Notes under the pieces: generated by a model
The model's database searches: none
What the model was told of the DNA's origin: nothing
The model's input: the letters and a program-made list of their open reading frames with translations, nothing else
Assembly (NCBI GenBank): GCA_020846935.1
Contig: JADLCY010000004.1
Coordinates: forward strand, 148,921 to 186,842
Reading direction: 5' to 3'
Length of the DNA stretch: 37,922 bases
From: Gemmatimonadaceae bacterium
GTDB taxonomy: Bacteria > Gemmatimonadota > Gemmatimonadetes > Gemmatimonadales > Gemmatimonadaceae
Position numbers and translations under genes: made by a program
Part shown: piece after piece, positions 1-37,922 of the stretch
Numbering within the stretch: the stretch's first letter is position 1
Layout of the letters: each line of letters begins with the position of its first letter

Positions 1-3000
1 GCTGTTTGGCGCCGTGAAGCTCAGGCTGAGCTCACGCCACCGCACAAAGTCGCCGCGATCGTTCTGGTTCACGCCGTCGTACGGCGAGAGCGCCACCAGC
101 CCCAGCCACTTCTGCGCAGCGTCGTAGCGCTCCTGCGCGGTGGAGGCCGGGTTGAGCAGCGTGGCCGTCACCTTCGAGGCTTCCATCTTGTTGCGCCCCA
201 GAGACGGACTGGAGTTGCGGAAGGCATCGGTGAGATTGGTGACCGTGAAGTTCCCGGTCTTGTACTCGAACAGCGTCGACAGCTTCCAGCGCTTGGCCAC
301 GCGGACGCTGCCGCCAAATGCTCCCTGCCAGTCGGGCATCGGCTTTCCCTGATAGTGATCCAGGAAGTCGCCGTTGCCGTCGTCGTCGGCGCGCAGGAGC
401 CGGAGGTTGGTGGGGTTGATGGGGTTGGCCAGCGCGGCCAGCAGTTCGGCTTCGGTGGCCGGGCGCCCGGTGGTGCCTAACGTGAACGGCGTCTCGCCCG
501 GCTTGAGACATCCACCCATGGCCTGCGCCGCGGGATTTGAGTAGCTGGTGCACGGCGCCATGATCTTGGCTCCGAACAACGCGCCCGGCGCATAGCCTTC
601 GCGAATGAATCCGCGAATGCGGACGTACGACCCCTGGATCTTGATCGGGGGTGCCCCGCCCAGGCTCACCACGTTCTGGTGGAGGTACGAGCCGTTGGCG
701 AACAGGTCGATGGACAGGTTGGGCTTGTTGACCACGTAGCCCGTCACGCCCAGCTCCCACCCGCTTGCCTTGAGCTCACCGATGTTGGCCAGCTGCCGGG
801 CCGTGAAGCCGCCGGACAGCGGGAACTGCTTCTGCACCAGGGCGTCGGTGACCTTGCGCTGCCAGTTGGTCAGTGTGAGGCTCACGCGGTCGTTCAGGAA
901 GCCGGCCTCGGCCCCCGCTTCGATCTCCGTCGACACCTCAGGCTTGAGGTCCGGATTGCCCAGGTTGTCCGGCATGAGACCACCGCCGGTCGATGCCGCG
1001 AGTGGGCGATACGTGGTGAACTTGTCGAAGGCTCCCGGCTGACGACCCGAACGACCGACCGCCGCGCGAAGGCGCAGGGTCGACAACGCTCCCCACGTCC
1101 ACGACTGACGGTCGGACGGCACGATCGAAATGCTGGCTTTGGGATACAGCACGCCACCCGCGCTCTCGCCGAAGGCGCTGTTGTAGTCGTACCGGGCTCC
1201 GACCGTTCCGAAGATCCAGTCGTTCAGGCCCACCTGCTCCTGCACGAAGTACCCGGCATTCACCACCTTCACGAGCCCCTCGTACACGCTCGGCGTATTT
1301 CCTGCTCCCACCACTTCCAGACCGGGGCCGGGGAAGTTGCGGTTCGAACCGCCTTCGTTCCGTTGATCGGTGATGAAGCCCTGCCCGCCCACCACCAGCG
1401 TCGACTGGATGGCCGACCCAAACCGCCGATCCCAGCTCGACTTCACGTCCATCGTGTAGTTGCGCTGCCAGAGATCGTCCACGCTGCGCGATCCGTCCGG
1501 CGCGTTGATGGAGAATCGGTCGACCGCGTTGCCGAACGGGAGGAAACTCACGCCGCGCATCGACGTGTTGTCGAGGCCGAGCGTGGCGTCGAGGCTGAAC
1601 TCGGCGCTCGGCGCATAGCGGGCCGTCACTGCGCCCGTGTAGTGCGTCCCGTCCTGGAAGATCTCCTGCTGCAACGCCTCACGCACGGTGGTGCTGAGCG
1701 TGTTGCCGAACGGGTTCCCCATCCGCTTGCAGCGACCGTTGCCGGCAATGGCGTCCAGCGACTTGACGCCGTTGTCGTCCAGGCAGTAGCCCTGATCAGG
1801 GCGTGCGTACATGGCCTGTGAGTACGGCGAGTAGATGTTGTTCCCCCCGGAGACCAGCTCGTTATGCAGGAGCGAGTATCGCGACTGGAAGCCGATGTTG
1901 ATCTTCTCGCGCGGGAAGATGTTGAGGTTGAGCGTCGCCTGGTCGCGGCGGGCGACGTCGGTCTGGTCTCCTCCGCCCAGCTTGCTGGACGTGAACGGGC
2001 CATCCTCGAACTGGTGCCGTGCCCCCACGTAGTACGTCATGCGGTCCGTACCGCCGGTCACCGCGCCGCTGAAGACGTTCCCGTATCCCGTTTCGAACAG
2101 CTGCTTCGTCACGTTGTAGCTGAACGGGACGAATGGGGTGATGGTCTGGCTATAGAGCTTGCTCAGCAGGTCGGCCTGCGTCTGTGTGGTGGCAAAGCCG
2201 GCGTTGGGTGCCACGCGGTCGGGATACGCGATGGAAGACCGCTCGTAGTCGAAGCTCCACCGGGCCTCCCCCTGGCTCCCCTTCTTCGTGAAGATCTGGA
2301 TGACGCCGTTGGACGCCTCGGTTCCGTACAGCGTGGCCGCCGCCGCTCCCTTGAGCACTTCGATGCGTTCGATGGAGGTGGGGTCGATGTCGTCGAGACG
2401 CGACGTGCGATCGCCCGCGCCCGCTCCCGATCCACCGTTGTCCATGCGGATCCCATCGATATAGATGATGGGATTGTTGGACTGTGACAGCGACGCATTC
2501 CCGCGGATCCGGATGCGCCCGCCGGCACCGGTCATGCCGCTGGAGGGGAGGACGGAGACCCCAGGCACGCGCGCGGCAAGTGCTTCAGTGGGTGACTGGA
2601 TTGGCGCACTCCTGAGCTCGGCCAGGTCCACGCTGCCCACCGTGTTTCCCAGCTTCTTCGTCTCTACCGCCGTGCCCGTACCGGTGGTGACGACGGCCTC
2701 GAGCTGCAACGCCGACTGCTGCAGCTCAAACTCCACCCGTGCCGTTGCCCCCAGCGCGACGGGGACGCTCCGGGTGGACTGCGCATAGCCGATGAGTCGT
2801 ACGCGCACCTCGACCGTGCCGACCGGAACGTTGATGAGTCGAAAGGTCCCCGCCGCGCCGGTACTGACCCCGATGCCCGTCCCTACCACAAAGACTTGCG
2901 CGCTCGAGAGCGGCTGCTGCGTTCCGGCGTCGCGAACGATGCCTTCGATCGTGCCGCCGCTGGCGGTCGGTGCTGCCTGACCGCGGGCTGGTTGTGCGGT

Positions 3001-3069
3001 GCTGACCAGAGCCAGGGCGGCTCCGGCCAGAGCGAATCGTACGGTCCGTCTGACTGTTCTCGGGATCAT
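1..3069 (-). CDS. SusC/RagA-type TonB-dependent outer membrane receptor (partial, C-terminus beyond window)
   Basis: Outer-membrane gated porin that imports a large nutrient (oligosaccharide, peptide or siderophore-like) using TonB energy. The reading frame is open from ATG 3069 to the window edge (1023 codons). Residues 1-30 are a signal peptide ending near AQPARGQ. Residues about 40-115 are a carboxypeptidase-regulatory-like (CarboxypepD_reg) beta domain, typical of SusC/RagA proteins. A plug domain follows, with the family signature RIRIRGNASL followed by PIIYIDGIRMDN. The last residues in the window, RGDFVRWRELSLSFTAP, match the final beta-strands of SusC barrels, so only a few dozen residues are missing. 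GAGGG-like Shine-Dalgarno bases lie about 10 nt before ATG 3069. No SusD lipoprotein is visible; it would be downstream, outside the window. The substrate cannot be read from sequence. Confidence 0.93.
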   Translation of the reverse strand, partial: MIPRTVRRTVRFALAGAALALVSTAQPARGQAAPTASGGTIEGIVRDAGTQQPLSSAQVFVVGTGIGVSTGAAGTFRLINVPVGTVEVRVRLIGYAQSTRSVPVALGATARVEFELQQSALQLEAVVTTGTGTAVETKKLGNTVGSVDLAELRSAPIQSPTEALAARVPGVSVLPSSGMTGAGGRIRIRGNASLSQSNNPIIYIDGIRMDNGGSGAGAGDRTSRLDDIDPTSIERIEVLKGAAAATLYGTEASNGVIQIFTKKGSQGEARWSFDYERSSIAYPDRVAPNAGFATTQTQADLLSKLYSQTITPFVPFSYNVTKQLFETGYGNVFSGAVTGGTDRMTYYVGARHQFEDGPFTSSKLGGGDQTDVARRDQATLNLNIFPREKINIGFQSRYSLLHNELVSGGNNIYSPYSQAMYARPDQGYCLDDNGVKSLDAIAGNGRCKRMGNPFGNTLSTTVREALQQEIFQDGTHYTGAVTARYAPSAEFSLDATLGLDNTSMRGVSFLPFGNAVDRFSINAPDGSRSVDDLWQRNYTMDVKSSWDRRFGSAIQSTLVVGGQGFITDQRNEGGSNRNFPGPGLEVVGAGNTPSVYEGLVKVVNAGYFVQEQVGLNDWIFGTVGARYDYNSAFGESAGGVLYPKASISIVPSDRQSWTWGALSTLRLRAAVGRSGRQPGAFDKFTTYRPLAASTGGGLMPDNLGNPDLKPEVSTEIEAGAEAGFLNDRVSLTLTNWQRKVTDALVQKQFPLSGGFTARQLANIGELKASGWELGVTGYVVNKPNLSIDLFANGSYLHQNVVSLGGAPPIKIQGSYVRIRGFIREGYAPGALFGAKIMAPCTSYSNPAAQAMGGCLKPGETPFTLGTTGRPATEAELLAALANPINPTNLRLLRADDDGNGDFLDHYQGKPMPDWQGAFGGSVRVAKRWKLSTLFEYKTGNFTVTNLTDAFRNSSPSLGRNKMEASKVTATLLNPASTAQERYDAAQKWLGLVALSPYDGVNQNDRGDFVRWRELSLSFTAPNS

Positions 3070-3159
3070 GCAGAAATCCCTCGGGGATGGGGGGGGAACG
3101 ACGGTGGTTCGCCGCGACGAGCGGACGAACCGGGAACGAACTGCTCTGGGTCACGGCGA

Positions 3160-3852
3160 TCACGGTGGGGGCGGGGTTCCTCCACCACCGGGTGCATCGC
3201 CTCCCGCCACTCCCTGAGTGGCGCGAACGCCGATGAAGGCGACGATGGTGGCAACGGCGACCGAACCCACCGTCAGCATCGTACGGCGACGATCGATGCG
3301 TCGGCGCTCCACGAACGCGACGGCTGCGCTGGGTACCGCGATCCGCTCACCCACCCAGCGGATCGTCTGCGCCGTGAAAGCGGTGGTCGACGTTCTCACG
3401 CGCAACACGAGCGAATCGGCCGTGGCGTCGAGTACACCACCCTCGAGCGATGCCATCGCCGCGCCAAGCGGCCTGTTCATGGCCATGCCGCCTTCGGGCG
3501 TAAGCCGAACGCGCACGTCGGCCCCCGCATCAGGAACGCGACCAGCCACGGGGACATAGCGATAGCACCCAGCGGACATCAGGAGCACGAGCAGAGTCCC
3601 AGCGGCTTTCCGCTGGCTACGCGCCCTGTTCCGAACCGACCACGTCCATTGATATCGATAACGCGCATCCGTCGATCGTGTCGCAACAGGGAAGCACGTC
3701 GCATCTGGTGCTGTCCTCGCGCTTCTCCGGTCCTTCGAACGTGATCGCAAGCAATTTCCTCTCGTGAACCGACCGACGTGCGTGCGACCTCTGCCGCTGA
3801 CGAGCAAGAGGACTACGTGTGAGTGCGAGTAGTCGTTGTGGTTCGCATACAA
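3160..3852 (-). CDS. Small lipoprotein-like hypothetical protein, start unresolved
   Basis: Function not recognised. The credible part is the last ~135 codons: a hydrophobic run and lipobox-like LLVLLMSAGC (near 3560-3590), then a beta-rich segment with the pattern RVRLTPEGG...LEGGVLDATADSLVLRV, a second hydrophobic helix (TVGSVAVATIVAFIGV) and a Gly/Pro tail ending GGGGTPPPP. Such Gly/Pro-tailed small lipoproteins seem familiar from Gemmatimonadota, but I know no function. The frame is open up to ATG 3852, yet the first ~75 codons look noncoding (Arg/Ser/Thr-rich). I see no ATG, GTG or TTG just upstream of the signal-like segment, except a GTG inside it, which would give a very short signal. 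The start is therefore unknown, or the 5' end is damaged. It ends 90 bp before the receptor start on the same strand, so the two could be cotranscribed. Confidence 0.55.
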   Translation of the reverse strand: MYANHNDYSHSHVVLLLVSGRGRTHVGRFTRGNCLRSRSKDRRSARTAPDATCFPVATRSTDARYRYQWTWSVRNRARSQRKAAGTLLVLLMSAGCYRYVPVAGRVPDAGADVRVRLTPEGGMAMNRPLGAAMASLEGGVLDATADSLVLRVRTSTTAFTAQTIRWVGERIAVPSAAVAFVERRRIDRRRTMLTVGSVAVATIVAFIGVRATQGVAGGDAPGGGGTPPPP

Positions 3853-4165
3853 TTCCTTTCGGTGTAGCCGGGGATCGACGTAAAGGATTCTCCGACTCTG
3901 AGGTCCGCGTTAGGCCCCGGCGCCCCATCGCCGTCGTTCAGGCCGTGGCAGATCGTGCAACGGGCAGCCATTCAGACGCAGATTGCCTCAGACCCGTCCG
4001 GCATGACACCACCTGACACTTCGCTCCGCCGCACGTCCGGATTCGGCGGATCCTCTGGCGACGTGAACAACACCCGTGCACTCGGTTACGGCCCCGCGCC
4101 GCGGAGCGAACGTGTGGAGAATCCGTCCTGCGGAGGCTGGACCGGAAACGTTGTGAACCGGTCCT
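3853..4165. other. Intergenic region with a possible cytochrome c fragment
   Basis: About 310 bp without a convincing gene. On the minus strand a short frame starting at ATG 3971, just after a stop, reads MAARCTICHGLNDGDGAPGPN and continues to about 3850. CxxCH followed by G-DG--GPN resembles the haem-binding loop of a class I c-type cytochrome, but no signal peptide, upstream helix or distal Met ligand is visible. It is either a decayed remnant or chance. The region must also carry the promoter of the plus-strand helicase gene; I see no strong -35/-10 pair. Confidence 0.3.
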
Positions 4166-4209
4166 CCCCACGCGGAACGCCCACCGGCCAAGCGGGGTGT
4201 TCCGTGGGG
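4166..4209 (+). promoter_or_regulatory. Strong stem-loop in the helicase 5' leader
   Basis: The arm 4166-4182 pairs with 4195-4209. About 15 base pairs form with one 2-nt bulge (4172-4173) and one G-T wobble, closing a loop at 4183-4194. It ends 14 nt before ATG 4224 and contains an in-frame GTG (4197) that could otherwise be taken as the start. A hairpin so close to the ribosome site could control translation of an RNA helicase gene, possibly through unwinding by its own product. It could instead terminate an upstream transcript, but no U-run follows. Confidence 0.55.
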
Positions 4210-4223
4210 GCTTAGGTTGGGGA

Positions 4224-5864
4224 ATGGAGCCACCTGCGAATCGAGCGCCTGCCGCACCCGCCTTCATTGACCTCGGTCTCGACCAGCGTCTGGTCGAGGC
4301 GCTGGCCGGCCTCGGCTACGAAGAGCCCACCGAAATCCAGGCCGTCGCGATTCCCGTGCTGCTCGCGGGTCGTGACCTGATCGGTCAGGCCGCCACCGGC
4401 ACCGGCAAGACGGCGGCGTTTGCCCTGCCGCTCCTGCAACGACTCGCGACCACGACGCGGAAGCGAGGCGCCCCCGGCGCCCTGATCCTCGTGCCCACGC
4501 GCGAGCTGGCCATGCAGGTCGCCGAGGCCGTGCACCGCTACGGCCGTGCGCTCGGGATCACCGCGCTGCCGATCTACGGTGGCGCGTCGATGGATGGCCA
4601 GCTGCGCGCGCTCCGGCGGGGCGTCGATGTGGTCGTCGCGACGCCGGGCCGGGCCCTCGACCACCTGCAGCGCAAGTCGCTGCGCCTGGACGCGCTAGGC
4701 ACGGTGGTCCTCGACGAAGCCGACGAGATGATGGACATGGGCTTCGCCGAGGATCTCGAGGCCATCCTGTCCGCCACTCCGGTGGAGCGACAGACGGTAC
4801 TCTTTTCAGCGACGCTGGCTCCACGCGTGGTGGCCATCGCGAGCCGCTACCTGCGCGATCCCGTCCGCATCACCATCGCCCACGCGCCACGCGCTGCGAG
4901 CGACACGCCGCGCGTCAGGCAGGAGGCCTACATCGTCGCCCGCGCCCACAAGATCGCGGCTCTGGGCCGCGTGCTCGACGTGGAGCAACCGACGTCGGCG
5001 ATGATCTTCTGTCGTACGCGTACCGAGGTCGATGAGCTCACCGAGAAGCTCACGGCCAGGGGGCTGCGCGCATCGTCGCTGCATGGCGGACACACGCAGC
5101 AACAGCGGGACCGGGTGATGGCGGCGTTCCGAAGTCGAGGGATCGAGCTGCTCATCGCCACCGACGTGGCCGCGCGCGGACTCGACGTCAAACACGTGAG
5201 CCACGTCATCAACTACGACGTGCCGGCCGCCGCCGAGAGCTATGTGCACCGCATCGGGCGCACGGGCCGGGCCGGCCGCGAAGGCGTGGCGATCACCTTT
5301 GCGGAGCCGCGTGAGCATCGACAGCTGCGCACGATCGAGGCGGAGACGCGCACACGGATCACGGTCAAGCCCGTACCCAGCCTCGCCGACATGCGCGCGC
5401 GCCGACTCGAGACGATCCAGGCGAGCCTCCGCGAGACACTCGATGCGGGCAACCTGGACTCCGTGCGCGTGGTGGTGGAGACCCTGGCCGGAGAGTACGA
5501 CATCATGGACGTGGCCGCCGCGGCCGTGCGTCAGCTGATGGCCCAGGACGACGTCGACAGCGGCGATGACGTTCCGTTGGACGCGCCCGTGGCGCGCAAG
5601 TCCGCACGACGCGAGGTAGCCGGGCCGCGCGAGCGGCTCTTCATTGGTGGTGGTCGCAAGCTCAAGATCCGGCCCGGTGACATCGTCGGCGCCATTGTCA
5701 CGCATACCCACCTCGATGCAAAGAGCCTGGGCAGTATCGTGATCCTCGACCGACATTCGCTCATCGACGTACCAGCCGATTCCGCGACTCTCGTGATCGA
5801 GGCGCTGGAACGGGCAGGCATCAAGGGCAAGAAGCTCACTGTTCGCCGCGACACGAAGCGCTAA
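4224..5864 (+). CDS. DEAD-box ATP-dependent RNA helicase with DbpA-type RNA-binding domain (CsdA/DeaD-like)
   Basis: Unwinds short RNA duplexes with ATP; relatives act in ribosome assembly, cold adaptation and mRNA decay in the cytoplasm. Counting from ATG 4224 (546 aa), the motifs are: Q motif region 32-40, Walker A AATGTGKT 56-63, PTREL 91-95, DEAD 164-167, SAT 195-197, ARGLD around 317-321 and HRIGRTGR 342-349. A linker is followed by a C-terminal DbpA-like domain (about 470-546, starting RERLFIGGGRKLKI), which in DbpA/CsdA relatives binds structured RNA. ATG 4224 is preferred over in-frame GTG 4197, because the GTG lies inside a stable hairpin and GGTTGGGGA precedes the ATG. The gene stands alone, with argJ 83 bp downstream. 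Helicase identity is secure; the exact cellular RNA target is unknown. Confidence 0.95.
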   Translation: MEPPANRAPAAPAFIDLGLDQRLVEALAGLGYEEPTEIQAVAIPVLLAGRDLIGQAATGTGKTAAFALPLLQRLATTTRKRGAPGALILVPTRELAMQVAEAVHRYGRALGITALPIYGGASMDGQLRALRRGVDVVVATPGRALDHLQRKSLRLDALGTVVLDEADEMMDMGFAEDLEAILSATPVERQTVLFSATLAPRVVAIASRYLRDPVRITIAHAPRAASDTPRVRQEAYIVARAHKIAALGRVLDVEQPTSAMIFCRTRTEVDELTEKLTARGLRASSLHGGHTQQQRDRVMAAFRSRGIELLIATDVAARGLDVKHVSHVINYDVPAAAESYVHRIGRTGRAGREGVAITFAEPREHRQLRTIEAETRTRITVKPVPSLADMRARRLETIQASLRETLDAGNLDSVRVVVETLAGEYDIMDVAAAAVRQLMAQDDVDSGDDVPLDAPVARKSARREVAGPRERLFIGGGRKLKIRPGDIVGAIVTHTHLDAKSLGSIVILDRHSLIDVPADSATLVIEALERAGIKGKKLTVRRDTKR

Positions 5865-5947
5865 CCGCGCACCCGCTGCACCCGCACACCCGCTCGACGC
5901 GTACCCGCTCACCCGTTTGCGCTCCTACACTCCTGCCACCTCCGCCC

Positions 5948-7120
5948 GTGCCGTTCCACGAAGTGCCCCGCTTTCCGCGCGGCTTTCGTTGCGCGAGTCG
6001 CAACGTAGGCCTCAAGCCGAGCGCGCCCGATCTCGCCTTGTTCGCCAGCGACGTCGATGCGGCGGCAGCGGCCATCTTCACCCGCAATCACTTCCCCGGT
6101 GCACCCATCATTCTCGGTCGCGAGACCATGCGTGGCGGCACGCTGCGCGCGATCGTGGCCAACAGCAAGTGCTCCAACGTCGCGACCGGTGAGGCCGGCG
6201 TGGCCAACGCGCGGCGTATGGCGGCGGCGTGTGCGGCCGAAGTCGGCACGACGGCTGACCGCGTGCTCGTGAGTTCGACCGGCGTGATCGGCGTCCCGCT
6301 CCCGATCGAGAAGATCGAGCGCGGCATCGTCGGCATGGCCGGCGACCTGCAGGTCGATCCGCTCGTCGGCGCGACCGGCATCATGACAACCGACACGCAT
6401 CCCAAAGCCTGTTCGGCGGCGATTCCCGGCAGCGACGCCGTCATCACGTGGGTGGCCAAGGGATCCGGCATGATCGAGCCGAACATGGCGACCATGCTGG
6501 CCTACATTTTCACCGATGCACGGGTCGATGCACATGACCTCGACCGGTTGCTGCGGCAGGCCGCGCACTCGACGTTCAACATGTTGTCCGTGGATACGGA
6601 CACCAGCACCTCGGACACCTGCGTGATGCTCGCGAACGGTCACGCCGGGGCCGTCGACGTCGGCGCCCTTGCAGACACGCTGCTGGCCGGCTGCACACGC
6701 ATGACGGAGACGCTGGCCCGCGATGGCGAGGGCGCTCAGCACCTGCTTCGCGTCCATGTGCGTGGCGCGGCGTCGGAGGCGGACGCGCGCACCGTGGCCA
6801 AGGCCATAAACAACTCGCCACTCATCAAGACGATGGTGCACGGCGCCGACCCCAATGTCGGCCGTCTGCTGATGGCCGTCGGCAAGTGCTTCGATTGCAC
6901 GATCGACCCGGCGTCGACGGACGCGTGGGTCAACGGGTATCAGGTCGTTGGCGGTGGCCGTCGACTCGTGTTTGACGACGCCGTCGTGCGACAGGCGCTG
7001 TCCGTGGACGTCGTGGACCTGGAGGTCACGCTCGGCGTCGGCACAGCGAGCGCCACCGCGTACGGGTGCGACCTCACGCGCGGCTACGTGGACGAAAATG
7101 CGGCCTACTACAGCTCCTGA
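5948..7120 (+). CDS. argJ: Arginine biosynthesis glutamate N-acetyltransferase (ornithine acetyltransferase)
   Basis: Transfers the acetyl group from N-acetylornithine to glutamate, closing the cyclic arginine pathway; many members also make N-acetylglutamate from acetyl-CoA. The product (390 aa, usual length) shows family landmarks: VSSTGVIGVPLP at 108-119 (oxyanion region) and GIMTTDTHPK at 144-153, where family members cleave themselves before a Thr that becomes the nucleophile. Further C-terminal are GSGMIEPNMATML and the KTMVHGADPNVGRLL block, ending in a short SS tail. The start is GTG 5948. The upstream 83 bp is pyrimidine-rich with short ACCCGCT-like repeats and no obvious ribosome site, so the start is less sure than the family. 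No other arginine gene is in the window. A hydrolase gene follows after 3 bp, implying cotranscription. Confidence 0.96.
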   Translation: MPFHEVPRFPRGFRCASRNVGLKPSAPDLALFASDVDAAAAAIFTRNHFPGAPIILGRETMRGGTLRAIVANSKCSNVATGEAGVANARRMAAACAAEVGTTADRVLVSSTGVIGVPLPIEKIERGIVGMAGDLQVDPLVGATGIMTTDTHPKACSAAIPGSDAVITWVAKGSGMIEPNMATMLAYIFTDARVDAHDLDRLLRQAAHSTFNMLSVDTDTSTSDTCVMLANGHAGAVDVGALADTLLAGCTRMTETLARDGEGAQHLLRVHVRGAASEADARTVAKAINNSPLIKTMVHGADPNVGRLLMAVGKCFDCTIDPASTDAWVNGYQVVGGGRRLVFDDAVVRQALSVDVVDLEVTLGVGTASATAYGCDLTRGYVDENAAYYSS

Positions 7121-7123
7121 GTC

Positions 7124-7795
7124 ATGACGAGCCGGGCCCTGACGATCGAGACCGCACGCGGAACCGTGAGCGCGTTGCTCGACATGCCAGAGCGCACGCC
7201 GTCGTTTGTCTACGTGATGGCCCACGGTGCGGGCGCAGGCATGCGTCACGCCTTTCTGCATGCGGTGGCCGCCGGGCTCGTGGCGCGCGGCGCGGGTTGC
7301 CTGCGCTACCAGTTTCCGTACATGGAGGCCGGTAAGTCCCGGGTAGACCCGCCGGACGTGGCCGTGGACACGGTGAACCGCGCCGTTGCCACGGCCGCGG
7401 CCCTGGTCGCCGGCGCTCCGCTCGTTGCGGGTGGAAAGTCGTTCGGTGGTCGCATGACCTCGGAAGCGCAGTCCCGCGCCCCAATGGCCGGTGTGCGCGG
7501 GCTCGCGTTCCTCGGGTTTCCATTGCACCCACCGGGGAACCCGGGCCTTGGACGCGCGGAGCACCTGAAGGCTGTGCACGTGCCGATGTTGTTCCTGCAG
7601 GGCACCCGCGATGAGTTCGCCAGACTTGACCTGCTCCAGCCGCTCGTTGCCTCGCTCGGTGACTCGGCGAAGCTCGTGCTCACTGCAGACGGTGACCATT
7701 CGTTCAACGTCCGCAGGAAGCTGAGCGGCCACACGAACGCCGAGGTCCTCGATCAGCTGCTGGATACGCTGGTGTTCTGGTCGGTCGCGCTCTGA
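7124..7795 (+). CDS. Alpha/beta hydrolase of the Tex30/KANL3 (dienelactone hydrolase-like) group
   Basis: Predicted cytoplasmic serine hydrolase of 223 aa without signal peptide. Visible features: the oxyanion-region VMAHGAGAGM at 31-40, the RYQFPY strand at 61-66, the nucleophile elbow GKSFGGR with Ser106, the acid region LFLQGTRDEFA and the histidine DGDHSFNV. This arrangement matches the small Tex30/KANL3-type hydrolases, whose substrates are mostly unknown. The gene begins 3 bp after argJ and is almost certainly in the same transcript, but nothing links it functionally to arginine synthesis. It faces the convergent PstS-like gene 120 bp downstream. Confidence 0.85.
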   Translation: MTSRALTIETARGTVSALLDMPERTPSFVYVMAHGAGAGMRHAFLHAVAAGLVARGAGCLRYQFPYMEAGKSRVDPPDVAVDTVNRAVATAAALVAGAPLVAGGKSFGGRMTSEAQSRAPMAGVRGLAFLGFPLHPPGNPGLGRAEHLKAVHVPMLFLQGTRDEFARLDLLQPLVASLGDSAKLVLTADGDHSFNVRRKLSGHTNAEVLDQLLDTLVFWSVAL

Positions 7796-7915
7796 TCGCC
7801 GACTGGGCCGTCGAGGTGTTCACGGCGGCAGGTCGTACCCGCTCACGCGTCGGGTGCTCCCCCGCAAGCGGGAACTGGCGCGGCTCCGCAGGACGACAGC
7901 CGGCCGTGCGCGCGA

Positions 7916-8728
7916 TCAGGGGACCGGCAACGCGCCCGCGCTGACAATCACTCGCTGCCCTGTGGTGCTGCGCGCGAACGACACAAAGCGCTGCACCGCC
8001 GGTGTGGCACGCGGGCCCGTCACAAGGAACGCCGGTCGAACGAGCCGATAGCGCCCCGCCGTCACCTCGGTGACGGTGGGAGCCACACCGTCGATGCTGA
8101 TCGCGCGCATGGCGCCCAGGGCCTGTTGAACGACCGTGCTGGTCGTCACGCCGATTGCTCCCGGGCGTGAGCGGATGGCGCGCGCCATGTCGTCGGTCGT
8201 CTCGACCACGGCAACGTTAGGCGGGACGGCAAGTCCGCGCAGACAGCCGATCCCCTCACGGATCACCTCGGTGTCCACTTCGGTCTCGGGTCGCAGCACC
8301 GGGAGCACGTCGAGCGCCGAGCCTCCGAACGCATTCCAGCGCGTGGCAGTGCCGCCAAACGCCTGACAGATCTGCGTCGACGTCAGGCCGTTGACGGTTA
8401 CCATCGGATGCACGGCGAACACGACGGGCGTGACCGCCACGCGATGCGCCGTCATGTTCTGGCGCGCCAGCGCGGCGGTGTCGAGGCCGTGACTGGCCAG
8501 GGCGATCTGGATCGCACCACGCGCGAGTGCGTCGATCCGCGCGCGGCTGCCGAGCCCGTCGCCGAACGTGACGACCGTGGAGGGATCGACCTCCTGGAAA
8601 GCGGCGGCCAGCGCTCGCGCCAGTGGCATCACGCCGTTGGAGCCATCGATGCGGACGGTATCGCGTGCCTGTGAGCGCACCGAGAACGGTACGAACACGG
8701 CGACCATCAACCACCAGTGACGGCGCAT
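7916..8728 (-). CDS. PstS-like periplasmic substrate-binding protein
   Basis: Secreted solute-binding protein (270 aa) of the phosphate-binding-like fold. An N-terminal signal (MRRHWWLMVAVFVPFSVRSQA) is followed by VRIDGSNGVMPLARALAAAF, the typical PstS opening in which a Ser/Gly loop holds the oxyanion. Next come a GLGSRARIDALARG segment, ICQAFGGTATRWNAFG (the region that reads IFxGxIxxWN in PstS) and a C-terminal VQRFVSFARSTTGQRVI helix. The start is ATG 8728; the same frame stays open far upstream, but that part is antisense to the peptidase gene. No pstCAB or phoU genes are nearby, so this is a stand-alone binding protein, perhaps for phosphate or another oxyanion, or a signalling component. 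Cys residues in CLRGL and ICQAF could form a disulphide. Confidence 0.82.
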   Translation of the reverse strand: MRRHWWLMVAVFVPFSVRSQARDTVRIDGSNGVMPLARALAAAFQEVDPSTVVTFGDGLGSRARIDALARGAIQIALASHGLDTAALARQNMTAHRVAVTPVVFAVHPMVTVNGLTSTQICQAFGGTATRWNAFGGSALDVLPVLRPETEVDTEVIREGIGCLRGLAVPPNVAVVETTDDMARAIRSRPGAIGVTTSTVVQQALGAMRAISIDGVAPTVTEVTAGRYRLVRPAFLVTGPRATPAVQRFVSFARSTTGQRVIVSAGALPVP

Positions 8729-8850
8729 CGTGCCTCCGGGTGAATGAGCTTCCTCGCCCGCATCGGCCTCGACCGGCCGGAGCTTCGGGGACAGGCGAGC
8801 CACGCAGTCTCGACGATCGGAATGGGCGGAGCCATCGCCGACGCCAAGCG

Positions 8851-8878
8851 TTGCTGGCCCGTGGGCCGCACGTAGAAT
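8851..8878 (+). promoter_or_regulatory. Candidate sigma70-type promoter for the prolyl oligopeptidase gene
   Basis: TTGCTG (8851-8856) and TAGAAT (8873-8878) are separated by 16 bp, with the -10 box one base from consensus. It lies about 90-100 bp before the peptidase start, in the 237-bp region between the divergent PstS-like and peptidase genes. Sequence inspection only. Confidence 0.4.
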
Positions 8879-8965
8879 AGCAGGGAAGCTCGGGCCGGGC
8901 GCCGCCCTTGTCGACGCGCGACCGACCTGCCCAGTGCCCTCGCACCTCGCCGCCCCAATCCCGAG

Positions 8966-11092
8966 ATGTCTGCTTCGATGCGACACCGACGCCAGACGGC
9001 ACCACGCCGATCTCGCCTGCTTGCGCTGACGCTCATCCTGTGGGGCTGCGGTGGCAGGGAGCAATGGCGACCTCCCGAGACGCGCACGGCCATCGTGACC
9101 GACACGATGCACGGCGTCTCCATCATTGACCCCTATCGGTGGCTGGAAGAGCAGTCGTCGCCCGAAGTACTCGCGTGGATCGCCAGGCAGGAACAGCATG
9201 CCGACTCCGTCCTCGGGCCCGCGTCCCCGTGGCGCGACTCGATCCGGACGCGACTCACGGAACTGCTGGACGTGCCAGCGGTGAGCGCGACGCGCGTGGC
9301 GGCGGGATATGAGTATTTCACGCTGCGCCGTATCGGCGAACCGGTAGCAGGCATCTATCGACGCCGGGCGCCGGCGGTGCCGACCCGCGTGGCACCGGAC
9401 AGCCAGTACGAGCAGCTCGTCGATCCGCTCGCCCTTCGACGCGACGGCACGACGAGCGTGGCGATCGAAGCGGTGTCCAACGATGGAAAGCTCCTCGTGT
9501 ATTCGGTGCGCGACGGCGGCCCCGACGAGACGTCGGTGCACATCCGGAATCTGACCTCCGGGCACGAGCTGCCCGACTCCCTGCCCGCCGCACTCTACGC
9601 CGGAGTTTCGCTCGCGCCAGACGGGAAGGGGCTGTACTTCGTGCATCGTTCGCGTATCGATGGCCCGCGCTTCAGGTACCACGCGTTTGGCACACCGGCG
9701 AGCGCCGATTCGGTGCTCTTTGGCGCCGGCTACGGCCCGACCGCGTTCCTCGCGGCGTCGACAGTTGACGGTGGCCGGTTCCGGCTCTACGTCGTGAGCC
9801 ACGGCTGGGCGCGCAACCAGGTCTTCCTGCAGAACACGCGTTCGCACGAGGTGCGCGACCTCACGCCGGGGATCTCGGCACACGCCAGCCCACAGTTCGT
9901 GGGCGGCACCCTGTTCATGCGCACCGACCATCAGGCCCCGCGTGGACGCATCGTGAAGGTCGACCTCGCCAACCCGTCGCCCGATCGCTGGGTGGACATC
10001 GTGCCACAGGGCGAGCACACGCTCGATGCGTTCACGGTGATCGAGGACCGACTCTACGTCACCTGGATCCACGACGTCAGCCATCGCATTTCGGTGCACG
10101 AACTCAGTGGCCGTGCGATCGGTGACGTCCCGGTCCCTGAGCACGCGGCGGCCAGTATTCGCGGGTTTGGGAAGGGCGAGGCTCTGCTCACACTCAATCG
10201 CTTCGCGCATCCCACCGAGACCTGGCGGGTGAACCTTGCCACCGGGGCGCGCGACCTGTGGGAACGCCAGCGCGTGCCCTTCGACACGGCGGCGTTCGAG
10301 GTGCGACAGGTGTGGTACACGTCCACGAGCGGGAGCCGGGCGCCGATGTACCTGTTCATGCGGCGCGGCCTTCAGCCAGGCCCCACAACGCCAGTCCTGC
10401 TGAGTGGCTACGGCGGTTTCGCCGTGAGTCTCATGCCGCGGTTCGATGCGCGCGCGGCCTGGTGGGTGGAGCAGGGCGGCGTCTTCGCCCAGGCCACCCT
10501 GCGCGGCGGCAACGAATACGGCGAGGCCTGGCACCGGGATGGCATGCTGCAGAACAAGCAGCACGTCTTCGACGACTTCATTGCGGCCGCGCAGTTCCTC
10601 GTCGACAGCGGCTATACGAGCGCCGCACACCTTGCCATCCGGGGTGTGAGCAACGGCGGTCTCCTGATGGGCGCCGCCCTCACGCAGCGCCCCAACCTCT
10701 TTCGTGCCGCGTTCGTTGGCGTGCCCGACCTCGACATGGTGCGGTTCAATACCTTCGTCACGCACAACAACCTGCCAGCGCTCCTCGAGTACGGCGACGC
10801 CTCACGACGCGAAGAGTTCGAAGCGATCCGACAGTACTCGCCCTACCAGCGCATCGTGGACGGCGTGCGCTATCCGCGCGTGATGCTGCAAACGGGAATG
10901 AACGACACCCGCGTTCCTCCCTGGCAGGCTCGCAAGTTCACGGCGCGCCTGCAGGCGGCAACGGCATCGGGAGAGCCGGTCATCCTGTACCACGACCTCC
11001 GGTCGGGCCACGCCGGAGGTCGTGCGATCGCCGGGGCGATCGATATCGCCGTGAAGGAGATGGAGTTCCTGTTTCGCGCCGTCAGGCCGTGA
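8966..11092 (+). CDS. Prolyl oligopeptidase family serine peptidase (S9A), lipoprotein
   Basis: Cleaves short peptides after proline (or related residues), probably at the periplasmic face of a membrane. The 708-aa product has a basic N-terminus and a lipobox-like LILWGCGG, so it is likely lipid-anchored. A seven-bladed beta-propeller domain occupies roughly residues 100-430, preceded by the family opening IIDPYRWLEEQSSPEVLAWI. The C-terminal alpha/beta hydrolase domain carries Ser562 in GVSNGGLLMG (family: GGSNGGLL), Asp647 in TGMNDTRVPP and His682 in RSGHAGG, completing the triad. An alternative start is ATG 8978. The gene overlaps the convergent TauE/SafE gene by 11 bp at its 3' end. Secreted peptidases of this kind fit a protein-scavenging lifestyle. 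Confidence 0.95.
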   Translation: MSASMRHRRQTAPRRSRLLALTLILWGCGGREQWRPPETRTAIVTDTMHGVSIIDPYRWLEEQSSPEVLAWIARQEQHADSVLGPASPWRDSIRTRLTELLDVPAVSATRVAAGYEYFTLRRIGEPVAGIYRRRAPAVPTRVAPDSQYEQLVDPLALRRDGTTSVAIEAVSNDGKLLVYSVRDGGPDETSVHIRNLTSGHELPDSLPAALYAGVSLAPDGKGLYFVHRSRIDGPRFRYHAFGTPASADSVLFGAGYGPTAFLAASTVDGGRFRLYVVSHGWARNQVFLQNTRSHEVRDLTPGISAHASPQFVGGTLFMRTDHQAPRGRIVKVDLANPSPDRWVDIVPQGEHTLDAFTVIEDRLYVTWIHDVSHRISVHELSGRAIGDVPVPEHAAASIRGFGKGEALLTLNRFAHPTETWRVNLATGARDLWERQRVPFDTAAFEVRQVWYTSTSGSRAPMYLFMRRGLQPGPTTPVLLSGYGGFAVSLMPRFDARAAWWVEQGGVFAQATLRGGNEYGEAWHRDGMLQNKQHVFDDFIAAAQFLVDSGYTSAAHLAIRGVSNGGLLMGAALTQRPNLFRAAFVGVPDLDMVRFNTFVTHNNLPALLEYGDASRREEFEAIRQYSPYQRIVDGVRYPRVMLQTGMNDTRVPPWQARKFTARLQAATASGEPVILYHDLRSGHAGGRAIAGAIDIAVKEMEFLFRAVRP

Positions 11093-12008
11093 GGTCGCGC
11101 TTGGACGTGCTGGCCGCGCGCAGCAGCGTGAAGGCCGTATACAGGATCACCACGACGACCACCCACTTGAGCGTGTTGAGCGGGAGCGACTTCACGATGA
11201 ACGCTGCCAGCAATGTGGCGGGGATGCCACCGAGCGCGAGACCCAGCGCCGCTTTGGCGTCAAACCCGCCGGTCCTCATGAACTTGGTGCTCGCCACGGG
11301 CATGAGGAACGCGCACGATCCCATCATGATCGGAAACGCGGCGGTCACGTTCATTCCGAGCATGCTCACCAGGATCAGGCACGGCGCATAGAGGCCGATG
11401 CCGAGCGTCATCAACGCGCCGAGGATGAAGTTGCCGACGAGTCCCGCCACGAGCAGGCCACCGCTCACGCCGAGCGCGGTACCACCGGCGGGCGTCAGCC
11501 CGAGGAGCGAGGAAACGAGCAGCAGCGCCGCGGTGAGCAGCGCGAGTCCCATTCCCACCTGAATCTTGGTGCGGGACAGTCCTGAGACCACGCCAGCGCC
11601 GAGCCACGAGCCCAGGACCGCGGCGACGATCATCAGGATCAGCGTCTTGGACTCCACCGGCACGACCGTGGTGAAGATGAACGTCTGGGCGATCGTGGGC
11701 AGCGTGTGTCCAACGTTCAGCGTGCCCGGGATCTTTTCGTCCGGGACCATCCTGAGAAACCGGAACGCCGACGTGGTTGGCGCAAAGGATCCGATGCCCA
11801 GGGTGTCGAAGAAGTTCGTGACGAACCCGAGCCCGAGGCCGAGCGCCGTCGGTTTACCGTCCGAGGAGCCGGACGCGCGCTGGGCCGCGATCGCGCGTGC
11901 GAAGGCGACGATGTAGTAGAGCGCGACGAGCGCGAGCAGGCCGAGGAGAGCGTACTTGGCGATGTCCGGGCCGTGGGTCGCGGCGGCCTGGGCGGTCGAA
12001 TCCTGCAT
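11082..12008 (-). CDS. TauE/SafE family (DUF81) membrane transporter
   Basis: Predicted anion exporter or permease of the inner membrane (308 aa, about 8 hydrophobic segments). The two-fold pseudo-repeat of the family is visible: LGLGLGFVTNFFDTLGIGSFAPTT in the N-half and LLVAGLVGNFILGALMTLGIGLYAP in the C-half, each a glycine-rich re-entrant segment ending in GIGxxAP. Members move sulphite, sulphoacetate or other organosulphur or carboxylate anions; the substrate here is unknown. The start is ATG 12008 (MQDST...); the frame is open a further 24 codons upstream, but those cross a short repeat and look noncoding. The gene overlaps the end of the convergent peptidase gene by 11 bp. Confidence 0.9.
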   Translation of the reverse strand: MQDSTAQAAATHGPDIAKYALLGLLALVALYYIVAFARAIAAQRASGSSDGKPTALGLGLGFVTNFFDTLGIGSFAPTTSAFRFLRMVPDEKIPGTLNVGHTLPTIAQTFIFTTVVPVESKTLILMIVAAVLGSWLGAGVVSGLSRTKIQVGMGLALLTAALLLVSSLLGLTPAGGTALGVSGGLLVAGLVGNFILGALMTLGIGLYAPCLILVSMLGMNVTAAFPIMMGSCAFLMPVASTKFMRTGGFDAKAALGLALGGIPATLLAAFIVKSLPLNTLKWVVVVVILYTAFTLLRAASTSKRDLTA

Positions 12009-12300
12009 GGAGAAGGGGGTCCGGGTAGGAGGCGCGGGAGTATGGGCGCCGTCAATGCGAAGGGCTAGGGCCGACGCCAAGGGCCAGGGCCGATCGCCGC
12101 GGGTGGCACGCCGTCACCAACAATCTCCCGGTCAAGGCGCAAGATTGTCCTGCTCCACCTATCAGCGCTACCCGAAGCGTGGCATCGAGAACGACGCTGT
12201 CATCTTACCGGGTCACGCAGGTATGCGCCGTCAGCGCGCCGCCGTGTTGCCACCAACAGTGCGCGGTCAGCCGTGGAAGCGCCGCACACAGTCGCGAGCG
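12009..12300. other. Intergenic region with imperfect tandem repeat and small inverted repeat
   Basis: About 290 bp upstream of the TauE/SafE gene. An imperfect repeat of the form GGGCYAGGGCCGA occurs twice between 12062 and 12093. A 7-bp inverted repeat (12120-12126 with 12142-12148) flanks a 15-nt loop. No gene or convincing promoter is seen. Confidence 0.35.
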
Positions 12301-12744
12301 TCACGGCAACCTGGTGGCCTGGAACGCCACGAGTTGCCAGCGCCCACCGCGCCGTACCCACGTCTCGGTGAAGCGAAGGGTGTATGGAGCCGGCTGCGCC
12401 GTGAGTTTGACCGTGAGGCGCCCGGTAACGACGCCAGCGTCGTCGTACGCGCGCGCCACCAACGAGTCCGGCGTGGAGTAGTCGAGCGCGAAGGGCCCGC
12501 TGGCACCGACGAGCGCAAGGACCTGGGCCTTGGTGTGCAGCGCACCGCTCGATCGGCCATACGAGAGGTCGTCGGCCAGCAAGGTGTCGAGCGCGGTGCG
12601 ATCCGCCTTGAAGTCGGCCTCGAAATGCCAGCGTGCGAGGCGCAGGAGCGCGGACTCGGCCGCGGTTTGCGCGGCGGCTGGTGGCGAGATCGCCGTGGTC
12701 GCGACGACCGCCGCAACAGCGAAGCGTGTCAGGTATGAGCGCAT
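12301..12744 (-). CDS. Secreted NTF2-like (SnoaL/DUF4440-type) protein
   Basis: A 147-aa protein with a cleavable signal peptide (MRSYLTRFAVAAVVATTAIS, ending near PPAAAQ). The mature part is one NTF2-like cone fold: an N-terminal helix ESALLRLARWHFEADFKAD, the DTLLADDLSYGRSSG turn that usually starts the DUF4440 pocket, then beta strands ending RFTETWVRRGGRWQLVAFQAT, a common DUF4440 signature (W--R-G-W---A-Q-T). Such proteins bind or isomerise small hydrophobic molecules, or have no known activity. Export to the periplasm is predicted. ATG 12744 is chosen because it directly precedes the signal peptide; an upstream in-frame ATG at 12789 adds a non-signal-like stretch. Confidence 0.85.
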   Translation of the reverse strand: MRSYLTRFAVAAVVATTAISPPAAAQTAAESALLRLARWHFEADFKADRTALDTLLADDLSYGRSSGALHTKAQVLALVGASGPFALDYSTPDSLVARAYDDAGVVTGRLTVKLTAQPAPYTLRFTETWVRRGGRWQLVAFQATRLP

Positions 12745-13071
12745 GGGCCGCCTGGGTCCGAGGCCTCGAACGCTATGCATCCCGGCCACGGAATGCCACG
12801 ACGCAGCTCATGCGGGGCACCCCGCGAGCAAAGCTCACCGGTGCGTGCCGTCCCTTGCCTTCCGCGGGCCATTGCGAGCGGAGCGGTACGCGCGACACCA
12901 TCCTGACGAAGGCCTTCTATGTGGAGCACCGTAAGGGTCCCGGTGGCGCCGCGAGGACGTCGAGTACGTCGCAGGGATCGCTGACTTCTTGTAGCGGTGT
13001 GAGGTGGGGTAGTCTGCCTCCCTGGAACCACCCTCCCGGCCGCACCCCGCGCGTTCGAACCGCGCGAACAA
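12745..13071. other. Intergenic stretch without a gene
   Basis: About 330 bp between the NTF2-like gene and the di-heme peroxidase terminator. The only structure seen is a 6-bp GC stem around the loop TTCGAAC near 13049-13067, which looks like a tRNA T-arm but has no matching acceptor, D or anticodon arms. No coding frame resembles a known family. Confidence 0.4.
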
Positions 13072-13101
13072 GAGGCGCCACGCGAAATCGGGTGGCGCCT
13101 C
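13072..13101 (-). terminator. Rho-independent-like terminator of the di-heme peroxidase gene
   Basis: A perfect 10-bp stem (13072-13081 with 13092-13101) with a 10-nt loop lies 27 bp after the stop codon at 13128. On the minus strand it is followed by TTGTT, a weak U-tract, as is common in GC-rich genomes. Confidence 0.7.
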
Positions 13102-13127
13102 GTGTACTGGCAAACTCCGGCACCGCG

Positions 13128-14549
13128 CTACGGCTGGAAGGTGTGCGGCGTCTTTCCGCTTGGCAGCGTTGCGGGAATCAGTTTGCGCAGCTCGGCCGGG
13201 GCCGACTTCGGGTCGAGCAAGCCGGTTCGAACGAACTCCACGAGCTGCTGGAACTCCTCCGTCGAGAGCGCGATCGGCGTGCGTAGCCGGGCATCCAGTC
13301 GATCAATCACCGGCTGGCTCGGCGGCATCGGGCCCCGCAGGTCTGCGGCGACGCCGGCCGTGGCCGGGCTGTATGACGCGGCCCAGCGCGTGGCATCGAG
13401 GTGATGACGAATCGCATCCTCGAGGCGGGTGTACGCGCCGTTGTGACCAAACGCAGATTGCAGGGAGATGTTGCGCAGCGGCGAGGTACGGAACGCGTAG
13501 CGATCCGACGGGTTGCGCGTCACCTGCTCGAGGCCGAAGTCTTCGTTTGCGCCATCGCCATCGTAAGTAACGTTGGCGTTCGCCGGCATGACCTGCGGCC
13601 AGGCGACCACATGGGGACGGAAGTCGGAGAACATCTCGTTCGATTGACCCGCCACGGCGTGGCAGCCCACGCAACCGGCCTTGCCGAAGAACAGGAGGGC
13701 GCCGCGCTTCTGCGCCAGCGACATGGCGCCCGTTGATCCGCGCGCGAACTGGTCGATCGGCGCGTTGGCGAAGTTGAGCGAGAACGTGAACTCGGCGATG
13801 GCGTGGCCGACGTGTTCATAGGTGATGTTCTGACCGGCGCGCACGGTCTCGTACACCTGACCAAAGCGCGCCTTGTAGTCCGAGACCTGATTGATTCGTC
13901 GAGTCACCTCGGCGCGGATGGCATCGTTGTCACCGACAAAGTCGAACCCCGCCATCTCCACGCGCTCGGTGGGCGGGATGAACGCCTGAGCGGTGAGGAG
14001 GTGCGGCAGACCCGACAGCGAGGTGCCCTCGGGGTCCGGGAAGACAAACGACGACGAGTTGTCGAATGGGTTCCCGGAACGTGCGAGGAACCGCGAGTTC
14101 CACATCAGCGCCGGGTAAAAGGCGGCGTTGAGCAGGTGGGGTGTGCGCCGCTGGTTGCGCGGGCCCGTGCGGCCCGGACCCACCATCCCATTGTTCTGGA
14201 TCCCGATCGCGATGGACTGCGAATCGCCAAAGCCGTGCTGCGGGGCGTGGCAGCCGGCGCACGAGTTGTCGTTGTTGAGCCCCAGCAACGGGTCGAAGAA
14301 GAGCAGGCGACCCACGTCCGAGAGCGCCGTGTTCAGCGGACGACCCAGGCGTTGCGTGAGGCGCTCACTGATCCGACCGGAGAAGCCGTGAGAGGCGAGC
14401 ACGCGAGAAAGCGCTCCATCGACCTGCGCGTCCGTCAGCACCCCGGATTCCGGTGGCGTCGGGCTTAGGGTATTGGCGTCCTCGTCCGCGCAGGCAGCGG
14501 CGAGGACGACGAGGAGTGGGAGCGTGCGGACGCCTGACCAGCGGATCAT
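13128..14549 (-). CDS. Di-heme cytochrome c peroxidase / MauG-family lipoprotein
   Basis: Periplasmic di-heme enzyme (473 aa) that reduces peroxide with electrons from c-type cytochromes, or, in MauG-like members, oxidises a protein or small substrate. The N-terminus LPLLVVLAAACADED is a lipobox, so the protein is probably lipid-anchored. Two c-type haem motifs are present: CAGCH at 97-101 (N-terminal, peroxidatic haem, preceded by LFFDPLLGLNNDNS, a CCP signature) and CVGCH at 293-297 (electron-entry haem, preceded by GALLFFGKAG). The segment RTSPLRNISLQSAFGHNGAYTRLEDAIRHH is the conserved C-terminal CCP block. Length is above simple CcpA (~330 aa), as in MauG/SoxX-associated paralogues. The gene stands alone, with its own terminator downstream. 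It diverges from the membrane-protein gene that starts 26 bp away. Confidence 0.94.
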   Translation of the reverse strand: MIRWSGVRTLPLLVVLAAACADEDANTLSPTPPESGVLTDAQVDGALSRVLASHGFSGRISERLTQRLGRPLNTALSDVGRLLFFDPLLGLNNDNSCAGCHAPQHGFGDSQSIAIGIQNNGMVGPGRTGPRNQRRTPHLLNAAFYPALMWNSRFLARSGNPFDNSSSFVFPDPEGTSLSGLPHLLTAQAFIPPTERVEMAGFDFVGDNDAIRAEVTRRINQVSDYKARFGQVYETVRAGQNITYEHVGHAIAEFTFSLNFANAPIDQFARGSTGAMSLAQKRGALLFFGKAGCVGCHAVAGQSNEMFSDFRPHVVAWPQVMPANANVTYDGDGANEDFGLEQVTRNPSDRYAFRTSPLRNISLQSAFGHNGAYTRLEDAIRHHLDATRWAASYSPATAGVAADLRGPMPPSQPVIDRLDARLRTPIALSTEEFQQLVEFVRTGLLDPKSAPAELRKLIPATLPSGKTPHTFQP

Positions 14550-14575
14550 TTGGGTCTCGGGTGGCGGTTTAGCGT

Positions 14576-15163
14576 GTGTTCATGCGCAAGATATACGCCA
14601 GACAGTCTGACCCGGCTGATCGTCACAAGCCTGCACCCGCAGGCCGCTCAGATGAGCCCATCGGCGACCCGCTTCTTGCCGTGATGGAGCTGCTGACCGT
14701 GGCTTCCGCGCTGCCGCTCGTACTGTTGACGACTGCGGTTCTCCTTGTCGTTCCGGTCGAGAGGCGCGCGTGGGGGATTCTCGGCCTGGCCTTCAGCGTG
14801 ATGTTTGCCGGCACGACCTGTGGTGTGCATCTCGTCGAGCTTACGGCTGGTCGTCAGCTCGGCTCCCACGGCCTGGTATGGCCATCCGCTCCCTACGCGG
14901 TCGAGCTGTTGGCATGGGACTTCTTCCTATGCATCTCTCAGATCTTTGTAGCTGTCGCGTTGGATCCGATGCGAGCGCCACCCCTGTTGCGCCGCCTGGT
15001 CGTGATCACCGGTGCCCTGTGCCTGATCGGACTCGTTGGTGCTGCCGTCGGCAAGATGCGGCTGCAGATGATCGGTGTTCTGGGATCCGCGGTATTCCTC
15101 CCAGCGACAGCCGTTGGCTTTGCCAGGTGGTTTCGCAACGAAGGGCATGCCCGCGCCGCCTGA
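14576..15163 (+). CDS. Hypothetical multi-pass membrane protein
   Basis: Family not recognised. From ATG 14684 (MELLTVASALPL...) the protein has about five hydrophobic segments: residues 1-24, a GLAFSVMFAGTTCGVHLVEL segment, a PYAVELLAWDFFLCISQIFVAV segment, LVVITGALCLIGLVGAAVG, and a last segment near MIGVLGSAVFLPATAVGF. In-frame starts upstream at GTG 14576 and ATG 14582 add a hydrophilic N-terminus that looks noncoding, so 14684 is my preferred start even though the full open frame is given here. Acidic and aromatic residues inside the helices (ELLAWDFF) are a feature. An AraC-type regulator is 194 bp downstream on the same strand. Diverges from the di-heme peroxidase gene. Confidence 0.6.
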   Translation: MFMRKIYARQSDPADRHKPAPAGRSDEPIGDPLLAVMELLTVASALPLVLLTTAVLLVVPVERRAWGILGLAFSVMFAGTTCGVHLVELTAGRQLGSHGLVWPSAPYAVELLAWDFFLCISQIFVAVALDPMRAPPLLRRLVVITGALCLIGLVGAAVGKMRLQMIGVLGSAVFLPATAVGFARWFRNEGHARAA

Positions 15164-15357
15164 CGTTCGCTGGTTGCCGTCGGTGCGGGGTTTGAAGGCA
15201 ACTCTGCGAACGCGGTCTCTCGCACGCCCAGACTAGTGCGCGAGAACGACAGCGTCGAGGTGCAGCAACCCTTCCGCTCCCGCGGAGTTCATTCCGCCTC
15301 ACGCGTGGCTGATTCGACTACTGACGGCGGCGCCGAGCCCAGCGTACCTTCGCCGCG

Positions 15358-16167
15358 ATGACCAAGCGCATAGGCGTGGGGCAGTTCTTCGCGTGGGAAG
15401 GAGGATGCCTCTTCATCGGACATCATGATCGGCCGCTCCCGCTCCACGCCCACCAGTCAATGCAGTTTGTGGTGGCGTCAGCGGGCGATCACAAGGTGCG
15501 CGCGAGTGACCGTGAGCCCTGGGCGACCTACTCCATCGCCGCTATAGGGACGCGCCAGCCGCACTCCATAGACGTCACCGCCTCAGACTACGGTGCCGTC
15601 ATCTTCGTTGAGCCCGAGACCCGCAATGGTCGCGCCATTACGCAACGGTGCGCCAGCGGCATCACCGAGGTCGGCACCTCTGCTTTGCGCGAGATCTCGG
15701 ACGCCATGTTCGGCGCGTGGCTTCACGAACGAAAGGATGAGACGGTGGCGAACGCGCGCCGACTCGTGACAACGCTGGGCGCCACCGTCGACAGCGCCGA
15801 CGTGACCGATCCGCGCATCATGAGTGCCATCGTTTACATCAACCAGCATCTCGACCGCGCAATCACACTCAATGAAGTCGCGTCGTACGCCTGTCTGTCG
15901 CCAAGCCGGTTCCGTCACGTGTTCGGGGAGCAGACGGGCATGGGGTTGCGGCCGTACATCCTATGGAGGCGGTTTCTCCTCGTTTGGGAGCTGCTCATGA
16001 ATGGCAGAAACCTCTCCGAAGCTGCGCACGCCGCCGGCTTCGCTGACGCCGCGCACCTGACCCGGACGTCCGTGAAGGCATTCGGCTTTGCTCCGTCCGG
16101 GATTCAGCTTCTCGCGACACCAGACCCGAAGGCGATGCTTGCGGAGTCTCACCCCAAGTCGACATAG
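15358..16167 (+). CDS. AraC-family transcriptional regulator
   Basis: DNA-binding regulator of 269 aa. The N-terminal half (about 1-100) is a cupin-like sensor domain with PLPLHAHQSMQFVVASAGDHKV, typical of the ligand-binding barrel of AraC proteins. The C-terminal half (about 155-250) has the two helix-turn-helix motifs: AITLNEVASYACLSPSRFRHVF, then LSEAAHAAGFADAAHLTRTSVKAFGFAPSG, close to the AraC consensus. The ligand is unknown. Its 3' end overlaps the convergent cyclase-family gene by 19 bp. Candidate targets are the adjacent membrane-protein gene or the cyclase cluster, by proximity only. Confidence 0.92.
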   Translation: MTKRIGVGQFFAWEGGCLFIGHHDRPLPLHAHQSMQFVVASAGDHKVRASDREPWATYSIAAIGTRQPHSIDVTASDYGAVIFVEPETRNGRAITQRCASGITEVGTSALREISDAMFGAWLHERKDETVANARRLVTTLGATVDSADVTDPRIMSAIVYINQHLDRAITLNEVASYACLSPSRFRHVFGEQTGMGLRPYILWRRFLLVWELLMNGRNLSEAAHAAGFADAAHLTRTSVKAFGFAPSGIQLLATPDPKAMLAESHPKST

Positions 16168-16814
16168 GCTCGCACCGGGAACGTTCCGCACCCTTTCACC
16201 TTTACCGGCACCGCTGAGAAGCGGCCGCCGCTCGGCGGAACCGCGGCGAGCCCGCACAGATGCTCGACGATCGGGATCTCCCTGCCTAACAGAATCGTGT
16301 GCACTGGCCTCGTGCCGGTTGCGGTGCTATCGATGTTCATGGAGTCGATCCCGACGAGCGTTGCGCCTGCTTTCGCCAGTCGTTCAGCCAGGCGCGCGGT
16401 GAGGTGGGGGTGCGACTCGAAGTAGGCGTCCGTGCGCCAGAGCCGATCCCACCCCGTGTGGAAAAGAACGGCCTTGCCGCTGACTTCACGGTCCGACAGC
16501 GTCATCTCGTTGATCGCGGGTCCTCTGGCTGGGTCGATGCGCACCACAACGCAGGCAAGATTCGCCACTGACTCGAGCGGCAGTTCCGACAAGTCATTTC
16601 CGTCCGCGTAACGATGGAAGGGGCTGTCGACATACGTGCCCGTATTCGCGACCATCTCCACCTTCCCGATCTGGAACTCGGCGCCATCATGGATCGCGCG
16701 CGACTCCTCGCGGCTGCGCCAATCACAGACGATCGGCGCGGGGAGTCCTCGGTAGGTCACCATCCCGTCCTCAATGACGTGACTGACATCGACCAGTCGC
16801 TGTCGTGTGCTCAC
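16149..16814 (-). CDS. Cyclase-family hydrolase (kynurenine formamidase-like) with altered metal motif
   Basis: A 221-aa protein of the cyclase/kynurenine formamidase fold, which usually hydrolyses N-formyl or lactone-type amides using metal ions. The start is GTG 16814, preceded by a strong GGAGG 5 nt upstream; an upstream ATG in the same frame lacks such a site. The opening LVDVSHVIEDGMVTYRGLPAP is characteristic. The metal-binding block reads NTGTYVDSPFH where the family norm is HxGTHxDxPxH: Asp and the last His remain, but both His of the first pair are replaced (Asn, Tyr). A later VGIDSMNIDS and the VEHLCGL segment fit the active-site region. It may bind metal differently or have changed chemistry. 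It lies downstream of a small membrane-protein gene on the same strand (69 bp gap). Confidence 0.82.
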   Translation of the reverse strand: MSTRQRLVDVSHVIEDGMVTYRGLPAPIVCDWRSREESRAIHDGAEFQIGKVEMVANTGTYVDSPFHRYADGNDLSELPLESVANLACVVVRIDPARGPAINEMTLSDREVSGKAVLFHTGWDRLWRTDAYFESHPHLTARLAERLAKAGATLVGIDSMNIDSTATGTRPVHTILLGREIPIVEHLCGLAAVPPSGGRFSAVPVKVKGCGTFPVRAYVDLG

Positions 16815-16825
16815 TGCGTCCTCCG
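16807..16825 (-). promoter_or_regulatory. Ribosome binding site deciding the cyclase start
   Basis: On the minus strand GGAGGA (revcomp of about 16820-16825) lies 4-5 nt before GTG 16814, an unusually clear Shine-Dalgarno match for this window. It selects GTG over the upstream in-frame ATG at 16853. Confidence 0.7.
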
Positions 16826-16883
16826 CGTGTTGGCGTGCAGGAACGAACGCCAAGGACCGATGCGCGGGGCTTGAACGGAGGGG

Positions 16884-17315
16884 CTACGTCTTCGGTCTCA
16901 CCTGGTCGCGGCCGATTGGACGTGCCGGAACCCGCCCTCGCCAGATGAGAACCGCGAGGTAGGCTGGTGCCGCGACGTCGTAGCCGGCACACCAGGCCGG
17001 CCACCAGGACGGGACACCAGGATTCGATATGATCCCGCCGTGGAAGTAGTCCAGCATCGCGTGGGCAACGAGACCGGCGATCACGATCCGGAGGTCGTGC
17101 CGGAATCCCAAGGCCGCCATCGCCGCAAAAAGCGAAAAGAGGAGAAGCTCCGGGCCGAGGGCTGAGCGTGAGCCAGCCATCGCGGCAAACAGTATGTAGT
17201 ACGACGCGATGACAACAAGCGCCGTCGGATAGAACGCGCGTTCCCTATCGAGCTCGGTGATCGTTCCGAACACCCCGACCGCCAGAGCAATCCCGGTCCC
17301 TATGAGAAACGGCAT
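16884..17315 (-). CDS. Small integral membrane protein, DUF6010-like
   Basis: A 143-aa protein with four or five hydrophobic segments: N-terminal IGTGIALAVGVFGTI, FYPTALVVIASYYILFAAM, ELLLFSLFAAMAALGF, IVIAGLVAHAMLDYFHGG and DVAAPAYLAVLIWRGRV. The patterns FYPTALVVIASYYILFA and GLVAHAMLDYFHG with PGVPSWWPAWCAGYD look like the uncharacterised DUF6010 family (recognition from memory, not tested). The conserved His, Asp and Trp near the membrane surface could bind a ligand or metal. It is upstream of the cyclase-family gene and probably cotranscribed with it. Confidence 0.7.
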   Translation of the reverse strand: MPFLIGTGIALAVGVFGTITELDRERAFYPTALVVIASYYILFAAMAGSRSALGPELLLFSLFAAMAALGFRHDLRIVIAGLVAHAMLDYFHGGIISNPGVPSWWPAWCAGYDVAAPAYLAVLIWRGRVPARPIGRDQVRPKT

Positions 17316-17421
17316 GGCCCCAATGGTACGGTGAGCGGGCGGCAGTAGTCAGCCCCTTTGTTCAATCATCCGGGACCTCGCGGAGCGATCCTGACTCCAC
17401 ACTCCAACAGCGAGGTGACAC

Positions 17422-18027
17422 GTGGTAAGAGCACTTGCACTGACTGGTCTCCTGGTAGCCACCGTGGCTGCACAGGCAGCGGCCCAGGATGTCGATCGAA
17501 AGTACGTCGTGGGGATTCGGTCGGCCCTGATCGTCGGCACGATGGAACTGTCTGGCCTGGACCCCGCGTTTGGGGATCTGGCACCCGATGGCCCAAAGGG
17601 TCCGCACATGTCGGGGTTCTTCTTTCTCATCAAGGTGCGGCCGTTCCTGCGCATTGGCATCGAGACACTCGTCTCCAACTCGGACCAGACTGCGGCGACG
17701 ACGATGAACTACCAGGCTGCCGGTCCGGTCATTGAACTGTCGTACGGCAAGTCGTGGTTCGTTTCGGGCGGCCTGCACATGGGTGGAGTGATCGTAAACG
17801 CGATGTCGCGCCAGGGCTCCGAGCCTGCCCAAGGGGCAACGGCCGGGTCGTACTACAAGGGCAATGGCCTGTTCGTGGCGCCGTCGGTTGATGTCGGCCG
17901 CAGGTTCGGTCGGAGCGAGGCCGGTTTGTTCGCGAAGCGAGTCAACATCTTCGGCGAAAAGGAGCGGGGTGGGATCTCAGAATTCAGCTCAACGTTCGTC
18001 GGCCTGCGCTTCGCCGTCGGCCTGTAG
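17422..18027 (+). CDS. Secreted beta-barrel-like hypothetical protein
   Basis: A 201-aa protein starting at GTG 17422 with a signal peptide (about residues 1-22, ending AAQAAAQD). The remainder is made of alternating beta strands with glycine and aromatic residues and ends in FSSTFVGLRFAVGL, a C-terminal aromatic/hydrophobic strand of the kind recognised by the BAM machinery. This suggests a small outer-membrane barrel. I do not recognise a family. The multicopper oxidase gene starts 39 bp downstream on the same strand, so the two are probably one transcript and may share a role at the cell surface. Confidence 0.72.
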   Translation: MVRALALTGLLVATVAAQAAAQDVDRKYVVGIRSALIVGTMELSGLDPAFGDLAPDGPKGPHMSGFFFLIKVRPFLRIGIETLVSNSDQTAATTMNYQAAGPVIELSYGKSWFVSGGLHMGGVIVNAMSRQGSEPAQGATAGSYYKGNGLFVAPSVDVGRRFGRSEAGLFAKRVNIFGEKERGGISEFSSTFVGLRFAVGL

Positions 18028-18066
18028 TTCTCGCTGATCACCCTCCTTCGCGAACCGGAGACTTCC

Positions 18067-19434
18067 ATGGATTCCCATCGGCACGGAAACAGCACGCCGT
18101 CAGACGACGAGTACATGCAGGCCTATGAGTCCGCGCGGGCTGACGAAGGAAGGTCGGTCATGCGAGTAGACCTCGAGGCGCGGGAGATCGACTGGGAGTT
18201 CGTGCCGGGGCAGCGGACGCGTGCCTGGGCGTTTGGCGGCCAGGTTCCTGGCCCGACGATCGAGGCCCAGGTTGGCGACGTCCTCGAGATTCGCGTCATC
18301 AACCACCTCCCCGAACCGACGGTCGTACACTGGCACGGACTGCGGATCCCGGCCGTGATGGACGGGACGGAGCGGACGCAGAACCCAATCGCGCCCGGGG
18401 AGACCTTCACCTACCGGTTTCGCGTCCCAGACGCGGGCACGTTCTGGTACCACTCGCACTTCAACGAGACGGTGCAGCTGGAGCGTGGTCTGTACGGCGC
18501 GCTGATCGTGCGCGCTGCGGATGAGCCGGTGTTCGACGCCGATCGTACGTTCGTGCTGGACGACGTCGAGCTTGAGAGGGACGGCGAGATCAAGTCACCC
18601 GGCTGGTGGATCGAGTCACACGATGGCCGAGAAGGAAGCACGCGCCTTGTCAACGGCAGACAGCAACCAGAGATCCGGATGGCAGCAGGGCAGATCGAAC
18701 GGTGGCGCTTTGTGAATGCTGCGAGCGCTCGTTATGTGCGACTGTCAGTGGGTGGTCGGCCATTCAGAATCATCGGCACCGGTGGCGGCTTCATTCCTTC
18801 GCCTGTTGCGGCGACCGAAGTGCTCCTTGTCCCAGCGAATCGCACTGAACTTGTCGTCGGCCCATTCGCCAAGGGAGAGACACTACGGATTGAGGCGCTC
18901 CCCTTCAATCGTGGCTCGTTCAAGGCGCACAGGAAGCCTGAACTATTCGCGACCGTGCGTATTGGGGCTCCGGCGCCATCGATGACACAGCTTCCCGGAC
19001 GGTTGCGAGAGATCGAGCCGCTGGTGAGGGGCCCGGTCACGCCGAATCGCACCATACGACTCGGCTTCGGACTCGGGACGAAACACGGCGTCGAGTTCAA
19101 CATCGACCACAAGCAACATGATCACGCGGAACCGGTCCGCATTGGCGATCTGCAGGTCTGGGACGTCGTCAATCGTTCGCCGGTTCACCATCCGTTCCAC
19201 CTGCACGGGTACTTCTTTCAGATCCTCGCCGTGAACGGCAAACCGACCGACAAACTCTCATGGGAAGACACGGTGAATGTGTCGGCCTGGGGTAGCGTGC
19301 GCCTCGCGTGGCTGCCTGACGACAGGCCCGGCGGATGGATGTACCACTGCCATATCCTCGAACATCACGCAGCCGGAATGATGTCGCATTTCGAGGTCGT
19401 TCGTGACGATCGCGCACAGCAGGAACCGTCATGA
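18067..19434 (+). CDS. Multicopper oxidase (laccase/CueO-type cupredoxin enzyme)
   Basis: Oxidises phenolic substrates or metal ions (Cu+, Mn2+, Fe2+) while reducing O2 to water with four copper ions. All four copper-ligand blocks are visible in the 455-aa product: HWHG 88-91, WYHSH 127-131, HHPFHLHG 374-381 and HCHILEHHAAGMM from 427. The type 1 copper Cys is Cys428 and the axial Met follows in the AGMM segment. Three cupredoxin domains fit the length. Odd: no Tat or Sec signal peptide is visible, the protein opening with a hydrophilic MDSHRHGNSTPSDDEY. The true N-terminus may be missing, or the enzyme may be cytoplasmic. GGAG about 9 nt before ATG supports this start. It follows a beta-barrel gene by 39 bp. 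Substrate unresolved. Confidence 0.94.
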   Translation: MDSHRHGNSTPSDDEYMQAYESARADEGRSVMRVDLEAREIDWEFVPGQRTRAWAFGGQVPGPTIEAQVGDVLEIRVINHLPEPTVVHWHGLRIPAVMDGTERTQNPIAPGETFTYRFRVPDAGTFWYHSHFNETVQLERGLYGALIVRAADEPVFDADRTFVLDDVELERDGEIKSPGWWIESHDGREGSTRLVNGRQQPEIRMAAGQIERWRFVNAASARYVRLSVGGRPFRIIGTGGGFIPSPVAATEVLLVPANRTELVVGPFAKGETLRIEALPFNRGSFKAHRKPELFATVRIGAPAPSMTQLPGRLREIEPLVRGPVTPNRTIRLGFGLGTKHGVEFNIDHKQHDHAEPVRIGDLQVWDVVNRSPVHHPFHLHGYFFQILAVNGKPTDKLSWEDTVNVSAWGSVRLAWLPDDRPGGWMYHCHILEHHAAGMMSHFEVVRDDRAQQEPS

Positions 19435-19712
19435 CATCGCAACTCCGCAGAGCCTCCGCAGCAGTGGAGTCGCGCCAGCTGCCTCGTCACGTTGCAGTCA
19501 TCGGAGCGGCCGGTGGCCTCGACCAAGGCATGTTCGACGCCCTGTGGGCAAGCGGGGATCGGTTTCACGGCCGCCGTCCGTGCACGGCAGAGCGGATTGT
19601 TGATGCACCGGTAGAATCGCAGGCTGCGGCGATCTCGTCGCTCGCCGACGGCCTCGCCCTTGCCCGCGGCGCCGCGATGATGCATGCGGGGCCGGAACCC
19701 TGCCTCGCGTGA
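19431..19712 (+). CDS. Small open frame overlapping the oxidase stop, doubtful
   Basis: A 93-codon frame that begins at the ATGA overlapping the multicopper oxidase stop, the classic arrangement for coupled translation. The product is Arg/Ala-rich with a short RHVAVIGAAGGLDQGMFDALW segment that recalls a nucleotide-binding turn, but no complete motif. No family recognised. Base composition and the nearby truncated VOC start make a decayed segment equally likely. Confidence 0.3.
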   Translation: MTSQLRRASAAVESRQLPRHVAVIGAAGGLDQGMFDALWASGDRFHGRRPCTAERIVDAPVESQAAAISSLADGLALARGAAMMHAGPEPCLA

Positions 19713-19721
19713 CGTCTCATC

Positions 19722-19797
19722 GAAGGAACCCGCAGTGACCAAGATCGCGCCATGCCTGGTGAGGAAGGGTGGCGAACCCTCGGTGACCCCCGATTGA
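19722..19797 (+). pseudogene. Remnant start of a VOC/PhnB-family gene (20 codons)
   Basis: GAAGGA (19722-19727) precedes GTG 19735 by 7 nt, and the first eight codons read MTKIAPCL, the usual opening of PhnB/YjdN-type VOC-superfamily proteins (typically MTKIxPCLWFDG). The frame then departs from the family and stops at TGA 19795. I read this as the 5' end of a lost VOC gene joined to the nhaA leader near 19758. An alternative is an unrelated leader peptide. Confidence 0.4.
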
Positions 19798-19860
19798 TTG
19801 GCGTTTCCGGCGCTGGGGCCTGCGCTTCGCTCCGCCGGAGATCATACCGCCGGGTGTCGC
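19752..19860 (+). ncRNA. Structured 5' leader of nhaA, candidate ion-sensing riboswitch
   Basis: About 110 nt upstream of nhaA with several compatible helices. Hairpin 19766-19770/19776-19780 has loop GGCGA. The 7-bp stem 19806-19812/19833-19839 is perfect. A CCCC run (19787-19790) can pair with GGGG (19815-19818). A second CGCCGG copy (19848-19853) competes with 19833-19838 for the same partner, an arrangement typical of an expression switch. Known lithium/sodium-responsive RNAs (nhaA-I, nhaA-II classes) precede nhaA genes, so this position is telling; I could not align to their consensus. No clear Shine-Dalgarno precedes ATG 19894. Confidence 0.45.
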
Positions 19861-19893
19861 TTTGCCCCCTTCCGCGACCTACCTTGCCACCTG

Positions 19894-21225
<1,332 letters not shown>

Positions 21226-21425
21226 GAAGCCGCGGGGTCGCCAGCAGCTGATCGGCGTGGCCAGCGACGTCGCCATCGTCGCCATCCTCGGCGTCGCGCG
21301 CGAGCGGCAAGAGCGACGACAAGGTCATGCGCCACCTCGCACCGGTCGAGCGCCACGGCCTTTCTGCCGGCGTGTGACCAGCACGGTCATCCACAGCCCG
21401 TGCGCGCATCTCCCCGGAAGGGCGC

Positions 21426-22382
21426 CTACGCCGCTGAACGCTCCGAGATACCGATGCGCTTCTTCACCAGGTACACGGGGCGGCGCTTGGTCTCCTCGAA
21501 CAGCCGGCCGAGGTACTCACCAAGGATGCCGAGGCAAAACAGCTGGACGGCCGACGAAAACAGGAGCACGAGGATGAGCGAGGTCCACCCTCGTGCCTCA
21601 CGCGGGTTGTAGCCCAGGATCGGGAAGTTGCCGATGTACTGGGCGAGCACTACGAGACCTAGCGCCACCGCCACCGTGCCCACAAAGAATCCGAGCAGCA
21701 TGATCGCCTGCAGCGGTCGATAGCTGAAGTTCACGATGCCGTCGCCGGCGAGCTTGAACAGCTTGCGCAGCGTGTACTTGGGCTCCCCGGCGAATCGCGC
21801 CGCGCGTTCGTAGGCGAGGCCGGTCTGGCGGAACCCGACCCACGTGCGCAAGCCGCGCACGAAGCGATTGCGCTCCGGCAGGCCATTGATTGCGTCGACC
21901 ACTTCGCCGCGCATCACGCAGAAGTCGCCCGAGTCCAGCGGAATGTCGAGCGTGGCAAGTCGCTTGAGCAGGCGATAGTAGGTGTGGTACGCGATGCGCT
22001 TGAACAGTCCTTCCTTGCGCTTCGTGCGGATCGCGTAGACCACGTCGTGGCCCTCGCGGATCTTCTCGATGAACGGGAGCAGCTCCTCGGGTGGATCCTG
22101 CAGGTCGGCGTCCATCACGCAGACGATGCTGCCGCCGGCGTGCTGCAGGCCCGCGGTGACCGCGGCCTGGTGACCGAAGTTGCGACTCAGCGAGACGACC
22201 TTCACGCGCGGGTCCTTGTCCGCGAGCCGTTCGAGAATCTCCAGCGTGCGGTCGCGGCTTCCGTCGTCGATGATGACGAGTTCCCACGCCTCGCCCCAGC
22301 TGGTCGACGCGGCGGACACGCGGCGATACAGCTCCTCGAGACCGTCTTCTTCGTTGTAGGCAGGAACGACGAGCGAGATCAT
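21426..22382 (-). CDS. GT2 glycosyltransferase with C-terminal membrane helices (GtrB/DPM1-like)
   Basis: Transfers a sugar from a nucleotide donor to polyprenyl phosphate, or a related reaction at the cytoplasmic face of the membrane. The 318-aa product begins MISLVVPAYNEEDGLEELYRR, with IIDDGSRDRTLEIL (38-50), SLSRNFGHQAAVTAG, and the metal/nucleotide DAD at 91-93 in VMDADLQDPPEELL. The acceptor region SGDFCVMRGEVVDAINGLPERNRFVRG is conserved in this family. Two hydrophobic segments at roughly 233-260 and 270-295 anchor it. A long same-frame extension upstream of ATG 22382 is Arg/Pro-rich and not protein-like. It converges with nhaA across 200 bp that holds no gene. Confidence 0.93.
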   Translation of the reverse strand: MISLVVPAYNEEDGLEELYRRVSAASTSWGEAWELVIIDDGSRDRTLEILERLADKDPRVKVVSLSRNFGHQAAVTAGLQHAGGSIVCVMDADLQDPPEELLPFIEKIREGHDVVYAIRTKRKEGLFKRIAYHTYYRLLKRLATLDIPLDSGDFCVMRGEVVDAINGLPERNRFVRGLRTWVGFRQTGLAYERAARFAGEPKYTLRKLFKLAGDGIVNFSYRPLQAIMLLGFFVGTVAVALGLVVLAQYIGNFPILGYNPREARGWTSLILVLLFSSAVQLFCLGILGEYLGRLFEETKRRPVYLVKKRIGISERSAA

Positions 22383-22743
22383 GTCACGACGGACGAGTGG
22401 ACGGCGGGACCGGATTCGGCGCGAGGCAGGTCGACCGGGCGTCGAGCGATGCACGTGTCGCAGCCTGCGCACGGTGCCAGGGTAGTATGCTCGCGCCCGG
22501 TGCCCGACAACAGGACGATGCACGCGTGCGCTCGTTCCAGCGGACCCGTGGACGTGGTGGGCACGCCAGGCGTCCAGGCGCCCGAACCCAGCGGGGCTGG
22601 ATATGCGCGGGCGAACCCAAACGCACGAACTGGATACAACCCGAGGCGGAATGGTGACGCTGCTCCACGGTGGGCAGCGCAACATTGGACATGGTCGGGC
22701 CTCCTCCACCCACTTGCGGATCCAGTCCCGCCGAGCCGAGTCT
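22383..22743. other. Divergent intergenic region between glycosyltransferase and Uma2 genes
   Basis: 361 bp. Apart from the candidate minus-strand promoter I see no gene or repeat. The plus-strand frame runs open through the Uma2 gene back to about 22603, but the added part does not resemble the family. Confidence 0.4.
22482..22510 (-). promoter_or_regulatory. Candidate promoter for the glycosyltransferase gene
   Basis: On the minus strand TTGTCG (revcomp 22505-22510), 17 bp, then TACTAC (revcomp 22482-22487), followed about 100 nt later by ATG 22382. Sequence match only. Confidence 0.35.
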
Positions 22744-23319
22744 ATGGGCATGCCAGCGCACGATCTCGGGTTCCACACGGTCGACGACGTCCTCGCCATC
22801 CCGAGCGACGGTCAGAGGTATGAACTCGTGTACGGCAGGCTGCTGGTGAGTCCCGCGCCCACCTTGCAGCACGAGCGCATTGTCAGGAAACTCGCGATGG
22901 CGCTTCACGTTTTCTGTGATCGTCACGGGCTCGGCGAGGCGTTCGGCGTGATCGCCGATCTCACGTGGGGCCGACGCGACGTCCTGGTACAGCCTGACAT
23001 CTTTGTGATGGGCGCCGCGGATCGGCATGCGCGCGGGTGGGAGGAGGTGCGACACGTCCCTCTCGTCGCGGAGATCCTGAGTCCAGCGACTCGCACGTAC
23101 GATCGATTCGACAAGCGCCGCGTCTACCAGGATCGCAACGTTGCCCTGTACTGGGTGATCGATCCGCGCAGCCGCACAGCGGAAATCTGGACGCCCGAGG
23201 CAGAGGCGCCTGTGGTCGAGCGCGAGCGCCTCGTTTGGGCGCCCGCGGGAGTGGGCGAGGTGTTCTCGATGGAGCTGAACGAGCTCTTCGTGTCGATCGA
23301 GAGTCAATTGGGCTTGTAG
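22744..23319 (+). CDS. Uma2-family (DUF820) PD-(D/E)xK endonuclease-like protein
   Basis: A 191-aa member of the Uma2 family, a restriction-endonuclease-like fold of largely unknown role, multiplied in many bacteria. The start MGMPAHDLGFHTVDDVLAI is followed by QRYELVYGRLLVSPAP, then the catalytic-core pattern: VQPDIFVM (Asp), LVAEILSPATRTYDRFDKRRVYQ (Glu and Lys) and VALYWVIDPRSRTAEIW, all in the family order. So the PD-(D/E)xK core looks intact. Earlier in-frame starts add non-homologous residues. It faces the convergent amidohydrolase gene with a terminator hairpin between them. Isolated single copies like this are common; no partner gene is evident. Confidence 0.9.
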   Translation: MGMPAHDLGFHTVDDVLAIPSDGQRYELVYGRLLVSPAPTLQHERIVRKLAMALHVFCDRHGLGEAFGVIADLTWGRRDVLVQPDIFVMGAADRHARGWEEVRHVPLVAEILSPATRTYDRFDKRRVYQDRNVALYWVIDPRSRTAEIWTPEAEAPVVERERLVWAPAGVGEVFSMELNELFVSIESQLGL

Positions 23320-23324
23320 CGAAA

Positions 23325-23350
23325 CGGGCACCGACCTGCGCCGGTGCCCG
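23325..23350. terminator. Bidirectional terminator-like hairpin between convergent genes
   Basis: A perfect 9-bp GC-rich stem (23325-23333 with 23342-23350) around an 8-nt loop, in the 55 bp between the Uma2 gene and the convergent amidohydrolase gene. On the minus strand it is followed by TTTCG. It fits termination in both directions. Confidence 0.7.
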
Positions 23351-23374
23351 CCATTCATCCACAAGCAGCCGACG

Positions 23375-24772
23375 TTACGGCACGATCTTCGGCTGCTGCT
23401 GCTTGATCTTCTCCATGTACTTCTGGAAGAACCACTTGTGGATGTCCATCATGTTGATCTCGCGGCCCTGGATATAGGACTGAATGATGTCGCTCGTCAT
23501 GTCCAGCGGCGTGCCCGTGGTGATGAGCAGCGTTCCCTCCTTGCCCACCTCCAGCGATCCGACCTTGTCCGCGACGCCCATGAACTCCGCGGCGTTGATC
23601 GTCACCGCCTTGAGTGCCTCGTCCTCAGGAAGGCCGAACGCGACCGCCACGCCGGCTTCCCACGGCAGACGATTGCTGTACAGTCCACCCGAGCCACCGG
23701 AGATGGCGAACTTCACACCGGCGGCGTGCAGCTTGCCCGGCGTGGCGTACGCATTGTCGTAGCCCTCGTACTGCCGGTCCGGCGCCGCCATGGTGCTCGT
23801 GAGGATCACCGGCACGTTTTCGGCCTTTAGACGATCGGCGACGAACAGCGCGTCGCGCCCACCGCGGATCACCAGCTTCACCTGTTCCTGCTTTGCCCAC
23901 GTGATGGCGTCGTTGATCTGCGCGGCGCCATCGGCGGCCACCACGACGGGGATCGCCTTGTCCAGCGCGGGAATCATCGCCGCATAACGCGTGTCGGTGC
24001 GCACTGATTGGCCCGTCTTGATCGCATCGCGGTACGCGCGCGCCTCCGAGAACCAATCCTTGATCTGCTGCACCTGCTCGGCGTAGCTCTTTGGCGGCGG
24101 GCCTGCAGGCCGGCCGCCGGGACCACCGCCGCCAAAGCGCGCGCGGCCCGTGGAATTCGGATCGGGCCACCGCACGTTGAGCGCGGCCGCACCCTTCATC
24201 GACATCTCTTCCCACGTCCAGCCCTCGAGCGACATCGCGCTCGACAACCCGGAGATCACACCGCCCTCCGGCGTGCTGAACGCCACGAGCACGCCCGCCG
24301 ACCGCGTCGTGCCGATGTGACGGCTCTCCGCGTTCACGCCGATCTCGGCACGCACGTTGGGGTTGAAGTCACCGGTTTCCCGGATGTCGTTGGAGACGTC
24401 CACCGCGCCAATCTCGGTGATGCCCACCGTGCTGTACGCATCCACGAGACCGGGGTAGATGTGCTTGCCGCTCACATCGACCACCTTCGCCCCGCGTGGC
24501 GTCGCCACCTCCGGCCCACCGATCGCGGTGATCTTGCCGCGTTCGAGCACGATCGTGCCGTTCTGGATCGTGCCCCTGGTGACGGTGTGCAGGGTTGCGC
24601 CCTTGAGCACCACCGGCGTCGACTGCGGGGGCACGGTCATGCGCACCTGTGCGCGCGACGAACCGGGGAGCAGGAGTCCGGCACCCGCCATCGCCAGGCC
24701 CAGGGTGGCGCGTCGCGCCGTTCCGATCATGGTTCGCATCGTCTGGATAGCTGAAGGAAGGGTGCAGGTCAT
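23375..24772 (-). CDS. Secreted amidohydrolase-fold protein lacking the N-terminal metal His pair
   Basis: A 465-aa exported protein of the amidohydrolase superfamily (imidazolonepropionase-like group). The N-terminal segment with RRATLGLAMAGAGLLLPGSSRAQ is a Tat/Sec-type signal. The beta-sandwich opening VVLKGATLHTVTRGTIQNGTIVLERGKI and the strand following it are family-typical. At the place where active members read PGLIDxHxH, this one has YPGLVDAYSTVG, so both metal His are gone. The C-terminal GGLYSNRLPWEAGVAVAFGL and KVGSLEVGKEGTLLITTG blocks are kept. It may be catalytically altered or a non-enzyme. The start overlaps the stop of the upstream fusion gene as ATGA (24769-24772), indicating translational coupling; ATG 24739 is an alternative. 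Confidence 0.85.
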   Translation of the reverse strand: MTCTLPSAIQTMRTMIGTARRATLGLAMAGAGLLLPGSSRAQVRMTVPPQSTPVVLKGATLHTVTRGTIQNGTIVLERGKITAIGGPEVATPRGAKVVDVSGKHIYPGLVDAYSTVGITEIGAVDVSNDIRETGDFNPNVRAEIGVNAESRHIGTTRSAGVLVAFSTPEGGVISGLSSAMSLEGWTWEEMSMKGAAALNVRWPDPNSTGRARFGGGGPGGRPAGPPPKSYAEQVQQIKDWFSEARAYRDAIKTGQSVRTDTRYAAMIPALDKAIPVVVAADGAAQINDAITWAKQEQVKLVIRGGRDALFVADRLKAENVPVILTSTMAAPDRQYEGYDNAYATPGKLHAAGVKFAISGGSGGLYSNRLPWEAGVAVAFGLPEDEALKAVTINAAEFMGVADKVGSLEVGKEGTLLITTGTPLDMTSDIIQSYIQGREINMMDIHKWFFQKYMEKIKQQQPKIVP

Positions 24773-27768
24773 TGACGTTCGCGGTTGCCGGGCCGACTCG
24801 GACGTGCGCCCGGCGCGACCGTCTGCTCGGCAGGGCTCGCGGCGATCACGGCCTGGATGAGCTGCGCGCGCTGCCGGGCGACGTCGGCGCGAAGCACCTT
24901 GTCTTCGTCGAGCGAGAAGTACTTGCGCCCTTCCACCCAGGTCTGCTCGGCCCTGGTGAACTGCGAGAGCGGGTTGCCGCTCCAGATGACGAAGTCGGCG
25001 TCTTTCCCGGCCTCGAGCGAGCCCACCCGATTGTCAATGGCGATGGCCTTTGCCGCGCCGAGCGTCACCGTCCCGAGGGCGTCGATGTCCTTCACTCCGG
25101 TGCGAAGCAGCTTGCCCGCCTCCCAGTTCATGCGCGTGGAGATCTCGGAGTTGTCGGAGTGGAGTGACGTGACCACTCCGGCTTCGAGGAGCAAACGCGC
25201 GTTGTACGTGGTGTTGTCGTAGGCTTCCATCTTGAACGCGCCCCAATCGCTCCACACCACGGCCGCCACGCCGGACTTCTTGAGTTCGGATGCGATCTTG
25301 TAGGCTTCGAGCCCGTGCTGCAGCGTCTGGATGCGGAAGCCGAACTCCTCGGCGAGCCTGACGAGCGCCAGAAACTCGTCCGCGCGGTATCCGTGGGACG
25401 ACACCAGCAGCTTCTGGTTGAGGATGTCGAGGATTGCCTCCATCCGCAGATCCTTGCGCGGCGGGATGCCGGTCTTCGTCTTCTCCCAGGCCTTCCACTC
25501 CTTCTCGTAGTCCCGCGCGGCGTTGAAGTGGTCGCGGATGATCTCCTGCACGCCCATGCGGGTGTTCGGGTAGCGCGCCGGGCTGCGCTTGGGGTTCTCG
25601 CCCAGCGCGAACTTCACGGTGCGCGGAGCGCCCTGGAGCTTGTACTCGTCAGGCAGGCTGCCCCAGCGGATCTTCACGTACACGTTCTCGCCACCGATCG
25701 GGTTGGCGGACCCGTGCTTGATCATCGTGGTCGTGAGGCCGCCGGCGAGCTGTCGGTAGAACCAGATGTTGTTGTGCGTGATCACGTCGCCCATCTGCAC
25801 TTCGGGGACGATCGCGAAGCCGGTCTCGTTGACGTCGCTCACGCCGGAATGCGTATGCGGATCGATGAGTCCCGGCGTGACATGTTTGCCGCGCGCGTCG
25901 ATCTCCACCGCGCCAGCAGGCGCCTGCAGCTGCGTGCCGACACGCACCACCTTTCCGGCCTGCACCAGCAGGTCGGCGTTTTCCAGCCGACCCTGCGGAC
26001 CCTGCGTCCACACCGTCGCATTGCGCACGATGACGGCGGCGGGCTGCACCGGCGGCGCCGAGCGTCCGAACTCCATCGAGGGGCGCAGGTTGGGGAGGTC
26101 GATGCGCGGAACCCTCGCCGCGACCACCCCGCGGGTGGGGCCCTGGAACCGCTCGGTCCGCGTGCCGCGGTACGTGGCGTCGGTGCCGTTAGGCAGCGAG
26201 AGCCAGCCAAAGAACGCCGAGTCCGTCACCGAGCCCGCGAGCAGCACGGTGCCATCGAGGCCAACCGACTCGCCCGGGAACGTCACTTCAAGCCGGCCCG
26301 TCTCGGCGATGATGCGCGCCGTAGCGAGGTTCGTCGGGCGCGAGCCCTCCATCTCGATCGTGCCGCGGATGCGATTGAGCGGGCCTTCGAGACGGAGTAC
26401 CGCGTTCTTGGCGACGCCCGGGTCGTTCGAGGCGATGGTCCACGTGCCGCGGGCATCGAGCTGAGGCGGACGCGTGACGCCGTACGCCTTGCCCTGCACC
26501 CACACGTCGCGCACGCTCGCTTCTTCCGTGAAGAGGTCGCCGTCGGCCACGACGAGGTTCGCCGCCTTGCCGGCCGCGATCGTGCCGTGCGTCTTCTCGA
26601 GGCCGAGCCAGCTGGCAGGCACCGTGGTGAGAGCGGCGAGCGCCTTGTCAGCCGGCAGGCCGCGCGCAACCGCTGTCCGCAGGTTGGGGAGGAACTGCTG
26701 CAGCGACGACAGGCCGTCGGCGGTGAGCGCAAACGGGATGTTGGCCGCCGCCAGCTGCCCCGGATTGGTCGGCGCGAGGTACCAGTGCCGCAGGTCGGCG
26801 AGGGCCACGTTTGCCGCCATCTCGGGGCTCGACACGTTGGGCGCATCGGGGAACGTCAGCGGCACGATAAGCGGCTGCGTGCGCCCCTTGAGCACGTCGA
26901 GCAGGCGATACTCCTGGCCGCTGCCGCGGAACCACGGCGTGAGTTTGTAATCCTGCGCGAGCTTGTACGCGCGCAGGTACTCCTCTTCGCTCGTGGTCTC
27001 GAAGTAGACCGGTTGCGCGCCGCTGATGGACTTTCCGAGCGCGGCAAGGGCCTCGCTCGTCTCGGGAGGCAACATCGCGCGCCCGCTGGCTTCGTAGGCG
27101 GCCCAGGCGCGCGTGTACCACTCGGCGTCCATGAACGTCTGCTTCATCAGGGCAATCGTGCCCATGGACGAGTTGGGGTACATGCCGCCGAGCGGGAAGG
27201 AGCGCTGAAAGCCAAGTGTCTGTGCGAGATCGGCGCGCAGGACGCGATCGCGGAGGCCGGCGTCGCCCAGGTTCACGACGGAGGCTGTCCCGCGGAAGAT
27301 CCCCTGGCGCGGCACGGCGAGCACGGTGCCGAACCCGAGGGACCGGAGCGCGATCCGTCGGGTGCTGTCGTCCCGCGCGTTGGACGTGGTGCTGAACCAC
27401 GCGCGTACCTGCGGGTTCCAGTGCGTCGGCCCGACGTCGCCCCCTTGAGGGGGCGCATCACCGCCGAGGTCCGCCGACGCGTCGAGGAAGCCGGGGTAGA
27501 CCGTGAGGCCCTTGAGATCCCAGACCCGGGCTCCGGCCGGGGCAGCTAAACCTGCGCCGACCGCCTGGATCAGCCCGTTGCGGATGACGACGGTGGCGTT
27601 GTTGAGCACCTGGCCAGGGGCGGTGACCACGCGGGCGCCAACGAGGGCGTGAAAGCCGGTGGAGTTGTCGCGCAGGCCGGTGACGGGCTCGGTTCGGGAG
27701 GACTGCTGGGCCTCGAGCGAACTGGCCGCGAGCGCGGCGACGCCGAGTAGGACACGAAACGCTCTCAC
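24769..27768 (-). CDS. Two-domain amidohydrolase fusion, secreted
   Basis: A 999-aa exported protein made of two amidohydrolase-fold units. Signal peptide: MRAFRVLLGVAALAASSLEA from GTG 27768, with GGGAG-type Shine-Dalgarno bases 7 nt upstream. The N-terminal unit (about 40-440) has VYPGFLDASADLGG where HxH is expected, so it is degenerate, though its later CAxN-type LGLEKTHGTIAAGKAANLVVADG block remains. A ~130-residue beta-rich linker follows. The C-terminal unit (about 580-960) has an intact VTPGLIDPHTHSGVSD metal pair, VSSHGYRADE, TLQHGLEAYK and LHSDNSEISTRMN, consistent with a working metal site. The substrate is unknown; peptides, cyclic amides or imides are usual. It is the first gene of an operon with the next amidohydrolase. 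Confidence 0.9.
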   Translation of the reverse strand: MRAFRVLLGVAALAASSLEAQQSSRTEPVTGLRDNSTGFHALVGARVVTAPGQVLNNATVVIRNGLIQAVGAGLAAPAGARVWDLKGLTVYPGFLDASADLGGDAPPQGGDVGPTHWNPQVRAWFSTTSNARDDSTRRIALRSLGFGTVLAVPRQGIFRGTASVVNLGDAGLRDRVLRADLAQTLGFQRSFPLGGMYPNSSMGTIALMKQTFMDAEWYTRAWAAYEASGRAMLPPETSEALAALGKSISGAQPVYFETTSEEEYLRAYKLAQDYKLTPWFRGSGQEYRLLDVLKGRTQPLIVPLTFPDAPNVSSPEMAANVALADLRHWYLAPTNPGQLAAANIPFALTADGLSSLQQFLPNLRTAVARGLPADKALAALTTVPASWLGLEKTHGTIAAGKAANLVVADGDLFTEEASVRDVWVQGKAYGVTRPPQLDARGTWTIASNDPGVAKNAVLRLEGPLNRIRGTIEMEGSRPTNLATARIIAETGRLEVTFPGESVGLDGTVLLAGSVTDSAFFGWLSLPNGTDATYRGTRTERFQGPTRGVVAARVPRIDLPNLRPSMEFGRSAPPVQPAAVIVRNATVWTQGPQGRLENADLLVQAGKVVRVGTQLQAPAGAVEIDARGKHVTPGLIDPHTHSGVSDVNETGFAIVPEVQMGDVITHNNIWFYRQLAGGLTTTMIKHGSANPIGGENVYVKIRWGSLPDEYKLQGAPRTVKFALGENPKRSPARYPNTRMGVQEIIRDHFNAARDYEKEWKAWEKTKTGIPPRKDLRMEAILDILNQKLLVSSHGYRADEFLALVRLAEEFGFRIQTLQHGLEAYKIASELKKSGVAAVVWSDWGAFKMEAYDNTTYNARLLLEAGVVTSLHSDNSEISTRMNWEAGKLLRTGVKDIDALGTVTLGAAKAIAIDNRVGSLEAGKDADFVIWSGNPLSQFTRAEQTWVEGRKYFSLDEDKVLRADVARQRAQLIQAVIAASPAEQTVAPGARPSRPGNRERQ

Positions 27769-28117
27769 GTCTGGCTCCCGTGGGACGGCCCGGAGAGGCC
27801 GTCGGTGGTGATGTGGGGGTAGTGTGCGCCGGCGGCGCGGAAGGAGAACGCGAGCCGGCCGCCATATGCTGCGCCCGAAACCCGCTGAGGGGGAGTCCCC
27901 CGAGGGCCTCTGCACTCGACGTCAGCGGGTGACCACCATCTGGCGGTGAGGCTCCTGAAACCGCCTTGGTGTCGGCCCGCGGTCACGGTCACCGTGATCG
28001 GGGAGGTGCCGGCCGCCAACCGCTTGGTGCGCGGTGGCGGCGGAATCGGAGAACGGGAGGTGCCGTGAGGGCCATTGGGAGGCGGGCAACCCTCCCAACC
28101 GAGTACGCGCGGCCTCC
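27769..28117. other. Gene-free region with a run of strong stem-loops
   Basis: 349 bp between the amidohydrolase fusion and a pseudogene. Visible helices: 27880-27888 with 27922-27930 (9 bp) enclosing GGGGG/CCCCC at 27889-27893/27897-27901; 27942-27947 with 27960-27965; a perfect 7-1-7 palindrome TCACGGT-C-ACCGTGA at 27983-27997; and 28012-28023 with 28031-28041 (11 bp, one bulge). No frame resembles a protein. As leader of the minus-strand operon it could be regulatory, or it could be a noncoding RNA or repetitive element. Confidence 0.45.
28075..28098 (-). terminator. Hairpin after the decayed nucleotidyltransferase gene
   Basis: An 8-bp stem (28075-28082 with 28091-28098) and 8-nt loop, 20 bp after the pseudogene stop at 28118. 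No clear U-run follows, so it may act as a barrier rather than a full terminator. Confidence 0.4.
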
Positions 28118-28658
28118 TCAGTCCTCGCCGGCGCCACGAGCGCGATCCCACTCCGTGTCGAGCCGATACCTGTCGATCCACCGTTCGATGACAGCCAAGT
28201 CAATTTCGGTGGCGCTGATTCTCAGCATGCGGGCGATGTCGCGGAGATGTCGGTCGGAACCCCCCATGCGGAAATACAGGAGCTTATAGACGATGACGTA
28301 CTCGATGGGCGCGAACTGCACCGGTGTTCCCTCGATCGTCCTCGCAACGCGGTGGTCGAGTGCCCACGAGTGGAACGGGTCGTCTCCAGCCAGGTACACG
28401 TCTGCGCGCATCGCCGATTCGTGATGGATCACGTTGAAATGCCCGTGTTCGCGACGCTGCAATTCCGTCTCGATAACGTCGATCGGCGGGCAGTAGTAGT
28501 CCTCGGCTGGCCAGAGCAGGGCAAACGCCCCAACGTTTCGTAGCTAGAGGCGTACGACGAGATCGATGTCCAGCGTCAGCCTAGGGTGCCCATACGCAAA
28601 GCGCTGCGAGACCGCCCGTGACCATGTAGTCCAGGCCCTCCAAGTGCAGCGGGGTCAC
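28118..28658 (-). pseudogene. Broken nucleotidyltransferase-fold gene (MNT/AbiEii-like, DUF6036-type)
   Basis: Joining frames gives a ~180-aa protein: a start near GTG 28658 reading VTPLHLEGLDYMVTGGLAAL, then after a one-base shift around 28598-28601 YGHPRLTLDIDLVV, the GG...YG.PR.T.DID pattern of small nucleotidyltransferase-fold proteins. An in-frame TAG at 28544-28546 interrupts next, after which the frame is intact to 28118 (LRNVGAFALLWPAEDYYCPP... ending RYRLDTEWDRARG). The C-terminal IEYVIVYKLLYFRMGGSDRHLRDIARML helix is typical. One frameshift plus one stop argue for real decay rather than one reading error. It follows a small partner gene, as in toxin-antitoxin-like pairs. Confidence 0.75.
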
Positions 28659-28701
28659 GAAGCGCCCGATGAGGCTACCGCGCGGTCCCACGCATGAGCG
28701 C

Positions 28702-28869
28702 TCAGACGCCTGATGCGACCTCGGCGTCGGACCAGTCGGGGTGTCGCGCCCGAACTCCAGCGGCGGCGACACGCCAGGCTTCTTCCCAGAGCATATGTGA
28801 TACGCGCAGTTTCTCGTCGGCCGTCATTGCCCGGATCCGCTCGACCTGATTCAGCAGCGCGTCGCTCAA
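28702..28869 (-). CDS. Small partner protein of the broken nucleotidyltransferase gene, probably truncated
   Basis: From TTG 28869 the product reads MSDALLNQVERIRAMTADEK and then LRVSHMLWEEAWRVAAAGVRARHPDWSDAEVASGV, 55 codons. This matches a family of short proteins (pattern L..IR.MT..EKLR....L...A...A.AG.R.RHPDWS...V) that sit directly upstream of nucleotidyltransferase-fold genes. Relatives as I recall them continue a few residues with V-R-x-L-x-x-R-G. Here the codon after GV is TGA, and the bases after it read ALMRG, so a CGA-to-TGA change may have cut the tail. Longer in-frame starts (to 28995) exist but add unlike sequence. Role in the pair is unknown; antitoxin-like function is inference. 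Confidence 0.6.
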   Translation of the reverse strand: MSDALLNQVERIRAMTADEKLRVSHMLWEEAWRVAAAGVRARHPDWSDAEVASGV

Positions 28870-29035
28870 GCCCGAGTACTCGGCGATCTCTCGGGCCCAG
28901 GCAACCTCATGGGCGTAGCGAAAGCCCATCGGCGAATGCGTCGCCTGTCCAACCATCGCCTGACACTGGACGGATATCGCCGCTGCGGTCGCCATGCGCG
29001 CGTGTGAGCCGGGCCTCAGGGACGGAAATGAGCCG

Positions 29036-29071
29036 TTGACATGAATTGATTACAGTAATACTGTATCCATA
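29036..29071 (+). promoter_or_regulatory. Leaderless promoter and operator of the TetR/esterase operon
   Basis: A perfect -35 box TTGACA (29036-29041), 17 bp, then TACTGT (29059-29064) as -10. The expected transcription start falls at or next to ATG 29071, so the mRNA would be leaderless. Overlapping the -10 is a perfect 7-1-7 palindrome TACAGTA-A-TACTGTA (29051-29065), just the size bound by TetR dimers, indicating autorepression. Confidence 0.75.
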
Positions 29072-29733
29072 TGAATGCACGGCGCCCGCGGAAGAAGCGA
29101 TCCTACACCTCCGCCCTGCGCACCGGTCAAGCGCTCGAGACGCGGCAGCGAGTGCTCGATGCTGCCATGCGCCTCTTCATTGAACGCGGCTTCGCGGCCA
29201 CCACCATCACGTTGGTGGCTGCCGCTGCCAGCGTGTCGCCTGAAACGATCTATGCCACCTGCGATGGGAAGCGCGGCCTCCTCGAAGGTGTGGTCGACAC
29301 CGCCATCGCGGGTGGTGTCGAAGCACCACTAGAACTGCAGCCCGTATGGGGGGCGATCAGGCAACATCGTTCGGCGCGGGAGCGGCTGCGCGCGTATGTC
29401 GCACTCACCTGCAGGGTGCTCGCTCGCACGAGTGCGATCCACCACGTGATCCGCGGGGCAGCGGATAGCGAGGTGTTCGCCGCCGATCTCAGCGCCCGTC
29501 TCCTGCGTGAGCGGCTCGCGTCCAACACAACTCACCTTCGCGACTACATCGGGGACGAGCTGAGAGTCGGACTCACGTGGCGTGAAGCTGCGGAGCGTTA
29601 CTGCGCCATCAGCAGCCCCGAGGTTCATCACCTGCTCACGACCGGGCTTGGATGGAGCCGGCGCGCGCATGAGGCGTGGCTGTGGGGCTTGGCCGAACAG
29701 GATCTCATCGGGCCACGGTCCGATGACGCATGA
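29071..29733 (+). CDS. TetR/AcrR-family transcriptional repressor
   Basis: A 220-aa DNA-binding regulator. The N-terminal TetR helix-turn-helix is clear: ETRQRVLDAAMRLFIERGFAATTITLVAAAASVSPETIYATCDGKRGLLEGVVD (about 24-78), with the usual GFAATT and A.VS..T.Y segments. The recognition helix SPETIYATCDGK departs from the common Y-x-x-F-x-x-K: Phe is Cys-Asp here. The C-terminal helical domain (about 100-215) should bind the inducer. The adjacent palindrome overlapping its promoter strongly suggests self-repression, and a serine hydrolase gene starts 10 bp downstream with its own strong ribosome site. The probable circuit is release of repression by the hydrolase's substrate or product. Confidence 0.92.
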   Translation: MNARRPRKKRSYTSALRTGQALETRQRVLDAAMRLFIERGFAATTITLVAAAASVSPETIYATCDGKRGLLEGVVDTAIAGGVEAPLELQPVWGAIRQHRSARERLRAYVALTCRVLARTSAIHHVIRGAADSEVFAADLSARLLRERLASNTTHLRDYIGDELRVGLTWREAAERYCAISSPEVHHLLTTGLGWSRRAHEAWLWGLAEQDLIGPRSDDA

Positions 29734-29743
29734 AGGAGTCGAC

Positions 29744-30526
29744 ATGTCGAGGGAAAGTCCGATGTCACGGCGACAACTCCTCGCCGTTGCTGCGATGGCC
29801 CCACTTGCAGCGTCCGTGACGCCTGCGTCCCGCGCTCGCCGGGCGCCAACCACGTTCGTTCTCGTGCACGGCGCGTGGCACGGCGGATGGTGCTGGAAGA
29901 AACTCCTGGCTCCGCTGCGCGCCGGTGGACACTACGTGTTCACCCCGTCGCTCACCGGCCTTGGAGAGCGCGCCCACTTGCTCAGCTCCGCGGTCGACCT
30001 CGACACACACATCGAGGATGTCGTGGCGACGATCGAGCATGAAGACCTGCAGCAGGTCGTTCTCGTCGGACACAGCTATGGAGGGATGGTCATCACGGGA
30101 GTCGCCGCTCGCGTGGCGCCACGCCTGTCGCACCTCGTCTACCTCGACGCGTTCCTGCCCGACGCGGGGAAGGCACTGCGCGACTACGCTCCGATTCCCC
30201 CGACGCGCGCCGACGGGTGGCGTGTGCCACCGCCGGGGACGCCGGGCAGTTGGGGAGTAACGGACCCGGCCGACGTGGCGTGGATGATGCCCCGGCTCGG
30301 CGACCAGCCCCTGAAGACCTTCACCCGTCCGCTCGCAGCGCACCTCGAGCGGATGCCGTCGGCGCAGCAGACGTTCATCCGGTGCACGAATGCGCCATTC
30401 TTCGCGGAGGCAGCCGAACGGGCGAGGGCACTCGGTTTCGCGTACCACGAGATGCGTTCGGCGGGACACGACGCGATGATTACCCAGCCAGCAGCCTTGG
30501 CAGGACTGCTCAGTGGCGTGGCCTGA
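29744..30526 (+). CDS. Alpha/beta hydrolase (esterase) with Tat-like signal
   Basis: A 260-aa serine hydrolase, probably exported. ATG 29744 follows GAAGGAG by 5 nt, a strong ribosome site. The N-terminus has SRRQLLAVAAMAPLAAS, a twin-arginine-type signal. The core has FVLVHGAWHGGWCW (38-51), SLTGLGERAHLL, the nucleophile elbow GHSYGGM with Ser111, the LVYLDAFLPDAG acid region and a C-terminal His in SAGHDAMI (about 242). This pattern (HGAWHGGWCW plus LTGLGER) matches the plant-SABP2/hydroxynitrile-lyase-like esterase group also common in bacteria. Cotranscribed with the upstream TetR gene. Natural substrate unknown; ester-bearing small molecules are likely. Confidence 0.92.
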   Translation: MSRESPMSRRQLLAVAAMAPLAASVTPASRARRAPTTFVLVHGAWHGGWCWKKLLAPLRAGGHYVFTPSLTGLGERAHLLSSAVDLDTHIEDVVATIEHEDLQQVVLVGHSYGGMVITGVAARVAPRLSHLVYLDAFLPDAGKALRDYAPIPPTRADGWRVPPPGTPGSWGVTDPADVAWMMPRLGDQPLKTFTRPLAAHLERMPSAQQTFIRCTNAPFFAEAAERARALGFAYHEMRSAGHDAMITQPAALAGLLSGVA

Positions 30527-30849
30527 TCACGCAACATGCCGTCGGTGCATGGTGCGCCGACGCGGGGGACCTAACGCTAACTGGCCACCTTACGTCCCTG
30601 TGCGCGATGTCGCACGCCGACGCGCGCCCCCCTGGTGGGGAGTCTGCAAGGCCAGAGCGACCGCTTGCTCAATCCAGAACTTGGCCTCGCCGGCAGGATG
30701 GGAGACATAACAAGCGAAATGGTCCCTCCCCGCAGGACAGTCGGCGACATGTGCTGCGATAGAGCCAATGCCGAGCGGGTTGTCCGCCGCACAAACGATG
30801 CGCGTGGGACGTCTATCCAATACCGACGTCAACCACCTCGTCCGCTACC
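30527..30849. other. Gene-poor region between esterase and AraC fragment
   Basis: 323 bp. It includes the DUF4160-like remnant listed separately; the rest has no recognisable coding. One near-match (ACCTAACG, 30572) to the window-wide octamer lies here. Confidence 0.4.
30590..30750 (-). pseudogene. DUF4160-like remnant
   Basis: On the minus strand, part of a frame (from GTG/ATG 30832) reads GRDHFACYVSHPAGEAKFWI followed by EQAVALALQTP. DUF4160 proteins carry a similar PHVHVxHPDGEAKFWLEPxVxLA core, normally with His residues for the first part. After QTP the sequence loses similarity (Arg/Gly-rich) and stops. The N-terminal part is also unlike the family. I take it as a remnant; recognition is from memory and moderate. 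Confidence 0.4.
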
Positions 30850-31105
30850 ATGATCAAACGTCTGGAGTTCGGGCAGTTCGTCGGCCACTGCGAGCGCAGC
30901 ACCGCGACCCCCGGTTTCCGGTTCAGCGTTCTGACACAACGGACTAACGAGCGCGTGCCCCCCCACACCCACGATGATGCCCATTTCATCATCGTATCGC
31001 GCGGCGGGTACGCCACCTCCGCCAGGGGAGTCGAGTCCCCCTGCGGACCCTCGACCGTCCTGTTCAACCCACGCGGCATTGGCCAGGTTCTGTATACCTC
31101 GCCGG
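30850..31105 (+). pseudogene. N-terminal fragment of an AraC-family regulator
   Basis: From ATG 30850 the frame reads MIKRLEFGQFVGHCERSTAT and then FRFSVLTQRTNERVPPHTHDDAHFIIVSRGGYATSARGVE...STVLFNPRG, the cupin sensor domain of AraC proteins, and resembles the start of the intact AraC gene at 15358. After about 31100 (SPDPPGGGDP) the frame becomes low-complexity and no helix-turn-helix follows in any frame. The DNA-binding half has been lost or scrambled. Whether the fragment is expressed is unknown. Confidence 0.6.
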
Positions 31106-31553
31106 ATCCGCCAGGTGGCGGCGACCCAACTGGTCCAGGAACCGGAGGAACGTCGCGCTGGTGTGCCGTGGCGCGGTCATCCCCTCGATCCGGCCCGCAG
31201 CGCGGTAGGCCGCCTAACGCCGGCAAGCCGCCGACCACGACCCGCCCCGGTCAAGTGTGGGTGCGAGCCATCATGCCCTCTGGTGCGCACACCGTATGGG
31301 TCGTCAACGCCGGGGCTGCAGACTCTCGCGGAAGGGTGGCTTCCCCACGCTCTTTCTCGACGGCGGCCACTACGGCGTGCTCGAGAACATACGACATGGA
31401 CACTCCGCGCCTTGGCCTGTGGCGCTCGCGGTGACGTGCCCGGAGTCGCCCCAGCACCACCACGATGGGTAGAAGGACTGGGGACCGAACGCGGGCGACG
31501 TCGTGACCCTTCCATCAGACGCTGCCCAGACGTGCGGGCGACGTCGTCCTTCT
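31106..31553. other. Degenerate region
   Basis: About 450 bp without a sound gene. A plus-strand segment near 31335-31400 reads GFPTLFLDGGHYGVLENIRHG in one frame, faintly like the strand-turn of esterase-D-type hydrolases, but neighbouring blocks fall in other frames. One exact GCCTAACG octamer lies at 31212-31219. Read as decayed DNA. Confidence 0.3.
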
Positions 31554-32144
31554 CTACCTGCCTTGCGCCGATCCCGAGTTCACCTGGTCGTGGATCCGCG
31601 CCAGCTCCACGGCGGCATCGAGGAGTGCCACAAACCGCTCCGGCGGCGGCGCCCAGAGTGGCTCGACCGTGTCCTCGAGGAACAGGTATCCCGAGAACGA
31701 CTCGAAGTGCACCGAGTGGCATTGAATGCACCTGAGCCGCTCGACGACGCCGGCCGCGTGCAGCCGCTCCTCGAGCGCGTGATCGTCACTCTTCACGCCA
31801 AGACCACGCTCACCCTGCCGCGCATCGCCCGTCGTCATCCAGCTCGTGCGACCAGCGACGTTCGCTACTCCGACGCCGAATCGGTTTTCGTGATGCTGCC
31901 ACTCCCATGAACGCACATGGGGGCTCATGCGGGCATGAATCGTCCGGCCCTTCCAGCTCCCCGCGAGGTAGCTGCTCGCGCCACCGCCCTGTGGATCCTC
32001 GTGCACCACACCGTCGATGATGCCGACGAGTGGCTGCCACGCGCGCACGAAGCGCCGGTGCTTGAACCGGTTCACGAGGAGCCCCACGCGCCACGCGAGG
32101 ACGACGAACGCCACGACACCGAGCACCACGACCACGGTCTCCAT
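31554..32144 (-). CDS. Membrane-anchored hypothetical protein, last gene of the envelope operon
   Basis: A 196-aa protein with one N-terminal transmembrane helix (METVVVVLGVVAFVVLAWRVGLLV) and a soluble domain of about 170 residues. Its ATG (32144) overlaps the OmpA-gene stop by one base (TGATG), indicating coupled translation. The soluble part has a pattern (SWKGRTIHARMSPH, KSDDHALEERLHAAGVVERL, then EDTVEPLWAPPPERFVALLDAAVELARIHDQVNS) that I associate with uncharacterised proteins in envelope contexts. A CIQCH sequence sits in the middle; the surrounding residues are not cytochrome-like, so haem binding is doubtful. It works presumably with the OmpA, coiled-coil and CsgG-like products encoded just upstream. 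Confidence 0.8.
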   Translation of the reverse strand: METVVVVLGVVAFVVLAWRVGLLVNRFKHRRFVRAWQPLVGIIDGVVHEDPQGGGASSYLAGSWKGRTIHARMSPHVRSWEWQHHENRFGVGVANVAGRTSWMTTGDARQGERGLGVKSDDHALEERLHAAGVVERLRCIQCHSVHFESFSGYLFLEDTVEPLWAPPPERFVALLDAAVELARIHDQVNSGSAQGR

Positions 32145-33340
32145 CACTGCCTCCGGAGTTCGACGCGCCGGTTGAACGCGCGCCCTTCAGGCGTCGCGTT
32201 GGTCTCCACGGGCCGAGATGCGCCGGCCCCGCGAGCCGTCAGGCGCGAACGCGCGACACCGGAGCGCTCGACGAGTGCATCCGCCACCGCTTCGGCGCGC
32301 TGGAGCGACAGCGTCTCGTTGAACGCGCGCCCTCCCACCGAATCGGTGTGCCCCTCGATCGACAACTGCCACTCAGGGTGCGCCGCCAGCACGCCCCCGA
32401 TCTCGGCGAGCACCGAGTCCGATTCGGTCCGGATGGCGGCGCTGTTGTAGTCGAAATAGATGCCGTACACGGTCACCTCCTCGCCCGCCTCGAGCTTCCG
32501 CTCGAGTGTCTTTCGTTGCGGCCACGAGATGCGCGTGAACCAGATGCGGGACTTCGTAGAGGAGCGCTCGTTGTCGAGCACGAGCGGCACGCGCTCGTCG
32601 TCGAGAATCACGAGGCGCTGGCGCTGGACCGGACGCGAGCCAGAAGCGTCGCGCAGCAGCACCTCCGCCTGGATCACCGGGACCTGCACGGCCGAGTCAT
32701 TGAGCTGCAGCCGCAGGCGGTCCATCCGGATGCGCCTGAGCGTGCCCGATACGTCTTCATCGATGTAGACGGTCGCGTCGGGGTCGGGCGCTTCGGCGCC
32801 ATCCTGCCATACCGATGCCTGCAGGTGCAGCTGACGGAATGGCGTTTCGCCGCGCTCCTTGAGTTCGCGGAACGCCGTGCGCGAGAGCATGCTCCAGGTC
32901 GTGCCATCCACGAGGTCGGGAATGCGAGGACCGAACTGCGTCCGATACCCATGCGCGTTCCGCAAGTCCGCGCGACACACGACCGTGCGGGCACGATGCG
33001 CCTTCTTTGGAGGTCGTTCGGAGCAACGGCTGCGAAAGACGACGCTGACCGAGTCCACGGCGCTCAGCTCGGCCACGCAGTCGTGATCGAAGTCGTTCAG
33101 GCCACTGTCCGGACCCACCCACGCCCAGGCCACCGTGAGTCCGGCAACGAGGGGCACCGTCGCCTTGCCCTGCTCAGCCGCCTCTTCGCGTCCGCCAGGC
33201 ACGGGTGCGCAGGGTCGGCCCGTGACGAGCTCGGAAGGCCCGGCCGAGTCCTGCTCCTCGCCGGAACTGGAGCACCCGGCAACGAGCGCGCACAAAAGCC
33301 CGAGACGAATGACGGCGTGGCGTGGGGGCCTGGTCAACAT
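32144..33340 (-). CDS. OmpA-family lipoprotein
   Basis: A 398-aa envelope protein. ATG 33340 gives MLTRPPRHAVIRLGLLCALVAGCSSS, a clear lipobox with Cys23, so lipid-anchored in the outer membrane most likely. A middle region (about 60-270) is unlike known domains and has strand-rich segments with several Cys (DHDCVAEL, RSRCSERP, TVVCRADL). The C-terminal OmpA domain (about 285-398) has VYGIYFDYNSAAIRTESDSVLAEI, LSIEGHTDSVGGRAFNETLSLQRAEAV and GRAFNRRVEL, the peptidoglycan-binding signature. It therefore tethers the outer membrane to the cell wall. Its start overlaps the stop of the upstream coiled-coil gene by 7 bp, and its stop overlaps the next start: one operon. Confidence 0.92.
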   Translation of the reverse strand: MLTRPPRHAVIRLGLLCALVAGCSSSGEEQDSAGPSELVTGRPCAPVPGGREEAAEQGKATVPLVAGLTVAWAWVGPDSGLNDFDHDCVAELSAVDSVSVVFRSRCSERPPKKAHRARTVVCRADLRNAHGYRTQFGPRIPDLVDGTTWSMLSRTAFRELKERGETPFRQLHLQASVWQDGAEAPDPDATVYIDEDVSGTLRRIRMDRLRLQLNDSAVQVPVIQAEVLLRDASGSRPVQRQRLVILDDERVPLVLDNERSSTKSRIWFTRISWPQRKTLERKLEAGEEVTVYGIYFDYNSAAIRTESDSVLAEIGGVLAAHPEWQLSIEGHTDSVGGRAFNETLSLQRAEAVADALVERSGVARSRLTARGAGASRPVETNATPEGRAFNRRVELRRQ

Positions 33341-34146
33341 GCGCCTTGCAGCAGGCTTGCGGGGCCCAGTGTGCCAGGACGCCCCCGCGGTCCGACCTTG
33401 ACGATACCGACCTGGCAACCCTTACTCTGTTGTGCGCCAGCGAACATCGTGGGGTCGCCAGAGGGATCGGCCAGGACCAGGGCGCCGTAGCCCTGGACAC
33501 CCGAGCGCAGTCTCGCGCTTGGGGTGTCGCCCTTGAAGAGCGCCAGCGTTGCCCCATGGTCGGCACTGCTCGCCATGAGGATGGCCGAATGCGACTCGCT
33601 GGTCGCGCGGAACTGCCCAAAGTTGTCGGACGCGATGATGAAGGCGCGGTCGGTATTGGTCGCGTCGCGCACGCGAACGACCCCGCCACCCGCCGACCCG
33701 GTCCCCAGTTCCACCTGACCGCCCTTGTCGTCGCCGACCACGAGCCGGGGTGACTTGCCACCGGTGACGCGCATGATCACGCTGCCATCCGCATCCTCGA
33801 CCACGAACGGCGCGCGGACCCGGCCACCTGCCGGCGCAGAACCACCACCGCGATTGCCCGAAGGTGAGCGCTCCAGCGAGCCGACCCGCCGCTCGAGGCT
33901 GGCGAGCTTCTCCTCCTGCTCGGCCTTCTCGGCTTCCTCCGACAGATCCTGGTCGTCCTGCTCGGCGTCTCGCTCCATTTTCAGCAGTCGCGCTTCGAGA
34001 CTCTTGACGGTGGAATCGGACTTCCTGAGTGCGGCGTCGAGCCGCGTGATCTGGTTCTGCAGGGACTGCAGCGTCTGAGCGCGAACGGCGTTAGGCGCCA
34101 GGGCGAGGATGAAGGACAGTGGGACGAGGGCGAGGAGGCGTGGCAT
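33334..34146 (-). CDS. Secreted coiled-coil protein with repeat-rich (tail-fibre-like) C-terminal region
   Basis: A 270-aa exported protein. Signal peptide MPRLLALVPLSFILALAPNAVRA. Residues about 24-95 form a heptad coiled coil (TLQSLQNQITRLDAALRKSD, then LERRVGSLERS), predicting a dimer or trimer. After a Gly/Ser linker, the C-terminal part (about 110-250) repeats short beta turns: APFVVEDADGSVIMRVTGG, LVVGDDKGGQVELGTGSAGGG, and later ALVLADPSGDPTMFAG. This layout (coiled coil, then beta-turn repeats) recalls trimeric fibre or adhesin shafts, but the C-terminal Cys residue and exact fold are not established. It overlaps the OmpA-gene start by 7 bp and sits 19 bp after the CsgG-like gene. Surface or periplasmic fibre is inference. 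Confidence 0.8.
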   Translation of the reverse strand: MPRLLALVPLSFILALAPNAVRAQTLQSLQNQITRLDAALRKSDSTVKSLEARLLKMERDAEQDDQDLSEEAEKAEQEEKLASLERRVGSLERSPSGNRGGGSAPAGGRVRAPFVVEDADGSVIMRVTGGKSPRLVVGDDKGGQVELGTGSAGGGVVRVRDATNTDRAFIIASDNFGQFRATSESHSAILMASSADHGATLALFKGDTPSARLRSGVQGYGALVLADPSGDPTMFAGAQQSKGCQVGIVKVGPRGRPGTLGPASLLQGAC

Positions 34147-34165
34147 GTGAGTGTGAGTATGGGGT

Positions 34166-34867
34166 TCATCGGGTGGTCGCAGCGTGCTGTGCCGTGACTT
34201 CGGCGATGTTCTTTGTCATCTCGCGCGAGGCTTCGACGAATGCCTGGCCCATCGGCGAGGCGAGGAACGCCGCGTGATCGCCCACGTCCCACGAGCCCCA
34301 CGCCGACCACACACGGCCAGCATACGCATTGTCGCGGTGGCCACGCTTCACGGTTGTCGTCAGCAACCGCTGACCCGAGCTCACGTCGAGGAGCACGCCC
34401 TGGATCGACGTCTTCGCCTCGATCGACCGGATCGTCACGTGGATCGAGCTGCTCTTGATCTTGGGGAGCCAGCCGCCGCGGGAGGACTCGCGGCTCGTGG
34501 CCTCGAGGACGGTTCCGACAAACACGTAGTCCAGGCCGTGTCGCCGCGCGGCGTCGAGCGCCGCCGCGTCATCGACGGGCTTGCGCTCGGCCAGGTCATT
34601 GACCGCAACACCGACCAGTTCCGTCGCTTTCGCTACTTCATCGATGAGGGTCTGGGCGGCCGAGATGCCTGCCGCGCGCGCGGAGCCTCCGGTGCCGTCG
34701 ACAAAGGGAAGCACGCCGAGGCGTGGTCCCGGGCGCGACGTGGCGGCACCAGCCTGGGCCATTCCTCCAGAAGGGGAGGCGAGCAGAATCCCGAGAAACA
34801 GGACGACGGTACGCCGTCCCGATCCTTGACAGTGTGTGGCTGCGGTGGGCTTTGTTGAGGGCGACAT
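34166..34867 (-). CDS. Exported CsgG/LpoB-fold protein, first gene of the envelope operon
   Basis: A 233-aa protein with a signal peptide (TVVLFLGILLASPSGGMAQA, residues about 20-39). The core opens RLGVLPFVDGTGGSARAAGI, then LIDEVAKATELVGVAVNDLAERK, AARRHGLDYVFVGTVLEA and IRSIEAKTSIQGVLLDVSSGQRLLTTTVKRG. This order of strand (LGVLPF), helix and a YVFVGTV strand is the CsgG/LpoB/TolB-N-like fold. Members activate peptidoglycan synthases or, in CsgG, form export pores; there is no lipobox here, so a soluble periplasmic activator is likelier. ATG 34867 is the start; the in-frame extension upstream crosses the divergent promoter and the regulator gene. It leads a four-gene operon. Confidence 0.82.
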   Translation of the reverse strand: MSPSTKPTAATHCQGSGRRTVVLFLGILLASPSGGMAQAGAATSRPGPRLGVLPFVDGTGGSARAAGISAAQTLIDEVAKATELVGVAVNDLAERKPVDDAAALDAARRHGLDYVFVGTVLEATSRESSRGGWLPKIKSSSIHVTIRSIEAKTSIQGVLLDVSSGQRLLTTTVKRGHRDNAYAGRVWSAWGSWDVGDHAAFLASPMGQAFVEASREMTKNIAEVTAQHAATTR

Positions 34868-34909
34868 CCCTACGGCTCCCTGATGGGCGACGCGCGCAGG
34901 ATGGCGGTG

Positions 34910-34955
34910 CGGTGTTACGTCACCGTGCGGTTCGCCGTTACTTCGCGCGGTAACG
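34910..34955. promoter_or_regulatory. GTTAC-type dyads in the divergent promoter region
   Basis: Two dyads: CGGTG/CACCG (34910-34914 with 34921-34925) and CGTTAC/GTAACG (34936-34941 with 34950-34955). GTTAC occurs in direct orientation at 34914 and 34937 (23-bp step) and inverted at 34950. SARP/BTAD proteins often bind direct repeats about 22 bp apart, so these are candidate sites for the regulator encoded next door. They lie in the 124 bp between the regulator and the CsgG-like operon. Confidence 0.5.
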
Positions 34956-34991
34956 CCTCTCCGAGCCAGCGTTCGCACCCGTTTTCCAAGA

Positions 34992-37790
34992 ATGAGCCGA
35001 CTCCTGACGCTTGGCCGCTTCGAGTTGCGCACGTCGGAACCCATGGGGGCAGGGAGCGCCATCGCGATGCAGCCCAAGCGGTTGGCGCTTCTGGCGTACC
35101 TGATGCTGGCGTCGGCGCGCGGCGCCGTTCGGAGGGACTCGCTGGTGGCGCTCTTCTGGCCTGACGCCACCGCGGACGAGGCGCGCAACGCGCTGCGACA
35201 GGCCCTCCACCACCTGCGGCAGCAGCTCGGCGACAAGGCGCTCGAGACTCGACCGGACGATCAGGTCGTATTCTCCGGAGGGCCGCTGGCCTGCGACGCA
35301 CTGGACCTGGAGCGCGCGGTGGCGTCAGGCGATGACGTGCAGGCGCTGGCGCTTTACCAGGGGCCCTTTCTGGAGGGGGTCTTTGTTCGCGGGGTGTCGC
35401 AGGAGTTCGAGGAGTGGGTCGAGCGTACCCGGCTCCGCTTGCGATCGGCCGCCGCGGACGCGGCCCGGAGGCTCGCCGAGGAGGAGGCCGCCTCGGGCAA
35501 CATGGAGTCGGCGATCGCGGCCGCCCGTCGCCGCTGCGAGATCGAACCCGAACACGAAGGTGCGGTCCGGTCGCTCCTCACGCTGCTCGACGACCACGGC
35601 AACTGCAGCGAGGCGCTGCAGCAAGCCGCGCGCTTCGAAGAACTCCTGCGAGCCCGCTACGAAGTCGAGCCTTCCGCCGAGACAACGGCGTTGGTCGCTG
35701 CGATACGCAGCGGATCACGGGCACCCAGGCCGAGGACCTCCGTGCCCGCGGTTGCCGCGCCGTCCTCGGTCATGCGACCGGGACCGCCGATCTCGCGCGA
35801 GCTCCGGTGGCGCAACGTCGCCATCACCGTGGGATTGCTGGCGATCATCAGTGTGGCGCTCATGCAGTGGCGCCAGCGCGGAGCGCTCGCGGCGTCGCCC
35901 ACGTTCGCACCGACCGATCGTCTCTTCGTGACGGACTTTGTCGATCGCACGCCGGCGTCGAGGCTCGGCGCACTCGTTGCCAGCGCCATGCGCGTCGATC
36001 TCGGGCAGCTGGCAGGCGTGCGCGTGCTGACCACGGCGCAGGTGCACGCGGCCGTGCGACTGATGGATCGACCCATCGAGGTCACGATCGACGACACGCT
36101 TGCGCGGCTCATCGCCGTGCGCGAGGGGGTGAAGGCCTTCGTGACCGGCGAGGTGCACTCGGTGGGTTCGGCGATCGTCCTCGAGGCGCGCCTCGTCGCG
36201 TCGCCCAGTGGCGACGAGTTGGCGTCGGCACGTGAGGAAGCGCGCGACAGTGCCGACGTCCTGCCGGCCATCGCTCGATTGTCGGAGGCGTTGCGCGGTC
36301 GCATGGCGAGGTCGCTGCCGCACACCCCCGCTGCCGCGCCACTCACGCGCGTGACGACGTCGTCGCTGGCCGCCCTGGAGCGATACACGGAGGGCACGCG
36401 ACTGCTCGACGTTGGCCGTCGCGCGGAAGGCGTCGCGCAGCTCGAGCAGGCGGTGGCGATCGACACCGGCTTTGCCACGGCGTGGCGCATACTCGGCTCC
36501 ACCTACGGGGTGCTTGGCGAACCCGCGAAGGCGGCCGCAGCCCTCGGTCGGGCGTTCCAGAACCGGGAGCGACTCCCCTTTCGTGAGCGGCATCTGCTGA
36601 TGGGGAGCTACTATCGCAATGCCACACCGCACCTCGACAGCGCGGTTGCTGCCTATCGCGCGCTGCTCGCGCTGTATCCGGACGACATTGCCGCGACGAA
36701 CAACCTCGGGCTCACCTTGACGTCGCTGGGCCAGCATGCAGCTGCCGACAGTTTGTATCGGCGCGTGATTGCCGCGGATTCCACCTTCGTGAACGTCCGA
36801 CTCGTGCTCGCGGAGGGGTTGGCGGCGCAGGGGAAGTTCGCCGATGCGCGCGTGGTGCTGGATGATGCAGGCCGCCGCTTCCCCGACCACCCCGTCGTGG
36901 GGCTCACCCGCATCTACGTGGCAGCGGCGGCGAGCGAGTGGAAGCAGGCGGAGGCCCTGGCTCAGCAGCGGCTCGCAACGGTGACAGCCACGGTGCAGCG
37001 CATCGACGCGCTGCAGACGCTTGGCCAGATCGAACTGGTGCGGGGCAAGCTTGACGCGGCGCAGCGTCACCTCGAGGAATCGATGCGACTCGCGCGGGGC
37101 GCGGGTTCGCCGCGAAAGCACCTGTGGAGCGTGGTCGTGCTGGGATGGCTCGATCTGCGCTACCGCGAGCGGCCAGATGACGCGCGCCGGCGCCTGGAAC
37201 GCGCCATCGAGGCCTGGCCTGCGGACGTCATGCGGCAAGGCGACGTTCCCACGCCAGACCTCCTGCGCCTGGCGAGTGCGCTCGGCGAGACTGGTCGCGT
37301 GCGGTCGCGTCTTCCGGCCACCGAGGGCGGTGCGGCGAACCCGGGCCCCGAGCAGCGGCAGGTCGACGGGCTCGTAGCGTTAGGCAGGGGCAGGGCGCGT
37401 GAAGCGGTGACGGCGTTCAGCGCGGCCGCGGCCGCGCGCCCGGATTGCCCCATCTGCCTCCTCCCGGACCTGGCGATGGCGCAGGAACTGGCCGGCGATA
37501 CCACGGCGGCCGTGGCCTCGCTCGACCGATACCTTCGCACGCCATTCATTCATCGGTTCGAGCTCGACGCCGTGCACTTGCCATCCGTGTGCACCCGGCT
37601 TGCGAACCTGTTGGAAGGCCGCGGTGATCGCGCCGGTGCGACCGCGGTGCTCCGGCAGTTGCTCGCCACCTGGGCGGAAGCGGATGCCGGGCTCGCGCCG
37701 CGCGCAACCGCGATCCGAGCGCGGGTTGCGCAGCTGGAAGGCCCCCAACGACGATCGCGACCTCAGGACACCCCGCGCGTCGCGCGATAG
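34992..37790 (+). CDS. BTAD (SARP-like) regulator with transmembrane helix and TPR sensor domain
   Basis: A 932-aa one-component regulator. N-terminal about 1-100 is a winged-helix DNA-binding domain of the SARP type (LLTLGRFELR, RLALLAYLMLA, RRDSLVALFWPDATADEARNALRQALHHLRQQLG). Next is a bacterial transcriptional activator (BTAD) helical domain (about 110-240: FEEWVERTRLRLRSAAADAARRLA ... RFEELLRARYEVEPSAETTALVAAI). A transmembrane helix at 274-292 (NVAITVGLLAIISVALMQW) follows. Outside the membrane is a beta-alpha domain LFVTDFVDRTPASRLGALVA (TolB-N-like), then TPR repeats (about 450-900). This ToxR-like layout senses an envelope signal and acts on DNA directly. It diverges from the CsgG-like/OmpA operon, the obvious target. 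It contains one CGTTAGGC octamer with a TTA codon at 37378-37385. Confidence 0.92.
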   Translation: MSRLLTLGRFELRTSEPMGAGSAIAMQPKRLALLAYLMLASARGAVRRDSLVALFWPDATADEARNALRQALHHLRQQLGDKALETRPDDQVVFSGGPLACDALDLERAVASGDDVQALALYQGPFLEGVFVRGVSQEFEEWVERTRLRLRSAAADAARRLAEEEAASGNMESAIAAARRRCEIEPEHEGAVRSLLTLLDDHGNCSEALQQAARFEELLRARYEVEPSAETTALVAAIRSGSRAPRPRTSVPAVAAPSSVMRPGPPISRELRWRNVAITVGLLAIISVALMQWRQRGALAASPTFAPTDRLFVTDFVDRTPASRLGALVASAMRVDLGQLAGVRVLTTAQVHAAVRLMDRPIEVTIDDTLARLIAVREGVKAFVTGEVHSVGSAIVLEARLVASPSGDELASAREEARDSADVLPAIARLSEALRGRMARSLPHTPAAAPLTRVTTSSLAALERYTEGTRLLDVGRRAEGVAQLEQAVAIDTGFATAWRILGSTYGVLGEPAKAAAALGRAFQNRERLPFRERHLLMGSYYRNATPHLDSAVAAYRALLALYPDDIAATNNLGLTLTSLGQHAAADSLYRRVIAADSTFVNVRLVLAEGLAAQGKFADARVVLDDAGRRFPDHPVVGLTRIYVAAAASEWKQAEALAQQRLATVTATVQRIDALQTLGQIELVRGKLDAAQRHLEESMRLARGAGSPRKHLWSVVVLGWLDLRYRERPDDARRRLERAIEAWPADVMRQGDVPTPDLLRLASALGETGRVRSRLPATEGGAANPGPEQRQVDGLVALGRGRAREAVTAFSAAAAARPDCPICLLPDLAMAQELAGDTTAAVASLDRYLRTPFIHRFELDAVHLPSVCTRLANLLEGRGDRAGATAVLRQLLATWAEADAGLAPRATAIRARVAQLEGPQRRSRPQDTPRVAR

Positions 37791-37922
37791 CTCGTCTCGC
37801 TCGAACACGCGTTGCGCGCCAGCGTGACGAACGCGCCGCGGGACACCTCGAACTGGCACGAATTCGCGTGGAACTCGGGCCAGATGCCCGCCTGGCGGAG
37901 GTACGGATCAAGAACGCGCGCC
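37763..37922 (-). CDS. C-terminal end of an unidentified gene (partial)
   Basis: Minus-strand frame open from the right edge to TGA 37763, reading ARVLDPYLRQAGIWPEFHAN and then SCQFEVSRGAFVTLARNACSSETSYRATRGVS. The sequence looks protein-like (balanced composition, hydrophobic pattern), with two Cys that could pair. No family recognised. It overlaps the 3' end of the convergent BTAD regulator gene by 28 bp. The start lies beyond the window. Confidence 0.55.
   Translation of the reverse strand, partial: ARVLDPYLRQAGIWPEFHANSCQFEVSRGAFVTLARNACSSETSYRATRGVS

Follow-up and report, generated by a model that had tools for sequence, protein, structure and literature searches.

SARPs are known as activators of antibiotic clusters in actinomycetes, while regulators of the CadC/ToxR type carry a cytoplasmic wHTH, a single TM segment and a C-terminal periplasmic sensor, with the target operon in divergent or adjacent position. 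At promoters that follow the SARP rule, the half-sites form direct repeats one or two helical turns apart, and the 3' repeat precedes a weak -10 element by 8 bp (PMC10936776, PMC7040171). Here we analyzed a locus whose regulator has SARP features and may be built like the CadC/ToxR type. The window, the whole stretch of 37,922 nucleotides from a Gemmatimonadaceae bacterium, ends where its contig ends (G000:C4:148921-186842 of 186842). Our preferred reading, to which we assign a probability of roughly 0.75, is that an activator of SARP type, inserted in the membrane, controls a cell-envelope module at this locus, and the main new result is the predicted operator. A literature search found no papers on this module.

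Layout and distribution of the locus

The locus is composed of four minus-strand genes and one divergent regulator gene:

31554..32144, minus strand: g4, 196 aa, with a TM anchor near the N-terminus (aa 4-22) and no family match
32144..33340, minus strand: g3 ('OMPAL', the module hallmark), a 398-aa lipoprotein with a new N-domain followed by a C-terminal OmpA domain
33334..34146, minus strand: g2, 270 aa, with signal peptide, coiled coil (aa 20-92) and beta-meander (aa 114-267)
34166..34867, minus strand: g1, a 233-aa exported protein of putative CsgG/FlgT/TolB-N type (weak match)
34992..37790, plus strand: regulator, 932 aa, with wHTH and BTAD (the SARP domain), one TM segment, a TolB/FlgO-like segment and TPRs

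Coordinates and gaps confirmed the proposal of the first-pass annotation that g1-g4 form one operon, as g1 and g2 are separated by 19 bp, g2 and g3 overlap by 7 bp, and g3 and g4 overlap by 1 bp (ATG in TGATG). The divergent gap between g1 and the regulator measures 124 bp; its layout, given earlier as 34868-34991, was right, and only the g1 boundary placed at 34868 was off by one (34867). Judging by sequence, all five are genuine genes, because each has homologues; in a same-genus genome, g1 matched at 47% and the regulator at 66% across its first 92 aa.

An alignment-based search detected the g3 N-domain in 23 of 288 Gemmatimonadales genomes, at 34 loci. The near-orphan status of the genes, which single-sequence searches among 99 relatives had suggested, was overturned by this search. 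A BTAD gene lies within 10 kb of the g3 N-domain at 10 of the 34 loci (0.73 expected, P ~1e-9). Moreover, the strong g2 matches, five in the 288 genomes, all fall within g3-family loci, and the three strong g1 matches all adjoin BTAD regulators. The neighborhood check across genomes therefore upheld the link to a BTAD regulator claimed at first pass, and homologues scattered without such a link were not the pattern found, though the four-gene block itself is not conserved. Rather, these comparisons indicate that the locus is part of a real, mosaic module of soil-dwelling Gemmatimonadales, in which tandem DUF3558 lipoproteins and other CsgG-like proteins also occur; a distant g4 homologue adjoins a DUF3558-like gene in locus L033. 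Most module copies lack g1, some have a Ser/Thr kinase regulator nearby and no BTAD gene, and some adjoin ECF sigma factors besides Ser/Thr kinases. By its distribution, the module's function is accessory, because the g3 family occurs in only those 23 genomes and the four genes are not kept as a block.

Generic envelope genes lying by chance beside one of many BTAD paralogues would be in line with the variable gene order, with the 8 BTAD domains found within this genome and with the few homologues returned by single-sequence searches. Nevertheless, we consider such a chance neighborhood extremely improbable, given the linkage statistics of BTAD genes near the g3 family, the exclusive co-occurrence of strong g2 matches with that family, and the presence in the gap of an operator that is unique in the genome.

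Predicted operator and promoter in the divergent gap

The gap contains a footprint conserved between the window and the same-genus genome G004, in which three elements were recognized:

34936..34955, no strand assigned: operator palindrome CGTTAC-N8-GTAACG, the sole exact copy in the genome
34912..34918, minus strand: half-site GTAACAC on the promoter side, which forms a direct repeat with the palindrome arm at 23 bp
34898..34903, minus strand: hexamer CATCCT, the predicted -10 element for g1-g4, at 8 bp from the preceding half-site

The 4.5-Mb genome of the window has one exact copy of the palindrome, and 24 exact copies were found in 24 genomes, 16 of them immediately preceding either a module operon or a regulator gene from a single clade, even where these two are on separate contigs. 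For 11 of the 24, the gene immediately downstream is a BTAD gene (0.012 expected, P ~1e-30), and this holds for 7 of 20 once the four discovery loci are removed (P ~1e-18), both P-values being too small because the sites are partly related by descent. Five exact copies, in three genomes with the regulator on another contig, immediately precede module operons; those unlinked copies that were inspected lie mostly within genes. The spacing between the palindrome arms ranges from 6 to 9 bp depending on the lineage. In the tree, the regulators with an operator site (14/14) fall into one well-supported clade.

Most of 19 sites have a second GTAAC half-site on the operon side, 22-24 bp from the palindrome (23 bp in the window). 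A NANNNT motif starts exactly 8 bp past that half-site in 17/19 sites, with any other offset reached by at most 3/19; the -10 at the fixed offset is missing in two. No consensus sigma-70 promoter was found in a scan of the region, as expected for an activator-dependent promoter. The window and its relatives thus show the direct repeats and the 8-bp distance to the -10 element of SARP promoters, the additional inverted half-site being atypical. Since this geometry is that of the published promoter rule, the regulator is best read as a membrane-inserted SARP activating an envelope regulon, and the GTAAC elements as its predicted binding site, deduced from sequence that about a dozen genomes conserve. 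Altogether, conserved linkage, operator and -10 element support the earlier claim that the regulator controls the adjoining operon, and it is very probably a one-component membrane regulator of g1-g4.

The core element is an inverted repeat, and its center lies 30-110 bp upstream of the regulator start codon in 11 genomes, which could also point to a classical dimer operator through which the regulator represses the operon, or itself only. This is unlikely, however, as the element is also found at operons with the regulator on a different contig, and the operon-nearest half-site keeps its fixed 8 bp to the -10-like hexamer, the activating geometry of SARPs (PMC10936776); in the window, no -10-like hexamer was seen 8 bp past the right arm in the direction of the regulator. 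Another possibility is that the operator belongs to a different factor, such as one linked to the Ser/Thr kinase/ECF pairs, which would control both the BTAD gene and the module. Those module copies that have Ser/Thr kinases and ECF sigma factors, rather than BTAD genes, as neighbors agree with this, and one kinase-linked copy (G044:C81, L039) does have the palindrome. Yet genome G044 also encodes, on contig C51, a BTAD regulator that belongs to the right clade and has a palindrome of its own, the kinase-linked copies L036, L076 and L097 have no intergenic palindrome, the sites track one BTAD clade, and the 8-bp spacing to the -10 element is described for SARPs in the literature consulted. We consequently regard the involvement of another factor as quite improbable, and retain activation by the SARP-type regulator.

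The regulator and the operon products

The following domains were assigned to the regulator and to g3:

35055..35708, plus strand: regulator wHTH (aa 22-82) and BTAD (aa 117-239)
35814..35870, plus strand: single TM segment (aa 275-293), one hydrophobic segment
35913..36311, plus strand: putative TolB/FlgO-like segment after the TM segment (aa ~308-440), assigned from pattern and a weak g1-profile match
36369..37720, plus strand: TPR repeats (aa ~460-910), from Pfam TPR families
32486..33148, minus strand: g3 N-domain (aa ~65-285), antiparallel beta-rich
32168..32458, minus strand: g3 OmpA-like peptidoglycan-binding domain (aa 295-391), with the NETLSLQRAEAVADAL motif

The BTAD domain of the regulator scored 53.4 bits (cut-off 22.1) and Trans_reg_C 25.6 bits, just below its cut-off of 26.2. 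With the hydrophobic segment and the TPR families, this agrees with the first description of a divergent 932-aa protein with DNA-binding, membrane and TPR parts. Among the 19 Pfam families searched, no NB-ARC/NOD ATPase was found after BTAD, where the TM segment lies instead. A TM segment behind the BTAD part was present in every regulator tested, and nearly all relatives tested have one hydrophobic segment, one relative showing a second, marginal one. On the strength of this one segment, the TPR part would be placed in the periplasm. The profile built from g1 gives a weak match to the segment that follows the TM in the regulators themselves. A search of the genome contigs with the regulator gave no match.

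Protein g3 has a signal-peptide-like N-terminus with the lipobox LVAGC (Cys23). Its OmpA domain (PF00691, 78 bits, E 7.7e-22) carries GHTDS and N-x2-LS-x2-RA-x2-V-x3-L, and with them the Asp/Arg binding motif, and the AlphaFold model resembles known OmpA domains, with OprF matched at a Foldseek E of 3e-9. The anchoring to peptidoglycan at the cell wall that had been suggested is in agreement with this predicted domain and its conserved motif. The N-domain, of ~220 residues, had no Pfam match in any of 9 members, and its profile retrieved nothing meaningful from PDB sequences; as the fold search was taken up by the OmpA domain, a LolA-like half-barrel is an idea only.

Neither part of the previous description of the other products, a tail-fibre-like g2 and a fibre or export apparatus, found support. 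Protein g2 has a signal-peptide-like N-terminus, and its model (a monomer, from 4 sequences only) consists of a 70-residue helix and a single-layer beta-meander, matching only generic single-layer beta proteins, e.g., OspA (TM-score 0.38). With the same model, the viral fold search reached E 2.7e-3 at best, with no named fibre; searches of g2 against PHROGs gave no significant phage or tail match, and its profile nothing meaningful against PDB sequences. Regarding g1, the CsgG/LpoB assignment stands only as a sub-threshold family match, best in relative L028 (CsgG 17.3 bits, cut-off 20.8; FlgT_M also below cut-off), and not for g1 itself, which showed no CsgG (PF03783) match against Pfam. Between g1 and the ~205-aa CsgG-like proteins that other copies carry (family A6), hhalign gave a probability of 0.5-1.2%, though position and pattern agree, and neither family's profile retrieved anything meaningful from PDB sequences. 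For g1, the label 'CsgG-like' is plausible, though weak.

If g2 formed a trimeric fibre and g1 a CsgG-like pore, the operon would encode a secretion device or a surface fibre anchored to peptidoglycan. Such a reading would fit g2, where a repetitive beta region comes after the coiled coil, the longer g2 relatives with more repeats (L100_6, 458 aa) and the CsgG score of the g1 relative. It is nonetheless doubtful, as g1 has no lipobox and is missing from most copies, the operon genes include no curli family, whether subunit or usher, and g2 has no significant structural match to fibres. As it is about the products only, this reading can stand together with the SARP regulatory explanation.

Proposed mechanism and comparison with known systems

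In the proposed mechanism, the cytoplasmic wHTH-BTAD part of the SARP-type regulator would bind the GTAAC half-sites of the divergent gap, that is, the palindrome and the direct repeat 23 bp nearer g1, and recruit RNA polymerase to the weak -10 CATCCT, 8 bp further, switching on g1-g4. The part behind the TM segment (TolB/FlgO-like segment and TPRs) would reside in the periplasm as a sensor of an envelope signal. Four exported products would result: a small membrane protein, a CsgG-type protein of the periplasm, the coiled-coil/beta protein and the g3 lipoprotein, which its OmpA domain would tether to peptidoglycan. The basis of this model, all read from sequence, comprises the operon layout, the linkage, the operator, the fixed distance to the -10 element, the co-occurrence of clade and operator, the OmpA domain and the export signals; we infer binding by this regulator, activation and periplasmic sensing, as well as the physiological role of the module. 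Our guess is that the products most likely maintain the envelope or remodel the surface, and that the secreted products feed back on the system. More tentatively, and at less than even odds, a SARP lineage may have become membrane-inserted and periplasm-sensing in Gemmatimonadales, keeping its promoter rule and driving a dedicated envelope apparatus. That apparatus would include the peptidoglycan-tethered lipoprotein with a new domain, the coiled-coil/beta protein, the CsgG-like protein and DUF3558 lipoproteins.

A SARP DNA-reading head and its promoter geometry would here occur in a different phylum, with the head joined across the membrane to TPRs and placed before envelope genes. With the operator predicted at single-base resolution, the regulon becomes testable, and targets can be sought for a type of BTAD regulator that, although abundant in Gemmatimonadota, is uncharacterised there. 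Moreover, several families that had no assigned function, namely the g3 N-domain, g2, and the tandem DUF3558 lipoproteins, can be provisionally placed in one regulated envelope unit.

Compared with described proteins, g3 is similar to OmpA/Pal/YiaD-type lipoproteins in its C-terminal OmpA domain, but differs in its N-domain without Pfam match. The g1 family resembles the CsgG/FlgT/TolB-N superfamily through the sub-cut-off matches of L028, and departs from CsgG in lacking a lipobox and curli genes in the operon. The regulator recalls the CadC/ToxR type in its predicted wHTH and single-TM plan and in its adjoining probable target operon, whereas its BTAD domain, SARP-type promoter geometry and putative TolB/FlgO-like and TPR sensor set it apart. 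Finally, as in the Streptomyces SARPs AfsR, ActII-ORF4 and DnrI, an N-terminal OmpR-type wHTH is followed by BTAD, the gene lies beside its probable targets, and direct-repeat half-sites about two helical turns apart stop 8 bp before a weak -10. Unlike them, and in particular unlike large AfsR-type SARPs with a NOD/ATPase after BTAD, the regulator has no such domain; it is predicted to be membrane-anchored with TPRs behind the TM segment, is found in a Gemmatimonadota host, has an extra inverted half-site at its operator, and would target envelope proteins rather than an antibiotic cluster.

Make-up of the g1-g4 region and its relatives

The first-pass annotation described a four-gene minus-strand operon (g1-g4) divergent from a gene for a 932-aa regulator, and this layout proved base-exact, save for one base at the g1 start. 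The genes are spaced by 19 bp (g1-g2), -7 bp (g2-g3) and -1 bp (g3-g4), and the gap to the regulator start is 124 bp.

Operon and divergent regulator (window positions)
34166-34867, minus: g1, no family above cut-off
33334-34146, minus: g2, no family above cut-off
32144-33340, minus: g3, lipobox and OmpA domain (78 bits)
31554-32144, minus: g4, no family above cut-off
34992-37790, plus: regulator, Trans_reg_C, BTAD and many TPRs

The genome comprises 4.5 Mb in 15 contigs, and the window end is a contig end. Elsewhere in the window, minus-strand ORFs of 457, 465 and 1048 aa (21426-27915) match in size the genes of a tripartite RND efflux operon; they are accompanied by a TetR-like ORF (29071-29733).

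Single-sequence searches of 99 relatives returned full-length relatives of g3, and almost none of g1, g2 or g4. An alignment of the g3 N-terminal domain then recovered 34 loci in 23 of the 288 genomes of the order, and among 395 genomes sampled from the phylum its matches were almost confined to that order; genes in other genomes were called by a simple script using the window's codon use. Recurring neighbours were BTAD-TPR regulators, a tandem DUF3558 lipoprotein (PF12079), CsgG-like exported proteins, a 614-aa protein and g2-like proteins. Judged from sequence, g1-g4 and the regulator region form a conserved but mosaic module. In G071, the order CsgG-like, g2, g3, DUF3558 matches the window. 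In G004, of the same genus, the regulator diverges from DUF3558 and g1, and g3 lies at the head of another contig. In 10 of the 34 g3-family loci a BTAD gene (PF03704) stood no more than 10 kb away, with 0.73 expected (P about 1e-9; 24 genomes, two contig sizes being guesses with small effect). All five strong g2 matches among the 288 genomes fell in g3-family loci; each of the three strong g1 matches adjoined a BTAD-type regulator, and DUF3558 was present at two. As these metagenome-assembled contigs are short, absent linkage often means absent sequence. In five copies (L086/L097 and L038 and, as read from sequence, L039, L036 and L076) a Ser/Thr kinase stands near or divergent in place of BTAD, adjoined by an ECF-sigma-like gene in L036 and L097.

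Kinase-linked module copies (Ser/Thr kinase replaces BTAD regulator)
L036:3295-6542
L097:4601-8271
L076:4184-6883
L039:7793-10699

A large exported family of about 575-614 aa, with Ig/filamin-like matches that are sub-threshold at most, occurs repeatedly in other copies, placed between DUF3558 and the g3 genes (L031:8041-9885, L032:1579-3423, L040:4476-6314, L041:7694-9421). In Acidobacteriota (most of L101-L119), the CsgG-like domain of about 205 aa known from other copies of the module is mostly the C-terminal part of exported proteins of 375-603 aa, often near or divergent from Ser/Thr kinase genes.

Putative operator and promoter geometry

Alignment of the window's divergent gap against its G004 counterpart revealed an island of identity at CGTTAC..GTAACG amid diverged DNA. 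The window genome holds a single exact copy (34936-34955), and allowing one mismatch at the same spacing added only one further place. The pattern CGTTACN{4,12}GTAACG occurred at 24 places in 24 genomes; since a reversed control pattern was about equally frequent overall, copy number is uninformative and position is what informs. Eleven copies lay 30-110 bp upstream of a BTAD start codon, with 0.012 expected (P about 1e-30, or about 1e-18 without the four discovery loci, both overstating significance as sites are partly related). Five further copies directly precede module operons (G035:C125, G178:C184 and three on G044:C81), and each of these genomes has a BTAD gene with its own operator copy on another contig. 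Four of the other eight were examined (L131-L134), and all lie within genes. Several operator-led operons carry, as first or second gene, a putative lipoprotein of about 150-200 aa, and neither scanned member (L120_2, L122_4) matched Pfam.

Putative lipoprotein family
L096_1, L096:2573-3112
L099_2, L099:3725-4243
L100_2, L100:3725-4171
L120_2, L120:3008-3502
L122_4, L122:4535-5131

Read towards the operon, the site is CGTTAC-N6..9-GTAACG, and 22-24 bp further along (23 bp in the window) comes a second half-site, again GTAAC. We aligned 19 sites on this second half-site, chosen blind to downstream sequence, and counted NANNNT at each offset: it occurred in 17 of 19 at 15 bases from the half-site start (7-base repeat plus 8 bp), and in 0 to 3 elsewhere. 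The window instance is GTAACAC-CGCACCGC-CATCCT (34918-34898). In published SARP promoters the direct repeats are spaced by 11 or 22 bp, and 8 bp separate the 3' repeat from the -10 element (PMC10936776, PMC7040171). In a sister regulator group (L041, L030) the repeats read GTGAC and are spaced by 11 and 23 bp, the final one again standing 8 bp away from CATCTT.

Sister GTGAC sites
L030:6195-6440 (G047:C8)
L041:5985-6155 (G047:C5)

This sister BTAD lineage has a predicted second operator type under the same spacing rule; the L030 regulator, shortened to 121 aa, appears degraded. Because its half-site/-10 spacing and the sister group both match the published rule, the g1-g4 promoter looks SARP-like. 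The neighbouring BTAD protein is the obvious candidate activator, which would bind this promoter and switch on g1-g4.

Operon products and the regulator

In an AlphaFold model of g3 (seven sequences, mean pLDDT 71) the OmpA domain is confident, and the N-terminal domain is rich in beta structure with two helices. Fold searches matched OmpA domains only, and none of nine N-terminal domains matched Pfam; g3 is likely tethered to peptidoglycan. The g2 model (four sequences, pLDDT 67, pTM 0.40) combines a long helix with a single-layer beta-meander, and its fold searches gave generic matches only. An earlier phage-like reading of g2 found no support. Nor was the proposed fibre or export machine borne out, and we place the role of the g1-g4 products in the envelope and no further. 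The G004 relative of g1 scored below cut-off for CsgG and FlgT_M, and the g1 profile weakly matched the post-TM segment of several regulators, which together suggest a TolB/FlgO-like fold common to g1 and the regulator's predicted sensor part. If so, secreted g1 could, as a guess, feed back on the sensor.

The regulator scored 53.4 bits for BTAD and 25.6 bits for Trans_reg_C (cut-off 26.2), with numerous TPRs and a single hydrophobic segment (aa 275-293). All 14 site-associated regulators (site exact or with one mismatch) fell in one clade (support 98/94), whose sole other row is a paralogue fragment covering 20% of columns and unsurely placed. By the features tested, the regulator groups with the SARP/BTAD proteins; lacking a NOD, it is not of the AfsR type. 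It resembles SARP in its predicted action at DNA, and CadC/ToxR in its layout.
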